From the NCBI GenBank assembly GCA_016125385.1, contig WGLV01000005.1:1-64000 (forward strand): 64,000 nt of DNA, written 5' to 3'. The notes beneath the pieces are model-generated. The model was not told the DNA's origin, did no database searches, and was given only the letters and a program-made list of their open reading frames with translations. Source of the stretch: a bacterium. GTDB taxonomy: Bacteria; Hinthialibacterota; Hinthialibacteria; Hinthialibacterales; Hinthialibacteraceae. The position numbers were made by a program, and so were the translations under genes. Positions 1 through 64,000 of this stretch are shown here, in pieces. Within the stretch, counting starts at the first letter, position 1; the number at the start of each line of letters is the position of its first letter.

Positions 1-134
1 AAGGAATGAACAATAAGGCCAAAGTCATCAGTCATCGTTGCTATGGATTCAGGACGGCGAAAACTTACATCCTGGCTCTATACCATGGACTCGGAAACCT
101 TCCCGAACCAAAACTCGTGCACAAATTCTTGTGA
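1..134 (+). pseudogene. ISL3-family transposase, C-terminal end only (cut by window edge)
   Basis: Frame 3 is open from the window edge to TGA at 132-134 and encodes about 43 residues, including NNKAKVISHR and YGFRTAKTYILALYHGLG, then LPEPKLVHKF. The block N-N-K-A-K-V...GFRTxxxxxLALYHxLGxLPxPxLxHxF is the usual C-terminus of DDE transposases of the ISL3 group (Transposase_12/DDE_Tnp_ISL3). This is recognition by eye. The protein would catalyse transposition of its own element. The 5' part is outside the window, so whether the gene is intact is unknown; it is listed as partial rather than proven broken. Confidence 0.75.
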
Positions 135-140
135 GGAGCC
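1..140 (+). mobile_element. Right end of an ISL3-family-like insertion sequence (partial)
   Basis: The window opens inside an insertion sequence. The transposase 3' end reads to a TGA at 132-134, and the last bases before 141 (GAGGAGCC) read on the other strand as GGCTCCTC. ISL3-type terminal inverted repeats typically begin GGCTCTT or similar, so I place the element boundary at about 140. The transposase stop lies within this presumed inverted repeat. Directly after it an AT-rich unrelated reading frame begins. The left end is outside the window, so neither the partner repeat nor the 8-bp target duplication can be checked here. Confidence 0.6.
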
Positions 141-869
141 TCATATTATATACAGCAAGGTTCTCCTATTCCGGAATTTCCAAATTTTATTGAGTTTTTT
201 ATGGGAGAAAGCTGTCCAGAAGATGATATATCGCAAATTTTAAGAGAAAAATATAATATCACAACAGCATCATTAGATGATGATCCAGAATGTGCAGATC
301 AAGAATTGCGCGCTCACGTTAAAGAATATTGGTCGGAAGTTCATGATATCCGATGTAAGAAACGAGGTCTTGATGCGGATTCTTCTATTGTTGAAAGGCT
401 TATTCGGCATGATATGGAAAGCTATTTAGGGGTTTTGTATAAACGAAAAAATGAAGAAAGAGGTGATACTGGATATAAGACTTGGTGGCTTACAATTGAT
501 ACTGCTGCATTTAAGATAGAGCAGTCGCTAAAAGATAGGTTGGTAAATTATAAACAGGTTTCCCCGATTATGAGTTTGGATTTCTTGTCTAATTATGTTT
601 CGTTGTATCCGCACAAAAATCTGAGTAGCAAAGAAAATTTTATATCACCTATTTTTTTGGATAAGAATTTTTGTGAGTACATTCCTAAAGAGTTAATTGC
701 TATTGCGGAGGTTATCCGTAAAGAATGCGCAAATCTTCCTCCGCATATTGTTAAGAGGAGAATTAGAGACAAGTTGGATGAACAGAAAAGACGTGTGGGA
801 AGTTTGGTCTCAGGTGGGTTAAGAGTATTATCTGATGAATTTGAAGAAAACATTGAAGATGTGAATTAG
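141..869 (+). pseudogene. AT-rich gene of unknown function, 5' end lost at the IS insertion
   Basis: The first ATG is at 201 (222 residues), but the same frame is open upstream through codons for SPIPEFPNFIEFF back to the presumed IS boundary at about 140. That upstream stretch looks coding, so the 201 start is probably internal and the true N-terminus was cut off by the insertion. The protein is charged and mostly helical by eye; it contains YKTWWLTIDTAAF, SPIMSLDFLSNYVSLYP and a basic C-terminal helix around HIVKRRIRDKLDEQKRR. I do not recognise the family. Base composition is clearly more AT-rich than the following genes, which suggests acquired DNA. It could be an accessory or defence gene, but nothing visible proves that. 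Confidence 0.6.
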
Positions 870-888
870 CACTTGTAGATACGCGCGC

Positions 889-916
889 GGGGCCGGTCCC
901 TTTCGGAACCGGCCCC
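889..916 (-). terminator. Hairpin downstream of groEL, no clear U-tract
   Basis: A 9-bp perfect inverted repeat (GGGGCCGGT ... ACCGGCCCC) with a 10-nt loop lies between the groEL stop and the convergent AT-rich gene. Neither side has a clear T-run, so it may stop transcription weakly in both directions or only protect the 3' end. Confidence 0.5.
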
Positions 917-973
917 CAATCTATTGCCAACCGCTTGCGCGGGGTTTGGCGGATTGTGCGTAATTAGCCTGGC

Positions 974-2620
<1,647 letters not shown>

Positions 2621-2654
2621 TTAAACCTCCACTTCGCGAAATCTGTGATTTGTC

Positions 2655-2942
2655 TTATTCGATGACGCCAAGGATGTCATCTTCACGAAGAATGACGTAT
2701 TCCGCGCCGTTGATCTTCACGTCCGTGCCGCCGTACTTGCTGATCAGCACTTTGTCGCCCTTTTTCACGTCCGGAGCCATGCGATCGCCTTTGTCTCCGC
2801 GTTTGCCGGGACCCACCGCGACCACTTCAGCCTCTTGGGGCTTTTCTTTGGCCGTGTCCGGAATAATGATCCCCCCTTGTTTTTCCTCTTTTTCTTCGAG
2901 CCGTTTAACCAGCACTCTGTCCGCAAGAGGTCGTACAGCCAT
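2655..2942 (-). CDS. groES: Co-chaperonin GroES (HSP10), 95 aa
   Basis: This is the heptameric lid that caps the GroEL cavity. It has the canonical length. The N-terminus begins [14 protein letters not shown]; the mobile loop that contacts GroEL is at residues 20-35, with [13 protein letters not shown]; the roof/loop region GPGKRG and the C-terminal [14 protein letters not shown] are all typical. A strong AAAGGAG ribosome site lies about 10 bases before the ATG. It is the first gene of the groES-groEL operon, which is transcribed away from the ligase-like gene at 3357. The promoter is not obvious by eye, and no HrcA/CIRCE operator was found in the 400 bases upstream. Confidence 0.98.
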
Positions 2943-3356
2943 TGGTTTTAAACTCCTTTCAACAAGCTAAAGCAAAGTTTGATTAAAGAATGACTCCCTC
3001 GGTATTTGCAATCACGGCGCCAATGGAGAAATGCACAAACGGCCTAAACAAAAATCGCGTCGTTTTATGCTTTAATTGCTGGATTTATATGCTTTTATCT
3101 AGAAAAAAAATTAAGTCTTTCCATCCAAAACAACGCCAAGGTTATTGTGATTGAAAAAACATTGCGCCAAAATGACCCCTTTCCTGCGGACAGGTAAAAA
3201 TCAGGTGTGCCAGGTTGACCAACCCATCTGAGTGGTAACGAGATTCAGTCTGGCGGGAACATCCTTGATTTACGCCCAATGTGATACGATAGTCATTTCA
3301 CCCGGGCTGGATTGTATGAAACCGGCATTCTATAACAAGTTGTAAATTACAATCGG
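2943..3356. other. Divergent intergenic region between groES and the ligase-like gene
   Basis: The 414 bases are AT-rich compared with the flanking genes and should hold promoters for both directions. They contain a near-perfect 10-bp direct repeat, TATGCTTTAA at 3066-3075 and TATGCTTTTA at 3088-3097, with a 22-bp period. There is no convincing small gene, no CIRCE element and no clear sigma-70 pair. Confidence 0.5.
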
Positions 3357-4589
3357 ATGATTATTTCCATACTCATCGCCGCAGGCTTTATCGCCACCGT
3401 CTTGCGCCCGCGTGAAATGCTGACCGCATTGCTTGCGTGCTCCGTGATCGCTGGAATCCGATTGCATTTCACCGGCGTCGAATCGTCCATCTCATGGATC
3501 GCCGCGCTGATGACTATACCTGGCTTTCTCACACGCTACTCCTTTGCCTCGCATAAAAATGATCCGCCGCACATAATCGCGTTGTTTACGCTGCTGGCCG
3601 CCTGCCTGCTCGCTTCCCTCTCGTCGCTGAATTCGGCGGAAACCGCTTTCGCGATGGCAAGAATGCTTCTCTCAATATTCACTGCCCTGGTCTTTTTGTA
3701 TGAATGTGGCCGAACGGAATCGTCATTCATGCTGAAAAGAGATATTCAGGGGATTATGGCGCTTTCAGTAGCGATTGCGTTCGTCCAGTCCTTTTTGCAG
3801 CCGGCGGGGAACTTTCACCTGAGCGGCGGCTTCTCCGATTCCAATTATTTCCCCGTAATGCTCGCGTCTCTGCTGCCACTTCTGATCGCTCGCTCGATCC
3901 ATGAGCGGTCACGTCCTCTCGCCATCCTGTCCGCCGCCGGATTTCTCGCGGCGCTTGGTTCTTTTTCCAACAGCGGCTGGCTGGTGCTGGCGCTTTCGCT
4001 TTCATTATTCGTGTGCCTGACGCTTTGGAAATCAAACCCGCGGCGGTTTGGCGTACTATTATTCATTGCACCAATGGCGGTTTTTATCGTATTCATTGCG
4101 ATTCTCACGGCATTTCACGCTCGCCTCCTCTCTGTTTTGGCTTCGCCGCGCTTGCATGAGCGAATTCTGAACCTGCAACTTTATCTCACGGAATTTTTCA
4201 CTCACCCGGTCTTGGGCGTCGGCGCAGGACAATACGCCGCGATGGCGCAACCGTTCGCGCCGGATGCGCCTCTCTCGCGGGAATATTCAACGGTGTTATT
4301 GATGTTTACGGAATCTGGCGTCTTTGGCGGGATCGCGTTGATCGTATTTCTTACGCTTACTCTCCGTGGATTCCTGGATCAATCGCGTAACGATATGGAT
4401 GAGCTGAAACGTGCGGCGCTGCTGACCAGCGCCTCAGCCCTGATCGTGGGCATGCTGATCTCCAATGCGGGCGATTTCCTCTTCACATGGTGCTGGCTGG
4501 GCTGGTTGGCGGCGCAATCGGCTCAACCGGATGAGTTAAACGCTGACTTTACCGCTTCCCTCGAATCGGAGCCCGCCCGATCGGTTTAA
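3357..4589 (+). CDS. O-antigen ligase / polysaccharide polymerase-like membrane protein, 410 aa
   Basis: A multi-pass inner-membrane protein with about ten hydrophobic segments. The large periplasmic-loop region around residues 265-310 carries HERILNLQLYLTEFFTHPVLGVGAGQY, split by charged residues, followed by FTESGVFGGIALIVFL. The pattern 'P-hL-G-x-G-x-x' followed by a late membrane pair is the signature of the Wzy/WaaL O-antigen ligase superfamily (PF04932). Such proteins transfer or polymerise undecaprenyl-linked glycans on the periplasmic face. The start is uncertain because no strong ribosome site precedes 3357. Its 3' end overlaps the convergent secretin-core gene by 41 bp. No other polysaccharide genes lie directly adjacent, so whether it acts as ligase or polymerase is unknown. 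Confidence 0.75.
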   Translation: MIISILIAAGFIATVLRPREMLTALLACSVIAGIRLHFTGVESSISWIAALMTIPGFLTRYSFASHKNDPPHIIALFTLLAACLLASLSSLNSAETAFAMARMLLSIFTALVFLYECGRTESSFMLKRDIQGIMALSVAIAFVQSFLQPAGNFHLSGGFSDSNYFPVMLASLLPLLIARSIHERSRPLAILSAAGFLAALGSFSNSGWLVLALSLSLFVCLTLWKSNPRRFGVLLFIAPMAVFIVFIAILTAFHARLLSVLASPRLHERILNLQLYLTEFFTHPVLGVGAGQYAAMAQPFAPDAPLSREYSTVLLMFTESGVFGGIALIVFLTLTLRGFLDQSRNDMDELKRAALLTSASALIVGMLISNAGDFLFTWCWLGWLAAQSAQPDELNADFTASLESEPARSV

Positions 4590-5694
4590 ATCGTCGCGTC
4601 GATTCTTTGCTTTCATCCACCGTAAATTCGTTCGAGACCGACTGCACCGGCGCGCCGGTGGCTGATTCGATCAGTTCCTTGGGTATTTCAGGGACGAAAG
4701 TCTGATTGGATGACGAGTTCGATTGCGCCGAATCATCGCTTTGCGGAGGCGCCGAACCCGATGAAGCGTCGTTTGATGGCGTCTTGGGCGGCTCGATGAT
4801 GACTTCCTTGGTCGACTCATCGCCCAGAATCTTGTCAAATCCGGTCAATTGCGTTGAAAGCCCCGCCCCGGGAGCGCGGATGGTTGGCGTAATCTGAAAC
4901 ATGGTTTCGGATGTCCCGCGCTTTTTGTTGAAGCCGCGCAGGAAAAACCCGATCACCGGCAGATCGCCCACAATGGGGACCTTGCGCGTGATGTCGCCAG
5001 TCGTTCGTGAATACAGCCCGCCGATGTAAAAGCGCTGTCCGGAGGGAATAATCACTACCGTTTGCACCGTCCGGCTCGAAATCACCGGTAACTCATACCG
5101 CTGCCCGTCGCCACGGTCGAATACGACGAATCGAACCACGTCGTTAGAAGAAATCTCCAGATCGAGAAGCACGTTATTGCCCGGCATGATGTACGGTGTT
5201 ACGTTCAGGCTGATGCCGGTGGGTTTTTCTTCCAGCGCCAGCGTGGTACGGGTTCCCTTCACCTGCACGGTGGTGTATGGAATCTGCTCGCCACTGTGAA
5301 TATTGGCCGTGATGCCGTTTGCGGTGGTCAGGGTCGGGTTGCTGATCACCGTGCCCCATCCCTCGTCGATGGCGGCTTTTACGTTGAAGTCGATCGAGCC
5401 GTAGCTGAGTTTCGCGAAACTGCCGCTCAGATCGAGCGCCCCGATGGGGGCGTCCGTGCTGGGGTTTTCCGTTCCGTGCAGAAATACGTCGCTGTCCTGC
5501 AGGGCGCTGTCGTCGCTGTTGAATTGATAAAAAATCCCGAACTGGGTTTCAGTATCGTATCGAAATTCGAATATCTTCGCTGAAATTTCCACCATGGGGC
5601 CGATCGACGGCTGCGCCGAAGCCCACGCGGCCCCCGCGATCACGGCCGCCAGCATCAGAAACGAACGTCGGGTTGACCAGTAAGTTGCTTTCAT
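4549..5694 (-). CDS. Stand-alone secretin-core protein (type II/III secretion family), 381 aa
   Basis: A secretory protein with an N-terminal signal peptide (hydrophobic stretch residues 12-25, cleavage plausible after ASA). Almost all of the mature part is the C-terminal secretin barrel domain (PF00263): VEISAKIFEF near the start, then GWGTVISNPTLTT, SGEQIPYTTVQ, GISLNVTPYI, VQTVVIIPSGQRFYIGGLY, and the lip motif VPIVGDLPVIGFFLRG. The usual periplasmic N0/N1/N3 domains of GspD, PilQ or CpaC are missing, so the protein is about half the family's usual length. A Ser/Gln/Pro-rich tail of about 90 residues follows the barrel. It is the third gene of a minus-strand operon, two bases behind a second secretin-core gene. 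It would form, or help to form, an outer-membrane pore. Confidence 0.82.
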   Translation of the reverse strand: MKATYWSTRRSFLMLAAVIAGAAWASAQPSIGPMVEISAKIFEFRYDTETQFGIFYQFNSDDSALQDSDVFLHGTENPSTDAPIGALDLSGSFAKLSYGSIDFNVKAAIDEGWGTVISNPTLTTANGITANIHSGEQIPYTTVQVKGTRTTLALEEKPTGISLNVTPYIMPGNNVLLDLEISSNDVVRFVVFDRGDGQRYELPVISSRTVQTVVIIPSGQRFYIGGLYSRTTGDITRKVPIVGDLPVIGFFLRGFNKKRGTSETMFQITPTIRAPGAGLSTQLTGFDKILGDESTKEVIIEPPKTPSNDASSGSAPPQSDDSAQSNSSSNQTFVPEIPKELIESATGAPVQSVSNEFTVDESKESTRRFKPIGRAPIRGKR

Positions 5695-5696
5695 GA

Positions 5697-6797
5697 TTAC
5701 TGCTCCGGAGCGGAATTATCGAGGAACAGGTCGCGGATCTCGCCGAGGGGATCCGGCTTCGGCTCCAGATCGAGCGTCTTCTGATTGAGAAATTCACGGA
5801 TCATCTTGGATTGCTGTTCCAACGGAATCAGGCTCGACGTGTTGTCCCAGATATTCAGCACCGCCGGGCGGATCATCACGAACAGCTGTGAAATCGTCGT
5901 CGATTCCGTCGTCCCTCGAAACAGGCGTCCAAGAATGGGGATATCCATCAGCAGGGGAATCCCGCGAATCTTGTCCAACTTCGTATCCTTGAACAGGCTG
6001 CCGATCAGAATCCGCTCGCCCGCCTTCAGCCAGACCGACGATTTATACTGCCGCGTGTCGGTGATCGGTTGCAGGAATCCTTCTTCTTCACGATACCGGG
6101 TGATGGAGTTCAACTCGGCGTCGATCGTCACGTAGATGAACGGGTTTTTCTTCTCAACGTCCGTTTCCAGAAATTGCACCCACGGCGTAATCTCCAGATT
6201 GACGCCGGTCTCCCTGAATTTCGTCTCCAGCGTAATCGCGTCGCCGATGTTGATACGCGACAGAAATGGAATATCATCGCCCGCTTTCAACTTGGCGGGA
6301 TATCCTGAAATCGTCAACAGAATCGGATTGGCGTGAACCCGAACCATCTGGTCCTGCGCCAGCGCCTGAATGGTCGCCAGCACTTCGCTTTCATTCCCGT
6401 CGAATACTCGCGCCACGACGTTCGCGCCGGAGGGCAGAAGTTGATTCCGGTTCCCCGGCTGCAGAACGCTCAGGTCGCTCTCCGTGACTGGGTCTCCGGA
6501 AAGGCTCGTCCCGCGAAAGTCGCCCGCTTCGCCAAGAAGATCGTAAACAAAACCGATATCAAGTTGATTCGTCAGCAAAACTTCGAATATATTGACTTCG
6601 AGAAACACCTGCAACGGGTGGGTCGCGCTGCGGATCGCGCTCACCTGGTCGCCGTTGAGCATTTTGCCTCCGGTCGATCCCTTGTCCTGAGCCCAGGCTT
6701 CGGGGGTGAAAAATCCGCTGAGCGCGATCAGAGAAAAAACGGCGATGAGCGTGATCGGAAGCGCCAGCAGCGCGTACGGCGTCTTGTCATGCTTCAT
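5697..6797 (-). CDS. Second stand-alone secretin-core protein, 366 aa
   Basis: The start at 6797 gives a classic signal peptide (MKHDK, a hydrophobic core and cleavage near AWAQ). A longer form from a GTG at 6830 overlaps the upstream stop codon and adds only a charged extension. The mature protein again is a secretin core without N-domains: VFLEVNIFEV, MVRVHANPILLTISG, AGDDIPFLSRI, TGVNLEITPWVQF, SVWLKAGERILIGSLF, and the lip motif IPLLMDIPILGRLFRG. The sequence is only distantly similar to the following secretin-core gene, so it is not a recent duplicate. A short C-terminal region (KTLDLEPKPDPLGEIRDLF) could bind a partner. It is co-transcribed between the TPR lipoprotein gene and the other secretin-core gene. 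Confidence 0.82.
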   Translation of the reverse strand: MKHDKTPYALLALPITLIAVFSLIALSGFFTPEAWAQDKGSTGGKMLNGDQVSAIRSATHPLQVFLEVNIFEVLLTNQLDIGFVYDLLGEAGDFRGTSLSGDPVTESDLSVLQPGNRNQLLPSGANVVARVFDGNESEVLATIQALAQDQMVRVHANPILLTISGYPAKLKAGDDIPFLSRINIGDAITLETKFRETGVNLEITPWVQFLETDVEKKNPFIYVTIDAELNSITRYREEEGFLQPITDTRQYKSSVWLKAGERILIGSLFKDTKLDKIRGIPLLMDIPILGRLFRGTTESTTISQLFVMIRPAVLNIWDNTSSLIPLEQQSKMIREFLNQKTLDLEPKPDPLGEIRDLFLDNSAPEQ

Positions 6798-6826
6798 GGT
6801 GGGTTCCCGTTCGGGCCGATGCATGA

Positions 6827-7804
6827 TCACTCGTAAAAGACCTGCGTCGTGAATTTTTTGATATCGATCGCCTGATCGGTGATCTGGTCGAAAACGGTGG
6901 AAAAGGCGCGGGCGCCGCCGGCGGGCAAAACCCCGATCATGACGGTTTGTGTTCCCTGCACCTTGTTATAAAAATCGTAAATCGTCACTTCTACCTGAAC
7001 GCTGCGCACGTCTTTCAGCCCGTTGTTTTTCACCTGGCCCGATACCTTCACCGCTTCGTAATCGCCCAGCCAGTTGCTGCGGTAAATCCGGTCCAGCTTG
7101 GCGTCGACCTGAATGTCACCTTGAGGACCATTGGGTTCGAACAGAGGGTTACGGATGACGAAATCGCCCTGCTGCGTCACACGGACGCGTTGCTTGATGG
7201 TATCCGCCTGCATCAGCGCGGGATTCAGTTCGGCTGCTTTTTTGTATTGTGCGACCGCTTCGTCGTACCGCCCCGCCTCCCAGTAGTAATCGCCCAGTTG
7301 ATAGTGTGCGTTGGCGTCTTGCGGGTTCGCTTCAATCAGCGCCTCGACTTTGCTGATGTTTTGTTGAAGGGTGTTGTTTCGTTCAGTCAGCTGTTCTTTC
7401 GCCTGAGTCAGCTTGGTCTGGCATTTGGCGATGATCTCTTCCGCTTCAGGATTCTGAGGGTAACTGGGGTTGCTTTTTACCAGTTCGCTTAATGTGGTGT
7501 AGGCGTCCTGATATTCACCCATCAGATAGTGGGTCAGCCCTAACCGGTAGCGGGCGTAATCGATCTGCGTCTGGTTTGGAAAGGAAGAATAGACGTAACT
7601 GCTGTAGAGCAATTGTGCGCGCTGGTAATTCCGCAGTTCAAAATAGTGATCCGCCTGGCTGATCAGCGAGTCGAACGAACGGTCGTTCAGGTTTTCCGAT
7701 CCGGTTGTCACGCATGAGATCATGACTGAAGTCAGCGCGATCCCAAGCAAAATAAAAACGGTTTCTCTCCAGGTTCTCGTCATCACCGCAGGGAGCCTTT
7801 GCAT
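6827..7804 (-). CDS. TPR-repeat lipoprotein, possible secretin pilotin, 325 aa
   Basis: The N-terminus has a hydrophobic segment followed by VMIS-Cys31, an acceptable though not ideal lipobox, so the mature protein is probably an outer-membrane lipoprotein. Residues about 45-200 hold tetratricopeptide-like repeats (ADHYFELRNYQRAQLLYSSY, YRLGLTHYLMGEYQDAYTTL, AHYQLGDYYWEAGRYDEAVA). A C-terminal domain with KVSGQVKNNGLKDVRSVQVEVTIYD resembles FxLYD/DUF3426-type beta-sandwich domains. TPR lipoproteins such as PilF/PilW act as pilotins that insert secretins into the outer membrane. Because this gene is the first of an operon with two secretin-core genes, a pilotin or scaffold role is a reasonable inference. 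The next gene starts at or just after its stop. Confidence 0.75.
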   Translation of the reverse strand: MQRLPAVMTRTWRETVFILLGIALTSVMISCVTTGSENLNDRSFDSLISQADHYFELRNYQRAQLLYSSYVYSSFPNQTQIDYARYRLGLTHYLMGEYQDAYTTLSELVKSNPSYPQNPEAEEIIAKCQTKLTQAKEQLTERNNTLQQNISKVEALIEANPQDANAHYQLGDYYWEAGRYDEAVAQYKKAAELNPALMQADTIKQRVRVTQQGDFVIRNPLFEPNGPQGDIQVDAKLDRIYRSNWLGDYEAVKVSGQVKNNGLKDVRSVQVEVTIYDFYNKVQGTQTVMIGVLPAGGARAFSTVFDQITDQAIDIKKFTTQVFYE

Positions 7805-7933
7805 TCAATCTGGGTTGTCGTGATTTCCATTCCCCTATTTAAGAGTAGATCGTTACGGAAATCGAGGGGACTAGGATTTTTTTCTGCCCATTAAATGATT
7901 CATAACGTTACATATACCAGAATCGGATTCATG

Positions 7934-9535
7934 TTACTTTTGAACTGGATTCACTCGAATGTAATTTGTGGAATTCGCGTCCATCGTGAACTTCAGTCCA
8001 TCCAGTAGATCGGCACCTCTTATTTTGACCGTATTCTCATGGTTGATCGTCACTTCGTACACGATGTTTTCATCAATGGTGAACCACTCTGGAAATTGAT
8101 TGATACGGGGGTAATCGCTCGGCAGGTGCATGTAATCGCGATGCCGAGGGCGGTCAAACAGAATTTTGCCTCTCCAGTTCCAGTCGCCGCGCAACGCCAG
8201 ATAAAGCGCGCCGTTTTCAACAACGCCGCCGAAAGCCAGATCGGCGCGCCAGGGCTGCATCCTGACTCCTTGCGTCTTCATTAGGGCGTACATCAGCGCG
8301 GTCCGGGCGAAGTTCCCATCCCCGTGCCAGCCTTCGATGACGCCGTCATCTCGTTGTTTGGCCAGCAGAATATCCATGCTGTCATCGACCCAGCCGAAGC
8401 CGCTGTCGTCCGGCAGGCGGTTCAACAGGTTGATCCCGCCTTCAATGGCGTCGGCGTATCCATCCGCCCCGTTGCCTTCCCAGGGATAGTGAACGTACTT
8501 GTGAATGTTGGCCAGCACGTGCTTGACGGCGTCGATGTAATCCTCCCGGTGGTCCAGCATTCCGACGTTTAAGTAAGCGTTATAATCATACCCCCAGTTA
8601 TCCGTCAATTCGTCTCTCAAAACCTCGCCCGTCTGGGGATTCACGAACATGTGAAACAGCCCGTCTTCATTGGTTGCGATTTCCAGCAAACGGTCCAGCA
8701 TGGCGTAAACCGGTTTCCTGTAGTCTTCCCGCCGCTGCTGATCGGTGTGCGAGGCCAGATAATACCCCGCCGCGAGTCCGCTGATGATCTCGCAACCGTG
8801 GTCGTCCAGGCTGAGCTTCTCGCCTGAAATCGGCGAATGCCCCAGCAGGTAGTAGTCCGCGATGCGAAACGCCCATTCCCGGTACCTTTCGTCGCGTGTG
8901 GTCCAGTACAGGCGGCATAACACCTGCAACTGTTCGCCGTTAATTTCGAAATCATCCGAGGGCAGTTTTCCGAAAGGTGTTTCGACTGGAGCGTATTTCC
9001 AGATCGATTCCTCGATTCCCATCATGCGCTGCGACCAGTCGCTGGGGCCAAGCCATTCCGTTAATGGAATCAGGCCGTCTTTTACATATTCCGAGCCGCC
9101 GAAAATCAGGTCGTGAAGGTTGTACTCATCCGTCCGGAAACCCTGCTTGGCGAAATCGTAATCGTCGGGCAGGTTGTCCAGCCGGTTGGTAAGCCGCTGT
9201 TCCGTCTCCAGCATCTGTTTCATGGTGGTTTCGAAGCGCGGTTCATCAAGCATCGAAGTCGTCAGTACCATGAAGGGGTAGTTGTCCGCCGCTGAATCTT
9301 TTGCGTTCCAGAAATTCGATTGCGTCAGGTTGCGTGGAATCAGTCCGGTCGCTGGATCGCGATGCGCCAGCCAGCCGTTCACGAAGTCGAGACAGTCGCG
9401 AAATGCTTTTTGCGCCTGCCAGCCATTCCGTTGCGCCTGAAGATACAATTCACTGCTTGTTGAATCGCTGGCGCCAGCCTCCATTGAAAAACAGGCCAAT
9501 GCCATGACGCTTATCATGAATACAATCGATTTCAT
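7934..9535 (-). CDS. Secreted protein of unknown function, probably (alpha/alpha)-barrel, 533 aa
   Basis: The N-terminus is a signal peptide (MKSIVFMISVMALACFSMEAGA). The body is rich in aromatic and helical motifs such as NGWLAHRDPATGLIPRN, YPFMVLTTSMLD, YWTTRDERYREWAFRIADYYL, NWGYDYNAYL and GWVDDSMDILLAKQRDDGVI. The regular repetition of 'W/Y-x-x-A-x-R-x-A-D-Y' helices suggests a six-hairpin (alpha/alpha) toroid as in many glycosidases, and a small beta domain with NHENTVKIRGADLLDGLKF follows at the C-terminus. I cannot assign a catalytic family. Its location in the periplasm or outside the cell is inferred from the leader. It stands alone between the secretin operon and trxB. Confidence 0.7.
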   Translation of the reverse strand: MKSIVFMISVMALACFSMEAGASDSTSSELYLQAQRNGWQAQKAFRDCLDFVNGWLAHRDPATGLIPRNLTQSNFWNAKDSAADNYPFMVLTTSMLDEPRFETTMKQMLETEQRLTNRLDNLPDDYDFAKQGFRTDEYNLHDLIFGGSEYVKDGLIPLTEWLGPSDWSQRMMGIEESIWKYAPVETPFGKLPSDDFEINGEQLQVLCRLYWTTRDERYREWAFRIADYYLLGHSPISGEKLSLDDHGCEIISGLAAGYYLASHTDQQRREDYRKPVYAMLDRLLEIATNEDGLFHMFVNPQTGEVLRDELTDNWGYDYNAYLNVGMLDHREDYIDAVKHVLANIHKYVHYPWEGNGADGYADAIEGGINLLNRLPDDSGFGWVDDSMDILLAKQRDDGVIEGWHGDGNFARTALMYALMKTQGVRMQPWRADLAFGGVVENGALYLALRGDWNWRGKILFDRPRHRDYMHLPSDYPRINQFPEWFTIDENIVYEVTINHENTVKIRGADLLDGLKFTMDANSTNYIRVNPVQK

Positions 9536-9909
9536 AAAACCTGCTCCCCTGATGCGTTATGACGATTGTCAGAACTGAGTTTCGAACTATCGCTGAAAAA
9601 TCACAAGGAAACGTGATTTCCGGCTCGTTCAATCTGAACTTGGCTTTGGCGATAAGAATAAAAAAAATGAATGTGGGCGGCGATAGTCTCGTCTGCTTCC
9701 ATTCGTGTAGTGATTGTCTCAAATTGGAGATACAATGCAAGGATTAAATAATCGAGCGGCACGCCCAATCCATGCGCATTGATTCAAAATAGCATGGGCG
9801 GGGATTTATTAAGCCTGATTTGCAGGTAAGATTCATTCTTATATTCGCCGCTGGCTCCAATGAATTGAATCGCCTGGCGATAATCTTGAAACCTTCAAGG
9901 TGAAAAACC
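9536..9909. other. Divergent intergenic region upstream of trxB
   Basis: This 374-base AT-rich stretch separates the minus-strand secreted protein from trxB. Short overlapping reading frames on both strands have no recognisable content and poor starts. I see no tRNA, repeat or convincing promoter pair beyond the AAGGTG ribosome site just before trxB. Confidence 0.5.
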
Positions 9910-10860
9910 ATGACTGCAACGCAATACGATTCCGTCATCATCGGCGCCGGTCCCGCCGGACTCGCGGCCGCCCTGTACACCTCCCGAGGCAACCTCAGTA
10001 CGCTGGTCATCGAAAAAGGCCCTAGCGGTGGTCAGATATCGTTGACCGAAGCGGTGGAGAATTACCCTGGTTTTCCCGAGCCGGTCACGGGGCCCGAGCT
10101 CGCTGACCGCTTTCAGGCCCAGTGCGAAAAGTTCGGCGCTCAGGTCAAAAATGGAACCGTAACTGAAATCCGGCGGAATGATGATAAAACCTTCACCATC
10201 ATTCTGGATGGCAAAACCGAGATCAATGCGATCACGGTGATCTGCGCGATGGGCGCCGATCCACGTAAACTCGGCGTCCCCGGCGAAGAGAAAAACGTGG
10301 GAACCGGTGTTTCATATTGCGCGACTTGCGACGGCGCTTTTTTCCGCAATAAAAAAGTCGTTGTTGTCGGTGGAGGCGACGCGGCGGTTGAAGAGGGTAT
10401 CTTCCTTACCCGCTATGCGTCCTCTGTGACCGTCATCCATCGCCGTGACGAACTCCGCGCCACCAAGGTTCTGCAGGAACGTGCTTTCAATAATGAAAAG
10501 ATGAATTTCATCTGGGATACCGTGGTGGATGAAATCGTCAGCGAAGGCGTGGTCAAGGCCGTCAAATTACGCAACATCAAGACGGATGAAGTCAGCGATT
10601 TCCAGACCGACGGCGTCTTTATTTTCGTCGGTCACGTCCCCAATACCAAACTCGTCGCCGGCATGGTCAAAATGGACGATCATCACCTGATCGACGTCGA
10701 CCTCTGGATGCGCACCTCGGTTGAAGGCCTCTTCGCATGCGGAGACTGCCGCACCGAAGCCGCGCGCCAGCTCGCCAGTTCGGCGGGCGACGGCGTCACC
10801 GCCGCCATCGCCGCGACGCGCTACGTCGATGAATTCAAACTGGCGGCTGCGTCGGCCTGA
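9910..10860 (+). CDS. trxB: Thioredoxin-disulfide reductase, 316 aa
   Basis: A cytoplasmic flavoenzyme that reduces thioredoxin with NADPH. The FAD-binding GAGPAG is at residues 12-17, the redox-active CATC at 137-140 and the NADPH-binding GGGDAA at 154-159. The C-terminal FAD signature GLFACGDCR and the length are standard for the low-molecular-weight class. An AAGGTG ribosome site precedes the ATG. The gene is followed by a strong hairpin at 10891-10925, so it is probably transcribed alone. No thioredoxin gene lies in the window. Confidence 0.96.
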   Translation: MTATQYDSVIIGAGPAGLAAALYTSRGNLSTLVIEKGPSGGQISLTEAVENYPGFPEPVTGPELADRFQAQCEKFGAQVKNGTVTEIRRNDDKTFTIILDGKTEINAITVICAMGADPRKLGVPGEEKNVGTGVSYCATCDGAFFRNKKVVVVGGGDAAVEEGIFLTRYASSVTVIHRRDELRATKVLQERAFNNEKMNFIWDTVVDEIVSEGVVKAVKLRNIKTDEVSDFQTDGVFIFVGHVPNTKLVAGMVKMDDHHLIDVDLWMRTSVEGLFACGDCRTEAARQLASSAGDGVTAAIAATRYVDEFKLAAASA

Positions 10861-10890
10861 TCGCATCCTGTTAATGCACATGAAATCAAT

Positions 10891-10925
10891 CCGCGCGGGG
10901 TTGGAGTTTATTCAGCCCCGCGCGG
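10891..10925 (+). terminator. Hairpin after trxB, overlapping the next promoter region
   Basis: A 10-bp perfect stem (CCGCGCGGGG ... CCCCGCGCGG) with a 15-nt loop lies 30 bases after the trxB stop. It lacks a T-run, and a TATAAT box begins three bases behind it. Confidence 0.6.
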
Positions 10926-10928
10926 CTG

Positions 10929-10934
10929 TATAAT
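10929..10934 (+). promoter_or_regulatory. Putative -10 box for the mla operon
   Basis: A perfect TATAAT lies about 50 bases before the mlaE start. No good -35 hexamer is visible at 16-18 bp, because that position is inside the loop and right arm of the trxB hairpin. Tentative. Confidence 0.4.
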
Positions 10935-10982
10935 CGGGCGAAATACAACCGCTTGGTGAAAGCGGATTCGAACGGGACGCTT

Positions 10983-11804
10983 ATGACCGAACCTGTCGCC
11001 ACCTTTTCCGTCACGCGCAATCTGAATGCGCTCCTGGCTGGTATCGGCGGATTTGTTCTTGATATGATCGAGGGGGCCGGACGGCTGGCGTCTCTCTTTC
11101 TTCAGACCGTTTATCTCTCCTTTCGCCCTCCCTTCCGCATGCGTCTCATCGTTGAACAGATGGTGTTGATCGGAATCATGTCGATCCCCATCGCGCTGTT
11201 GACCTCGACGTTCACGGGGATGGTCCTCGTCCTGCAGACCGGCATACAGCTCAAACCGCTGGGCATGAAAATATACGCCAGCGGCATCTCCGCCATCAGT
11301 TTCGCGCGTGAGATCGGCCCGGTGCTGACCTCCGTCGTCCTCGCTGGACGCGTCGCCGCCGGCATCGCCGCCGAAATCGGCACCATGAAGGTCACCGAAC
11401 AGATTGACGCGCTCAAAACACTGGGTACAAGCCCGGTCAGTTATCTTGTGGTCCCGCGCTTCATTGCCGCCACCATCATGTTCCCCATGCTGGCCGTGCT
11501 GGCCATCGCGGTGGGCATCGTGGGCGGTTTCATTGTGGGCGTCACGATTCTCAACATCGCGCCCAACCAGTACATCGCCAATATCTGGAAATTCCTCACC
11601 CTGCAGGATTACCTCAGCGGATTGTTCAAAACAATCTTCTTCGGCATGATCGTCGCCATCGTCGGCTGCCAGAAAGGTTTTGACGCGGGTTTTGGCGCTC
11701 AGGGCGTGGGTGAATCCACCACCAGTGCGGTGGTGACGTCCTCGATATTGATTCTGATCGCCAATTTCTTCTTAACGACATGGATCATTCAACTGCTGCC
11801 CTGA
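10983..11804 (+). CDS. mlaE: MlaE/YrbE-type ABC transporter permease, 273 aa
   Basis: The inner-membrane subunit of an MCE-type phospholipid transporter. It has five to six hydrophobic segments and the family hallmarks EIGPVLTSVVLAGRVAAGIAAEIGTMKVTEQIDAL and GTSPVSYLVVPRFIA (each within the PF02405 core). A conserved glycine-rich TM follows (AVGIVGGFIVGV). The ATG at 10983 is preferred over an upstream TTG at 10953. The 3' end overlaps the start of the ATPase gene by 25 bp, which indicates translational coupling. Together with the next two genes it forms a minimal MlaE-F-D operon without MlaB or MlaC. Confidence 0.92.
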   Translation: MTEPVATFSVTRNLNALLAGIGGFVLDMIEGAGRLASLFLQTVYLSFRPPFRMRLIVEQMVLIGIMSIPIALLTSTFTGMVLVLQTGIQLKPLGMKIYASGISAISFAREIGPVLTSVVLAGRVAAGIAAEIGTMKVTEQIDALKTLGTSPVSYLVVPRFIAATIMFPMLAVLAIAVGIVGGFIVGVTILNIAPNQYIANIWKFLTLQDYLSGLFKTIFFGMIVAIVGCQKGFDAGFGAQGVGESTTSAVVTSSILILIANFFLTTWIIQLLP

Positions 11805-12601
11805 AATTCGCCTCGTCCACGCTGGATGCGCCTGACGCCGCTCCGAGCGGGCGTTATATGATTCAGTTGGTTGATGTCTACAAAAATCTAGGCGGAAAAC
11901 AGATTCTCAACGGCGCTTCGATGGATATCGAAGACGGCGAGACGCGCGTGATTCTTGGCCGTAGCGGCGAGGGCAAGAGCGTCTGCATTAAACACATTTG
12001 CCGCCTGATGCAGCCTGACCGCGGCGAAGTCTGGGTGAACGGCGCTGATATCTCGCGTCTGAAAGAAAGTGAACTTGGCGAGCTGCGGAAAACAGTGGGC
12101 CTGCTGTTTCAGTACGCCGCGCTGTTCGATTCCATGAACGTGCTTGAAAACGTCGGCTTTACGCTCTTTGAACGGAAAGTCCCCGTCGATGAAATTCGCG
12201 AACGGGTTCGAGAGACCCTCAAGATGGTGCGGCTCGGCGATATTCTCGACAAGATGCCGTCCGAACTTTCCGGCGGAATGAAAAAACGCGTCGGTCTGGC
12301 TCGTTCGATTATTCAGAAGCCCAAAATTCTTCTGTACGACGAGCCTACGACCGGCCTCGATCCGGTGACGTCTGATGCGATTAACGATCTCATTATCCAT
12401 CTGGCGAAGCAGTTGAAAGTCACGTCGGTGGTGATTACTCATGACATGGTCAGCGCGTTCAAAATCGCGACTAAAATCTCGTTTTTATATCAGGGACGGT
12501 TCATTTTTACCGGAACGCCTGAAGAAACGCGCGAATCCGATGACCCCATCATCCAGCAATTCATCCATGGACGGTCGGACGGCCCTTTGTCGAATATGTA
12601 A
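11780..12601 (+). CDS. mlaF: MlaF-type ABC transporter ATP-binding protein, 273 aa
   Basis: The cytoplasmic ATPase that powers the MlaE permease. Walker A GRSGEGKS is at residues 60-67, where the E replaces the more common G in MlaF-type proteins. The Q-loop FQYAALFD follows near 110, the signature SGGMKKR at 164-170, Walker B ILLYDEPT at 183-190, the D-loop GLDP after it, and the switch His in VVITHDM. These are the features of the MCE-associated ATPase subclass. An N-terminal extension of about 25 residues precedes the first strand. It overlaps mlaE and lies 17 bp ahead of the mlaD-like gene. Confidence 0.94.
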   Translation: MDHSTAALKFASSTLDAPDAAPSGRYMIQLVDVYKNLGGKQILNGASMDIEDGETRVILGRSGEGKSVCIKHICRLMQPDRGEVWVNGADISRLKESELGELRKTVGLLFQYAALFDSMNVLENVGFTLFERKVPVDEIRERVRETLKMVRLGDILDKMPSELSGGMKKRVGLARSIIQKPKILLYDEPTTGLDPVTSDAINDLIIHLAKQLKVTSVVITHDMVSAFKIATKISFLYQGRFIFTGTPEETRESDDPIIQQFIHGRSDGPLSNM

Positions 12602-12618
12602 CCAATGGAGCAACCCTG

Positions 12619-14121
12619 ATGAATAATGAAGCGAAACTCGGCCTCTTCGTCGTCGTCGTCGGCGTGGTGTTTTTCATTTTTACCATCAACATGGGCTCCT
12701 TCCTGCTTCAGGGCGAACACGAGTCGTATTACATCTATTTCGACAAAGTCCAGTTGCTCGAACGAGGCGCCCCGGTCTTGCAGTCCGGCATCGACATCGG
12801 CTTCGTCGAAAAAATCTCTCGCGACGTGATCTGGGAGCCCACCATGATCGTCCACACCGTCGTCGAGGTAAAACTCAACGATCAGGCCATCGTGACCAAG
12901 GGCTCGGTCGCTTCGATCGGCACGGTGGGGCTTATGGGAGAAAAATACATCGAAATCTCATACGGCCAGGGCGATCTCGTGCCGCCCGGGTCGAAAATCA
13001 AGGGCGAAAGTCCCTATGCGCTCGATCAGGTGATTGAAAACGCAAACGATCTCTCCGCCGAAATCAAAAAGACGATCGAATCTTTCAACAAGATTATCGG
13101 CGATGAATCGCTTCAGACCAACATGGTCCAGTTGATCAAAAATCTCGAAGAATTCTCTTCTGATATCAATACCATGCTGGGCGGCGAACAATCCCGCATG
13201 CAGACCATTATCGCCAACGCCGCCGTGGCCTCCGATCACTTGCGAAACCTGATGGCGACCGCTGAATTTTTCATGGACGACCTGCACGGCGTTATGCTTG
13301 ACGTCCGCGCCGACCTCAAACAGACCATTCACAACACCAGTGAACTGACCGGTTCGCTGAAAAAACCGTTTCATGATGACCTGCCTGAAATCGCGGCCAA
13401 CCTGAAGGAATTCTCCAGTAAACTGAATACCGCCATTGAGCGCGTCGACCGGCTCGCCGCCAAGTTCGAAGACACGATGGATTCCAACCGGCCTCATATC
13501 GATGAGGCGATGAAGAACGTCAATGAGTTCACCTCGACCGCAAAACAGGCGGCGCAGCGCGTTGACCGTATGCTGGATGACATCAAGCAGGAACAGGGAC
13601 TGATCGGAACCCTGATCTATGACAAGGAGATGGCGCAATCCGCCAAGGCGTCCGTCACGGAAGTCTCCAACGCCCTCGCCAATATCTCCGATATCCCCAA
13701 TCGTTTCTCTTTTCAGGCCGAGTTGCTCGCCTTTACGGAAGATGAACGGTTTAATCGGGATCAATCCTTCTTGCGCGCCGATATGGGCATACAGTATGAC
13801 ATCACCGATGATGTCTATATCTATGGTGGAGGAAACGATCTCGGCGCCGATACGGGCCTCGAATTACAGATGGGCTACCGGTATGGCGATTTCACGTTCC
13901 ACGGCGGAATGATCGAAACCGAGTTGGGGCTGGGAGTCGACTGGCAGGTGATCCACCCGCTGGCGCTCCAACTCGAAACCGTGGGGATCACCGACAGCGA
14001 CAAAACCCGTCTCGACGCGTATGTGCAGTTCATGGTCTGGAAAAACCTCTACATCAAGGGGGGCGTTCAAGACGTGACCGATGAATTCTTCCCTGCTCTG
14101 GGGATGCGCGTCAGCTTCTGA
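12619..14121 (+). CDS. mlaD: MlaD-like MCE protein with C-terminal beta-barrel-like domain, 500 aa
   Basis: The substrate-binding MCE component of the transporter. One N-terminal membrane anchor (residues about 8-28) is followed by a single MCE domain (about 35-115; KVQLLERGAPVLQSGIDIG and GSVASIGTVGLMGEKYIEI). A helical region of about 230 residues (about 130-370) could form a long coiled tunnel. The last 130 residues alternate polar and aromatic residues as in outer-membrane strands (SFLRADMGIQYDITDDVYIY, GLELQMGYRYGDFTFHGG) and end in Phe, like a barrel-insertion signal. E. coli MlaD has only about 180 residues. An MCE-helix-barrel fusion that bridges both membranes is known from Veillonella parvula; this protein fits that architecture. 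Confidence 0.88.
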   Translation: MNNEAKLGLFVVVVGVVFFIFTINMGSFLLQGEHESYYIYFDKVQLLERGAPVLQSGIDIGFVEKISRDVIWEPTMIVHTVVEVKLNDQAIVTKGSVASIGTVGLMGEKYIEISYGQGDLVPPGSKIKGESPYALDQVIENANDLSAEIKKTIESFNKIIGDESLQTNMVQLIKNLEEFSSDINTMLGGEQSRMQTIIANAAVASDHLRNLMATAEFFMDDLHGVMLDVRADLKQTIHNTSELTGSLKKPFHDDLPEIAANLKEFSSKLNTAIERVDRLAAKFEDTMDSNRPHIDEAMKNVNEFTSTAKQAAQRVDRMLDDIKQEQGLIGTLIYDKEMAQSAKASVTEVSNALANISDIPNRFSFQAELLAFTEDERFNRDQSFLRADMGIQYDITDDVYIYGGGNDLGADTGLELQMGYRYGDFTFHGGMIETELGLGVDWQVIHPLALQLETVGITDSDKTRLDAYVQFMVWKNLYIKGGVQDVTDEFFPALGMRVSF

Positions 14122-14147
14122 CGGTATTCGATAATAAAGGGATCTTC

Positions 14148-15533
14148 GTGCCTCCGTCCAAAAAGAAAACCATATACGCCTGTCAGGAATGCGGGCATTC
14201 GCAAAGCAAATGGTTCGGACGATGTCCCGCCTGTGGTGAATGGAACACCGCCGCCGAAGAGCGGATCCGTGAGGAAACTGCTCGCGACGCAGCGATGCAA
14301 ACCCCCGCACCGCAGACCAAAGCTCAACCGCTGCACGAGATTTCCGTCGAGGATTCTCAGCGTTTACAAACCGGCTTCCCTGAAGTCGATCGCGTATTGG
14401 GCGGCGGCCTGCTGCCTGGCGCGGCGATTCTGCTCGGGGGTGAACCCGGTATTGGTAAGTCCACCTTGTTGCTTCAGGTGGCCGACCGGGTCAGCGCCAA
14501 TTACGGCCGCGTTCTGTATCTCAGCGGCGAGGAATCGCCCGCCCAGATCAAATTGCGCGCTGAACGTCTCGGCTCCGCCTCGCCTGAATTGCTGATCAAA
14601 TCCGAAACCAGCGTGGAAGAAATGATCGCCGATATCCGCGAGATTCGCCCGTTTCTCGCGATCGTTGACTCGATTCAAACCACTCACTGGTCCGAACTGA
14701 CCTCAGCGCCCGGCAGCGTGGCCCAGGTGCGCGATTGCGCCTCTTTGCTGATCCGTCTCGCTAAAGAAACCGCCACTCCTATCGTGCTCGTCGGACACGT
14801 CACCAAAGAGGGCCAGATCGCCGGCCCGCGTGTGCTTGAACACCTTGTTGACGTCGTCCTCTACTTCGAGGGCGATTCTCACCAGCTGTATCGGTTGTTA
14901 CGCGGCGTCAAAAATCGTTTCGGCGCGACCCATGAAATCGGCGTTTTTGAAATGACCGGAACCGGTTTGCATGAAGTCGCCAATCCCGCCGCGATTTTTT
15001 GCGGCGCTTCCGGTCAGCGCGCCGCTGGAACGGCGGTCACCGTCATTATGGAGGGCGCCCGCCCCATGCTGATCGAGGTGCAGGCTCTCGCGGCGCCTTT
15101 TCATGGACACGGCTTCCCGCGCCGCGCTTCATCCGGCGTGGACGTAAACCGTCTCGCCATGATTTTGGCTGTTTTGGAAAAACGCCTGGAGACGCCGCTG
15201 GGAACTCGTGATATATTTGTGAATGTAACAGGGGGAATCACGGTGGATGAACCGGCCGGCGATTTGGGAATCGCCGTCGCGATACTTTCCAGTTTTTTTG
15301 ATATTCCCGTTCCCCCTCATTCAATCATGTTTGGCGAGATCGGCCTGACGGGCGAGATCCGCGCCGCGCCCGGCGCGGAGCAGCGCTTGCGCGAAGCGTC
15401 TCAATTAGGGTATACCAATGCAATCGTGCCGGACGCCAACGCGCGCGACCTGCTGCGGCAGGGCGTCTCGATGGATGGACGCAACCGGGTTTCGAAAATC
15501 GATGAAGTCAGATCGCTTCTATTCTCATCATGA
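14148..15533 (+). CDS. radA: DNA repair protein RadA (Sms), 461 aa
   Basis: A RecA-like ATPase that drives branch migration in homologous recombination. The N-terminal zinc finger has Cys12, Cys15, Cys26 and Cys29. Walker A GGEPGIGKST is at residues 97-106, and the RadA-specific KNRFGATHEIG motif follows near 250. The C-terminal Lon-protease-like domain lacks proteolytic function in this family (ITVDEPAGDLGIAVAILSSF, IGLTGEIRA). The start is GTG at 14148. It overlaps the following yacL-like gene by four bases (ATGA). Full family length. Confidence 0.96.
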   Translation: MPPSKKKTIYACQECGHSQSKWFGRCPACGEWNTAAEERIREETARDAAMQTPAPQTKAQPLHEISVEDSQRLQTGFPEVDRVLGGGLLPGAAILLGGEPGIGKSTLLLQVADRVSANYGRVLYLSGEESPAQIKLRAERLGSASPELLIKSETSVEEMIADIREIRPFLAIVDSIQTTHWSELTSAPGSVAQVRDCASLLIRLAKETATPIVLVGHVTKEGQIAGPRVLEHLVDVVLYFEGDSHQLYRLLRGVKNRFGATHEIGVFEMTGTGLHEVANPAAIFCGASGQRAAGTAVTVIMEGARPMLIEVQALAAPFHGHGFPRRASSGVDVNRLAMILAVLEKRLETPLGTRDIFVNVTGGITVDEPAGDLGIAVAILSSFFDIPVPPHSIMFGEIGLTGEIRAAPGAEQRLREASQLGYTNAIVPDANARDLLRQGVSMDGRNRVSKIDEVRSLLFSS

Positions 15534-16600
15534 CCAACGAATTTAAATACAAACCGTCGGCGACGGACAACGAAACCCCATTTCTGTTCGTGGTGCGGAT
15601 CATTTTCGTGATCCTGTTCACGTACATCGTCTACACCTTTGCCCAGGTCATTAACATATACATTCCCGATAACGACTTGTGGATTTACAGCCTCTGCGGA
15701 TTCCTTTTTTCAAGCATGTTCGTCGTGTTTGAAAGCCAGGTCCGCTATTTTTATCCTCAATCGCTGTTTTTCGGGCTGTTTGGCCTGTGCTGCGGTCTGG
15801 CCGCGTCACTGCTGATCGTGGCGGCGCTGCCCAGCGGCATGAGTCCAATCTCCCGCGACTTGACCCGCCTCAGTCTCCATCTGTTTCTCGGTTATTTTGG
15901 CGTTACGACCGGTTTGCGTTACGCGAACCGCATTGACCTCACGGCGACGAAATTGCTCACGCGCTCCGAAGATCGCCTCTACGGCAGCAAGATCATCGAT
16001 ACCAGCGTCCTCATCGATGGGCGAATTAACGAGATCAAGGAAGCGGGTTTTCTCGAAGGCCATTTCGTCATCCCATCATTCGTTTTGAATGAATTGCAGA
16101 CCCTGTCTGATTCAGAGGATCACAATAAGCGCGCCAAGGGACGCCGGGGCCTCGATTTTTCCAAGCGCCTGCTGAACGCCAGCGACGGAGAAGTAGAAGT
16201 GCTGGAAGAAGATTTCCCCAATTTCGCCGACGTCGACAAAAAACTGATCGCCCTCGCCAAAAAATATGAAGGAATACTGTTGACGCTTGACTTCAATCTC
16301 AGCAAGGTCGCCGAGATTGAAAATCTGTCGGTGCTCAACATCAATAAACTGGCCGCGTCGCTGAAAACCGTGGTTCTGCCCGGCGACGAATTGCGAATTC
16401 AGGTCCTCAAAGAAGGCAAAGAAGCCAACCAGGGCGTGGGGTATCTCGATGATGGAACCATGGTCGTCATCGACAATGGCCGAAAGTTGATCGGTCAGAC
16501 CGTCCATGTCAATGTATCCTCCATTCTCGAAACCAGCGCGGGACGCCTCGTTTTCAGCAAACCTAAAGAACTCGACCACCACCAACAGGAAACCGCCTGA
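15530..16600 (+). CDS. PIN/TRAM-domain membrane protein, YacL family, 356 aa
   Basis: About four N-terminal membrane helices (residues 20-135) are followed by a PIN nuclease-like domain. Its acidic residues lie in KIIDTSVLIDGRI, FVLNELQTLSD, KRAKGRRGLDF and LLTLDFNLSKVA. A C-terminal TRAM domain (about 290-345; GDELRIQVLKEGKEANQGVGYLDDGTMVVID in outline) completes the YacL layout. Such proteins are predicted membrane-bound RNases or RNA-binding factors. The gene is coupled to radA by a four-base overlap. In Firmicutes the cyclic-di-AMP synthase gene disA sits between radA and yacL; it is absent here. Confidence 0.9.
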   Translation: MTNEFKYKPSATDNETPFLFVVRIIFVILFTYIVYTFAQVINIYIPDNDLWIYSLCGFLFSSMFVVFESQVRYFYPQSLFFGLFGLCCGLAASLLIVAALPSGMSPISRDLTRLSLHLFLGYFGVTTGLRYANRIDLTATKLLTRSEDRLYGSKIIDTSVLIDGRINEIKEAGFLEGHFVIPSFVLNELQTLSDSEDHNKRAKGRRGLDFSKRLLNASDGEVEVLEEDFPNFADVDKKLIALAKKYEGILLTLDFNLSKVAEIENLSVLNINKLAASLKTVVLPGDELRIQVLKEGKEANQGVGYLDDGTMVVIDNGRKLIGQTVHVNVSSILETSAGRLVFSKPKELDHHQQETA

Positions 16601-16602
16601 TC

Positions 16603-17514
16603 GTGCAGTCATCACCGCTCGTATCCGTCATCATACTCAATTACAACGGCATGGAGTTCGTTCAAAACTGCCTTGAATCCGTTCTGAACGACGACTATAC
16701 CCCTAAAGAAATCATCCTTGCCGATAACGGGTCTCGAGATGGCTCAATGACCTTCGCGCGCCGTTATGAAGACCGCGTAACCCTGATGGAACACGGCGCG
16801 AATTACGGCTTCCCCAAGGGGTGCAACCTCGCCATTCAACAGGCTCGTGGTGATTTCATCGTCCTGCTGAACATCGACACCGTGGTTCGTCCCGGTTGGC
16901 TGCGTGAATTAATCGCGCCCATGCTTGATGATCCACGTGTGGGAATCACCGGATCGAAACTTCTCTTTTTCGATGGAAAAACGGTCCAGTTCGCCGGTGG
17001 TGAAATCTCTCCCAATGGCCTGACTCATCATCGTGGCTACAACCAGCCCGACGATACCTGTTGGGACGTTTCCTACGACGCGGAGTACATAACTGGAGCT
17101 TCGATGGCGTTTCGTACCAGCGCCTTGCTAGCCCTGGGGGGGCTGGATGAGGGCTTCCCTCTCTATTTTGAAGACGTGGATATCAGCATGCGCTTCAAAC
17201 AGGCCGGTTATCAGACCTTATATCAACCCGCCTCGGTAGTCTGCCATTACGAGACTTTCGGCACAAAAAAACGCAGTTGGAAATACTTTTATAAATACCA
17301 TCGCGGCCGCGTTCGCCTGATACTGAAAAACTTCGGCGCGAGTTATTTCTTCAAAACATTTCTCCCCGCTGAATTCGATTGGATTCGCCGTTTCGCATGG
17401 CGTCATCAACTCTCCCCCCTGCTCTGTGCGTACGCCGCCCAGTTCTACAAAGCGCCCGGTTTCTGGCTGATCGGCGCCCTCCGGCGAAGAAATTCTATGA
17501 AATCATTTCAATAA
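16603..17514 (+). CDS. Family 2 glycosyltransferase, 303 aa
   Basis: A GT-A fold sugar transferase of the GT2 family, probably rhamnosyl-transferase-like. The N-terminal SVIILNYNGMEFV begins the nucleotide-sugar fold. LADNGSRDGS and the DXD-like VLLNIDTVV follow near residues 45 and 90. GASMAFRTSALLALGGLDEGFPLYFEDVDISMR carries the acceptor and catalytic acidic segments. It would act at the inner face of the membrane on cell-surface glycans. The start is GTG two bases after the yacL-like stop, so it is likely co-transcribed. No downstream export gene is visible nearby. Confidence 0.88.
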   Translation: MQSSPLVSVIILNYNGMEFVQNCLESVLNDDYTPKEIILADNGSRDGSMTFARRYEDRVTLMEHGANYGFPKGCNLAIQQARGDFIVLLNIDTVVRPGWLRELIAPMLDDPRVGITGSKLLFFDGKTVQFAGGEISPNGLTHHRGYNQPDDTCWDVSYDAEYITGASMAFRTSALLALGGLDEGFPLYFEDVDISMRFKQAGYQTLYQPASVVCHYETFGTKKRSWKYFYKYHRGRVRLILKNFGASYFFKTFLPAEFDWIRRFAWRHQLSPLLCAYAAQFYKAPGFWLIGALRRRNSMKSFQ

Positions 17515-17524
17515 CAAGGCATCG

Positions 17525-17544
17525 TTTTCAATATTGATTGAAAA
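17525..17544. repeat. AT-rich hairpin after the GT2 gene
   Basis: An 8-bp perfect inverted repeat (TTTTCAAT ... ATTGAAAA) with a 4-nt loop lies ten bases after the glycosyltransferase stop. No T-run follows, so it is at best a weak terminator. Confidence 0.35.
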
Positions 17545-17699
17545 GGATGAGCATTTTTGATTCAACTTCGCTGGTTGAAATAGATCATGCGGATGCGGCG
17601 AATGGCCTGGCGCCGTCCGAGCGGCAATAGTTTGATCCATCGATGCGTTATAATTCTTCAGGAATCCATACACAGCATACCGCATTGGAGTTTTTCTTT

Positions 17700-18347
17700 A
17701 TGTACAAACCCGCCTATTATCATTGGACCGATCAAACCCTCGCCGCGAAAAGGCAGCACGCCGAAATCGCCCGTCTGACCGGCGTAGGCATCGGCCGCGT
17801 TCTTGAGATTGGCTCCGGCGATGGTTCCTGGCTCCATCATTTTCAGGAAAAAGGGTGGGAATGTCTGGGCGTCGAGGATGATGAACAACAGTTCGCCCGT
17901 TCGATGGAACGTCAGGTGCTCTGCTTACAGGCGCCTCTCAGCGAAGTAAACCTCCCTCGCAATTCCTATGACCTCGTCCGCGTTCATGGTTTCTTCGGTG
18001 GTGATATGGAATTGGATGCTGCTCTCGCCAAAATCGTCGAATCGATCCACTCCACCGGCTACCTGATCCTCGATGCCTGGAACGCATCGGGCTGGCCCAT
18101 GCGTCCTTCGTTTGATGCTCCCCCGCAATCCATAAAGCGCAACGATTTGCTCGCTTCCCTCGAACGCGCCGGCCTGAGCGTGGGGGGAATCATCGCGCCC
18201 GGGGTGGGAGACGAAATCTGGGCGCCATTAAAATCGGACGCGCCTTCTCGGCCATCGTGGCTATTTCGGATGATGGACGGTTTGCTTTCATTTTTCGATA
18301 ATGGTTCTCTGCTGGTCGCCTTCGCTCAAAAACCTCCGCGCTCCTGA
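17700..18347 (+). CDS. Class I SAM-dependent methyltransferase, 215 aa
   Basis: Contains the SAM-binding motif I VLEIGSGDGSWLHHF, the acidic second-strand motif CLGVEDDEQQFA and a motif resembling post-II/III (LVRVHGFFGG). This layout is typical of small Methyltransf_23-type enzymes found with glycan genes. The ATG at 17700 is chosen because a GGAG lies nine bases upstream; an open frame continues to 17643 but has no ribosome site. A TATAAT occurs at 17649-17654. The substrate is unknown. It follows the GT2 gene on the same strand with a 185-base gap, so separate transcription is likely. Confidence 0.8.
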   Translation: MYKPAYYHWTDQTLAAKRQHAEIARLTGVGIGRVLEIGSGDGSWLHHFQEKGWECLGVEDDEQQFARSMERQVLCLQAPLSEVNLPRNSYDLVRVHGFFGGDMELDAALAKIVESIHSTGYLILDAWNASGWPMRPSFDAPPQSIKRNDLLASLERAGLSVGGIIAPGVGDEIWAPLKSDAPSRPSWLFRMMDGLLSFFDNGSLLVAFAQKPPRS

Positions 18348-18598
18348 TAAAAATGTATTAACGCATCAAAAGTGATGCTTGGTTTGAAATATACGGCTAA
18401 AATAGAAAACAACAAACGATTTGGCTTTTGTGTGAATTCATTTTTAATAAAAAAAACTGATGGCCGAAGGCGAAGAGGCCAAACCCGAAATTGGGATAGG
18501 GTGGGAGGGTGAAAATGATTCACACTTATATTGCCCACTCCGATCCGCATAATCTATTTTAAGATTGTGCTGTTGAACGAATTAAAAATTGTAAAACA

Positions 18599-19969
18599 AT
18601 GCCCCTTTTCGAAAAAACATCCGAATTTCCCGTTTCATCCGAAGCTCTGTTTGAATGGCACAAACGGCCTGGAGCGTTGGAACGCCTGAGCCCTCCCTGG
18701 GAAGACCTCTCCGTCCTGTCGCGTGAGGGAGGTATTGATGCGGGGACCGTGACGCTTCTCTTGCGAAAAGCGGGGGTTTCATTTGAATGGCGCTCTCGTC
18801 ACGTTGATTACATCGAAGGAAAGCAATTCTGTGATGTGTTGGAAAAAGGACCCTTCGCCGAGTGGCGTCATCAGCATCTCGTGGAACCTGTGGATGAATC
18901 CGTCTCGTGCTTGCGTGACCGCGTCGAATACCGCTTGTCTAATATTTCTTCGCTGAATGCTCTCGCTGACGGCGCTCTCCAGAACATGCTGGATCGTATG
19001 TTCGCCTTTCGTCATCTGCGCACTGCACTCGACCTTCAGCGCCATCAAAAATACGCCGCTCATGCTCGCCTCAAAATCGCGATCGCCGGCGCAAGCGGCC
19101 TGATCGGCTCACAACTTTCCAGTTTTCTTACCACCGGTGGGCATACCGTATATCGCCTCGTTCGGCGCGCGCCCGATAAGAATGAAAATGAAATCTATTG
19201 GAATCCATCATCCGAAAAAATCGATGCGGATTCGCTGGAGGGACTCGACGCCGTCATCAACCTCGCCGGTGAAAACATCGCTTCCGGCCGATGGACCGAA
19301 CCCCGCAAACACCGCATCTACCAGAGCCGCGTCGATGGAACCGGATTACTCGCCCGCACTCTGGCGTCGCTTCAAAATCCGCCTCGCGTGTTTATCTCCG
19401 CCTCAGCCATCGGTTTTTATGGAACCCGGGCGGATGAGACTTTGGATGAAAGTTCTTCTCAGGGAAAAGGCTTTCTCGCTAAAGTCTGCCGCGCGTGGGA
19501 AAACGCCGCGCAGCCCGCTGTGGATGCCGGAGTGCGCGTGGTCCATCCTCGCATCGGCGTTGTTCTCAGCGCCCGTGGCGGCGCGTTGCGAGCGATGTTG
19601 ACACCTTTCCGCCTTGGAGTGGGCGGCCCCATCGCCAATGGCGCCGCCTGGATGAGTTGGATCTCGCTTGACGATCTGCTTGGCGTCTTTTATGAATGCC
19701 TGTTCGATGAAGAACTTTGCGGCCCCGTAAACGCCGTCTCGCCCAACCCGATGTCTAATCGCGAGTTCACCCGAACGCTGGCTCGTGTTCTGTCTCGCCC
19801 CGCGTTTCTGCCCGTCCCGGCGGTCGTCATCCGCGCCATTCTCGGTGAGATGGGTGACGAATTGCTCTTAACCAGCGCTCGTGTGGTCCCTCAAAAATTA
19901 TCCGGGAAGCGATTTGATTGGCATCACGCCGATCTCGAATCCGCTTTGCGTTTTGAATTGGGAAAGTGA
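18599..19969 (+). CDS. TIGR01777-type SDR epimerase fused to an SRPBCC domain, 456 aa
   Basis: Residues 1-150 form a START/SRPBCC-like ligand-binding domain (SPPWEDLSVL, HRHLVEPV-like HQHLVEPVDE, LRDRVEYRL). Residues 158-456 are an extended-SDR Rossmann domain of the YfcH/TIGR01777 family, with GASGLIG at 164-170, DAVINLAGENIASGRW, SRVDGTGLL, FISASAIGFYG and a C-terminal DUF1731 segment ending in SGKRFDW. The fusion is well known in this family; the substrate is unknown, with NAD(P) cofactor expected. Its stop overlaps the start of the photolyase gene, and such proteins often sit next to photolyases. The 250 bases upstream are AT-rich and probably hold the promoter. Confidence 0.9.
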   Translation: MPLFEKTSEFPVSSEALFEWHKRPGALERLSPPWEDLSVLSREGGIDAGTVTLLLRKAGVSFEWRSRHVDYIEGKQFCDVLEKGPFAEWRHQHLVEPVDESVSCLRDRVEYRLSNISSLNALADGALQNMLDRMFAFRHLRTALDLQRHQKYAAHARLKIAIAGASGLIGSQLSSFLTTGGHTVYRLVRRAPDKNENEIYWNPSSEKIDADSLEGLDAVINLAGENIASGRWTEPRKHRIYQSRVDGTGLLARTLASLQNPPRVFISASAIGFYGTRADETLDESSSQGKGFLAKVCRAWENAAQPAVDAGVRVVHPRIGVVLSARGGALRAMLTPFRLGVGGPIANGAAWMSWISLDDLLGVFYECLFDEELCGPVNAVSPNPMSNREFTRTLARVLSRPAFLPVPAVVIRAILGEMGDELLLTSARVVPQKLSGKRFDWHHADLESALRFELGK

Positions 19970-21420
19970 GTAATATGTCTCATCCCGGCGTCATAGTATG
20001 GTTTCGTCATGACCTCCGTCTGGCCGATAATCCGGCTCTCCATGAAGCCGTTCAATTGGGTGGACCCGTTTATCCAGTCATCATTTTTGCGCCTCGTGAG
20101 GAAGGTGATTGGCCGCCCGGCGCGGCCAGCCGCGTTTGGCTCCATCACTCGCTGGCGTCTCTTGATGCTTCATTGCGCGACAATAACTCGCGCCTGCTGA
20201 TTCGTGCAGGCGAATCGCTCGAAGCGCTCCAGTCCTTACTGCATGAAACCGGCGCGCGGGCGGTTTATTGGAACCGCCGTTATGAGCCGGCCGCCATTGA
20301 ACGCGATGCCAGCGTAAAATCACGCTTGAAAGAATCCGGCGTCGACGCTCGATCCTTCAACGCTTCACTGCTTGTCGAACCGTGGAATCTCCAGACCAAA
20401 ACCGGTGGACCGTATAAAGTCTTTACGCCCTTCTGGAAAGCCGTGCTGGATCGCGTTTCGCCTCCCGCGCCGTTGCCTGCGCCCGATCGAATACACACTC
20501 CAGAAAAATGGCCTGCGTCTCAACAGCTTGATTCCTTATCGCTGAAGCCCTCCATCCCGTGGGACGAAGGCGTCCGTTCGGCTTGGCGATTCGGTGAACA
20601 GGCCGCGCTTGATCGGTTGGATCATTTCCTTGCCGCGCTGATTCGCAAGTATGATGTTCAACGCGATCTACCTTCTCTCGCCGCCACGTCGCGCATGTCT
20701 CCCCATCTGCGATTTGGCGAAATCACTCCCTGTCAGATATGGAAAGCCGTTCATCAAGCCATCGACGGCTTTACGGATAATGAAGCCGTTAAGAATGCGT
20801 GGTCGTTTCTTCGTGAGGTCGCCTGGCGAGAGTTTGCGTATCACTTGCTCTACCATTTTCCACACACCCCTTCAGCGCCATTGCGAGAAGATTTCACGAA
20901 TTTCCCCTGGCGGGATGATGCGGAAAAACTGAACGCATGGAAAAAAGGCCTCACCGGCTATCCCATCGTCGACGCCGGAATGCGCGAACTCTGGACGACC
21001 GGCTGGATGCATAATCGCGTCCGCATGATCGCCGCCTCGTTTCTGATAAAGGATTTGAATATCTCGTGGCGGCAAGGCGCCGCCTGGTTTTGGGATACGC
21101 TGGTTGACGCCGATCTGGCGAACAACACGCTCGGCTGGCAATGGACGGCGGGGTGCGGCGCCGACGCTGCGCCATATTTCCGCATTTTCAATCCCGTTTC
21201 GCAGGGTGAAAAATTCGACGCTTCTGGTGAATACGTTCGCCGCTGGGTTCCTGAATTATCCCGGCTTGACGACCGTTATCTGCACAAACCCTGGACCGCG
21301 CCGGCGGCTGAATTAAAACGCGCGGGCGTTGTGTTGGGCGAATCTTATCCCGAACCGATCGTCGATCACGCCGTCGCCCGTCAACAGGCTCTCGACGCGT
21401 ACCAGTCGATCAAAAAATAA
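19966..21420 (+). CDS. phrB: Deoxyribodipyrimidine photolyase, class I CPD type, 484 aa
   Basis: A light-driven enzyme that repairs cyclobutane pyrimidine dimers in DNA. The N-terminal antenna-binding fold starts [14 protein letters not shown]. The C-terminal FAD domain carries [54 protein letters not shown] and [20 protein letters not shown], including the Trp and Asn residues that bind flavin and the lesion. Full family length. Translation may start at GTG 19966, overlapping the upstream stop, or at ATG 19975. It is the centre of a plus-strand block of four genes. Confidence 0.95.
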
Positions 21421-21442
21421 ACTCTCTGAAGGCGGCAATAAT

Positions 21443-22876
21443 ATGCTCTCGATCCTGTTAACAGGCGCCACGGGGTACATTGGCGGACGATTATTATACA
21501 AACTGCATGAACGGGGACATGCGATCCGCTGTTTGTGTCGAAATCCTGATTTCATCAGGTCGCGAGCGCCTCAAAATGTCGAAATACATCCCGGCGACGT
21601 CAGGAACAAAGATTCGATCGTTCCCGCGATGCAAGGGATGGATGTAGCGGTATATCTGATTCACTCCATGGCGTCTCATGAGAATTTTGCGGAAGCCGAT
21701 CGGCTCGCCGCTCGGAATTTTGCCGAGGCCGTCAAAAACAGTTCGATCGGAAAAATCATTTATGTTGGGGGATTGGGAGAATCGGATGACGACCTGTCGC
21801 CGCATTTAAAAAGCCGTCAGGAAGTAGGCGCCATTCTGCGTGAAAGCGGTGTGGATGTGATTGAGTTACGTGCTTCCATCGTGATCGGTTCGGGCAGCCT
21901 GTCTTTTGAAATGATACGTTCACTGGTTGAAAGACTCCCGGTAATGATCACGCCGAGGTGGGTATCCGTTCCCGCTCAACCCATCGCCATAAATGATTTG
22001 TTGGACTATCTCGTTGAATCGATTGAATGCGAAGCGCCTGGCTCCCGAATTTATGAAATCGGTGGAGCAGAAATCGTTTCGTATGGTGGAATAATGAAAG
22101 AATACGCTCGCCAGCGCGGGTTGAAACGCTTTATGATTCCAGTCCCCTTTCTGACGCCTTTTCTTTCCAGTCTCTGGCTAGGTTTGGTTACCCCGATATA
22201 TGCTCGAGTTGGGCGTAAATTGATTGATAGCATTCGTCATCCAACGGTTGTAAAACAAAATAGTGCACTCACTGATTTTTCAATTAAACCGGTTGGCATT
22301 CAGCAGGCGATTCAACAGGCTTTGCTGAACGAAGACCTTGAAATCGCACGGACTCGTTGGTGTGACGCCCTTTCCAGTGGGGGGGATATCGTCGATTGGA
22401 GAGGCGTGCGCTTTGGATCGCGAATCATCGACACGCGGTCGAGATTAACCTCGGCCGATCTTGAAACGGTTTTTTCGATGATCGAATCGATTGGTGGAGA
22501 AACCGGTTGGTTTTACGGCAACTGGCTATGGCGAGTTCGAGGCGCGATCGATCTCCTGGTTGGTGGAGTTGGGATGAGGCGAGGCAGGCGTGATCCTCGT
22601 AAGATGCTCGTTGGAGATGCGGTGGATTTTTGGCGGGTGGAAGACATCATCCCTGCTCAACGCATCCGGCTGCGTGCTGAAATGAAACTGCCGGGGAGAG
22701 CATGGCTGCAGTTTGAATTGGAGACGAAAGAGCATCTGACGGAAATCCATCAAACCGCGATTTTTGATCCGGTTGGCTTGGGCGGCTTGGCCTATTGGTA
22801 TGCTCTGTATCCGATACATCAGTTCATATTCGATGGAATGCTGCGCAATATTGCAATTGCGGCTGAAAAACGCTGA
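21443..22876 (+). CDS. SDR-family NAD(P)-binding protein with DUF2867 domain, 477 aa
   Basis: The ATG at 21443 has a GAAGG ribosome site and starts the Rossmann domain directly (SILLTGATGYIGGRLLYKL). The frame is open further upstream, but that part overlaps the photolyase in another frame and is not protein-like. Residues about 1-290 form an atypical NmrA/SDR domain (HPGDVRNKDSI, AVYLIHSM, YVGGLGES). The rest is DUF2867 (GETGWFYGNWLWRVRGAID, VGDAVDFWRVEDI, LPGRAWLQFELE). Homologues are often encoded beside photolyase genes in light-stress clusters. The reaction is unknown. Confidence 0.9.
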   Translation: MLSILLTGATGYIGGRLLYKLHERGHAIRCLCRNPDFIRSRAPQNVEIHPGDVRNKDSIVPAMQGMDVAVYLIHSMASHENFAEADRLAARNFAEAVKNSSIGKIIYVGGLGESDDDLSPHLKSRQEVGAILRESGVDVIELRASIVIGSGSLSFEMIRSLVERLPVMITPRWVSVPAQPIAINDLLDYLVESIECEAPGSRIYEIGGAEIVSYGGIMKEYARQRGLKRFMIPVPFLTPFLSSLWLGLVTPIYARVGRKLIDSIRHPTVVKQNSALTDFSIKPVGIQQAIQQALLNEDLEIARTRWCDALSSGGDIVDWRGVRFGSRIIDTRSRLTSADLETVFSMIESIGGETGWFYGNWLWRVRGAIDLLVGGVGMRRGRRDPRKMLVGDAVDFWRVEDIIPAQRIRLRAEMKLPGRAWLQFELETKEHLTEIHQTAIFDPVGLGGLAYWYALYPIHQFIFDGMLRNIAIAAEKR

Positions 22877-22894
22877 ATGATAAACGGGTGATAC

Positions 22895-23377
22895 ATGAAA
22901 GTGGATATAGCAAAACATTGGAAATCGTTTGCGTTGATCTTTATCTTCCACGCGGCCGTACAGGCGTTCGGCGCGTGGTGTACGTTTACTTCGGTGTCAG
23001 ATTGGTATCCATCGCTTAATCGGCCTGAATGGCGCCCGCCCAATTGGGTTTTCGGACCGGTCTGGACCCTGCTCTACATCATGATGGCGGTCGCCGTCTG
23101 GCGCGTTTGGGCTCGCCGCTCGCAACGCCCCGTCCAGTTTGCCCTTGGCGCGTATGGGGTGCAGCTGCTGCTCAATTCGCTATGGTCTGTTTGTTTTTTC
23201 TATTGCCGGAGCGTCTCGGTGGGGTTGATCGATATCGCGCTGTTGTGGATCGCGATCGGCGTCACGCTGGCCGCCTTCTGGCGTGTTGATCGCACCGCAT
23301 CCCTTTTACTGGCCCCCTATTGGGCGTGGGTGTCCTTCGCCTCAGCCCTCAACTTTGCTATCTGGAGATTGAATTAA
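22895..23377 (+). CDS. tspO: TspO/MBR family tryptophan-rich sensory protein, 160 aa
   Basis: A five-helix membrane protein of the TspO (peripheral benzodiazepine receptor) family that binds porphyrins and helps control tetrapyrrole or light stress. The family's Trp-rich core is present: WYPSLNRPEWRPPNWVFGP, VWTLLYIMMAVAVW and QLLLNSLWSVCFFY. The C-terminal helices contain WIAIGVTLAAFW and PYWAWVSFASALNFAIW. The length matches the family. It is the last gene of the photolyase block, 18 bp behind the DUF2867 gene, and its 3' end overlaps the convergent DUF2442 gene by 20 bp. Confidence 0.95.
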   Translation: MKVDIAKHWKSFALIFIFHAAVQAFGAWCTFTSVSDWYPSLNRPEWRPPNWVFGPVWTLLYIMMAVAVWRVWARRSQRPVQFALGAYGVQLLLNSLWSVCFFYCRSVSVGLIDIALLWIAIGVTLAAFWRVDRTASLLLAPYWAWVSFASALNFAIWRLN

Positions 23378-23648
23378 TCGGTGTCGGATTAACCGCTTTC
23401 CCCTGAATGGACTTGATCGGTTTGCTGGCCATATAGAGCGTATCAAAACTGAAATCCTGTTCATTCGGCCATTCTATTCCACGGGCGACGATTCGAACGG
23501 TTCTGAAATAATCCAGTTTTTGTAGTTCGATAAAAATTCCTTTATCAAGATAAGGCTTTACATCGAATTCTCGAACTTCATCATTATCAAATTCGAGAAG
23601 AATTGTATGATTATCCGTGGGAATGATCCGAATAACGTTTGGATTCAT
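23358..23648 (-). CDS. DUF2442-domain protein, 96 aa
   Basis: A small protein with the DUF2442 pattern: IRIIPTDNHTILLEFDNDEVREFDVKPYL, followed by FRTVRIVARGIEWPNEQDFSFDTLY. The family is often encoded next to a DUF4160 gene and is suspected to be part of a toxin-antitoxin-like pair; no function is proven. It is more AT-rich than its neighbours and lies 54 bp behind the DUF4160 gene on the same strand. Its 3' end overlaps tspO. Confidence 0.82.
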   Translation of the reverse strand: MNPNVIRIIPTDNHTILLEFDNDEVREFDVKPYLDKGIFIELQKLDYFRTVRIVARGIEWPNEQDFSFDTLYMASKPIKSIQGKAVNPTPINSISR

Positions 23649-23702
23649 GGTTCACCGTAGTGGTTCAATGGAATATATTTTTTGCCCTTCTGTAGCTAAC
23701 TG

Positions 23703-23921
23703 CTAGTTTGCGAGTAATTCGTCTTGATGTATTTCAATCCAGGCGCTCACAAGTTTCGACTTATTTGATTTTAATACTCCTTCAAGTATTTTTCCATCGG
23801 GTATTTGAATTACTACGTGCTGATCGCCGTACTGAACATGAATATGAGGAGTTTGATGCTTCTGCGTATCAAAATAGTACATTCTGATTATCAAGCCATA
23901 AAACATGGATATCACTGGCAT
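23703..23921 (-). CDS. DUF4160-domain protein, 72 aa
   Basis: A 72-residue protein matching DUF4160: MPVISMFYGLIIRMYYFD, HQTPHIHVQYGDQHVVIQI, DGKILEGVL and the C-terminal AWIEIHQDELL. The Pro-His-Ile-His-Val core is the hallmark of the family. A GAGGAA ribosome site lies six bases before the ATG. It is the first gene of a two-gene unit with the DUF2442 protein. The AT-rich composition and pairing suggest a mobile toxin-antitoxin-type module, which is an inference. Confidence 0.82.
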   Translation of the reverse strand: MPVISMFYGLIIRMYYFDTQKHQTPHIHVQYGDQHVVIQIPDGKILEGVLKSNKSKLVSAWIEIHQDELLAN

Positions 23922-23942
23922 AATGGTTCCTCACATCTTCTC

Positions 23943-25223
23943 TCATGCCTTCACATCCACCCCTCGCGGCGTAGCGGGAGCCTCAAACTCATCCTCCGGC
24001 TTGAGCGTTTCAGGAACCGAACCCGTTTGCACCCGCATCGCATCAACCTGAAAGCCGAGTTCGCCCAGCCGCTTTGCGACGCCGTCTACTCCCGGCTCAA
24101 TCATCGACTTCGCCTCGTCCGACGAAACCGTCAGCATGATCTTCAGCGAAGGTTTTCTCCACAGCAGGTTGGCGCACACCGGGCCCAGCGCTGACATGGT
24201 CACCCTCATGTCGAACGCGGCGTAGTCGCCATCGTGCTTCGCCTTGCGGTAACGAAGTTCCAGGCCGCCGGCCTCATCCTGTTCGCGTAGTGGAACCTCG
24301 GCGAACAGCGTCGGCGCCTGCGCCGTGCTCTGTGGCGGAACGTTTCGAAACGCCTGCGCGTCGGCGTGTTCGTGCGCCTGCTGAGCGGCGTCAACCAGGG
24401 TACGTAATGCCTTCATCGTGGCGGAATCCTTCACGAAAGGCTCCATCTCACGCATCAGTTTCAATAATTTCATCAGCGGTTCGCTTGAGCCGTCCCCGCC
24501 GCCGCGCAGCCTCCCCGCCACCGTGGAAAGCAGCCGTTGAATCAGCGCCTCCAATTCGTCGGCGTCACCGCTTTTCATCGCCAGTGTTGATTGCTCCAAA
24601 TCCTGCCTCAACTGCGTAAGCCGCTCCACGAGATGCCTGGGGATGTCTTCTCTACCCGCCAGCCGCTCCAACAGCGCGTCGATGGCTCTTCGTGTGGTCT
24701 GGATCGAATCTCCCAGCTTCCCGCGTGGTTTTAACAGATACGCAGCCCAGGCGGTTAATGAATCGTTGATCGGCAGCCCCCGGCTGATCAGAAACGCCAG
24801 CGCCGACACCTGCCCGCCGCTCAATTGGGGCAACAGTTGAGTGAGTTCTTTCAATGCGGCGTGATCGAGCGGCGCCCCGGCGCGTAATAGCGCTTCCGCC
24901 GCGTGCTGTGCGGCCGGTCCCTGCAATCCGAGTTGCTGCAACGCGGTCGCCAGCGATGAAGCCGAATTGCCATGCGTGGGAGCGGGTTGCAGGGTGATCT
25001 TTCCACCGAGAATTTTCGCCTGAACCGCGTCGCCCGCTTTAAACGTTTGCCCTTTCACGTCGACGGTATAGGTTTTCCCTCCGATCAATACCTCCGCCTG
25101 TCCGCGCGACGACGAAATCACCCGCCCGCTCTGCGGACCGCCTTGCAGTAGTTTCGCCAGAGCGCCGGCCGTTGCTTTTTGCGCGATCCATTGCGCGGAC
25201 TGATTCGATACGGGATCAGGCAT
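23943..25223 (-). CDS. FliK-like protein (flagellar hook-length control C-terminal domain), 426 aa
   Basis: The N-terminal segment GRVISSSRGQAEVLIGGKTYTV with GDAVQAKI is a small beta domain often seen in FliK-like proteins. A long Ala/Leu-rich helical middle follows (about 90-300). The C-terminal 80 residues (DMRVTMSALGPVCANLLWRK, LKIMLTVSSDEAKSMIEPGV, LGELGFQVDAMRVQTG) resemble the Flg_hook domain of FliK. FliK measures hook length, but no flagellar gene lies in the window, so the role may be different. A CCGGAGG ribosome site supports the start. The gene is transcribed away from the TIM-barrel gene's terminator. Confidence 0.6.
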   Translation of the reverse strand: MPDPVSNQSAQWIAQKATAGALAKLLQGGPQSGRVISSSRGQAEVLIGGKTYTVDVKGQTFKAGDAVQAKILGGKITLQPAPTHGNSASSLATALQQLGLQGPAAQHAAEALLRAGAPLDHAALKELTQLLPQLSGGQVSALAFLISRGLPINDSLTAWAAYLLKPRGKLGDSIQTTRRAIDALLERLAGREDIPRHLVERLTQLRQDLEQSTLAMKSGDADELEALIQRLLSTVAGRLRGGGDGSSEPLMKLLKLMREMEPFVKDSATMKALRTLVDAAQQAHEHADAQAFRNVPPQSTAQAPTLFAEVPLREQDEAGGLELRYRKAKHDGDYAAFDMRVTMSALGPVCANLLWRKPSLKIMLTVSSDEAKSMIEPGVDGVAKRLGELGFQVDAMRVQTGSVPETLKPEDEFEAPATPRGVDVKA

Positions 25224-25302
25224 TTCGCCTCCGGAGAGTCGTTGTCAGGAAAACGCTTCAATCCATTTTCGGCTGTTTTTTATTGTTGCTTCACCATAGA
25301 TC

Positions 25303-25341
25303 AAAAAAAGGGGCCATCGGCTCGGCGCCGAAAGCCCCTTT
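25303..25341 (-). terminator. Intrinsic terminator of the Tat TIM-barrel gene
   Basis: Read on the minus strand, the stem AAAGGGGC ... GCCCCTTT encloses a second stem (TCGGC ... GCCGA) and is followed by a seven-base T-run. This is a strong rho-independent terminator, 20 bases after the stop at 25362. Confidence 0.85.
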
Positions 25342-25361
25342 CGTGATGAGCAATCATACCC

Positions 25362-26288
25362 TTACGCAAACAGTTTTCTTGCGAATTCGATGTTATCGTG
25401 CGTGTCTTCGATGAATTTCTTGTCCCGGCCGCTGGTTTCCAGAACATACCACTTGTCGTAGCCGATGTCTTTACACGCCTGCGCGATCGCCGCGAAGTCG
25501 ACCATCCCCTCGCCGGAGGGAAAATACGGCGTCTTCCAGTCTTTCAGGTGTATCTCGCAGATCATGTCGTTGCCCAGCATGCGCAATTCTTCCGGCACGT
25601 TGTAACCGTTGCCCGTCGAGTTGCCCACGTCGTAAAAGACTTTGACCATGTCCGAGCCGATGCGGTCGATGATTTCCATGTTCTGTTTGGCGGTGATGGT
25701 GTTTTCCAGCCCGAGATAAACGCCGTGATCCTTGGCTCGCGGCGCGATCTGCTTCATAACCGCGACGACGCGTTCAACCGCTTGTGAATCGAGTTCGAAT
25801 TCCTTGTACTTCCCTTCGCTGATGTTGCGCGTCCGCTCGCGCGCGTCTCGCAGCATCAGGTCGCCGTCGCCGAAAAATGCGATCAGGATGTTGTCCGCGC
25901 CCAGCGCCGCCGCCGCCTCGACCGCGTCGATTACGTACACCGCCGATTCCGGCTCCGATTTCAGGGGAATCTCGTTCAGAATGCTTCCCGCTGCGACGGA
26001 GCACACCTTCAGTCCGTTTTCTTCGCACATTTTCAGGTACTCTTCGCGAACGCTCTTTTCCCGCAGCGGGATGTTTTCAGGGTTCGTCCCCACGCTCACC
26101 TGAACGCCCTTCAGATTGGCTTCCTTCGCCCGGGGGAACAGCTCCGGCTTGCACGAACCGCCCAGGTTCCAGTCGCACATCCCGATTTTAAACTCGTCCC
26201 CAGCGGCTTGCGTCAGAGTCTGGGCTACGCTGGCGGCGGCCAGAGTCATTCCGGTGCTTTGAATGAAAGAACGGCGATTCAACTCCAT
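25362..26288 (-). CDS. Tat-exported sugar phosphate isomerase/epimerase-like TIM-barrel protein, 308 aa
   Basis: The ATG at 26288 is chosen because AAGGAG lies nearby upstream; a longer frame to 26312 has no ribosome site. The leader MELNRRSFIQSTGMTLAAA has the twin-arginine pattern, so export of a folded protein is likely. The body is an AP-endonuclease-2/xylose-isomerase-like TIM barrel (PF01261) with metal-ligand candidates in GLENTITA, FYDVGNST, CEIHLKDWK and YVLETSG. Family members act on sugars or inositols, but this substrate is unknown. It is a single-gene unit with its own terminator. Confidence 0.87.
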   Translation of the reverse strand: MELNRRSFIQSTGMTLAAASVAQTLTQAAGDEFKIGMCDWNLGGSCKPELFPRAKEANLKGVQVSVGTNPENIPLREKSVREEYLKMCEENGLKVCSVAAGSILNEIPLKSEPESAVYVIDAVEAAAALGADNILIAFFGDGDLMLRDARERTRNISEGKYKEFELDSQAVERVVAVMKQIAPRAKDHGVYLGLENTITAKQNMEIIDRIGSDMVKVFYDVGNSTGNGYNVPEELRMLGNDMICEIHLKDWKTPYFPSGEGMVDFAAIAQACKDIGYDKWYVLETSGRDKKFIEDTHDNIEFARKLFA

Positions 26289-26395
26289 AATCAACTCCTT
26301 CTCAAAAGACAATCGCTTTGATTTTGTTTCAGTTACAATCCGATGGTGTAAATTGATTATCGGGGATTAAAGGGGCTAGCGCAAGCGCGAACGGG

Positions 26396-26404
26396 TGTTA
26401 TAAT
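26396..26404 (+). promoter_or_regulatory. Extended -10 promoter of tRNA-Pro
   Basis: TGTTATAAT (TGN followed by a perfect TATAAT) ends 31 bases before the mature tRNA. No good -35 is seen, which is common for extended -10 promoters. Confidence 0.6.
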
Positions 26405-26435
26405 CCGAATTCGTCAGATCGAGCCAAAACAGCGT

Positions 26436-26512
26436 CGGGGCGTAGCGCAGTCTGGTAGCGTACCTGAATGGGGTTCAGGTGGTCGCTGGTTCGAATCCAG
26501 TCGCCCCGACCA
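26436..26512 (+). tRNA. tRNA-Pro (anticodon GGG)
   Basis: The cloverleaf folds by eye: acceptor CGGGGCG/CGCCCCG, D-stem GCGC, anticodon stem CCTGA/TCAGG with loop ATGGGGT (anticodon GGG), T-stem GCTGG with loop TTCGAAT, discriminator A and an encoded CCA. Read on the other strand its 3' half forms the end of the ClC channel reading frame. Confidence 0.95.
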
Positions 26513-28400
26513 TGTCTCTTTCTTTCCTACCACAAAAGAACATCTCTCGGTGTGATCCGTCCCCTGATCCTTCATTGGTGAATATCATTGAGACGCCGTT
26601 GAAAAACGGAAAGAACATCGCTTCGGGTATTATTCCTTTTAACTGGTGCGTTCCTCTCCCCAATACCGGCAATCTTCCTATGGAATGATTGACCATATGA
26701 TCCGCTGCTTGCCGTACCGTACTATCCTCATACACGAATTTAACGGGCTTGATGGCGATATCTCCAATGGTTGCATCTGAACAACCATCGGCTCGCATCA
26801 AGTCTTTTCGGGTAATCATACCCGACAGAAATCCCTGTTGATTGATGATTGGGTAGCCCTGGTGTGAATAATCCCCGCTGTCGCCGGAAACCTTGTTTCT
26901 GACTGCTGTGAGGCTTTCCGTTGAATGGAAACTTTTGACATGCCTTGTGGCTGCGTCACGGACTAACACCTGGTCGAGCAGATCCGCGCTGTATTCTTCT
27001 GGAGCGCGAACGCCGCGCCGAGCGATTTTTTCCGTCATAATCGAAGTTTGCATGAGATAGGCCGATACGAGATAAGATGCGGCGCATCCGCCTAACAGAG
27101 GCAACAGGCCAAAGGGTTGTAATGTGGTTTCAAAAGCGAATACCACCGATGTCAACATCGCCCTTGATGCCCCGGCGAATATGGCGGCCATTCCGACTAA
27201 CGCGGCGATTCGAGGATCGATCCCGATCGCGGGGAAAAAATGCGCACCTGCGATTCCCATGAGCAATCCAACTCCACCGCCGATCGTAAACAGGGGAGCC
27301 AATGTGCCGCCGGAAGTTCCACTGCTTAATGATATTGACCACGAGATAAATTTGTACAAGCAGAGCGAGACCGCCGCCCAGAAGGGCAATTGAGCCGAGA
27401 GAATACTGCTGATGTTGTAATACCCCACCCCAAGCGTATCTGGTTCCAGTACGCCGATGACGCCGACGGCGGCTGAGCCGATCGCCGGCCACCACATCCA
27501 GTGAATCGGCGCCTTTTCAAATTGGTCCTCGATCCAGTAGACCGATCGGGTGACAAAAGTAGAGAAAACACCCATCACTCCACCCATGACGAGATAGGCG
27601 AACAAGGCGGTTAGCGAGGGTTGATGTAATTCCGTCATGGCGAAAACCGGCGCCGTGCCTTCTATCGACATCCTGATTCCGGCGGCGATGCAGGATGCGA
27701 GGGCGACAGGAATGATGGATTGCGGGCGGAATTCGAAGAGTAGCAATTCAATCGCGATCAACACGGCGGATACAGGACTCCCAAAAATGGCGGCCATCCC
27801 GGCGGCGGCCCCCGCCGCAAGCATGGTCTTTCGTTCGGAAGCCGTCATTTGGATGGATTGACCGACGACGGAGCCCAATGCGCTCCCTGTAGCGATGATC
27901 GGACCTTCCGCTCCAAACGGGCCTCCCGTACCGATTGCGATTGCGGATGAGATCGGCTTCAAAAACATCACTCGCATAGGGATTTTGCTGTCGTTGGTAA
28001 GTACTTGTTCCATTGCTTCGGGAATGCCATGCCCCCGTATCGCTTGCGATCCGTATCGGGCCATGAATCCCACCAGAACCGCGCCCAGGATGGGAATAGG
28101 AACTGAATACCATCCCAACCCGCCTATGGCGTCGGCGGGCGCCCGAAAAACAAATGAAAATTGGCCGAAATATGCCAGGTTCGTAATCACCGCGATCAGC
28201 TTGACTAAAAATTGAGCGACGAGCGCCGCCGCGGCGCCAAGCCCTATGGCGATGCCGCAGAGGAACAAAACGCGATGATTGATCAAAGCCGTTTGGCTGG
28301 GGATTTGCGTCGCTTCGATAATGAAGTCGAGAGCGGGTGAAAGCGTTAAGCCATTGGTTGTCTGCGATTTAGCCGGTTCTTTTTGAGTCATGTTTTCCAT
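26475..28400 (-). CDS. ClC-type chloride channel/transporter with CBS domains, 641 aa
   Basis: An inner-membrane chloride channel or Cl-/H+ exchanger with about ten to twelve hydrophobic segments. Selectivity motifs are GHGIP (residues 123-127; usual GSGIP), GAEGP (163-167; usual GREGP, with the gating Glu165 kept) and GTSGGTLAP later. Two C-terminal CBS domains follow (about 485-610; YPIINQQGFLSGMITRKDLM, GRLPVLG). The reading frame only ends inside the antisense of tRNA-Pro; the last residues, GATGFEPATT, are a known antisense-tRNA peptide. The functional protein may therefore owe its C-terminus to the tRNA. No terminator is visible. Confidence 0.9.
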   Translation of the reverse strand: MENMTQKEPAKSQTTNGLTLSPALDFIIEATQIPSQTALINHRVLFLCGIAIGLGAAAALVAQFLVKLIAVITNLAYFGQFSFVFRAPADAIGGLGWYSVPIPILGAVLVGFMARYGSQAIRGHGIPEAMEQVLTNDSKIPMRVMFLKPISSAIAIGTGGPFGAEGPIIATGSALGSVVGQSIQMTASERKTMLAAGAAAGMAAIFGSPVSAVLIAIELLLFEFRPQSIIPVALASCIAAGIRMSIEGTAPVFAMTELHQPSLTALFAYLVMGGVMGVFSTFVTRSVYWIEDQFEKAPIHWMWWPAIGSAAVGVIGVLEPDTLGVGYYNISSILSAQLPFWAAVSLCLYKFISWSISLSSGTSGGTLAPLFTIGGGVGLLMGIAGAHFFPAIGIDPRIAALVGMAAIFAGASRAMLTSVVFAFETTLQPFGLLPLLGGCAASYLVSAYLMQTSIMTEKIARRGVRAPEEYSADLLDQVLVRDAATRHVKSFHSTESLTAVRNKVSGDSGDYSHQGYPIINQQGFLSGMITRKDLMRADGCSDATIGDIAIKPVKFVYEDSTVRQAADHMVNHSIGRLPVLGRGTHQLKGIIPEAMFFPFFNGVSMIFTNEGSGDGSHREMFFCGRKERDMVGATGFEPATT

Positions 28401-28582
28401 TCGTTCTGAGATTGATGAACATCATGGGGCCATCAGGGATAATTAAAAGTATATATTACATGCAAGTATTTTGGAACTTTTGAGAACCGATAAAATCCGC
28501 GAGAAGAAGCTTCCCCATCTAGCCATAGCCCGGCCTGTTCTTTACCATCGATCGTCACTTTTTTTGTCGAGGAGATCAGGGG

Positions 28583-31021
28583 ATGAGTCATGTGGCTCGT
28601 TTATTCGTCCTGCTGGCGATTTGTGTATTATCTCTTCACGTTTTTTCAGCCGAACCGATCGAATTCAGCGGCTTGTATCCCCGCCTCGCCATGTATAACC
28701 AGGAAGGCGAGTGCGGAACCGGCGCCGTTGTCCCGTGGGCTGACCGTCTCTGGGTGATTTCCTACGGTCCTCACCTCCCCTTCGGCTCATCCGATAAGTT
28801 GTATGAGATCGATTCAGAACTGAATCGCGCCATCCGCCCCGAAAGCATCGGGGGAACTCATGCCAACCGAATGATCCACCGTGAATCGAATCAGCTGTTC
28901 ATTGGCCCTTATGTCATTGACGCCAATCGCAACATCCGTTCGATCGATTCCAGAGTCATGCCCGGCCGCCTGACGGGAAACGCGCGTCATCTCGTCGACC
29001 CGGCGCATAAAATTTATTTCGCCAGCATGGAAGAAGGATTTTACGAAGTTGACGTCGACACCCTTGCCGTCAAAACCATCAACCTCGACGGCAACGCGAT
29101 GAAACCCGCCGATATCTCCGGCCCGCTTCTACCCGGTTACCACGGCAAAGGGCTGTACTCCGCGCAGGGGCGTCTCGTCTATGCCAACAACGGCGAAAAT
29201 TCCGCCGAAGCCCGGCGCGGTTTCGACGCCGTATCTGGTTGTCTGGCTGAGTGGGATGGCGCCGATTGGAATGTGGTCCGCCGCAATCAGTTCACGGAAG
29301 TAACCGGTCCCGGTGGAATCCTGGGCAATGAAAAAGAATCCGATCCGCTATGGTCCATCGGCTGGGATGACCGCTCACTGATCCTGATGCTGCTTGATGG
29401 CGGCTGCTGGAGCGAATTTCGCCTCCCCAAGGCGGCGCACACCTATGACGGCGCCCATGGCTGGAACACCGAATGGCCCCGCATTCGCGAAATTCAACCC
29501 GGTTTCACTCTGATGACCATGCACGGCATGTTCTGGCGCTTTCCCAAAACCTTCTCCGCGCATAACTCCGCGGGTATCGAACCGCTTTCGTCTTATCTGA
29601 AGGTGATCGGCGATTTCTGCGGTTGGCGTGGTAATGTGGTTTTCGGCTGTGATGACGCCGCCAAGTCCGAGTTTCTCACCGCCGATGTCTTTAACGCGCC
29701 GGTCTCGTTCGTCGGGCAATCCAACTCCAACCTCTGGTTCGTCGATCCCGCACGCCTCGATGATCTCGGCCCGGTGATAGGACGCGGCGGACCGTGGAAA
29801 AGTGATCCCGTCCGCGCTGGCGAATACTCCACGCCCTTCCTGTTCAATGGATTCGATCGCCGTATGGTTCACCTGCAGCATGACGCCGGACGCCCCGTCG
29901 AGTTTACTTTTGAGATTGACGCGGAGGGAACCGGAGACTGGAAGCCGCTGCAATCCGTGACGGTTCCCGCGTCCGGTTACGCGTACCGCATTTTCGACCC
30001 AGACATCCATGCGCAATGGATCCGCGTCAAAACCGATTTCGATTGTCCCCACGCCACCGCGTGGTTTCAATACGCGAATCGAGACCCGCGTCCCGTCGAA
30101 TCCGATCCCCTCTTCAAAGGACTTGCGCGGTTCGGTGAAAAGTATTCTTGGGGGCTGATCCGCCCGCGCGGCGACGACTTGGGGACGCTTCATTTCTCCG
30201 CCAGCCGCCTCGCGCCGGATGGCTCAGTTGAAAAACTGGGCTATTACGAAATCGGTCCCGATATGTCGCTTCATCCCGTCGATGATCCGGAGGCTGACGC
30301 ATGGATGAACAAAACTCTCCCTCTCGGCGAGCCGTTGTTCACCAGCGATGACGCCTCGGTGCTGGTGATTGACGCGCGCGGCGCCCGTTATCGCCTGCCA
30401 TTCGGCGATGAATCCTTGCGTGAGGCTCAGCCCGGCGGCTGGCCGCGCACCCTGCGTGAAGCCGTCACCGAGCGCAGCCTGTTTCAATGTCAGGGAAACT
30501 GGTTCGAACTCCCGCGCCAGAACGCCGGCGGCTTCATCAAAATCCGTCCCATCGCCTCGGCTGATTTTGCAGTGATGGATTTCTGTTCGTGGCGTGGGAT
30601 GCTGGTGCTATCCGGCGTCAAGGATGAAAACGCGGCGAATCCTCACATCGTGCGATCCAGCGATGGACGTTGCGCGTTATGGTTCGGCGTGATTGATGAT
30701 TTGTGGAAGTTGGGCAAACCGCGCGGCGCCGGCGCCGTGTGGAGAAACCAGACCGTCGCCGCGGGTGAGACCTCCGATCCGTATCTGATGACCGGCTATG
30801 ACCGGAAACAGGTTCGGATGGAAAATCATTCCGGGAACAAAGCCGAAATCCGTATTGAAGTCGATTACACCGGCGATGGCCGATGGGCGCCGTATGAGAC
30901 GTTTGCGTTCAATCCGGGCGAGTCGTTGGACCGCCAGTTCCCCGAAGGCTTCAACGCCTATTGGGTCCGCGCCGTCTCCATTCATCCAGCCGCTCTCACA
31001 TGCGAGTTTGTTTATGAATGA
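28583..31021 (+). CDS. Large secreted protein of unknown function, 812 aa
   Basis: The N-terminus is a signal peptide (MSHVARLFVLLAICVLSLHVFSA). The mature part shows repeated beta-rich motifs with Trp, Gly and Asp, for example VPWADRLWVISYGPHLPFG, YEIDSELNRAIRPESIGG, YEVDVDTLAVKTINLDGN and WSIGWDDRSLILML, which suggest a beta-propeller. Two similar segments, FLFNGFDRRMVHLQHDAG near residue 425 and YLMTGYDRKQVRMENHSG near 735, are followed by VEFTFEIDAEGTGDWKPL and AEIRIEVDYTGDGRWAPY. The protein therefore contains an internal duplication. I cannot assign an enzyme family. A GGAG ribosome site precedes the ATG. Confidence 0.75.
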   Translation: MSHVARLFVLLAICVLSLHVFSAEPIEFSGLYPRLAMYNQEGECGTGAVVPWADRLWVISYGPHLPFGSSDKLYEIDSELNRAIRPESIGGTHANRMIHRESNQLFIGPYVIDANRNIRSIDSRVMPGRLTGNARHLVDPAHKIYFASMEEGFYEVDVDTLAVKTINLDGNAMKPADISGPLLPGYHGKGLYSAQGRLVYANNGENSAEARRGFDAVSGCLAEWDGADWNVVRRNQFTEVTGPGGILGNEKESDPLWSIGWDDRSLILMLLDGGCWSEFRLPKAAHTYDGAHGWNTEWPRIREIQPGFTLMTMHGMFWRFPKTFSAHNSAGIEPLSSYLKVIGDFCGWRGNVVFGCDDAAKSEFLTADVFNAPVSFVGQSNSNLWFVDPARLDDLGPVIGRGGPWKSDPVRAGEYSTPFLFNGFDRRMVHLQHDAGRPVEFTFEIDAEGTGDWKPLQSVTVPASGYAYRIFDPDIHAQWIRVKTDFDCPHATAWFQYANRDPRPVESDPLFKGLARFGEKYSWGLIRPRGDDLGTLHFSASRLAPDGSVEKLGYYEIGPDMSLHPVDDPEADAWMNKTLPLGEPLFTSDDASVLVIDARGARYRLPFGDESLREAQPGGWPRTLREAVTERSLFQCQGNWFELPRQNAGGFIKIRPIASADFAVMDFCSWRGMLVLSGVKDENAANPHIVRSSDGRCALWFGVIDDLWKLGKPRGAGAVWRNQTVAAGETSDPYLMTGYDRKQVRMENHSGNKAEIRIEVDYTGDGRWAPYETFAFNPGESLDRQFPEGFNAYWVRAVSIHPAALTCEFVYE

Positions 31022-31070
31022 ATGATAGGTGTTGAAACAACCCCTCTGCAACGAAAACTGGCTAGGATTT

Positions 31071-31493
31071 TTACATGAATTTCAGTTTCAGATCGATCAG
31101 CGTTTCGGCGAATTGGAGGTCATTCTTATTCTTGAACGTTACGGTCAGACCGCGAATTTTGTTGTAGTATTTCCCTGTGCGAAACTGTTCTTTCAGTTCC
31201 TCTGAAATTGAACTTTCCAGAATGGCGGATTCGGCCTTGTCCGTAAAATAAAAGGTCGTTCTGAATGCTTTGGAGATCACGCTGAGCCAGAAAACCGTTT
31301 TTGATTTTCGGGTGACTTTCATCAACCAGCTTTTCCCGTCTTTATAATATTTCCATTCTTCGCTCAGATCGGGATGATGTTCATGAAGGGATTGAAACAT
31401 GGCCTTCCACAGCGTCTTCGAACGGCCAAGATGAGAAAAAAGAATTTCTTCCGACGGAAATTCATCCTGATTGGTTAAAACGGGCGTTTCCAT
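31071..31493 (-). CDS. DUF3788-domain protein, 140 aa
   Basis: A small cytoplasmic protein of the DUF3788 family, with EWKYYKDGKSWLMKVTRKSKTVFWLSV (in two halves around the Lys-rich turn) and FRTTFYFTDKAESAIL. Function is unknown. Length and motifs match the family. A GGAG ribosome site lies ten bases before the ATG. It faces the 812-aa gene convergently with a 50-bp gap. Confidence 0.8.
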   Translation of the reverse strand: METPVLTNQDEFPSEEILFSHLGRSKTLWKAMFQSLHEHHPDLSEEWKYYKDGKSWLMKVTRKSKTVFWLSVISKAFRTTFYFTDKAESAILESSISEELKEQFRTGKYYNKIRGLTVTFKNKNDLQFAETLIDLKLKFM

Positions 31494-31585
31494 CTGCGTT
31501 TCTCCATGCTGAGTTTAAACCCCGCCGCGAAACGCCTGATGAGAGACCATTTCGATCCAAAAGTCAACAGAAAATAGAATAATCG

Positions 31586-32827
31586 TTATCGGATTTCCCG
31601 ATCCATTTGCTTCGCTTCCAGCCCATACCGCTCCATTGAGTATTCGTGTTTTACCCGCCGTTTACGAGACTCCGCCCCTGCGTGTTCACGCAGGCGCATG
31701 TCGAAGGCGTCCGTGTAATTCAATCCGAAATGCTGGTAAATCCACTGAACCAGCTCAACCGGAGCGTGAATCAGATCGTCATATTCCACATCCAGTATTT
31801 GTCCGTTTCCTGCTCCTGATTTCGCTTTCATTCCCGCTTCAAATTCATGGCGCCGATGCTCCATACACAGCCGCCCGATTCGATGGAGGTCGATCTCGTC
31901 CGACACGATGCGCCGCGCCGTCTCGCTCAGGCTGCACAGCGAAGGCGCCGCCTGCGCCGCGTCGCGATGCGTCCAGATCACCGGGGCTTCGGGATATTCG
32001 TTCAGCAACGCCTCCAGACAGAACAGGTGCCTCGGCGCCTTCAACACGAAACGCTCGAACTCCCATCCCCGGGCGTAATGCTTGAGCATTGCGTGATGAA
32101 AGCGGTACGACGGCGCCGGATCGTGCTTCAGGTAATATGCGATGTATTGTGGAACGTCGAAGACCGGGTGATGAATGCTGTCGAGAAACAGGTGATCGAA
32201 AATAAAACAACACTCCTCCGCGCTTTCCGCCCGCAGAGGATGAATCCGCGCCAGTTTGGGGGCCAGCACGTCGATTCCCTTCGTGAAATACCTCGCTTTT
32301 CGTATTCGGGGATCATTGGCGTAAGTCATGGGCTTTGGAGCCGGTGAGGGAAACAGTAGCTCCCAGTATCGCAACGCCCGGTTCTCCGGGTCAAGTGAAA
32401 GCAGCGTATGCAGGTAAGTCGTCCCCGTTCGAGGCAGGCCGATAACGAACAGCGGCGGTGTGATCTCTGTTTGCTGAATCGCGGGATTCCGTTTCCATTC
32501 TTCGGCAAGCAGGAGCAAGTTTCGCAACAGGCGTGAAAAATGGTGAGATAGGGTGAATCGCCCCTGATGGCTTAGTTTTGCTTCCCGTTCCAGAGATTCC
32601 AGCAGAATATAAAACGGCTCCTCGAACGGCGCCCCGCCCCAGTCGCTCAAACCGGTGCTCGCCATCGCGTCATCCATCAGCCGCTTAGCGTCGAGCCCGC
32701 CTCGATGCCGGTTGATGCAATAAAAAAACGATTCCCGTAACGTCATTCTCATTCGACTCATCGCTCGGCTGGATTCGGCCCAAAATCCCGTGGATTTGAT
32801 TTCAAACCATTGAATAACAAAAACCAT
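31586..32827 (-). CDS. Sulfotransferase family protein, 413 aa
   Basis: The 5'-phosphosulfate-binding P-loop-like motif is [19 protein letters not shown] near residue 130. A 3'-phosphate-binding-like region [20 protein letters not shown] follows at about 280, and a C-terminal block [18 protein letters not shown] matches the Sulfotransfer_3 family (PF13469). It would transfer sulfate from PAPS to a carbohydrate or lipid. The start is uncertain: an internal Met at about residue 23 would also fit. It is divergent from the rhamnose isomerase gene with almost no intergenic space if 32827 is used, so the internal start is quite possible. Confidence 0.85.
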
Positions 32828-32873
32828 TTATGAGAAGATGAACTATCGCAAATTGATGAATCGGGGAACGCAC

Positions 32874-34142
32874 ATGAATCAATCCACGTCCAACGTCAAA
32901 TCCCGTTACGCCCTCGCGTGTGAGCAATTCGCCGAGTGGGGCGTCGATGTTTCCGCCGCCTTAAAACGCCTTGGCTCCGTGCCCATCTCTCTGCATTGTT
33001 GGCAGGGAGACGACGTCGGCGGCTTTGAAAACGCGGGAGAAGAAATCGGCGGCGGCCTCGCCGTCACCGGCAATTATCCCGGCAAGGCGCGTACGCCGGA
33101 TGAGTTGCGGCGCGACGCCGAAAAAGCCCTTTCGCTTATCCCCGGCCGTCACCGCTTTAATCTCCACGCCAGTTACGCCGAAACCGGCGGCGTCAAAATC
33201 GACCGCGACCAGATCGAACCCTCTCATTTTCAGGGCTGGATCGATTGGGCCAAAGCGAATGGACTTGGCCTCGATTTTAATCCGACTTATTTCGCCCATC
33301 CCAAGGCTGAAGATGGTTTTACGCTCGCTCACGCCGACGAGGGCGTCCGCGGCTTCTGGATCGAACACGGCGTTCGGTGTCGCCGCATCGGCGCCGCGAT
33401 GGGCAAAGCGCTTGGCGCGCCCTGCGTCACCAATGTGTGGATCCCCGATGGCATGAAAGACACGCCCGCCGACCGTAAAGGCCCGCGTGAACGCCTCAGC
33501 AATTCGCTCGACGCGATCTTCGCCGAACCGCTCGACCCCGCCCACAATCTCGACGCGGTCGAGTCAAAACTCTTCGGCATCGGTTCCGAAAGTTACGTGG
33601 TCGGCTCCCATGAGTTTTATCTGGGCTACGCCATCAAAAACAAAAAGGTCCTCACGCTCGACACCGGCCATTTTCATCCCACCGAAACCGTCTCCGACAA
33701 AATCAGCGCGGTCATGCCGTGGATCGGCGACCTGCTGCTTCACGTCAGCCGCGGCATTCGCTGGGACAGCGATCACGTTGTCATCCTCGGCGATGAACTT
33801 CAGGCGCTCGCTCGTGAACTGGTGCGCGGCGAGTATCTGAGCCGGACCCACGTCGGGCTCGATTTCTTCGACGCCTCCATCAACCGCGTCGCCGCCTGGG
33901 TGATCGGGACGCGCGCCATGATCAAGGCGTTGCTCACCGCCATGCTCGAGCCCGCCGGCGATCTCCGCCAAAGCGAGTCTCAAGGCGATTTCACCACCCG
34001 CCTCGCCCTGATGGAAGAAGCCAAATCGCTGCCCTATGGCGCCGTGTGGGATTACTACTGCGAGACATCCGGCGTCCCGGCGGGCCGCGCATGGCTTGGC
34101 GAAGTCAAGCAATATGAAAAAGACGTCTTGTCAAAACGCTGA
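32874..34142 (+). CDS. rhaA: L-rhamnose isomerase, 422 aa
   Basis: Catalyses L-rhamnose to L-rhamnulose, the first step of rhamnose use in the cytoplasm. [18 protein letters not shown] near residue 37, [27 protein letters not shown] and the metal-binding [18 protein letters not shown] around residue 266 are family hallmarks. The length equals that of E. coli RhaA. The ATG at 32874 follows a GGGGA sequence; an upstream ATG at 32838 is less well placed. It is followed 57 bases later by rhamnulokinase. No rhamnulose-1-phosphate aldolase or RhaS-like regulator is in the window. Confidence 0.95.
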
Positions 34143-34199
34143 AAGTTGATTCTGTATTAATTGACACCGCGAACCTTTGGGGAAGGAGTTTGTTATCCC

Positions 34200-35684
34200 A
34201 TGCCGAAGCAATGTTTTCTTGGAGTCGATCTCGGGGCGGAAAGCGGCCGCGTTATGGCGGGGTTGTTCGATGGAGAACGCGTTGAACTGCATGAGCTGCA
34301 TCGATTCGCCAATGGTCCCGCCATGTGGGATGGAACCCTGCGCTGGGATATCCTGCGGCTGTGGTATGAAATAAAAACCGGCCTGACCGCCGCCGCCGAT
34401 CGATTCGGCGACTCCGTCATATCGGTGGGAGTCGACACGTGGGGCGTTGATTTTGTCCTCCTTTCGAAACAGAACGAATTGCTCGGCCTGCCCTATCATT
34501 ACCGCGACGCGCGCACCCAGGGCATGATGGATGAAGCCTTTACGCGGGTGCCCCGCGATGAGGTCTTCGCCAACAGCGGCATCCAGTTCATGGAACTGAA
34601 CACCCTGTATCAGCTGCTCGCCTTCAAGAAGAAAAACCCGGAGCTGCTCGACGCCGCCCACCGTTTTCTGCTGATGCCCGATTATCTTCACTGGCGCTTG
34701 TCTGGCGCTCAGGTCGATGAATTCACCATCGCCACAACCACCCAGTTCTACCATCCGGCGAATCATGACTGGTCGCATGAAATGCTCAACCGTTTTGGAA
34801 TTCCCGGCGCGATCTTCCCTGAAGTTGTTCGCCCCGGAATGCGTGTGGGAGGTCTGCTCAATGAAGTCGCACGCGAAACCGGGCTGAAAAACGCGGGCGT
34901 GGTCGTTCCCGCCGCCCATGACACCGGTTCCGCCGTCGCGGCGGTTCCCACGCAGAATACGGGAACACCCAATTGGGCGTATATCAGTTCAGGAACCTGG
35001 TCGCTGGTCGGCGCCGAGGTGCAAAACGCCATCGTGAATCAGACCGCGCTCGACCTCAATTTCACCAACGAAGGCGGCGTCGATGGAACCTACCGCCTGC
35101 TGAAAAACATCATGGGTCTGTGGCTGGTTCAGCAGTGCAAACGATCTTTTGAGCGTGCGGGGAACTCGCTCGATTACGCCCAACTGACCCAACTCGCCGC
35201 CGAAGCGCCCGCGTTCCGCTCGCTGGTGAACCCCGACGACGCCCGCTTTTTGAATCCGCCCGATATGCCCGAAGCCATCCGCGCGGTTTGCCGCGAAACT
35301 GGACAGCCCGAGCCGCAAGACGAAGGTCAGCTGGTGCGATGCGCGCTGGAGAGCCTGGCGTTGCGCTATGACGCCGTCATCCGCTCGGTCGAAACGCTCA
35401 CCGGCGTACCCATTGAGGTGATTCACATCGTCGGCGGCGGAACCCAGAACCGCCTGCTCAACCAGTTCACCGCCGACGCCTGCGGAAAGCCGGTGTATAC
35501 CGGCCCCGTCGAGGCGACCGTCCTTGGCAACGTGCTCGTCCAGGCCCGCGCGTCGGGAAGCATCGGCTCCCTCGCCGACATCCGCTCGGTTGTCCGCGCC
35601 TCGTGCGAAATGGATTCTTACGAGCCTTCCAACGCGGATGCGTGGCATGAGGCGAAAGCACGATTCGCAAAACTGGCTGGATGA
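34200..35684 (+). CDS. rhaB: Rhamnulokinase, FGGY family, 494 aa
   Basis: Phosphorylates L-rhamnulose at O1 with ATP. The N-terminal FGGY ATPase fold starts LGVDLGAESGRVMAGLFDG, with GTLRWDILRLWYEI, GVDTWGVDFVLLS and, in the C-terminal half, AYISSGTWSLVGAE and IEVIHIVGGGTQNRLLNQ. The tail has ETLTGVPIEV and PVEATVLGN, typical of the RhaB branch. The ATG at 34200 has GGAAGGAG upstream; a TTG-started extension to 34161 is unlikely. It forms an operon with rhaA. After it, an AT-rich unannotated stretch of about 290 bases precedes the hydrolase gene. Confidence 0.95.
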   Translation: MPKQCFLGVDLGAESGRVMAGLFDGERVELHELHRFANGPAMWDGTLRWDILRLWYEIKTGLTAAADRFGDSVISVGVDTWGVDFVLLSKQNELLGLPYHYRDARTQGMMDEAFTRVPRDEVFANSGIQFMELNTLYQLLAFKKKNPELLDAAHRFLLMPDYLHWRLSGAQVDEFTIATTTQFYHPANHDWSHEMLNRFGIPGAIFPEVVRPGMRVGGLLNEVARETGLKNAGVVVPAAHDTGSAVAAVPTQNTGTPNWAYISSGTWSLVGAEVQNAIVNQTALDLNFTNEGGVDGTYRLLKNIMGLWLVQQCKRSFERAGNSLDYAQLTQLAAEAPAFRSLVNPDDARFLNPPDMPEAIRAVCRETGQPEPQDEGQLVRCALESLALRYDAVIRSVETLTGVPIEVIHIVGGGTQNRLLNQFTADACGKPVYTGPVEATVLGNVLVQARASGSIGSLADIRSVVRASCEMDSYEPSNADAWHEAKARFAKLAG

Positions 35685-35976
35685 TATATACGCCTGATTC
35701 CGGTTTGAGTGTGTAAACCGTGTGATTTAGTTTGACTTGATTGCATTATGCGGTCGAAGACAGAACACTAGGCCTTGAGGTGTGAATAGATGTGCCTACC
35801 GGTAATCTTCGAGAGTATGTGTCGTGGAGAATACTGATCAATTCCTTTAGGAGTTTTTATTGGAGCGTAGCACGGGCGAAGCCATAAAACTTCAGCTTTA
35901 GCCATGGATAACTATCATGCGGTTTTTTTGTGAAAAAATAGGAAAATTTCAAAAAACAAATGGGAAATACCGGCTC

Positions 35977-37092
35977 ATGTTTAAATTATCGTTCAGAATA
36001 CTAATATTATTTTTACATGGTTTATTTTTCCAGGTTACATCCTCCTCCGCTCGACCGCAGGATCCGGTACCGCCTTTCCCGTATCACATTGAAGAAGTCA
36101 CATTCTATAACGAAGTGGACAGCATCCATCTTGCAGGGACGCTTACCTACCCGGACACGAATGGACCATTCACAGCAGCGATTTTGATTAGCGGTTCCGG
36201 TCAGCAGGATCGTGACGAAACGATAGCTGGTCATAAGCCATTTTGGATTATCGCCGATTGTTTAACCCGCCGTGGAATCGCCGTGCTCCGATATGATGAC
36301 CGGGGAGTTTATGGATCGGAAGGTGATCCCACAAATGATACTAGCGAAGATTTTTCTCGCGATGTCATTGCGGCTGTCGAATATCTAAATACACGTCATG
36401 AGATTGATCCTGGCAAGATAGGATTGATCGGCCATAGCGAAGGGGGATTGATCGCCCCTATGGTGGCGAATCAGTGGAACGATATTGCCTTTATTGTCAT
36501 GATGGCTGGACCGGGCTTACCGGGAGATGAAATACTTATTCTCCAGGGTGAACTCTTGGAGCGAGCGTCCGGTGTTCCGGAAACGGTGATTCAGCAGACC
36601 AAAAAACTTCGCCAAGGTATTTATAACATTGCGAAAACAGAATCCAATGATTCGGTCGCTTTCAGCAAAATAAAAACCTTCATCCGAAATTTCTATCCCG
36701 GAATAACAGAAACTCAAGTGAATGCGATAGCCAACGAGTTCTCAGTCGTATTGATGCCGTGGTTTCGATTCTATTTAGCCTATGATCCACGCCCTGCGCT
36801 TCAATCAATCCATTGCCCGGTCTTGGCAATAAACGGCGGCAAGGATTTGCAAGTTCCCGCAAAAGAAAACCTAAGCGAAATCGAAAAAGCACTTACCAGT
36901 GGGGGCAACACAGATTTCACCGTACATGAGTTCTCCAACCTCAATCATCTCTTTCAAAATGCCGTTACCGGCTCAGTAACCGAATATGAACAGATTGATG
37001 AAACAATAGAGCCAGCAATATTGGATATGATGGGAAATTGGATAGTTCAACAAATGTTTGATACCTCAACTAACCGGTGGTATCTCTATTAG
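35977..37092 (+). CDS. Secreted alpha/beta hydrolase, AT-rich, 371 aa
   Basis: A hydrolase of the alpha/beta fold. The nucleophile elbow is GLIGHSEGGLIAP, with the Ser in G-H-S-E-G-G, and RYDDRGVYGSEGDPTND lies before it. Late Asp/His candidates are NGGKDLQVP and FSNLNHLFQ. An early beta strand (YNEVDSIHLAGTLTYP) is typical of dipeptidyl-peptidase/acyl-esterase-like members. MFKLSFRILILFLHGLFF at the ATG 35977 looks like a signal peptide; a frame extension to 35917 is possible. The gene is much more AT-rich than rhaB or the next gene, which points to recent transfer, perhaps from a Bacteroidota-like donor. Confidence 0.85.
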   Translation: MFKLSFRILILFLHGLFFQVTSSSARPQDPVPPFPYHIEEVTFYNEVDSIHLAGTLTYPDTNGPFTAAILISGSGQQDRDETIAGHKPFWIIADCLTRRGIAVLRYDDRGVYGSEGDPTNDTSEDFSRDVIAAVEYLNTRHEIDPGKIGLIGHSEGGLIAPMVANQWNDIAFIVMMAGPGLPGDEILILQGELLERASGVPETVIQQTKKLRQGIYNIAKTESNDSVAFSKIKTFIRNFYPGITETQVNAIANEFSVVLMPWFRFYLAYDPRPALQSIHCPVLAINGGKDLQVPAKENLSEIEKALTSGGNTDFTVHEFSNLNHLFQNAVTGSVTEYEQIDETIEPAILDMMGNWIVQQMFDTSTNRWYLY

Positions 37093-37298
37093 TATAGGTG
37101 ATTGTGATTTTTTCGCAGACTGATCTCCAAGTTTAATTTAATCATTTTTGATGAACGCACCAAATTTCCAGTTGTCACCTATCTCTGTAAACGTCAAGGC
37201 CGAACGCTTGAATAATTTCTTCCCGCTAATACCCTATTCACCTTATAGACATTCGGTTTTCCCCGCCGGGGAATCCCGTGAATCAGGAAGGATTCGGC

Positions 37299-38435
37299 AT
37301 GCGCGTAGAAACCAAAGCCGTTCACACCGGCGTCAACATCGACGGCTCCTACAATTCGGTCATTACCCCGATTTACCCCTCTTCGACCTTCATGTTCGAC
37401 GAGATCGGCAAGAATCGCGGCTTCGATTACACCCGCTCGGGCAACCCCACCCGCTCCGCGCTGGCGGATAACATCTGCGCGCTTGAGGGTGGAACCGCCG
37501 CATGGATCACTTGCACCGGCATGGCGGCTATCACCACCACCCTGTTCATATTCAAACCCGGCGATCACATCATTACTGGCGACGACATTTACGGTGGAAC
37601 CTACCGCCTGTTTTTCGATGTTTTTACGCGCATGGGCCTGCGTTTCTCGTTCGTCAACATGCGGGATGAAGCCGCCATCCGCGCTGCAATCACGCCCGAA
37701 ACCAAGGCGGTCTGGATCGAAACGCCGTCCAATCCGCTGCTCAACCTGGTCGATGTTGCGGCGGTGACGAAAATCGCCAGAGAACACGATCTCGTCTCCA
37801 TCGCGGACAATACCTTCCTGTCGCCCTGCCTGTTCAACCCGTTTGAACACGGCGTCGACGTGATCGTCCATTCCACCACCAAATATATCAACGGCCACAG
37901 CGATGTGGTGGGTGGCGCCATCGTTGTCCGCAACGATAAACACGCCGAAACCATCAGCTATTACGTGAATGCGCTGGGAACGGGCGCCTCACCGTTCGAT
38001 TCCTGGCTCGTGCTGCGTGGCATCAAAACCATGCCCCAGCGCATGGAAGCCCACATGCGCGGCGCGATGGCCGTCGCTCGTTTTCTCGAATCGTGCCCGC
38101 GCGTCAAGCGGGTCTATTATCCGGGACTGGAAAGCCATCCCCAGCACGAACTCGCCAAGCGCCAGTTTCGCGGCTTCGGCGGCATGGTCAGCTTCGACCT
38201 CGACGTGGATCAACTCACGCCACAGGAGTTTTTCTCTAAATTGAAACTGTTCGTTCTGGCCGAGTCACTGGGCGGCGTTGAATCGCTCATCGAACAGCCC
38301 TGGACCATGAGCCACGCTTCCATGCCCGAAGAAGCGCGCATTCAGGCGGGCCTCTCACAGGGGACTGTCCGTATCTCGATCGGCATCGAACACCCCGACG
38401 ACCTCGTCGAAGACCTGAAAAACGCGCTGGCCTGA
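37299..38435 (+). CDS. metB: Cystathionine gamma-synthase / PLP-dependent trans-sulfuration enzyme, 378 aa
   Basis: A Cys/Met-metabolism PLP enzyme (PF01053). It shows YTRSGNPTR, ITCTGMAAITTTLFIFKPGD, the Asp of the cofactor pocket in SIADNTFLSP, and the Schiff-base Lys in HSTTKYINGHSDVVGG. It also has LGGVESLIEQP and VRISIGIEHPDDLVEDL at the C-terminus. The exact reaction (gamma-synthase, beta-lyase or gamma-lyase) cannot be decided from motifs alone. The ATG at 37299 follows GGAAGG; a GTG at 37278 is less likely. A strong terminator follows, so it is a single-gene unit. Confidence 0.92.
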   Translation: MRVETKAVHTGVNIDGSYNSVITPIYPSSTFMFDEIGKNRGFDYTRSGNPTRSALADNICALEGGTAAWITCTGMAAITTTLFIFKPGDHIITGDDIYGGTYRLFFDVFTRMGLRFSFVNMRDEAAIRAAITPETKAVWIETPSNPLLNLVDVAAVTKIAREHDLVSIADNTFLSPCLFNPFEHGVDVIVHSTTKYINGHSDVVGGAIVVRNDKHAETISYYVNALGTGASPFDSWLVLRGIKTMPQRMEAHMRGAMAVARFLESCPRVKRVYYPGLESHPQHELAKRQFRGFGGMVSFDLDVDQLTPQEFFSKLKLFVLAESLGGVESLIEQPWTMSHASMPEEARIQAGLSQGTVRISIGIEHPDDLVEDLKNALA

Positions 38436-38458
38436 GATTTCCATCCCATGAAAATTCC

Positions 38459-38488
38459 GAGGACGCCGGAAACGGCGTCCTCTTTTTA
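38459..38488 (+). terminator. Intrinsic terminator after metB
   Basis: A 10-bp perfect stem (GAGGACGCCG ... CGGCGTCCTC) capped by a GAAA tetraloop is followed by a five-base T-run. Confidence 0.92.
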
Positions 38489-38490
38489 TT

Positions 38491-38783
38491 TCATATATGA
38501 AATGATAAAGAGGCTAAAATAGGTGAATAGGAGAAACCCGAGAGATCATAATCTTAGATATATATTTATCCTGTTTTGGAATGTATGAATGAATAGTACA
38601 CAATGAACATTAAGAATAAAATAGTTTTTCTTTGATTGAACGATAGGATATGGATAGACAAATAACCAAAACGGGATTTAATAAAAGAACAGAACAATCT
38701 GATTTTTAACGACAACAAAAATGGCTCCGGCGCCGCCGGCTTTGAATTCGCACCTTGTGTATTTGGTATGAAAGGAGCCGTCC
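38491..38783. other. AT-rich leader region upstream of the hox operon
   Basis: About 290 bases, strongly AT-rich, with no gene. It should carry the hox promoter, but no clear sigma-70 or sigma-54 pair could be fixed by eye. The AAAGGAG ribosome site for hoxE is at its end. Confidence 0.5.
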
Positions 38784-39284
38784 ATGCGGACTGATTTCAG
38801 CAAGCCCGCCCCCCCATCCAATGACAAGCGTTGGAAGATGATCGATGCGGCCATGCGCCGTTATGGCCACAAACCCCACGCGCTGATCGAAACCCTTCAC
38901 ACCGTACAGAGCGTTTTCGGCTATCTCGACGATGACGCCTTTCGCTACGTCGCCGCCAGTTTACGTGTTCCGCTCAGTAAGGTGTACGGCGTTGCGACCT
39001 TTTATCATTTCTTCCGCTTGAAACCCAAGGGCGAGCATACCTGCGTGGTCTGCACGGGAACCGCCTGCTATATCAAGGGCGCCAATCAGATCATGAAAGC
39101 CCTTGAAGATGAGCTTGGGCTGCGCGCCGGCGAAACGACGCCCGACAACAAGGTTTCGCTGATGACGGCTCGCTGCGTTGGCGCCTGCGGTTTGGCGCCT
39201 GTGGTGGTGATGGATGAAGAAGTCGTCGGCCAGATGACCCCGGATAAGGTTCTTGAACGCGTACAGGCCTGGAGAGAATCATGA
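38784..39284 (+). CDS. hoxE: Bidirectional [NiFe] hydrogenase diaphorase subunit HoxE, 166 aa
   Basis: A homologue of the 24-kDa NuoE subunit with a thioredoxin-like [2Fe-2S] fold. The four cluster cysteines lie in CVVCTGTACYIKG and CVGACGLAP. The N-terminal helices (HALIETLHTVQSVFGYL) and YGVATFYHFFRLKPKGEHT are characteristic. HoxE passes electrons between HoxF and the ferredoxin or NAD(P) side of the group 3d hydrogenase. An AAAGGAG ribosome site precedes the ATG. It is the first gene of a six-gene operon and overlaps hoxF by four bases. Confidence 0.95.
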   Translation: MRTDFSKPAPPSNDKRWKMIDAAMRRYGHKPHALIETLHTVQSVFGYLDDDAFRYVAASLRVPLSKVYGVATFYHFFRLKPKGEHTCVVCTGTACYIKGANQIMKALEDELGLRAGETTPDNKVSLMTARCVGACGLAPVVVMDEEVVGQMTPDKVLERVQAWRES

Positions 39285-40903
39285 CGCCCGATGAAATCAG
39301 AGTCTCCGCGAAAAAATACCGAGCCGAGCGCACGAAGAAAAAACACCATGTCTGCGTGTGCATGGCGGCGGGCTGCCTGTCCGCGGGCAGCGACGTCGTC
39401 AAAACCGCGTTGGAAGAAAACATCGAAAAAGAAGGTCTGGGCGACTCCTGCGAAGTGCGCGGCGTCGGGTGCCTCGGTTTGTGCTCGGCGGGGCCGCTGG
39501 TCTCGCTCGATAAGGAGCGCGTCCTCTATCAGAACGTGAAACCACACCACGCCGGCGACATAATCAAATCGCTGGGCAAAGAACCGGTGAAAGAGATTCA
39601 GTGCGATCTCGATCAGCCGTTTTTCATCTCTCAAAAAAAGGTCGTTCTTGAAAACAGCGGCCGCATTGACCCCGAACGCATTGAAGATTACCTGGCTGTC
39701 GGCGGATACAGCGCGCTCATTGAAGTCCTGACCAACTGGACGTCGTCTGAAGTCGTGGATGAAGTGACCCAGAGCGGGTTGCGCGGGCGCGGCGGCGGCG
39801 GATACCCCACCGGCCTCAAATGGAGCACGGTCGCCAAAGCCGATGGAACCGAAAAATACGTCGTCTGTAACGCGGATGAGGGCGACCCGGGCGCTTTCAT
39901 GGATCGCTGCATCCTCGAAAGCGATCCACATCGCGTCATTGAGGGCATGACCATCGCCAGCTTCGCCGTTGGCGCCAAATTGGGTTACGTCTACGTTCGC
40001 GCTGAATATCCACTGGCGATTGATCGCCTGCGCAAGGCGATTCAGCAGGCGAAAAAATTCGATCTGCTCGGCGCCAACATACTGGGCATGCCCTTCAGCT
40101 TCGATATCGAAATCCGCCTCGGCGCCGGCGCATTCGTCTGCGGCGAAGAGACCGCCCTGATCGCCTCCATCGAAGGCAAACGCGGCAATCCGCGCCCGCG
40201 GCCTCCCTATCCCGCCGAGCGCGGCGTCCGTAACCAGCCCACGCTCATTAACAACGTCGAAACCTACGCCAACATCGCGCCCATCATCCGCCACGGCGCC
40301 GAATGGTATTCGGGCATGGGAACCGAATCCAGCAAGGGGACAAAAGTCTTCGCGCTCGCGGGCCAGATCAAAAACACTGGCCTGATCGAAGTCCCGATGG
40401 GGATCTCGCTCAGCGAAATCATTTATGAAATCGGCGGTGGAATCCCCGGCGGCAAAAAGTGCAAAGCCGTCCAGACCGGCGGCCCCTCCGGCGGCTGCAT
40501 TCCCGAAGAACACCTGAATATCTCCGTCGATTACGAATCTCTCAAATCGCTGGGCTCCATTATGGGTTCCGGTGGCATGATCGTCATCGACGAAACAGCC
40601 AACATGGTCGACGTCGCCCAGTATTTCATGGAGTTCTGCCGGTCCGAATCATGCGGTAAGTGCGTCCCCTGCCGCGTCGGAACCGTACAGATGCACAAAC
40701 TCCTCGAAAAAATTTCGGCGGGTGATGCGACGGTCGACGATCTCACTCTACTGATCGATTTGTGCGATCTGGTGCGCAACACCAGCCTGTGTGGGCTCGG
40801 CCAGACCGCGCCCAACCCGGTGCTCAGTACGCTGCGTTTCTTCCGCGATGAATACGCCGCGTTGCTCAAACCATCCAGCGCCACCGCCGCGGCGGATGAA
40901 TAG
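39281..40903 (+). CDS. hoxF: Hydrogenase diaphorase subunit HoxF (NADH- and FMN-binding), 540 aa
   Basis: The NAD(P)H-oxidising catalytic subunit of the diaphorase module, homologous to NuoF. The N-terminal thioredoxin-like [2Fe-2S] domain contains [12 protein letters not shown] and [10 protein letters not shown]. The flavin and NAD site carries [31 protein letters not shown] and [16 protein letters not shown]. The C-terminal [4Fe-4S] motif is [12 protein letters not shown] with a later Cys in NTSLCGLGQ. All cofactor ligands appear present. Its ATG overlaps the hoxE stop (ATGA), which couples their translation. Confidence 0.96.
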
Positions 40904-40914
40904 GAGGCTTGACC

Positions 40915-41634
40915 ATGACCCCATCCAGCCGGGTAAAAACCCTGACCATCGACGGCAGGCCGGTCAGCGCGCGTTCCGGCGAGACTATTCTCAAGGTCGC
41001 GCGTGAAAACAACATCTTCATCCCGACCCTGTGCCACATGGACGGCCTCTCGCCGGTCGGCGCCTGCCGCCTCTGCCTGGTCGAGATCAAAGGCAGCAGC
41101 AAACTCGTACCGGCGTGCATCACCAGCATCTTCGAAGGCATGGAAGTCAGCACGAAATCCGAACAGCTCGACAAATACCGCAAAATGATCCTCGCGCTGC
41201 TGTTCTCTGAGCGCAACCACGTCTGTTCGGTTTGCGTTTCAAACGGCCATTGCGAGTTGCAGACTCTCGCCCAGACGCTCGGCTTGGAGCATGTCCACGT
41301 GCCGTACCTCTACCCGGTGATGGACGTCGACGCCTCACACGAGCGTTTCGTCAGCGATCACAGCCGCTGCGTCCTTTGTACGCGGTGCGTCCGCGTCTGT
41401 GAAGAAATCGAAGGCGCTCATACCTGGGATATCATGGGGCGCGGCGCGGAAGCGAAAATCATCAGCGACCTGAACCAGCCGTGGGGCTTTTCCGAGAGTT
41501 GCACCTCGTGCGGAAAATGCGTCCACGTCTGCCCCACCGGCGCGCTCTTTGAAGCGGGCAAATCCACCGCCGAAATGACCAAGCGTCAGTTCCTGCCTTA
41601 TCTGTCGCTGATGCGTGGAGAAAAAAATGACTAA
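40915..41634 (+). CDS. hoxU: Hydrogenase diaphorase subunit HoxU, 239 aa
   Basis: An iron-sulfur electron wire related to the N-terminus of NuoG. The plant-ferredoxin-type [2Fe-2S] ligands lie in [21 protein letters not shown] with a distal Cys in LVPACITS. The His/Cys [4Fe-4S] cluster lies in [18 protein letters not shown]. Two ferredoxin-type clusters follow: [13 protein letters not shown] and [12 protein letters not shown]. The ATG at 40915 has TAGGAGG upstream; an in-frame TTG at 40909 is less likely. The 3' end overlaps hoxY by eight bases. Confidence 0.95.
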
Positions 41635-42160
41635 ACTTCGCCTCGCCACAACCTGGCTCGACGGCTGTTCGGGATGTCACATGTCGTTTCTCGACATGGA
41701 TGAACTTCTCGTCGATCTGGCCGGTCAGATCGAGGTCGTCTACGGGCCGTTGGTCGACCGGAAGGACGTCCCTGAAGAGATCGACATCGCGCTCGTGGAA
41801 GGTGCGGTCAGCAGCGAACACGATCTCGAACTCGTCCGCAAACTGCGCGCCAACAGCCGCATCCTCGTCTCGCTGGGCGATTGCGCGGTGACCAGCAACG
41901 TTCCGGCCATGCGCAACCATTTCCCCGTCAAACAGGTGCTTGAATGCGGATATCAGCAAAACGCCGATCGCAATCAGTCGATCCCGTCGGATGTGATCCC
42001 CGCCCTGTTGCCTCAAACCCGGCCCATTCATGAATACATCCCGGTCGATGTATTCATTCCCGGCTGTCCGCCCTGCGCGAAGGCGATTCACTTTGCCCTC
42101 GCCGCGCTGCTCAAGGGCGAGACGCCCGACGTACACGAACTGACCCGCTTCGGAGCCTAG
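41627..42160 (+). CDS. hoxY: [NiFe] hydrogenase small subunit HoxY, 177 aa
   Basis: The electron-transfer half of the hydrogenase dimer. Its proximal [4Fe-4S] cluster ligands are Cys14 and Cys17 in [15 protein letters not shown], plus Cys in [12 protein letters not shown] and [10 protein letters not shown]. The short length, lacking the medial and distal cluster domain, is typical of the soluble group 3d type. The ATG at 41627 has GGAG six bases upstream and lies within the end of hoxU. No twin-arginine leader is present, as expected for a cytoplasmic enzyme. Confidence 0.95.
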
Positions 42161-42170
42161 GAGATTTCTC

Positions 42171-43598
42171 ATGCCCAAGACGATTCACATCGACCCGGTC
42201 ACCCGCATCGAAGGGCACGCCAAAATCACCATCCACCTTGATGACAAGGGCCGCGTCAACGATGCGCGCTTTCACGTGACCCAATTCCGCGGCTTCGAAA
42301 AAATGGTCGAAGGCCGTCCCTTTACTGAAATGCCGTCGGTTATGGCGCGCATCTGTGGAATCTGCCCGGTGAGCCACCTCATCGCGTCTTCCAAAGCATG
42401 CGACCGCATTCTCGCCGTCCAGATCCCCACCACGGCGATTTTGTTGCGCCGTGTTCTCAATCTCGCTCAGCTGGTTCAGTCGCACGCGCTCAATTTCTTC
42501 CATCTCAGCGCCCCCGACCTGCTTCTCGGTATGGACGCCCCCGTCGATGAGCGCAACGTCTTCGGCGTCATGCAGAAACACCCCGAGCTCGCGAAAAAGG
42601 GAATCTGGCTGCGCAAGTTCGGTCAGGAAATCATCGAATGGTTGGGCGGAAAGCGCATCCATCCCGCATGGGTGGTCCCCGGAGGCGTTAACGCGCCGCT
42701 CGCTTCCGACAAGCGCGACGCCATCCTCAAACGCATCCCGGAAGCGATTCAGATCACCCGTGACGCTCTCGATTTATACAAGCGCATCCTCGACGATTTC
42801 CCCGAAGAAACCCGCACCTTCGCCAACTTCCCGTCGCTTTTCATGGGCCTGGTGAACGATAAAAACGAACTGGAGCATTACAGCGGTACGTTCCGTTTCA
42901 TCGACGCCGCCGGGCATATCGTCGCCGATCGCGTTTCGCCGCGCGACTACGCCCGATACATCGCCGAATCGGTCGAACCCGATTCATACCTCAAATCGCC
43001 GTATTACAAACCAATGGGGTATGAAAACGGCATGTACCGCGTCGGTCCTCTCGCCCGCCTTAACATCGTCGACCGCTGCGGTACGCCGCTGGCCGATGAA
43101 GAATGGGCCGAGTTCCGCTCTCTGGGACGCGGCGCGGTGCTCAGTTCGTTCCATTATCACTTCGCCCGGTTGATCGAAATCCTCTTTGGAATCGAAATGA
43201 TCGAGCGTCTCCTCAACGAACCCGATATCCTCAGCAAAGACGTGCGCGCCGTCGCCCGCGTCAACAATCATGAGGGCATAGGCGTATCCGAGGCGCCACG
43301 CGGCACGCTCATCCACCATTACAAGGTCGATGAACACGGCCTGATGACATGGGCGAATCTCATTATCGCCACCGGTCACAACAACCTCGCCATGAATCGC
43401 GGCGTGTTGCAGGTCGCCAAGCATTTCGTCGATGGAAAGAACATTCAGGAGGGCATGCTCAATCGCGTTGAGGCGGTGGTGCGCGCTTTCGACCCCTGCC
43501 TCAGTTGTTCGACCCACGCCGTCGGCCAGATGCCTCTGCGCGTCGAACTCTACGGCGCCGAAGGCGAATTGCTTGACCGTAAGGAGCGCGCCTCATGA
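42171..43598 (+). CDS. hoxH: [NiFe] hydrogenase large subunit HoxH, 475 aa
   Basis: Carries the Ni-Fe active site. The N-terminal cysteine pair (Cys62, Cys65) is in [10 protein letters not shown], and the C-terminal pair (Cys443, Cys446) is in DPCLSCSTH. After His449 there is a 26-residue tail that a specific endopeptidase must remove after nickel insertion. Also seen are [14 protein letters not shown] at the N-terminus and the conserved [11 protein letters not shown]. The length is right for the NAD-reducing type. A TAGGAG ribosome site precedes the ATG. It overlaps the following protease gene by four bases, fitting co-production of the enzyme with its maturase. Confidence 0.97.
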
Positions 43599-44062
43599 AC
43601 CTCGCCGTGATCGGGTATGGAAACCCCTTGCGTGGAGACGACGGCTTCGGATGGCGCGTCATCGATATGTTACGTTCGGAGGGGGGAGCGTCGGACGCGC
43701 TGCTTGAAAGCCACCACCAGCTGACGCCCGAAATGGCCGAATTGCTGTCGCGTCTCGATCGAGTGATTTTCGTAGACGTCAGCCTGACAGGCGAGCCGGG
43801 CGAGGTGACCCATCGCGAACTCGTTGCGCCTCCCAAACTCAACCTCGCCAATATCCACCAGTTCACCGTTGAAACCCTGCTGGCGTATTCATCGCAGTTG
43901 TTCGGCCGCGCGCCGGAGGCCTATCTGGTCACCACGGTCGGCGCTTCGTTCGATTATGAAGAAGTTTTGTCGGATGCGGCGTCACGCGCCGTCCCTGCCG
44001 CCGTGCGATGCGTGCGTGACTTGCTCCAGTTCCCTTTTCCCGCCTCCGCGGGATCAATATAA
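43595..44062 (+). CDS. hoxW: Hydrogenase maturation protease HoxW, 155 aa
   Basis: An endopeptidase of the HycI/HoxW family that cleaves the HoxH C-terminal tail after nickel insertion. The N-terminal signature VIGYGNPLRGDDGFGWRVI holds the first nickel-binding acidic residue. A second, VIFVDVSLTGEPGEVTHRE, holds another conserved Asp. A conserved His is in ANIHQFTVETLLAYS. Length matches the family. It is the last gene of the operon. No hyp genes for Ni-Fe cofactor assembly lie in the window, so these must be elsewhere in the genome. Confidence 0.93.
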   Translation: MNLAVIGYGNPLRGDDGFGWRVIDMLRSEGGASDALLESHHQLTPEMAELLSRLDRVIFVDVSLTGEPGEVTHRELVAPPKLNLANIHQFTVETLLAYSSQLFGRAPEAYLVTTVGASFDYEEVLSDAASRAVPAAVRCVRDLLQFPFPASAGSI

Positions 44063-44168
44063 ATAACCGCCGGGCGCAATACTTCTTCACTCAATCGTGG
44101 CCCCCGGCCTGATTGAACTCATAATTGGGGGTAATGTACTATCAGCCCTGTTGTGTCATGCCGTTTTT

Positions 44169-45176
44169 TTATTCTTGATTTTCCGCGATCGAGATAGTGC
44201 CTTTTGTTTTACACAATCCCATGGGCAACCCGTGCAGGTTGACTTTTGTCGCGGTTAGGTTGAATTCACAGTCTTCCGGTTTCAATTCAAACAAACCTGC
44301 AGGCGTCCACGTGTTTTCTTCTTCATTGTACATCAGCCCTTTGCTGTTAACGTCAAGTCCCTGTATGGTGACGTTTCTCACGCCGCCATGACCGCGTTCC
44401 CAGGTCAGTGGAGCCATATTGTATCGGTCGTCGGGGGCTACTCCTTCGATGGTCAGGTTCTTGATCGCCGCGTTAGCTACACCCGGTTCCCCTCCCCAGC
44501 CGAACTGCAATGGAGCGCCGTTTCTGTGATGCCTGATTGTGACATTTTCAATCGTGATGTCGTTATAGATTTTGATGCCGTCATCGGAAGTGCTGATCAG
44601 ACTGTTTTTGATGGATGAGCCCGCGGCCCCCGCGAACCCGTCGCTGTTATTCTGATCGCCATCGCGCGTGTCCAGCAGGGTGCATGAATCAACGTGAAGC
44701 ACGGCTCGGCTCGCGTACCCTGAAAAGATGTAGCCGCGTGGATTCAAGGCGGTCAGATTCGAGATATAGACGATGGAATCTTCAATGAGACTGACGGAAC
44801 TGTACATCCATTTATCGTTTTCTGCGATGTTGTTCCTGTCCGTCCAAGACTCCTCATCCGTGCCATAAATAACCGATGTGTTTCTGCTTTTCCCGGTGAT
44901 GGTGAGCGGATTCCAGTCCTCTCTGAATAAGACGCGAAAGCCGCCTGTTACGCGCACGTTGGATTCGATCACGATCTTTTTCACGGACGATGGAACCTTC
45001 CAGAAGAACCCCTCTCGCGTATTGGGCATGGATCCGCTGGTGAGAAAGGTGAAGGTCGCGGTTTTGGAGTCCCACTCGGTCTTGCCCGTATACTCAACAG
45101 CTGGCTGCGCTGAAACAAGCGTCTGCATAAACAGAATTAGAAGGACCGGCGAAATGATTCTGGTATAGAGTCTCAT
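44169..45176 (-). CDS. Secreted right-handed beta-helix protein, 335 aa
   Basis: The N-terminus is a signal peptide (MRLYTRIISPVLLILFMQTLVSA). The body has the regular short beta repeats of parallel beta-helix proteins: KKIVIESNVRVTGG, SIVYISNLTALNPRGYIFS, AVLHVDSCTLLDTRDGDQ, SIKNSLISTSDDGIKIY and ITIENVTIRHHRNG. The TSDDGIKI step resembles the catalytic Asp-Asp-Gly of polygalacturonases (GH28) and dextranases (GH49). It is probably a periplasmic or exported polysaccharide-degrading or binding protein; the family assignment is not firm. It converges on hoxW. Confidence 0.78.
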   Translation of the reverse strand: MRLYTRIISPVLLILFMQTLVSAQPAVEYTGKTEWDSKTATFTFLTSGSMPNTREGFFWKVPSSVKKIVIESNVRVTGGFRVLFREDWNPLTITGKSRNTSVIYGTDEESWTDRNNIAENDKWMYSSVSLIEDSIVYISNLTALNPRGYIFSGYASRAVLHVDSCTLLDTRDGDQNNSDGFAGAAGSSIKNSLISTSDDGIKIYNDITIENVTIRHHRNGAPLQFGWGGEPGVANAAIKNLTIEGVAPDDRYNMAPLTWERGHGGVRNVTIQGLDVNSKGLMYNEEENTWTPAGLFELKPEDCEFNLTATKVNLHGLPMGLCKTKGTISIAENQE

Positions 45177-45738
45177 CGTAAGCGCTCAATGCATCCTGTG
45201 TATTTCACGATTATATGGGGATATCCGCAAAAGTCGCGCGGATAGTATAGAAAAACCGTCAATAGAAATAGAGGCGGAACGACATTAATCATCTCGAATT
45301 GCGGCGTCTTCACCATCTTTGAAGCGCTTCAATGCAAGAACCGTTGCACGGACCTTCTGACCCGTTCGTCTCGCACGGCGGGTTGGTTCGTTTCGTATTC
45401 CGCACGCGCATAAAAGGAACGTCCGGTGAAAGGACGAATGCACGGGAACATCAACGCTTTCAAACGCGTTGGGCCCAACGCATCAGAATTTTCAAAAAGA
45501 AAATGAAACGGTCACAGTTAGATAATACGGCGTATGTATCTGGCGAATGGAAGGTTCAAAACAATCCTGAATATCCTCTCTTTACTGTTCATCTTGATTC
45601 AGGCAAAAAGAATTCAACCAAGCTTAATCAGATCATATCAGCGCCAACGAGCGCGCTGGATTCGCACAACCCAAAGACTCGGCGGCGGACACTGTCCGCA
45701 TCCAGATTAAGACGAATGGGCAAACCTTGAATAGGCTG
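45177..45738. other. 562-base gap without a convincing gene
   Basis: It contains a 14-bp perfect palindrome, TTGAAGCGCTTCAA at 45319-45332, and a plus-strand frame at 45332-45730 with no recognisable content, basic composition and no good ribosome site. It could be decayed coding DNA. The region is upstream of the beta-helix gene and downstream of the sigma-54 regulator gene. Confidence 0.5.
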
Positions 45739-47142
45739 TTACTCTTTCGGTTTATGAGTGCGCCAGGAGGGATGCTGAATATTATATTTCCGCACGCGTG
45801 AGTGCATGCGATCGGGCGAAATCTTGAGCAGCCTCGCGGCTTCGCTCTGCACCCAGTTCGATTCCTCCAGTGCGCGGACGATGGCGTCTCGCTCCATGTC
45901 TTCCAGCGAGAGCGAACCCGCGCGTCCATCCGCTTCCACCCCGTTGTCGTCCAGCCGCAACCCTTCGCGGGTGAGCAGCGTTTCATCAACCACGCGGCAA
46001 TCGCGGTTACGGATCACGACGCGCTCGACCAGGTTTTTCAGCTCGCGAACGTTACCGGGCCAGGCGTATCCTTCCAGCAGCCGCCGCGCCCCGCCGTCGA
46101 TCTCCGGCGCCGTGCGGTTATACTTGCGCGCGTAGGCGTCGAAAAAGTGCCGCGCCAGCGGCATGATGTCTTCCACTCGCTCCCGCAGCGGCGGAATCGT
46201 CAGCCGGATGATATCCAGCCGGTACAGCAGGTCTTGCCTGAACCGTCCCGTTTTGACTTCTTCGTTAAGGTCTTTGTTGGTGGCGGCGATGACGTTGATA
46301 TCGACGCGGATCTTCTGGCTTCCGCCAAGCCGTTCAAATTCGCGCGTCTCCAGCGCCCGTAAAATCTTCCCCTGGCTCTCCAGTGGCATGTCGCCGATCT
46401 CGTCGAGAAACAGCGTCCCTCCGTCGGCCAGTTCCAGTTTGCCACGCTTGCGCGCCGAGGCGCCGGTGAATGCGCCCTTCTCATGCCCGAATACTTCCGA
46501 TTGAAACATGTTGTCGCTGGGCAGCGCCGCGCAGTTCACATCGATGAAGGTTGAGTTCGCGCGCGGCCCTCGCCGGTGTATGTATCGGGCGATCACTTCT
46601 TTCCCCGCTCCCGTTTCTCCCACGATCAGGATGCCCGCGCCCGAGTCGGCGACCGAATCGATTTCATCCAGCATGGCCTTCATCGGCGCCGATTCCGCGA
46701 CGAAGGCGTTCGAGTCGTACACGTCCTGAATATGGCGTTGCAGGTTCCGGTGCGCGGCTTTGGCCTTGGCGCCGCTCAGCACCTTGTCGATGCGCAAAAT
46801 GATCTCGTCCCGGTCCGCGTCCTTGGTGATATAATCCGACGCGCCCTCTTTCATCGCTTCGACGGCGACCCGCACCGAATCGACCGAAGTCAGCATGACC
46901 ACCGGTGTTTCATGATCTTCATCCGTGCGCTCGGCGGCGATTCGGCGCAAAAACTCGACCCCGTCGATGCCCGGCAGTTTGATGTCAGAGAGAATCAGGT
47001 CATACGCCCGCTCCGCCGCCATGCGCAAGCCGTCTTCGCCCGATTCGGCCATATCGACCTCATGACCTTCCAGCGTCAGGTTTTTGCGGATTCGAGCCGC
47101 GTATCGTGAATCGTCTTCAATCAGAAGAATGCTGGCGCTCAT
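45739..47142 (-). CDS. Sigma-54-dependent response regulator, NtrC type, 467 aa
   Basis: A transcription activator with a receiver domain (Asp53 in LILSDIKLPGIDG), an AAA+ ATPase domain and a Fis-type helix-turn-helix. The receiver is at residues 1-120, Walker A is IVGETGAGKEV, and the sigma-54 contact loop is canonical (GHEKGAFTGASARK). Walker B is GGTLFLDEIGDM and sensor II is WPGNVRELKNLVERV. The C-terminus has a DNA-binding helix pair (AIVRALEESNWVQSEAARLLKI). A sensor kinase partner is not adjacent. It is separated from the upstream gene by a strong terminator, so it has its own promoter. Confidence 0.95.
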   Translation of the reverse strand: MSASILLIEDDSRYAARIRKNLTLEGHEVDMAESGEDGLRMAAERAYDLILSDIKLPGIDGVEFLRRIAAERTDEDHETPVVMLTSVDSVRVAVEAMKEGASDYITKDADRDEIILRIDKVLSGAKAKAAHRNLQRHIQDVYDSNAFVAESAPMKAMLDEIDSVADSGAGILIVGETGAGKEVIARYIHRRGPRANSTFIDVNCAALPSDNMFQSEVFGHEKGAFTGASARKRGKLELADGGTLFLDEIGDMPLESQGKILRALETREFERLGGSQKIRVDINVIAATNKDLNEEVKTGRFRQDLLYRLDIIRLTIPPLRERVEDIMPLARHFFDAYARKYNRTAPEIDGGARRLLEGYAWPGNVRELKNLVERVVIRNRDCRVVDETLLTREGLRLDDNGVEADGRAGSLSLEDMERDAIVRALEESNWVQSEAARLLKISPDRMHSRVRKYNIQHPSWRTHKPKE

Positions 47143-47205
47143 GTTGAGTAAATTCCGTTTCGTCTCCTGTCATGGAATCAATATTCAGTATAACGATTCA
47201 GAATG

Positions 47206-47233
47206 AAAAAAGGGCGAGCCTTTCGGCCCGCCC
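47206..47233 (-). terminator. Intrinsic terminator of the coiled-coil membrane protein gene
   Basis: On the minus strand: a 9-bp stem, GGGCGGGCC ... GGCTCGCCC (one G-T wobble), capped by GAAA and followed by six T. It separates the coiled-coil gene from the sigma-54 regulator gene. Confidence 0.92.
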
Positions 47234-47258
47234 CCGGTGTTTTTTATCAGGATTGGTC

Positions 47259-47891
47259 TCAGCCCGCCGCCTGAGCCGCTGCGTCGCCTGCTTTTTCAGT
47301 CGCGATGCCCAGCATGTTGAGAATGGGGTCGATCATCCACGCGAGGTAATTCTGATAGATGGCCGACTGCGAGATCTGATCCCAGAAGAGCACCAGCGCG
47401 CCGACGATCGCCACGATGATGACGATGTTGATCACCAGTTTGATCGTGCCCGCGCTGCTGCCGCCTTCGCTTTTCTGATGCTTGCGCGCTTCCTTCGATC
47501 GCTTCTGCGCAATGCCGCGCATTTCCAGATCGCGCTGACATTCCAGCGAACCCAGCGTTTCGTTCAACAGAATGTTGGCGTCGTGCCATTCGATCAGCGT
47601 CTTGCGAATTTCAAGATCGGAGAGGTTCATGAAGCCTTCCAGCGAGATGGTGCGCTTGACGGTGGTCATGATCGACTGGCCGATGTGAAAATCTTTCTTG
47701 ATCACCTTCATGAAGTGACCGTGATGCTCGGCGATGATCTGTTTGATCCGCTGAAATTCACGGTCAAGATTTTTGATATCCGCGTCTTTATCAAAAAAGG
47801 TGGTGGTCAGAATCCGGTAAAACTGGTTCCAGATTTTCATAAGCATCTGGATTTCTTCCATTTCCGTTTCGATCGCTTTTACGTCGGCCAC
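47259..47891 (-). CDS. Unknown coiled-coil protein with C-terminal membrane anchor, 210 aa
   Basis: I do not recognise this protein. Residues 1-140 are almost entirely helical and charged, with heptad-like segments (IETEMEEIQMLMKIW, NLDREFQRIKQIIAEHH). A Lys/Arg and Ser/Gly-rich linker near 140 leads to one clear membrane helix (IKLVINIVIIVAIVGALVLFW), and an Ala-rich end follows. The GTG at 47891 is preferred because GGAGG lies six bases upstream; an ATG at 47897 directly abuts this ribosome site, with no room. It would lie in the cytoplasm, tail-anchored in the inner membrane. It is a single-gene unit with a strong terminator. Confidence 0.75.
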   Translation of the reverse strand: MADVKAIETEMEEIQMLMKIWNQFYRILTTTFFDKDADIKNLDREFQRIKQIIAEHHGHFMKVIKKDFHIGQSIMTTVKRTISLEGFMNLSDLEIRKTLIEWHDANILLNETLGSLECQRDLEMRGIAQKRSKEARKHQKSEGGSSAGTIKLVINIVIIVAIVGALVLFWDQISQSAIYQNYLAWMIDPILNMLGIATEKAGDAAAQAAG

Positions 47892-48032
47892 GGTCATCCT
47901 CCATGCGGCGCAATGGCGCGCCCTGATTCAGTCCTGTAATCCGGCGAACGGAGAGTCCCGGCCGCCAAAACCGCTAATAATAGTAGTCATTTGCGTGAAA
48001 AGTGAAAAGTGGTTCACAAGATAAAGTTCTGA

Positions 48033-48062
48033 TTGCTTTTCTCTCAGATTAATTTGTATAAT
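48033..48062 (+). promoter_or_regulatory. Sigma-70-type promoter of the pilin gene
   Basis: A perfect TATAAT at 48057-48062 lies 18 bp after TTGCTT at 48033-48038 (three of six matches to TTGACA). Transcription would start about 65 bases before the pilin ATG. Confidence 0.5.
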
Positions 48063-48134
48063 TGTTTCGGACATATGGACGAATTTATCATTGCGTCCAA
48101 ATGATTTTTCAGATGAATTTCTGGAGGACATGCG

Positions 48135-48734
48135 ATGAAAAAAAGTGCGTTCACTCTGATCGAACTTCTCATTGTCGTCGCCATTATCGGAATTCTAGCC
48201 GCGATCGCCGTCCCCAATTTCCTCAACGCTCAGTTCAGAGCGAAAATGGCCCGCACGTATGCTGACCTCCGCTCCGTCCAGACCGCTATCGCTACCTATC
48301 AGGTCGATCGAGGATGGGCGCCGCCGGATCTGGGAACCGAAACGGTTGACGGAAGCAGCTACGTCGCCCTGACCACGCCCGTCGCCTATCTGGGCAGTAT
48401 CGATGCCTGCCGCGATCCCTTCTTCTCTAAAATGGATGAAAGCGGTTATGCGTTCTGCGATTATGGAGCGCCGTTACGCAAAGGAGCCTCTGAATCGGCG
48501 GTTGCAGAACGTAAAAAAGAGTATGGCGGAGCGGGAGTAACCTACGTCATGGTTTCGCTCGGGCCGGATCGGGATACCGATTGGCAGTGGACCAACTGGG
48601 TGGGTGGGCTTCGCGCTTTGAAGAATCCATCCATGGCGGGCGCGAATGGCGATGGCGGATGCTTTTACTCAATCTCGAATGGTCTTAACTCCAGCGGCGA
48701 TATCGTTTCAAGCAGCGCCCGCATTTTTCAGTAA
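48135..48734 (+). CDS. Type IV pilin / GspG-like pseudopilin, 199 aa
   Basis: The class III leader MKKSA is followed by FTLIELLIVVAIIGILAAIA, with cleavage by prepilin peptidase after Ala5 and the conserved Glu at position +5 (Glu10). The rest resembles the GspG-like proteins common in PVC/Sumerlaeota-type genomes (RSVQTAIATYQVDRGW, LTTPVAYLGSI, YVMVSLGPDRDTDWQW). These proteins are usually minor pilins or secretion pseudopilins, or stand-alone surface proteins. GGAGG precedes the ATG. It has its own promoter and terminator, and no assembly ATPase or peptidase is in the window. Confidence 0.92.
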   Translation: MKKSAFTLIELLIVVAIIGILAAIAVPNFLNAQFRAKMARTYADLRSVQTAIATYQVDRGWAPPDLGTETVDGSSYVALTTPVAYLGSIDACRDPFFSKMDESGYAFCDYGAPLRKGASESAVAERKKEYGGAGVTYVMVSLGPDRDTDWQWTNWVGGLRALKNPSMAGANGDGGCFYSISNGLNSSGDIVSSSARIFQ

Positions 48735-48760
48735 ACGATCCGCCAAATCAATCCGTTATG

Positions 48761-48798
48761 GAAAGGATGGTTCTCGTGGAGCCATCCTTTCTTTTTTT
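48761..48798 (+). terminator. Intrinsic terminator of the pilin gene
   Basis: A 10-bp perfect stem (GAAAGGATGG ... CCATCCTTTC), an 11-nt loop, then seven T. Strong rho-independent terminator about 25 bases after the stop. Confidence 0.95.
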
Positions 48799-48920
48799 GA
48801 ATTCCGTTAACAGCATTCCGTTCGCGATGAACCTTGGTACAATCGGCGGAAATCTTCAGGCGCTTTTGATTTTCGCTACGATGAATCCAATTGTGCCTTT
48901 AGCGGCAAATATCATCCATC

Positions 48921-50039
48921 ATGAAACCAATCGTCCTCTTGTGTCGTATCGATGGAAACTTCGGCGGAGTAGAGCGCACGCTTCTCCATCTGGCCGCCCA
49001 TCTGCTCGAGTTCCATCCTGTCATCGTTCCGATCGCCAATCATGGAGAACTGGAAAGGAGCGCGCGGGAAGACGGCCTGACGGTTGATTTCTTGCCCATG
49101 CCGAGCCGTCTCTCTATTCTTGCGGCGCGCCGCTCCCTGATTGAGATCGCCCGTCGACATTCCGCCCGCATCATTCACACTTTCGGAATCCGGTCTAACC
49201 TGTTGGCTTGCCTGTCCCGCAAGCGATTGAACGTCCCCTGGGTAGCGCGTGTTCCAAACGTTTCATCAACGGATTACGCCAATCCCCTGCTCGGCCGATT
49301 ATCGCATGTCATCAACAACCAGTTGCTGAGCCGTGCGGATGCGGTTCAAGTCATCTCACCGCAATTACGCGATTACTACGCCGCTCTCACTCGCCCTCCC
49401 GCTCGAATCGATCTGATTCCGAATGGCGTCGACGCCGAGTTTTTTTCGCCCGTTGAATCGAACGCACAACGGCGCGCCTCGCTTGGACTGCCCGAACATG
49501 GTCACATCATTGGTTCCGTGGGCAGGCTCGATCCGGTAAAAGGCTTCAAAAAATTGATTGACGCTTTCGCCTCGTTGAAATTATCCTGGCCAGATGCGTC
49601 ATTACTGATCGCCGGCGATGGCCCCGAACGCGATGAATTACTGCGAACCGCTCGCGAATACGGCGTCGCGGATTCGCTTTACCTGCCGGGATTCATTCAG
49701 GACGTCCGTTCCTGTCTCGCCGTGATGGATGTCTACGTATGCTCATCGATTTCGGAAGGCGTCCCGAATGCCATGCTTGAAGCCATGTCGATGAGCCGGT
49801 GCGTCCTGTCGACTCGAGTCGGCGGTGTGGAGAGCATATTGCGTGACGGCTGCGAAGGCGTTTTACTGCACGAAGCCTCCGCGCGGGAAATCAGGGAACG
49901 GCTGCATGAGCTTCTCTCTGATCCCGATGAGCGGAAGCGGTTGGGCGCCAACGCGCGCGACCGCGTGATTAACGAGTTTACCTTGCGGAACATGGCGCAG
50001 TCAGTAGAAGCCATGTATCGGGAACTGATCGATCGATGA
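48921..50039 (+). CDS. Family 4 glycosyltransferase, GT-B fold, 372 aa
   Basis: A retaining sugar transferase. The N-terminal half has GNFGGVERTLLHLAAHL and RIIHTFGIRSNLLA; the C-terminal half has IGSVGRLDPVKGFKKLI, LLIAGDGPERDEL, VYVCSSISEGVPNAMLEAMS and GCEGVLL with the EX7E motif around the last. This is the GT4 pattern for surface-polysaccharide synthesis at the cytoplasmic membrane face. Its stop overlaps the start of the next GT2 gene (ATGA), so they are translationally coupled. Confidence 0.93.
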   Translation: MKPIVLLCRIDGNFGGVERTLLHLAAHLLEFHPVIVPIANHGELERSAREDGLTVDFLPMPSRLSILAARRSLIEIARRHSARIIHTFGIRSNLLACLSRKRLNVPWVARVPNVSSTDYANPLLGRLSHVINNQLLSRADAVQVISPQLRDYYAALTRPPARIDLIPNGVDAEFFSPVESNAQRRASLGLPEHGHIIGSVGRLDPVKGFKKLIDAFASLKLSWPDASLLIAGDGPERDELLRTAREYGVADSLYLPGFIQDVRSCLAVMDVYVCSSISEGVPNAMLEAMSMSRCVLSTRVGGVESILRDGCEGVLLHEASAREIRERLHELLSDPDERKRLGANARDRVINEFTLRNMAQSVEAMYRELIDR

Positions 50040-51058
50040 GCATGAACGCGGCCTTCTCCATTGTGATTCCCGTCTACAACGGCGAGAGCACCTTACCTGA
50101 CACGCTGAAAAGCATTCAGCGGGTCGAGGGCGATTTTGAATTCATCGTGGTTGACGACGGCTCTACGGATCGCACCGCCGAACTGGCTCGCGAAGCAGGA
50201 GCGCGCGTGGTTTCGATGGAAAAGAATTCAGGGCCAGCCACCGCCCGCAACCGGGGAGGACGCGAAGCGAAAAACGATATCATCGTCTTCACGGACAGCG
50301 ACGTCCTTGTACCCAGATCGCTGCTGCAAATGCTCGGGAAGCAGTTCGAAACCAGCGGCGCCGATTGCGTTCAGGGCGTGTTTTCCGATGTCTGCCCTTT
50401 TTCCAACTACTTTTCGCAATACAAAAATCTGTATAACCGCTACGTGCTTGTCCAGTTGCCGGATTGGATCGATACCACCTTCACTTCTCTCACCGCGGTG
50501 AAGAAGAGCGCTTTTATCGCATGCGGCGGATTTGATGACAATATTCGCGGCGCTTCGATTGAAGACCGCACTCTCGGCCGCCGCCTGGTTCGGGCTGGTT
50601 ACCGCATCCGGCTCGATCGATCCATCGAAGTGGTCCACAACAAACGCCTGACGGTCAGAGGGTTTATTCGCAACCAGTTTCGCCGCTCGCGTGATCTGGC
50701 TAAATTTCTTCTTCGTAACAAGTTTGATTCTCCTCCTGCGAAAACCGCCGTTCAGCACGCTGAAAAAGGCCGTTTTGGCACGAATTCACTCTCAACCATG
50801 CTGCGTTTGCCGCTGGTATATCTCATCCTGTTATTCATCGCGATCGGATGCTTTCAGCCGGTGTTCTTTTCGCTGGGAGTGGCTTTCGCTTGTCTTTATC
50901 TGTACCTCATTTTGCCATTTGAGATGCACCTGCTTCGCCAACGCGGGCTCTGGTTCGCCATGAAGGGGATCCCGGTGAATGCGCTTGACGCCGTGGTCAG
51001 TGGATTCGGCGTGGGTTTGGGAATGGTTGAGTATTTGATTCTCAAGCGAAAATATTGA
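50036..51058 (+). CDS. Membrane-anchored family 2 glycosyltransferase, 340 aa
   Basis: N-terminal GT2 fold with FSIVIPVYNGESTLPDTL, VVDDGSTDRTAELARE, a DXD motif in VFTDSDVLVP, and the ED/QxxR-like region GASIEDRTLGRRLVRAGY. The C-terminal 90 residues hold two to three hydrophobic segments (LVYLILLFIAIGCF, FFSLGVAFACLYLYLI). Such enzymes act on undecaprenyl-linked or other lipid-linked glycans at the inner membrane. It is coupled to the upstream GT4 gene by a four-base overlap. tRNA-Arg follows after about 90 bp. Confidence 0.92.
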   Translation: MSMNAAFSIVIPVYNGESTLPDTLKSIQRVEGDFEFIVVDDGSTDRTAELAREAGARVVSMEKNSGPATARNRGGREAKNDIIVFTDSDVLVPRSLLQMLGKQFETSGADCVQGVFSDVCPFSNYFSQYKNLYNRYVLVQLPDWIDTTFTSLTAVKKSAFIACGGFDDNIRGASIEDRTLGRRLVRAGYRIRLDRSIEVVHNKRLTVRGFIRNQFRRSRDLAKFLLRNKFDSPPAKTAVQHAEKGRFGTNSLSTMLRLPLVYLILLFIAIGCFQPVFFSLGVAFACLYLYLILPFEMHLLRQRGLWFAMKGIPVNALDAVVSGFGVGLGMVEYLILKRKY

Positions 51059-51101
51059 GCGAGTCCGCTCCGGTCCGGTTTCGGATCAGGCGCCGTAATT
51101 C

Positions 51102-51107
51102 TATAAT
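51102..51107 (+). promoter_or_regulatory. Putative -10 box of tRNA-Arg
   Basis: Perfect TATAAT about 38 bases before the tRNA; the hexamer at 17 bp upstream (TTTCGG) is a weak -35. Confidence 0.5.
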
Positions 51108-51145
51108 CAGCCGAGTTAAAGAACCGATTTGAACTCTCGATATCA

Positions 51146-51218
51146 GCGCCCATAGCTCAATGGATAGAGCACCTGCCTTCTAAGCAGGTGGTTGCAGGTT
51201 CGAGTCCTGCTGGGCGTG
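51146..51218 (+). tRNA. tRNA-Arg (anticodon TCT)
   Basis: A cloverleaf by eye: acceptor GCGCCCA/TGGGCGT, D-stem GCTC/GAGC, anticodon stem CCTGC/GCAGG with loop CTTCTAA (anticodon TCT), T-stem GCAGG/CCTGC with loop TTCGAGT, discriminator G. CCA is not encoded, unlike tRNA-Pro. Confidence 0.95.
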
Positions 51219-51282
51219 ATGATTTTTTCTGTTGCATTCATCGTTCGATCCTGTTTTTTTGTTCCTTCTCCGATCGCTTTAA

Positions 51283-51325
51283 TGACAAAAATAATTCCCA
51301 TCTCTCATCGCTGAAAGATGGGAAT
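51283..51325 (-). terminator. Intrinsic terminator of the porin gene
   Basis: On the minus strand: a 10-bp perfect stem (ATTCCCATCT ... AGATGGGAAT) with a 12-nt loop, then a T-rich tail (TATTTTTG). Confidence 0.85.
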
Positions 51326-51353
51326 CATGCAATCGTTTCCGGTTGTTGAGAAA

Positions 51354-52688
51354 TTAGAATTTATAAATCAGTGATGTCTGCAAACGCAGCGCGTCGCCGT
51401 CATCAATGTCTTTGTAATCCGTCTGCCAGTAAGAAACCTCCAAACCAACCAGCATTGATGGATTCAGCATGTAAATCGCATTGCCGAAATACGCGATGTT
51501 TCGGGTTCGTCCCCCGGAGACGACGTAATAATCCTCTGGATTGTCGAACCCGGCGCCCACGTTAAAGTTCCACTGCTCGACCGGCGTGTACGAAAGAGAA
51601 GCCCAGCCTCCATTCGCGGGAATTTCCCGGCCGAGGAGCGAATTGACTCCCTGTCCGATGCCGCCGTAATACGCATCAAGATTTTCACCAGTGAACAACT
51701 CGCCGCGAAAAGTAAGTTGGGTGAATAAAGGAATCGCGAGATCGAGATTGAGAGACCATGAATCGTAATCCTGATTGTCCTTATCGTTTTCTTCCTGACC
51801 GTAATGTCCAGACAACCCGACTTCCGTCTTCTTATCGGCCAATCCTGGGAACGAATACGCGACGCGGCTCTGCATGGTTGGAAAGCCGGAATCGGAACCC
51901 GTATCGTTGCCAAGCACATCGTCGCCAATGGTACGGGTAAGCGCGTTTTCAAAAGTCAGTTTTGAATCGCCGCCCAGATCAAACCCTTTGGTGACTCGCA
52001 ACTGAGGGCGGCGATAGCCGATGTTGCCCGCGTCCCAGAGCGGAAGAAAATTCAACATGGTTGGGTATGACGGCGAAATCACGTCCCACGTCTGCCCGGC
52101 GAGAACCGCCAGATCGTAATCCGGCCATTCGATTTGAGCGTAGGCGTGGCGCAGGCGAAGGTGCGGTTTGTTTTCCGCGCCGCCTCCATAAAAATCGACT
52201 TCAATCTTCCCGCTGGTTTTGGCGTTTCCCAGTTCGGGCCCCTTCAGGTTCAAGCCAAAACGCGACTGATTCGCGGTAATGTTGAATTGTGAATCATCCG
52301 CTCCGCCCAATTCAGGCATGACATACGTTGCGTAATTTCCTGGCGACACGTGCGAGTCGTCGTACGAGGCGTCCAGTTTCAGATACCCATACAACTCGGC
52401 GCCGTATTTGGAAGTGATGGAGTTTTGTGCGGTGTTTGCTGTAGCCGCCACCGTTTCGGTTAAGGTTGAAACCTGTTCGCTCGCCTGCTGAATCGTTTCC
52501 TGCGATTGAGCGACTTTCTGTTCGAGACGGGCGTTTTGCGACTCAAGCGTATCGACGCGCTGCATGAGCAGCTTGATCTGTTCTTTCAACTGTTGAATTT
52601 CGGTTTGGGAATTTTGAGCCTGAGAAGGGTATGCCGCCAATACACACACACATACAACTAACGTCCCGAATGATCCGATCGATTTCAT
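51354..52688 (-). CDS. DcaP-like trimeric outer-membrane porin, 444 aa
   Basis: The ATG at 52688 is supported by GGAG eight bases upstream and starts a signal peptide (MKSIGSFGTLVVCVCVLAAYPSQA). A longer frame to 52748 is not signal-like. A periplasmic coiled coil (QTEIQQLKEQIKLLMQRVDTLE) and then about sixteen beta strands follow, with aromatic girdles (GAELYGYLKLDASYDDSH, LRLRHAYAQIEW, GLEVSYWQTDYKD). The C-terminus ends SLIYKF, a Phe-ended strand. This layout (coiled coil plus barrel) matches the DcaP/porin-7-like families that take up carboxylates or sugars. It is a single-gene unit with a strong terminator. Confidence 0.85.
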   Translation of the reverse strand: MKSIGSFGTLVVCVCVLAAYPSQAQNSQTEIQQLKEQIKLLMQRVDTLESQNARLEQKVAQSQETIQQASEQVSTLTETVAATANTAQNSITSKYGAELYGYLKLDASYDDSHVSPGNYATYVMPELGGADDSQFNITANQSRFGLNLKGPELGNAKTSGKIEVDFYGGGAENKPHLRLRHAYAQIEWPDYDLAVLAGQTWDVISPSYPTMLNFLPLWDAGNIGYRRPQLRVTKGFDLGGDSKLTFENALTRTIGDDVLGNDTGSDSGFPTMQSRVAYSFPGLADKKTEVGLSGHYGQEENDKDNQDYDSWSLNLDLAIPLFTQLTFRGELFTGENLDAYYGGIGQGVNSLLGREIPANGGWASLSYTPVEQWNFNVGAGFDNPEDYYVVSGGRTRNIAYFGNAIYMLNPSMLVGLEVSYWQTDYKDIDDGDALRLQTSLIYKF

Positions 52689-52883
52689 GACAGTCTCCAA
52701 TGATGTAAACTCAAAGTTGCAGCAATACACGAAAACGCTGCAATTCACATGAAAATACAGGCGAATTTGAAAACCAACACATCAGCGCAAGTGAAAAGAA
52801 TCGAAAGGAACATCCAGCATTTATAAAAAGTGTATCTGGAATAGAGCGATCCGCAATCCTCAGAAAAAAATATATTGATTTCT

Positions 52884-54329
52884 TTAACTGTAAAGCATAT
52901 CAAATGACCACTCATTCAGAGGAGTAAATAAAGATGGGTCGATTTCGATATCGAATCCGAATGGAGAGGATCGGACGGAATTCAGATTGATTCGGCCCGA
53001 TTGAATTCGTAATGTGGGGAAACCGTCCCGGGAGGGTTCATACAAATCGTTGTGTTTTGACAGAACGGAGTTTTGAACGGAAAGAGGCCACATCCCAAGC
53101 CCGGAGAAATAATGGTGTCCGTTACGCTCAACGTGTTCCACGCCCAGAAGCGACATAATCGCGAGGTCCTGAAGCAACGCGATCGGCCCGACGTTGGCCA
53201 GATCTTCGCCGCTGAGTATGTAGCGTTTGCCGATCGAGTTCTGGTTGCGGCAGGCGATATAACAGGCGTTCGCGATTCCCTTCATCACGCCCTTGCAGTT
53301 TTTATGGCTGGTTCCCACGTATCCGGTTTGGAGCGCGTTTCTCAGGCTGTCGATTGAGCCGTCCGCTTCATCGATGATGGTGGGGGGAGCATCCGGCCAG
53401 TTAACCCAATCCGCCTGAGTCGTTTCGGTTAGAGCGGAGTCGCGGTGAATCGGTTGTTCGACAAAAATCATTCTTTCAAGAAAATCAGTCAGGGTTGAAT
53501 CGGAAGTTATCGCTTCCCAGAACGCGCGAAACGCGGCGACGTCATGAAATTGCTCGTTCCCGTCAAGAGTGAACTCGAACCGGCCATCCGTGGTTTGTTG
53601 AAGAAGCCGGGCGATTTGATGAAGCCGGGGCGCGTCTATCGCGGGATCGCCGCAGACTTTGATTTTGAAATGAGAAAGACCATACCGGTTTATGCAGTCT
53701 TGAAGCGATTGAGGAAGGCCGTCGTCGATTTTTTCTCCGTCTGGAATATCGCTTACATCGAGGGGATCGGCCAACCCGACGGTATGGCGAGCGATAACGG
53801 ACTGTAATGGCGCCTCCGGCAACCAGTCTCCGGGAGTCGAGCCTTTCAGTTCAGGATGGATGTCTCCAAGTTCGACGCCCAGCAAATTCTGATGAACGGC
53901 ATGGGAGATCGTCGTGTTATTCGCTCTGCAAAAGGCGTCGAGCAGGGCGCGTTCAACGAGGCTGACTCCGAATCCCCAGAGCAAAGGGGGATGAGCGGAT
54001 TGCGTTTCAGCCTGGCGTAACATGGTCTCACGCCATAGATGATAGGGCGATTGTGCTTCTCCCGCATCAATTGCATGACCGCATGCGGAGCGGATTACGC
54101 CGAACATATCCTGCAGATCGTCTTCGAAACTCGTATCAGGGTTTTTTGTGAACCACTTCGGCGGCAGGCCTTCCGCCGCGAGTCCACTCTGATGAACGCC
54201 ATTTATGACCGCGTTGACTCGCACGAGAATATGCGGAACGGCGGTCAGGACCGCGATGCCGTATTTGAAAGGCATTCGGGTCCGCATGGCAAGCACGTGA
54301 AAGTCGCATGATTCAATACGAAGGGGCAT
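52884..54329 (-). CDS. Enolase-superfamily protein (mandelate racemase/muconate-lactonizing-like), 481 aa
   Basis: The ATG at 54329 (MPLRIESCDFHVL) is preferred over a TTG at 54335. The C-terminal barrel carries the superfamily ligands in order: Lys in FKIKVCGDPAID, Asp in FTLDGNEQF, Glu in IFVEQPIHRD, Glu/Asp in IIDEADGS and a Lys in GTSHKNCKGV. These match a dipeptide-epimerase or dehydratase-like subgroup, but the substrate cannot be named. It is longer than most family members (usually 350-450). It is 17 bp behind a small unknown gene on the same strand, which may be co-transcribed. Confidence 0.82.
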   Translation of the reverse strand: MPLRIESCDFHVLAMRTRMPFKYGIAVLTAVPHILVRVNAVINGVHQSGLAAEGLPPKWFTKNPDTSFEDDLQDMFGVIRSACGHAIDAGEAQSPYHLWRETMLRQAETQSAHPPLLWGFGVSLVERALLDAFCRANNTTISHAVHQNLLGVELGDIHPELKGSTPGDWLPEAPLQSVIARHTVGLADPLDVSDIPDGEKIDDGLPQSLQDCINRYGLSHFKIKVCGDPAIDAPRLHQIARLLQQTTDGRFEFTLDGNEQFHDVAAFRAFWEAITSDSTLTDFLERMIFVEQPIHRDSALTETTQADWVNWPDAPPTIIDEADGSIDSLRNALQTGYVGTSHKNCKGVMKGIANACYIACRNQNSIGKRYILSGEDLANVGPIALLQDLAIMSLLGVEHVERNGHHYFSGLGMWPLSVQNSVLSKHNDLYEPSRDGFPTLRIQSGRINLNSVRSSPFGFDIEIDPSLFTPLNEWSFDMLYS

Positions 54330-54346
54330 TCTCAATCAACCAATCA

Positions 54347-54706
54347 TTACCGGGGAAAAACACGATCGACGATTCCATTGACGCATTTCTCGACATCTTT
54401 CGTCATGTGTAGTTGAACGTGTTGTAAATCCAGACACAAATCGACGAGGGGGGAGATTTCTTCCTGTGAGGCGTTATTGGCGCGGGCGTCTTCGATCATA
54501 TTTTCAACTTTGCCCAGAATCGCCTGGCAGTCGGCAAGCCGGGTATGGATGTCTTTCATCAATTGGAGCAGGCTCGCGGACAGGTATTCGGAGCTGCCCT
54601 TCTGAACCACCACCAGTTTGGATACGACGTCTTCAAAATCACCCATATAAGGCGCGCCGTCGCGGTAAAAGCGATGCAGGGTTTTTTCCTGTTCGGTTTG
54701 CGTCAT
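54347..54706 (-). CDS. Small helical protein of unknown function, 119 aa
   Basis: I do not recognise this protein. It is predicted fully helical with an acidic N-terminus (TQTEQEKTLHRFYRDGAPYMG), then ASLLQLMKDIHTRLADC and VDLCLDLQHVQLHMTKDVEKCV, suggesting a helical bundle. Three Cys residues lie in the helices. The ATG at 54706 is supported by AAAGGGAG; a frame extension to 54751 has no ribosome site. It is the first gene of a likely two-gene unit with the enolase-superfamily gene. Confidence 0.6.
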   Translation of the reverse strand: MTQTEQEKTLHRFYRDGAPYMGDFEDVVSKLVVVQKGSSEYLSASLLQLMKDIHTRLADCQAILGKVENMIEDARANNASQEEISPLVDLCLDLQHVQLHMTKDVEKCVNGIVDRVFPR

Positions 54707-54880
54707 GAGCGAGTCTCCCTTTGCTTCCTTATCGTTTAACCATTCTATCATGAATTCTCGCGGGATCGGCGATTATCCGTGTATTGAATCAAAAACATCT
54801 ATCCAACAACCGGTTTTCATGGTATTGAATTATGCGTTTGCTTTTCATCTATTTCAATCAAACCTGTGGGAGATTTCGAA

Positions 54881-55750
54881 ATGAAACGTAGAACCATGCT
54901 TGCTTCGCTGGCCGCGGGCGCGACGGCGTTGACCCGGCCTTCCGCCATGATGGCGCAAGCCGCCGCTTCCGGCTCCGGCGCTTCGTTTAAACTGGGGCTG
55001 GTTACCTATAACCTGGCGAAGGACTGGGATCTGGACACGATTATCGCCAACTGCTCCAAAACAGGGTTTCAGGGCGTCGAGCTCAGAACGACGCACGCCC
55101 ACAAAGTGGAAGTCAATCTGAACAAAGCCCAGCGGGCGGAGGTCAAAAAGAAGTTTGAAGATTCGCCAATAGAGCTGATTGGTCTGGGGAGCGCATTTGA
55201 CTTCCACACGCCCGATCAGGACAAACTGAAGCGTGATATCGAGGCGACCAAGGAATACATCGTCCTTGCTCATGACGTAGGCGGCGGCGGCGTCAAAGTC
55301 AGGCCCAATGGCTTGCCCGATGGAATCCCCAAAGAAAAAACCATCGCGCAAATCGGCTCGTCACTGCGTGAAATCGGCGCTTTCGCCTCCGATTACGGGA
55401 TTCAAATTCGGGTAGAGATGCACGGCAGCAAAACCTCCGAACCGCCGAACATGCGGGCGATCATGGATGCGGCCGATCATCCAAACGTGGGATTGTGCTG
55501 GAACTCAAACGCGCTGGACGTTGACGGACAGGGTTGGGATTATAATTTCAACCTGTGCAAGGACAAAATTTTCAGCGCGCATATGCGCGATTTGTACGAT
55601 GAAGAGTATCCCTACCGCAAGTTGTACCAGGGGCTGAAAGGCGTCGGTTTTACGGGATTCACCATGGCTGAAATTCAGGAAAGCAGCGATCCGATCCGGG
55701 TGATGAATTATTACCGCGGGATGTGGAAAGCGCTTCAGAATCTCTTGTAA
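54881..55750 (+). CDS. Second Tat-exported TIM-barrel (sugar phosphate isomerase/epimerase-like) protein, 289 aa
   Basis: The ATG at 54881 has GGGAG upstream. The leader MKRRTMLASLAAGATALTRP has consecutive arginines and a hydrophobic core, so twin-arginine export is likely. The TIM barrel has LGLVTYNLAKDWDLD, GFQGVELRTTHAHKVEV, QIRVEMHGSKTSEPPN, VGLCWNSNALD, ISAHMRDLYDEEYPY and GFTMAEIQESSD, with metal ligands expected at the Glu/His/Asp ends of strands. It is a paralogue of the protein at 25362, but the sequences are well diverged. The substrate is unknown. It stands alone upstream of the Hpt gene. Confidence 0.86.
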   Translation: MKRRTMLASLAAGATALTRPSAMMAQAAASGSGASFKLGLVTYNLAKDWDLDTIIANCSKTGFQGVELRTTHAHKVEVNLNKAQRAEVKKKFEDSPIELIGLGSAFDFHTPDQDKLKRDIEATKEYIVLAHDVGGGGVKVRPNGLPDGIPKEKTIAQIGSSLREIGAFASDYGIQIRVEMHGSKTSEPPNMRAIMDAADHPNVGLCWNSNALDVDGQGWDYNFNLCKDKIFSAHMRDLYDEEYPYRKLYQGLKGVGFTGFTMAEIQESSDPIRVMNYYRGMWKALQNLL

Positions 55751-55829
55751 TCGCAAAAAAACAATTGACGGATGATTTGTTTGGGGGTTTAGTTTATTTT
55801 CCTGATCCCAAAACGCAGGTAAAAGCAGG

Positions 55830-56177
55830 ATGTGTCTGGATCGAAGCGCGATTACTCGAATAGAACAGGTGGGCGGCGCTGAGCTCGTCGTCAAGATGAT
55901 TCATCTTTTTTCGGCGAATGCGCCGGATAAGTTGAACAAGGCGAAAGAGGCCCGCGAGTCAGGCGACCTGAAGGCCTTGAGCGAAGCCGCCCACTCGATT
56001 AAATCCAGTTCCGGAAACTTTGGAGCCAGCGACCTTTTTAAAAAAGCCGAGCTGGTAGAGCGTCTCGCACGGGAGCAGAACCAGGCGGAAGCGTATCAGG
56101 AACTGGACGTACTTGAGAGAGTTTTGATACAGACGCTGGCCGCACTGAATGAGGTGTTATCCGAGTATCAACCATGA
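55830..56177 (+). CDS. Histidine phosphotransfer (Hpt) domain protein, 115 aa
   Basis: A single-domain Hpt protein. The phosphoacceptor is His55 in EAAHSIKSSSGNFGA, the usual AHSLKGSSxNxGA box with Ser instead of Gly after Lys. A second helix carries ELVERLAREQNQAEA. It passes phosphate from a hybrid kinase to a response regulator. Its last bases overlap the start of the CheY-like gene, so the two are made together. No sensor kinase is adjacent. Confidence 0.92.
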   Translation: MCLDRSAITRIEQVGGAELVVKMIHLFSANAPDKLNKAKEARESGDLKALSEAAHSIKSSSGNFGASDLFKKAELVERLAREQNQAEAYQELDVLERVLIQTLAALNEVLSEYQP

Positions 56178-56545
56178 AAACCATCGCGGTTATTGAAGAC
56201 AACCCAGACAATCGCCTGCTCGTCCACGCCATTCTTGAGGACGCCTATTCAATCGTTGAATATGAATCGGGGCCTGAAGCCCTGGAGGGCATGGCGACGT
56301 CTCATCCCGATCTGATTCTGCTGGACATCTCCCTACCGGAGATGGACGGCGTGGAAGTTCTGTCGTGCATCCGCACAAGCGAAACGCTTAAGAATATTCC
56401 CGTCATCGCGTTGACGGCGCACGCCATGTCGGGCGACCGGGAAAAATATCTGGCTCAGGGATTCAACGAGTACATCACCAAGCCGATCGTGGATGAAGAC
56501 ATTCTCATTCAGGCGATTCAGAGCTGGTTGCCGGAGAATGAATAA
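56174..56545 (+). CDS. Single-domain CheY-like response regulator, 123 aa
   Basis: A stand-alone receiver domain with the acid pair in AVIEDNPDNR, the phosphoacceptor Asp51 in DLILLDISLPEMDG, the conserved Thr in IALTAHAM and Lys in YITKPIVDED. No output domain follows, so it may feed a phosphorelay through the Hpt partner or bind a target protein. Its closest look-alikes are the receiver domains of hybrid histidine kinases (MSGDREKYLAQGFNEY). The ATG overlaps the Hpt stop codon. Confidence 0.94.
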   Translation: MKTIAVIEDNPDNRLLVHAILEDAYSIVEYESGPEALEGMATSHPDLILLDISLPEMDGVEVLSCIRTSETLKNIPVIALTAHAMSGDREKYLAQGFNEYITKPIVDEDILIQAIQSWLPENE

Positions 56546-56593
56546 GTCTCCCCTGCTCTCGAAATAAACAATCCTCTCGATGATTCGTGATAA

Positions 56594-57025
56594 TCAATCC
56601 GTTCGCCATATCCGCTTCGTCAATCGAATGAAATGACGTCCATCAACCCATTCGCCGTAAACGGCCTCATCGACGGCGTTGTGGATGATGTAGACGCCAA
56701 AACCGGATGAGCGGGTTCCATCAAAGGCGGGCCTGATTTCCATCGAGGGATCAAACGGATCTCCGTGATGCAACAAGGTCGCAAGCAAATGATCATCGGC
56801 TCGTTCAAGAATCAGTTCCAGCGAGTGATCCGGCTCTTGAGCGTAGGCATGTTGAATAATGTTGGCGGCTGCTTCATTCACGGCGAGCACCATCTGATGA
56901 AGAAACATTTCGACCGGTTTCGACTCATGATCCAACAGGCAGAATTCGGTTACGAACATCCGCGTCCGTTCAAGTTCGGAAAGCCGGCTTTCAATCAAGA
57001 CCGATTGGGTTCGGTTACGAGTGGT
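56594..57025 (-). CDS. Anti-sigma regulatory factor-like ATPase (RsbW/HATPase_c_2), 143 aa
   Basis: A GHKL ATPase of the RsbW/SpoIIAB type. The N-box is in VLAVNEAAANIIQHAYA, the G1 region in LLHHGDPFDP and the G2 region in RSSGFGVYIIHNAVDEA. The family acts as a kinase of anti-anti-sigma factors in partner-switch signalling. The internal ATG at 57025 (MTTRNRTQSVL) is preferred; a longer frame to 57079 has no ribosome site. No sigma factor or STAS gene is adjacent. The gene is convergent with the CheY-like gene and divergent from the sigma-54 regulator. Confidence 0.88.
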   Translation of the reverse strand, partial: TTRNRTQSVLIESRLSELERTRMFVTEFCLLDHESKPVEMFLHQMVLAVNEAAANIIQHAYAQEPDHSLELILERADDHLLATLLHHGDPFDPSMEIRPAFDGTRSSGFGVYIIHNAVDEAVYGEWVDGRHFIRLTKRIWRTD

Positions 57026-57142
57026 CATTGAATAACTCGATGGATTCAATTCTATCCGATGTAAAAAACAACTCGGCACTATCGCATGGAATGCGTTAAA
57101 ACACCAGTGATTTTGCGAAATCGCGAAAGTGGTGTAAGATTA

Positions 57143-57163
57143 AACATACCGCCACGGTATGTT
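57143..57163. promoter_or_regulatory. Perfect 21-bp palindrome, probable operator, in the 306-base gap 57026-57331
   Basis: AACATACCG, then CCA, then CGGTATGTT: a 9-bp perfect inverted repeat with a 3-bp centre. It lies between the divergent RsbW-like and sigma-54 regulator genes, 118 bases from one start and 168 from the other. Just before it, GCGAAA occurs twice (TGCGAAAT and CGCGAAAG). No gene is in this gap; no RNA hairpin with a T-run follows, so a protein operator is more likely than a terminator. Confidence 0.6.
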
Positions 57164-57331
57164 CTGGTTCTTTCCCCATGACGAAACGGATTTACGGGAA
57201 AAATGATCCCATAACCATAGTTCTTTTCTGAAGAGTTGTAGTAATATAGGAATCAAGGCATTAACTACGGTTTGTTTTTTCTGGTCTCGATAATTTTACT
57301 GAAATAAAAAACATCCTGGGGCATCGGGTAT

Positions 57332-58789
57332 ATGAAAAATCGAATTCTGATCACTGACGATGACGAAACAACACGTTTGTTGTTGGAGACTCATCTGAAA
57401 AATTCGGGGTATGAGGTCCGTTGTGAAGAAAGCGCGGCTTCGTTACGCGTCGCGCTGACCGAAGACGATTTTCATGCCCTGCTGCTGGATATCAATCTGC
57501 CTGACGGCGATGGAATCGAACTCATCGAAGAAGTAAAAGAGACGGCTCCCTCTACCCCGGTTATCATGATTACCGCGCATAGCAGCGTTGAACGAGCCGT
57601 CGAAGCGATGAGGCGGGGCGCGTATGACTTCTGCCCCAAGCCCATCGAACTCAACCGGCTTACTGTTTCCGTCAAAAACGCGATCGAAAAATACATGCTG
57701 CAGGAGAAGGTCACGCAGTTCGAGCGCGCCAAACGCAACCAGTATTGCGAAATGATCGGCGGAAGCGGCGCCATGCAGGTGATCTATCACATCATCGATA
57801 ACGTCTCGCCCACGAACGCGAACGTACTCATCACTGGAGAAAGCGGCACGGGTAAAGAACTGGTGGCCCGAGCGGTGCATCAACTTTCAAGCCGCCGCGC
57901 GAAAGAGATGATCGACGTCAACTGCGCCGCGATTCCCAAAGACCTGTTGGAGAGCGAACTGTTCGGTCATGAAAAAAACGCGTTCACCGGCGCGGCGAAA
58001 CGAAACACGGGCCGGTGTGAACAGGCCCATCAATCGACTCTTTTTCTGGATGAAATCACGGAAATGAACATGAACCTGCAACCCAAATTGCTCCGCTTTT
58101 TGCAGGATCGTTCGTTTTACCGGGTTGGCGGCAAAGATAAAATCAATGTCGACGTACGGGTCATTTCGGCTTCGAATCGCGATCCGCTTGAGGCGATTCA
58201 GCAGAATCGTCTTCGTGAAGATCTCTACTACCGGTTGAACGTGGTCAACGTGAATATTCCTCCGTTGCGCGACCGGCGGGAGGACATTCCCGAAATCGCG
58301 GAGATGTTTCTGCAGCGCTATGCAAAGGAAACCAGCAAATCGTTTCAGGAAATCTCCTCATCGGCGCTGGAGGTCTTGTGCGATTACGATTGGCCAGGAA
58401 ATGTACGCCAGTTGCAGAATTGCGTTCATCAATGCGTCGTGCTGTATGACTCGCCCACGCTGGAAGTCGAGATGCTGCCCGAAATCATTCGTAAGAACGC
58501 CGTAATGGAATCGGTTTTGTTTGAGAAAGAATCCGATGAACACGCCGCCTCCACCCCGGCGCCTGCCTCGCCCGCCACGGCTGCGAAAGTGGAATCCAAA
58601 CCCGCCACTAAAGTGCGGCCGCTGATTGAAATGGAACAGGAAGCCATCGATGAGGCTCTGGAGATGACGCATGGCAATGTCGCCGCGGCCGCGACGGCGC
58701 TGCAGATCAGTACGGCCACGCTATATCGCAAAATCCGCGATTACGGTTTTCAGATCAAAAAATACAAGGAATCGGCGCTGGAAGCGTAG
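57332..58789 (+). CDS. Sigma-54-dependent response regulator, AtoC/ZraR type, 485 aa
   Basis: The receiver domain (Asp53 in LLLDINLPDGDG, Lys in CPKPIELN) is followed by an AAA+ domain with Walker A ITGESGTGKELVA, Walker B TLFLDEITEM and sensor II DWPGNVRQLQN. A Pro/Ala-rich linker (STPAPASPATAAKVES) and a Fis-type DNA-binding domain (ALEMTHGNVAAAATALQIS) follow. The sigma-54 contact loop is GHEKNAFTGAAK: the first Gly of GAFTGA is Asn. This residue is usually invariant, so promoter engagement could be changed. The phosphodonor kinase is not in the window. It is transcribed away from the RsbW-like gene across a palindrome. Confidence 0.95.
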   Translation: MKNRILITDDDETTRLLLETHLKNSGYEVRCEESAASLRVALTEDDFHALLLDINLPDGDGIELIEEVKETAPSTPVIMITAHSSVERAVEAMRRGAYDFCPKPIELNRLTVSVKNAIEKYMLQEKVTQFERAKRNQYCEMIGGSGAMQVIYHIIDNVSPTNANVLITGESGTGKELVARAVHQLSSRRAKEMIDVNCAAIPKDLLESELFGHEKNAFTGAAKRNTGRCEQAHQSTLFLDEITEMNMNLQPKLLRFLQDRSFYRVGGKDKINVDVRVISASNRDPLEAIQQNRLREDLYYRLNVVNVNIPPLRDRREDIPEIAEMFLQRYAKETSKSFQEISSSALEVLCDYDWPGNVRQLQNCVHQCVVLYDSPTLEVEMLPEIIRKNAVMESVLFEKESDEHAASTPAPASPATAAKVESKPATKVRPLIEMEQEAIDEALEMTHGNVAAAATALQISTATLYRKIRDYGFQIKKYKESALEA

Positions 58790-58830
58790 CGGGCCCGCAC
58801 GTGTATATTCATCTGGAGAGGAGGGATTGA

Positions 58831-59535
58831 GTGAAGGTCATCATCACCGGAGCCAGCAAAGGAATCGGACGGGGCATCGCCGCCGTTTTGGGACGAGCCG
58901 GATTTTCCGTCGGATTGCTGGCGCGATCGACGGAATTATTGGAAAGCCTGCAAGCGTCGATCCAGCGTGAGGGCGGAACCGCCTTTTTCAGGACCGTCGA
59001 TCTGAGACGGTATGAATCAGTGGAAGAAGCGATTCATGGATTGGCGGGTGATCTTGGCGGATTAGACGCGCTGATCAATAACGCGGGGCTGGTGATTCGC
59101 AAGGACGTGTTCACGATTTCTCAAGAAGAATGGAAGGCATTGATTGAGACGAACGTGAACGGGCTGTTTTACGCCACCCGAGCCGCCCTCTCCCATTTCG
59201 TACAACAAAAATCCGGGCATATCATCAATGTTTCTTCGATATCCGGGTATGTCCCTTTACCCGGCGGCAGCGCCTACGCGGCTTCAAAGTACGCGGTAAC
59301 GGGATTTTCTGAATCGCTGTTCCACGAAGTCCGGAATCACAACATCAAGGTGACTACGGTTTTCCCCGGTTCAGTGGATTCTGAATCGCACCGGCACGAT
59401 CCCGATGAAGATCATTCATGGAAAGTGACGCCGGAAGAAGTCGGTGAAGCCTGTCTCGGCGCGTTGAGAACCGCTCCGGGGAACTGCATCAGCCGGATTG
59501 AAATCAGACCCTTGAATCGAAATTCTCGCAAATAG
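58831..59535 (+). CDS. Short-chain dehydrogenase/reductase (SDR), 234 aa
   Basis: A classical SDR. The cofactor motif ITGASKGIGRGIA is at residues 5-17, NNAGLVIRKD is near 87, and the catalytic Ser-Tyr-Lys is in INVSSISGYVPLPGG and AYAASKYAVTGF. The C-terminal part has TVFPGSVDSESHR. It is probably a 3-ketoacyl reductase-like or generic carbonyl reductase using NAD(P)H; substrate unknown. The start is GTG with a GGAGAGGAGG ribosome site. It follows the sigma-54 regulator by 41 bp, so it might be co-transcribed. Confidence 0.92.
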   Translation: MKVIITGASKGIGRGIAAVLGRAGFSVGLLARSTELLESLQASIQREGGTAFFRTVDLRRYESVEEAIHGLAGDLGGLDALINNAGLVIRKDVFTISQEEWKALIETNVNGLFYATRAALSHFVQQKSGHIINVSSISGYVPLPGGSAYAASKYAVTGFSESLFHEVRNHNIKVTTVFPGSVDSESHRHDPDEDHSWKVTPEEVGEACLGALRTAPGNCISRIEIRPLNRNSRK

Positions 59536-59590
59536 ACGTTTTTCCCTGCCAAAATCTTTGATTCACACTCGCTTAATTCAAACAACGGAT

Positions 59591-59614
59591 TATAATCTTC
59601 ATTTATTATATAAT
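59591..59614 (+). promoter_or_regulatory. Tandem -10-like boxes upstream of nagA
   Basis: Two perfect TATAAT boxes at 59591-59596 and 59609-59614 lie 33-56 bases before the nagA ATG in an AT-rich leader. No good -35 is visible for either. Confidence 0.4.
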
Positions 59615-59646
59615 CGCAATTAAATCGATCCGGAGATTTCAATTCC

Positions 59647-60861
59647 ATGAACAGCGACGCCAAGCCGCTGATTTTGCGCGGCGCGACCGCGATCACTCCC
59701 TTCCGCCGCGAAGAGAACGTTACTCTGGTTCTGAAGGATGGAAAAATCGATCAGATGGGGCATCTGGAAGATATCGAGCGCCCCGAGAACTCTGAAGAGA
59801 TCGATTTACGCGGACATTATGTGCTGGCTGGATTTATCGATATCCACATCCACGGTGGGATGGGATACGACTTTTGCGATAACAAAATAGATGGTTATGA
59901 GGCCATCGGCGGTTTTCACGCCCGGCATGGAACCACCTCGATTATTGCGACGATCTACCCCCAGCCAAGAGATCCTTTTCTGGAATCGATTCAGTGTCTG
60001 CGGAAGTATTGCGAATCCTCCGGTCCCGATCGGATTATTGAGGGGATCCATCTGGAGGGCCCGTTTTTGAATCCCATGATGCATGGGGCGATCCGCAAGG
60101 ATTATATGTGGCCCGCGACCGAAGACAGCTTTGAAGAATTGTGCGAGACGGGCGGCCCGTGGATTAAAGTGATGACGATCGCTCCTGAAATTGAGGGCGC
60201 GATTGAGGTTTTGCGCGCGGCGTCACTGAGAGAAGTCAAACAGAAATCGTATTCACCGCTTCATCTTTCCATCGGGCATTCGAACGCCGACTACGAACAG
60301 ATCGCGGAAGCGATTGACAACGGACTTGAGGGCGTGACGCATATATTCAATGCAATGCCTAGTTTGCATCATCGTCGCCCGGGCATTCTTGGGGGGACTC
60401 TCTTGCGCGATGAGTTGTTTGTCGAAGTGATCGCGGACGCGGTTCACGTTCATCCGGTTATCCTGCAGCTATTGCTCAAAGTGAAGAAATACGACCGGAT
60501 TATTCTGGTTTCGGACGCGATTCGCGCGGCGGGACAGCCTGATGGCGTCTTCGATTTCAGCGGTCAGCGCGTTCTGATGAAATGCGGCCGCGCCTATCTC
60601 GAACATTCGCCGGACACGCTGGCTGGCAGCACGCTGACAATGGACAAGGCTCTTCGCACCATGGTGAAACACGGCGGCGCGAAACTGGAGGAAGCGGCGC
60701 AGATGGCCAGCCTGAACGCGGCGCGTATTCTGGAATGGAAATACCGCCGAGGCATTCTCGCCGTTGGTAAGGACGCGGACCTGGCCATTCTGGATGAGAA
60801 CCTCTATAACCAGATGACCATCAAAGCCGGCACCATCGTCTGGCGGTCTGATCGGGTTTGA
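59647..60861 (+). CDS. nagA: N-acetylglucosamine-6-phosphate deacetylase, 404 aa
   Basis: Removes acetate from GlcNAc-6-phosphate, giving glucosamine-6-phosphate for glycolysis or cell-wall recycling. An amidohydrolase with AGFIDIHIHGGMGYDF (metal His pair), EGIHLEGPFLNP (Glu), SIGHSNADYEQ (His), THIFNAMPSLHHR (His) and the catalytic Asp in ILVSDAIRAAG. The C-terminus matches the family (ASLNAARILEW). Length is normal. A GGAG ribosome site precedes the ATG. No nagB or sugar phosphotransferase genes are adjacent. A strong terminator follows. Confidence 0.94.
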   Translation: MNSDAKPLILRGATAITPFRREENVTLVLKDGKIDQMGHLEDIERPENSEEIDLRGHYVLAGFIDIHIHGGMGYDFCDNKIDGYEAIGGFHARHGTTSIIATIYPQPRDPFLESIQCLRKYCESSGPDRIIEGIHLEGPFLNPMMHGAIRKDYMWPATEDSFEELCETGGPWIKVMTIAPEIEGAIEVLRAASLREVKQKSYSPLHLSIGHSNADYEQIAEAIDNGLEGVTHIFNAMPSLHHRRPGILGGTLLRDELFVEVIADAVHVHPVILQLLLKVKKYDRIILVSDAIRAAGQPDGVFDFSGQRVLMKCGRAYLEHSPDTLAGSTLTMDKALRTMVKHGGAKLEEAAQMASLNAARILEWKYRRGILAVGKDADLAILDENLYNQMTIKAGTIVWRSDRV

Positions 60862-60887
60862 GTCCGCGACATAACAAGACGTCTTCA

Positions 60888-60917
60888 AGCCCGGCTCAGA
60901 GCAGCCGGGCTTTCTGT
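60888..60917 (+). terminator. Intrinsic terminator of nagA
   Basis: A 9-bp perfect stem (AGCCCGGCT ... AGCCGGGCT) with a 6-nt loop, followed by a short T-rich tail (TTCTGTT). Confidence 0.8.
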
Positions 60918-61108
60918 TATTCGGAAATTCGCGCCGGGCGCCGCCCGGGAAATCAGCCTCAGTCAGGTTATACTTTTGAAGTCAGCGAAGTTACAGTATT
61001 CAGAGTCTCAGAAACGCTGTGAACCAGAATTTTCGACATGGCGAGCGTCTTTATCACTTTACGCCCGCCCGACCCTGCTGACTCGCGACCATACAAACAA
61101 AATACAAA

Positions 61109-62455
61109 ATGGATACTCCTCAAAACAACGTAACGGCTCCCACCACGACCGGTTTTCTTTCACTTTTCACTCGCTCGGAAAATATCGCCCTCGGTTTCGG
61201 CATGACCGTCGCCATGTGGGCGATCGGGTACGTGTTCCACCTGCCGGGGATTCAGTTGCCGAGTCCCGTCATGTTCGGGGGCTTTCTATTATGCCTGCTG
61301 ATTGGCGGATATATCGCCGCACGGCGGACTCCATACGGCTGGAAAGCCGGTTTTGTGTCGGGGGCGATCTCATCCATCCTCAATTTTCTGGTGCTGGGCA
61401 GCGTTCTTTCAAATCCGGATACGCCCAACAAGATTCCTCACGCAATGATCTATATCCCGGGCTTTCTGGCGGCGGGCGCGATTCTGGCTGCGATCGGCGG
61501 ATTGATCGGTTCCGGGGTTGGACGGTCGAACAAGCCGCCTTTGCGAGGAGCGTCCGCTCTGGCGAACGTCGCCTGTTGTGCGACGTTCATTCTGCTGATC
61601 GCGGGCGGACTGGTCACCAGCTACGACGCCGGTCTGGCGGTGGTCGACTGGCCGAATACATTTGGCTACAACATGTTTCTGTACCCGCTCTCGCGCATGA
61701 CCGGCGGGATTTATTATGAACACACGCACCGTTTAATCGGCTCGCTGGTAGGACTGACGACCCTTACGCTGTGTTGCGTGGTCTGGGCGAGCGAGACGCG
61801 CGGCTGGGTGAAAAAATATGCGGCCGGCGCCCTCGCTCTGGTCATTATTCAGGGCATTATGGGCGGCTTGCGCGTCACGGGGAAATTCACCTTGTCGACG
61901 TCACCCAACGACGTCGCCCCCAGCATCGCTCTGGCGATCGTGCATGGCGTCACCGGTCAGTTGTTTTTCGCCATGCTGATCGGTCTCGCGGCGGCGGTGT
62001 CCACACGCTGGAAATCCAATGAAGCGCCGCAGATTCGTTCGAGCGCGGCGGTGGATCGTTGGCTGGGAGCGGTTCTGATCGCTCTGATCGTCTTTCAACT
62101 GACGCTGGGCGCTGTATTACGGCATATCTCGGAAATGCTGATGGCGCACATCACGTTCGCGGGAATCGTGTATTGCGCCGCGCTGATTTTCGGCGTGAGA
62201 ATCTGGGGATTTTACTCGGAAAAGCGCATCCTCGGGCGGCTTGGGCTGGGATTATGCGCGATCGTTTCCATTCAGTTGCTGCTTGGATTCGGCGCCCTCT
62301 GGGCGATCAAACAACCGGGACAGCAGGCGTATTCCGCGCTGGAAGTTTTGTTACCCACCCTGCATCAGGGCGTCGGCGCACTGACGCTGGGCGCGGTTGT
62401 TCTGGCATACGCCTGGACGTTGCGGTTGACCGCCAGCCCTGAGTCGGATTCATAA
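61109..62455 (+). CDS. ctaA: COX15/CtaA-like heme A synthase with an extra N-terminal membrane domain, 448 aa
   Basis: A multi-pass membrane protein. The C-terminal 300 residues match COX15/CtaA: LLIAGGLVTSYDAGLAVVDWP, EHTHRLIGSLVGLTTL (heme-ligand His), IQGIMGGLRVTG, VHGVTGQLFFAMLIG (His), MAHITFAG and TLHQGVGALTL (His). The N-terminal 150 residues add about four extra hydrophobic segments (FGMTVAMWAIGYVFHL, FGGFLLCLLIGGYIAAR), not present in standard CtaA (about 300-350 aa). The enzyme oxidises heme O to heme A for cytochrome oxidase. No oxidase genes are adjacent. It converges on ridA. Confidence 0.85.
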   Translation: MDTPQNNVTAPTTTGFLSLFTRSENIALGFGMTVAMWAIGYVFHLPGIQLPSPVMFGGFLLCLLIGGYIAARRTPYGWKAGFVSGAISSILNFLVLGSVLSNPDTPNKIPHAMIYIPGFLAAGAILAAIGGLIGSGVGRSNKPPLRGASALANVACCATFILLIAGGLVTSYDAGLAVVDWPNTFGYNMFLYPLSRMTGGIYYEHTHRLIGSLVGLTTLTLCCVVWASETRGWVKKYAAGALALVIIQGIMGGLRVTGKFTLSTSPNDVAPSIALAIVHGVTGQLFFAMLIGLAAAVSTRWKSNEAPQIRSSAAVDRWLGAVLIALIVFQLTLGAVLRHISEMLMAHITFAGIVYCAALIFGVRIWGFYSEKRILGRLGLGLCAIVSIQLLLGFGALWAIKQPGQQAYSALEVLLPTLHQGVGALTLGAVVLAYAWTLRLTASPESDS

Positions 62456-62509
62456 CGAATCGCCGAATGAACATCGCCAAGGCCGGCCGTTCACGGTTCG
62501 TTCAGTCCA

Positions 62510-62896
62510 TTACCTGGGTATGACCGCCACGGCGTCCATCTCGACCTCGACGCCCTTGGGCAACGCCGCGACCTGCACCGTCGCGCGTGCGGGGCGGCTT
62601 TCGCCGAAATACTCTTCATAAATCGCGTTCAGGTCGCCAAAACGGGCGATATCGGTCATGAAGATTCCAACCTTGACGACATCCTTAAGGGACGCGCCAC
62701 CGACTTCGATCACGGATTTCAAATTCTCGAGCGTGCGTCGAACCTGCGCTTCAAAACTGTCCAGCACCAACTCCCCCGACGCGGGATCGAGTGGAATCTG
62801 CCCCGATACGAAGAGGAAGCCGTTCGCTTCCACCGCGGGCGAGTAAGGGCCGACCGCTTTGGGGCCTGTTTCGGGAACAATTAATTTTTTCGACAT
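62510..62896 (-). CDS. ridA: RidA family reactive-intermediate deaminase, 128 aa
   Basis: A small trimeric enzyme that hydrolyses reactive enamine/imine intermediates formed by PLP enzymes. VGPYSPAVEANGFLFVSGQIPLD is the N-terminal core, and RPARATVQVAALPKG holds the conserved Arg that binds the carboxylate of the substrate. The C-terminal EMDAVAVI is typical. The length and the conserved Tyr and Glu positions match RidA/YjgF. A GGGAGGAAA ribosome site precedes the ATG. Single-gene unit, convergent with the CtaA-like gene. Confidence 0.95.
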   Translation of the reverse strand: MSKKLIVPETGPKAVGPYSPAVEANGFLFVSGQIPLDPASGELVLDSFEAQVRRTLENLKSVIEVGGASLKDVVKVGIFMTDIARFGDLNAIYEEYFGESRPARATVQVAALPKGVEVEMDAVAVIPR

Positions 62897-63035
62897 GGGT
62901 TTCCTCCCGATCTGTCGTGTAATTTGGTTTCAATTAATAATCCTCTATCAAACAACCTCACCGCATGATAGACATTAGTTCCAAATCGGAAAATGCCAAC
63001 TTGTCCATCTGAATTCAACGGGAGAAGCAAAGCCT

Positions 63036-64000
63036 ATGAACCGTCTTGCCATTGTCGCAATAGCGATCGCCCTGCTTTTTTCAGCCGCCGCTGCGGCGTT
63101 CTCATCTCCAGAGTATCCATTGAAAGCAAGTTCGAATCATCGGTATCTGGCCGATCAGAACGACGCGCCCGTTTTCATCAATGGCGATACGCCCTGGTCG
63201 CTCGCGGCCCAGGTCAGCGATGAGGACGTGGTGTTCTATCTGGAAAACAGGAAAGCGCTGGGAGTGAACTCGATCATTGTGACAATTCCCGAAGGCTATT
63301 ACTGCGATGGGTGCCGCGATGAAGATGGACCGCAGGATTATTACGGCAACAAGCCATTCACCACGAAAAACAAATTCACCACGCCCAATGAAGAATACTT
63401 CGAGCACGCGGACTGGATGATTCATAAAGCGGGAGAATATGGCATCCAGGTATTGCTGTGCCCCATGTACACTGGCTATAACCAGGGAGAAGACAAAGCA
63501 ACCGATGGATGGTATCTGCCCCTTTTTCAAAATAACAGCGTGGAGGATTGCCGCTGGTATGGAGAATGGATCGGCGAGCGATATCGGGATTTCCCCAACC
63601 TGATTTACGTAATCGGAAACGACCGGGAGCCGGGCGCACTGAGGGAAAAGATGAACGCCATCGCGGAAGGGATCCGAGCGCAGGACGGCGGAACTCACCT
63701 GATGACCTATCACGCCAGACCCGGTTTATCCGCGACCGAAGCCTGGCCTCCTAACGAATACCCCTGGATGACGGTGAACTGTACCTATCAGTACGGCGAT
63801 GTGTGGAAAAAATCGCTTGAAGACTATAACCGAAAACCCACCATGCCATTCTTTTTATTCGAATCGCGGTATGAAAACGAAAAGTTCGGCTCGAACCCGA
63901 TTGTTGGTACCGTGCTTCAGGTTCGGCGGCAGGCCTATGAATCGGTTCTGAGCGGATCATGCGGGCATCACTATGGCAACAGTCCAGTCTGGGCAATGAA
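63036..64000 (+). CDS. Secreted apiosidase-like glycoside hydrolase (DUF4038 type), 5' part only
   Basis: The frame is open from the ATG at 63036 to the window edge (321 residues seen). The leader MNRLAIVAIAIALLFSAAAA is a signal peptide. The body is TIM-barrel-like and matches the DUF4038 pattern: NHRYLADQNDAPVFINGDTPW, ENRKALGVNSIIV, YFEHADWMIHKAGEYGIQVLL and WIGERYRDFPNLIYVIGND. FFLFESRYEN contains a likely catalytic Glu, and VRRQAYESVLSGSCGHHYGN follows. Such enzymes remove apiose or other sugars from plant pectin. A GGGAG lies about ten bases upstream of the start. The C-terminus is outside the window. Confidence 0.88.
   Translation, partial: MNRLAIVAIAIALLFSAAAAAFSSPEYPLKASSNHRYLADQNDAPVFINGDTPWSLAAQVSDEDVVFYLENRKALGVNSIIVTIPEGYYCDGCRDEDGPQDYYGNKPFTTKNKFTTPNEEYFEHADWMIHKAGEYGIQVLLCPMYTGYNQGEDKATDGWYLPLFQNNSVEDCRWYGEWIGERYRDFPNLIYVIGNDREPGALREKMNAIAEGIRAQDGGTHLMTYHARPGLSATEAWPPNEYPWMTVNCTYQYGDVWKKSLEDYNRKPTMPFFLFESRYENEKFGSNPIVGTVLQVRRQAYESVLSGSCGHHYGNSPVWAM

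What the first reader, a model, noticed from the sequence alone, without database searches (positions are those of the whole stretch)
4549..7804. Three-gene unit: TPR lipoprotein plus two different stand-alone secretin-core proteins
Both secretin genes keep the membrane-barrel core but lack the N0/N1/N3 domains that connect GspD, PilQ or CpaC to an inner-membrane machine. They are diverged from each other and directly follow a TPR lipoprotein that resembles PilF/PilW-type pilotins. No secretion ATPase, inner-membrane platform or peptidase is adjacent. A hetero-oligomeric or paired outer-membrane pore with its own pilotin, perhaps exporting glycan from the adjacent ligase-like protein, would be a reduced system not described to my knowledge.
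Basis: partly seen in the sequence, partly recalled or inferred. Interest (0 to 1): 0.75.

Follow-up and report, generated by a model that had tools for sequence, protein, structure and literature searches.

The report
Twin core-only secretins with lipoprotein partner
Three adjacent genes encode two stripped-down outer-membrane pore proteins and a lipoprotein that probably helps install them; the same set is conserved across two bacterial phyla, away from any known secretion machine, so it looks like an undescribed outer-membrane module.

Summary
Three minus-strand genes encode a TPR lipoprotein (T, 6827-7804) and two diverged secretins (A, 5697-6830; B, 4549-5694) that consist of a signal peptide, the secretin core and a tail. 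There is no room for N0/N1/N3, and none of 65 trio secretins examined matches an N-domain model. No T2SS/T4P ATPase lies on this contig; the genome's six other secretins are in T2SS, T4P or Tad loci.

The trio is a real unit. It recurs in the same order in 10 more genomes of the class (four families), with neighbours that change. A related four-gene set is near-universal in a second phylum: T in 64 of 68 genomes, and 27 of 31 loci read hold OmpH/Skp-like, T, secretin, secretin complete. Of 372 sampled genomes outside the class, only two have full-length T, both in that phylum.

The glycan-export idea fails: the ligase-like neighbour is confined to one family. T is not a PilF/PilW member; it adds an Ig-like FxLYD domain.

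Best reading: an outer-membrane pore of two core-only secretins, placed by its own pilotin-like lipoprotein. Cargo, energy source and hetero-oligomerisation are inferred. Closest precedent: mitochondrial GspD/GspDL.

The parts
6827..7804 (-). T: TPR-repeat lipoprotein with C-terminal FxLYD (Ig-like) domain; candidate pilotin/adaptor
   Evidence: TPR hits; FxLYD 38.8 bits against cut-off 23, found in all 11 class members; near-invariant Cys31
7712..7804 (-). Lipoprotein signal peptide of T up to the lipobox Cys31 (..VMISC|VTTG)
   Evidence: sequence; Cys present in 10 of 11 class homologues and near-invariant in the 23-sequence two-phylum alignment
6878..7060 (-). FxLYD domain of T (residues 249-309)
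   Evidence: NCBIfam NF038353; all-beta in the low-confidence AF2 model
5697..6830 (-). A: first core-only secretin (probable start ATG at 6797); GTG 6830 overlaps the T stop codon
   Evidence: Pfam Secretin 2.3e-30; conserved second in the trio
5856..6611 (-). Secretin core of A (residues 74-325), aligning to GspD 6i1x 228-482
5919..5960 (-). Motif of A (IPLLMDIPILGRLF) that I equate with the membrane-inserting amphipathic helical loop
   Evidence: motif scan; equation with the loop is an inference from known secretin structures
4549..5694 (-). B: second core-only secretin with a low-complexity C-terminal tail ending in basic residues
   Evidence: Pfam Secretin 1.1e-36; conserved third in the trio
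4879..5595 (-). Secretin core of B (residues 34-272)
4939..4980 (-). Same loop-type motif in B (VPIVGDLPVIGFFL)
   Evidence: motif scan

Best explanation
T, A and B make one outer-membrane complex. Shown by sequence: A and B are exported secretins reduced to the barrel/gate core plus a C-terminal tail, T is a predicted lipoprotein with TPRs and an Ig-like FxLYD domain, and the three genes travel together. Inferred: T is carried to the outer membrane as a lipoprotein and acts as the pilotin of A and/or B, as the TPR lipoprotein TadD does for RcpA by binding its C-terminal residues. A and B then self-assemble into a gated secretin-type pore, most likely a mixed or paired ring because both genes are always kept. 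[quoted passage not shown] the TPR/FxLYD part of T would form its periplasmic entrance or adaptor. It most likely passes already-exported periplasmic cargo through the outer membrane without a dedicated ATPase. In the second phylum an OmpH/Skp-like protein is added, probably as a dedicated periplasmic chaperone. Cargo and gating are unknown.
For: Trio in the same order in 10 further genomes from four families of the class, with different flanking genes outside family f1. The S-T-secretin-secretin set is near-universal in a second phylum: T in 64 of 68 genomes, 27 of 31 loci read complete. Full-length T was found in only two of 372 sampled genomes outside the window's class, both of that second phylum. 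No N-domain in 65 secretins. The secretin core is complete against solved GspD/PilQ, and a canonical loop-type motif is kept in A and B of the window and in 19 of 21 second-phylum B-type secretins. A and B of the class group together (88/92), as expected for duplicated partners. Precedents read: purified mitochondrial GspD, a core-only secretin, forms pores, and a second divergent core paralogue GspDL exists (PMC8134430; PMC10128026); TPR lipoprotein TadD binds the C-terminus of RcpA and is required for its assembly (PMC10499894).
Against: No experiment and no multimer model. Genomes of both phyla all carry type IV filament genes (T2SSE in 14 of 14 of the class; T2SSF in 68 of 68 of the second phylum), so independence from such machines cannot be shown by their absence. 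The proposed T-binding C-terminal motif of A is conserved only in family f1. In the second phylum the first secretin lacks the canonical loop motif in 22 of 22 sequences, so one of the two subunits may not insert. T of family f5 has no lipobox Cys. The AF2 models of T and B have low confidence (pLDDT 48 and 37).
Confidence: 0.5

Rival explanations
1. The trio is the outer-membrane end of an unlinked type IV filament machine (T2SS, T4P or Tad) encoded elsewhere, with N-domains supplied in trans by another protein.
For: Both phyla carry several such machines. In this class a T2SS GspD is split into an N-domain gene and a core gene, so cores working with separate N-domains already exist here. An orphan Secretin_N protein exists on C29. 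Mitochondrial GspD and GspDL have separate N-domain proteins GspDN1-3.
Against: The trio is not next to such genes in any of the genomes read. The genome's other six secretins sit in their own loci. The C29 protein is found only in family f1. In the tree the split-GspD cores group with GspD-type secretins, not with A and B.
Confidence: 0.27
2. Only one of the two secretins is a pore; the other is a non-inserting accessory (gate, plug or assembly factor), so the complex is asymmetric rather than a mixed ring.
For: In the second phylum the first secretin lacks the canonical loop motif in all 22 sequences and has weaker Secretin matches (best 8.8e-21 against 3.7e-37 for the second), while the second keeps the motif in 19 of 21. 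The mitochondrial paralogue GspDL is likewise the more divergent one.
Against: In the window both A and B keep the motif and the complete core.
Confidence: 0.2
3. The trio exports polysaccharide made with the adjacent O-antigen ligase-like protein.
For: A Wzy_C-like gene (1.2e-5, below the curated cut-off) lies convergent to B in the window and in the five other members of family f1.
Against: That gene is absent next to the trio in families f2, f3 and f5 and is not among the recurrent neighbours in the second phylum. It lies on the opposite strand. To my knowledge secretins are not known glycan exporters.
Confidence: 0.03

Closest known systems
Mitochondrial T2SS secretins GspD and GspDL (PMC8134430, PMC10128026)
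   Same: Two paralogous core-only secretins, one more divergent; N0-N3 absent; purified GspD forms pores without N-domains
   Different: Belong to a set with GspE, GspF, GspG and separate N-domain proteins; [quoted passage not shown] no TPR-FxLYD lipoprotein is described with them
Tad secretin RcpA with TPR pilotin TadD (PMC10499894)
   Same: Secretin dependent on a TPR lipoprotein for assembly and outer-membrane localisation
   Different: RcpA has a VirB9-like N-domain and works in a full Tad system; TadD has five TPRs and no FxLYD domain was noted
Type IV pilus secretin PilQ with TPR lipoproteins PilF/PilW/Tgl
   Same: TPR outer-membrane lipoprotein plus secretin
   Different: T fails the PilW and Tgl models (20 and 32 bits against 154 and 225) and carries FxLYD; A and B lack the periplasmic N-domains
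KilC, short secretin of the Myxococcus Kil/Tad-like system (PMC8460266)
   Same: Short secretin lacking N0
   Different: Single gene in a system with ATPase, platform and pilins
Split secretins RhcC1/RhcC2 of rhizobial-type T3SS (PMC3574062), and the split GspD found here in the same class
   Same: Secretin core encoded without the N-domains
   Different: The N-domain partner gene belongs to the same system; the trio has none nearby and instead has two cores

Membership tests
Secretin superfamily (PF00263) | Secretin core domain with all its parts | tested here: met
   A 2.3e-30, B 1.1e-36; full-core alignment to GspD structures
Secretin superfamily (PF00263) | Outer-membrane localisation and multimeric pore | not testable with these tools
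   needs expression and imaging
T2SS GspD / T4P PilQ / Tad CpaC | Periplasmic N-domains (N0, N1/Secretin_N, STN, AMIN) | tested here: not met
   no hit in 65 trio secretins; no room before the core in A and B
T2SS GspD / T4P PilQ / Tad CpaC | Curated full-length model cut-off | tested here: not met
   GspD 90.5-122 bits against 351; PilQ 86-115 against 284
T2SS GspD / T4P PilQ / Tad CpaC | Gene cluster with ATPase or inner-membrane platform | tested here: not met
   no T2SSE hit on contig C13; none among trio neighbours in the class or among recurrent neighbours in the second phylum
PilF/PilW/Tgl pilotins | PilW or Tgl equivalog model | tested here: not met
   20 and 32.4 bits against cut-offs of 154 and 225
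PilF/PilW/Tgl pilotins | TPR lipoprotein encoded with a secretin | tested here: met
   TPRs and near-invariant Cys; adjacency
Mitochondrial-type core-only secretin pair | Two core-only paralogues | tested here: met
Mitochondrial-type core-only secretin pair | Separate N-domain proteins acting with them | tested here: inconclusive
   one orphan Secretin_N protein in the genome, limited to family f1

The most novel reading that the evidence does not exclude
A previously undescribed outer-membrane transport module, core to one phylum and to most of another, built as a hetero-oligomeric pore of two N-domain-free secretins plus a TPR-FxLYD lipoprotein, working without any dedicated inner-membrane secretion machine.
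Probability: 0.35. Interest if true: 0.85.

Novelty: new variant of a known kind. Interest (0 to 1): 0.68.

Why it matters
Secretins are understood as the outer rings of trans-envelope machines, docked through their N-domains. A module that keeps only the pore core, in two copies, with its own lipoprotein, near-universal in one phylum and outside every known machine locus, would show that secretins can serve as stand-alone outer-membrane devices. It would also offer a bacterial comparison for the puzzling core-only GspD/GspDL pair of mitochondria and make hetero-oligomeric secretins directly testable.

Tried and rejected
Viral contigs: no relatives. Orphan Secretin_N protein on C29 as missing partner: found only in family f1. 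Tandem short secretins in G219 as the same system: rejected, because they carry Secretin_N and sit beside pilus-type genes. OmpH-like gene in the window's class: not found (one match, E=0.007). Using absence of T2SSF to prove independence: not possible, all 68 genomes have it. Trio secretins as copies of the split-GspD core: not supported by the tree. Sigma-70 promoters and terminators around the trio: no more than shuffles give. Paper searches for bacterial stand-alone or split T2SS secretins found none, within an open-access library only.

Full report
What is there. Three genes on the minus strand: T (6827-7804), A (5697-6830) and B (4549-5694). T is a predicted lipoprotein with TPRs and a C-terminal FxLYD domain (38.8 bits against a cut-off of 23). 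A and B are secretins (Pfam 2.3e-30 and 1.1e-36). T and A overlap if A uses GTG 6830; the likelier start is ATG 6797, where homologues begin. A and B are about 25% identical over the core.

N-domains. The core of A starts at residue 74 and that of B at residue 35, each only a short stretch after a signal peptide. A aligns from its first core strand to position 228 onward of GspD 6i1x, and B to the same domain in GspD structures. The A and B alignments of the class (22 proteins) and those of the second phylum (43 proteins) give Secretin for every member and no Secretin_N, STN, GspD_N0 or AMIN match.

The genome. It has eight secretins. The six others lie in loci with T2SS-, T4P- or Tad-type genes; no T2SSE ATPase is on the window's contig. 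One T2SS (C53) has a split GspD: a 493-aa protein with N0 and four Secretin_N repeats, followed by a 405-aa core with its own signal peptide. The split is also seen in G001, G002, G003, G005, G006 and G008, and short core frames of the same kind in G004, G007 and G011. Core-only secretins with separate N-domains are thus a habit of this class, but in the tree those cores group with GspD-type secretins and not with A and B.

Conservation in the class. T is found in 10 other genomes of the class, from families f1, f2, f3 and f5, and not in f4. In all ten, T-A-B stand in that order. Family f1 shares wide synteny, including the Wzy_C-like gene after B. Elsewhere the neighbours are leuCD (f2), a glycosyltransferase, a DUF3108 protein and isoprenoid-type genes (f3), or other genes (f5); these neighbour names, apart from DUF3108, are my reading of the sequences. 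The trio, not its setting, is the conserved unit.

A second phylum. A wide scan showed short secretins in G153; reading one locus gave an OmpH-like protein (S), a T homologue (blastp 1.3e-22 to window T) and two core-only secretins, followed by genes resembling lnt and murJ. In that phylum T is present in 64 of 68 genomes. Of 31 loci read, 27 have S, T and two secretins in order; in the other four the contig ends within the set. G300 has two T-secretin-secretin copies and G302 three secretins in a row. lnt follows in 19 loci (5 families), murJ in 14 (5 families), and a divergent GH42-like gene precedes in 21 (8 families). In a sample of 386 genomes the only matches at E<=1e-18 were in the class and this phylum. 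S was not found in the window's class beyond one match at E=0.007.

The tree. A and B of the class form one clade (88/92). The first and second secretins of the second phylum are each monophyletic (100/100) but on long branches, so whether the pairs arose by one duplication or two is unresolved.

Likely working. Sequence shows exported core secretins and a lipoprotein that stay together. From precedent, T would be the pilotin: TadD, a TPR lipoprotein, binds the C-terminal residues of RcpA and is needed for its assembly (PMC10499894). Core-only pores are plausible: purified mitochondrial GspD, lacking N0-N3 and the S-domain, forms stable pores, and a second divergent paralogue GspDL exists (PMC8134430, PMC10128026). 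A motif I equate with the amphipathic helical loop is present in A and B of the window and in 19 of 21 second-phylum B-type secretins, but in none of 22 second-phylum first secretins, so the two subunits may have unequal roles. In family f1, A ends in a conserved segment (about E-F-R-E-L-F-I-D) that could be a T-binding site; this is inference and does not extend to f2. Passage of periplasmic cargo without a dedicated ATPase is the simplest reading of the missing machine, also inferred.

Limits. All genomes checked in both phyla carry type IV filament genes, so docking to an unlinked machine is not excluded. AF2 models were poor. The papers searched were an open-access library only.

Known relatives. 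KilC of Myxococcus is a short secretin lacking N0 within a Tad-like system (PMC8460266). Rhizobial-type T3SS have split secretins (PMC3574062). Secretin-like particles without an inner-membrane partner have been imaged in Flavobacterium membrane tubes (PMC8455137). None of these is a core-only pair with a TPR-FxLYD lipoprotein outside a machine locus.

Noticed in passing
L009:7692-10409 (G000:C53); also L060, L061, L064, L065, L066, L067: A T2SS GspD is split in this class: an N0 plus Secretin_N-repeat protein is followed by a secretin core with its own signal peptide, with the last N-domain cut between the two genes.
   Followed up: partly
L055:8557-12481 (G219:C90): Another phylum has two tandem short secretins (352 and 372 aa, each with one Secretin_N) next to an AMIN/TPR protein, near GspE/GspF-like genes.
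   Followed up: partly
L059:728-2125 (G142:C41): An OmpH-like gene with a single 294-aa core-only secretin beside folE2 in a further genome; a possible simpler relative of the set.
   Followed up: partly
L076:4696-6291 (G000:C29): Orphan periplasmic protein with a coiled-coil-like N-terminus and one Secretin_N domain but no secretin core; found only in family f1.
   Followed up: partly
L071:9467-12328 (G000:C12): 954-aa T2SSE ATPase with N-terminal TPRs, without obvious GspF or pilin genes beside it.
   Followed up: no
L143 (G300:C288) and L144 (G302:C631): Extra copies: T-secretin-secretin twice in tandem in G300, and three secretins in a row in G302.
   Followed up: no
second-phylum loci such as L126:2661-5294: A divergent ~880-aa gene with weak GH42 similarity lies upstream of the S-T-secretin-secretin set in 21 loci of 8 families.
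   Followed up: partly
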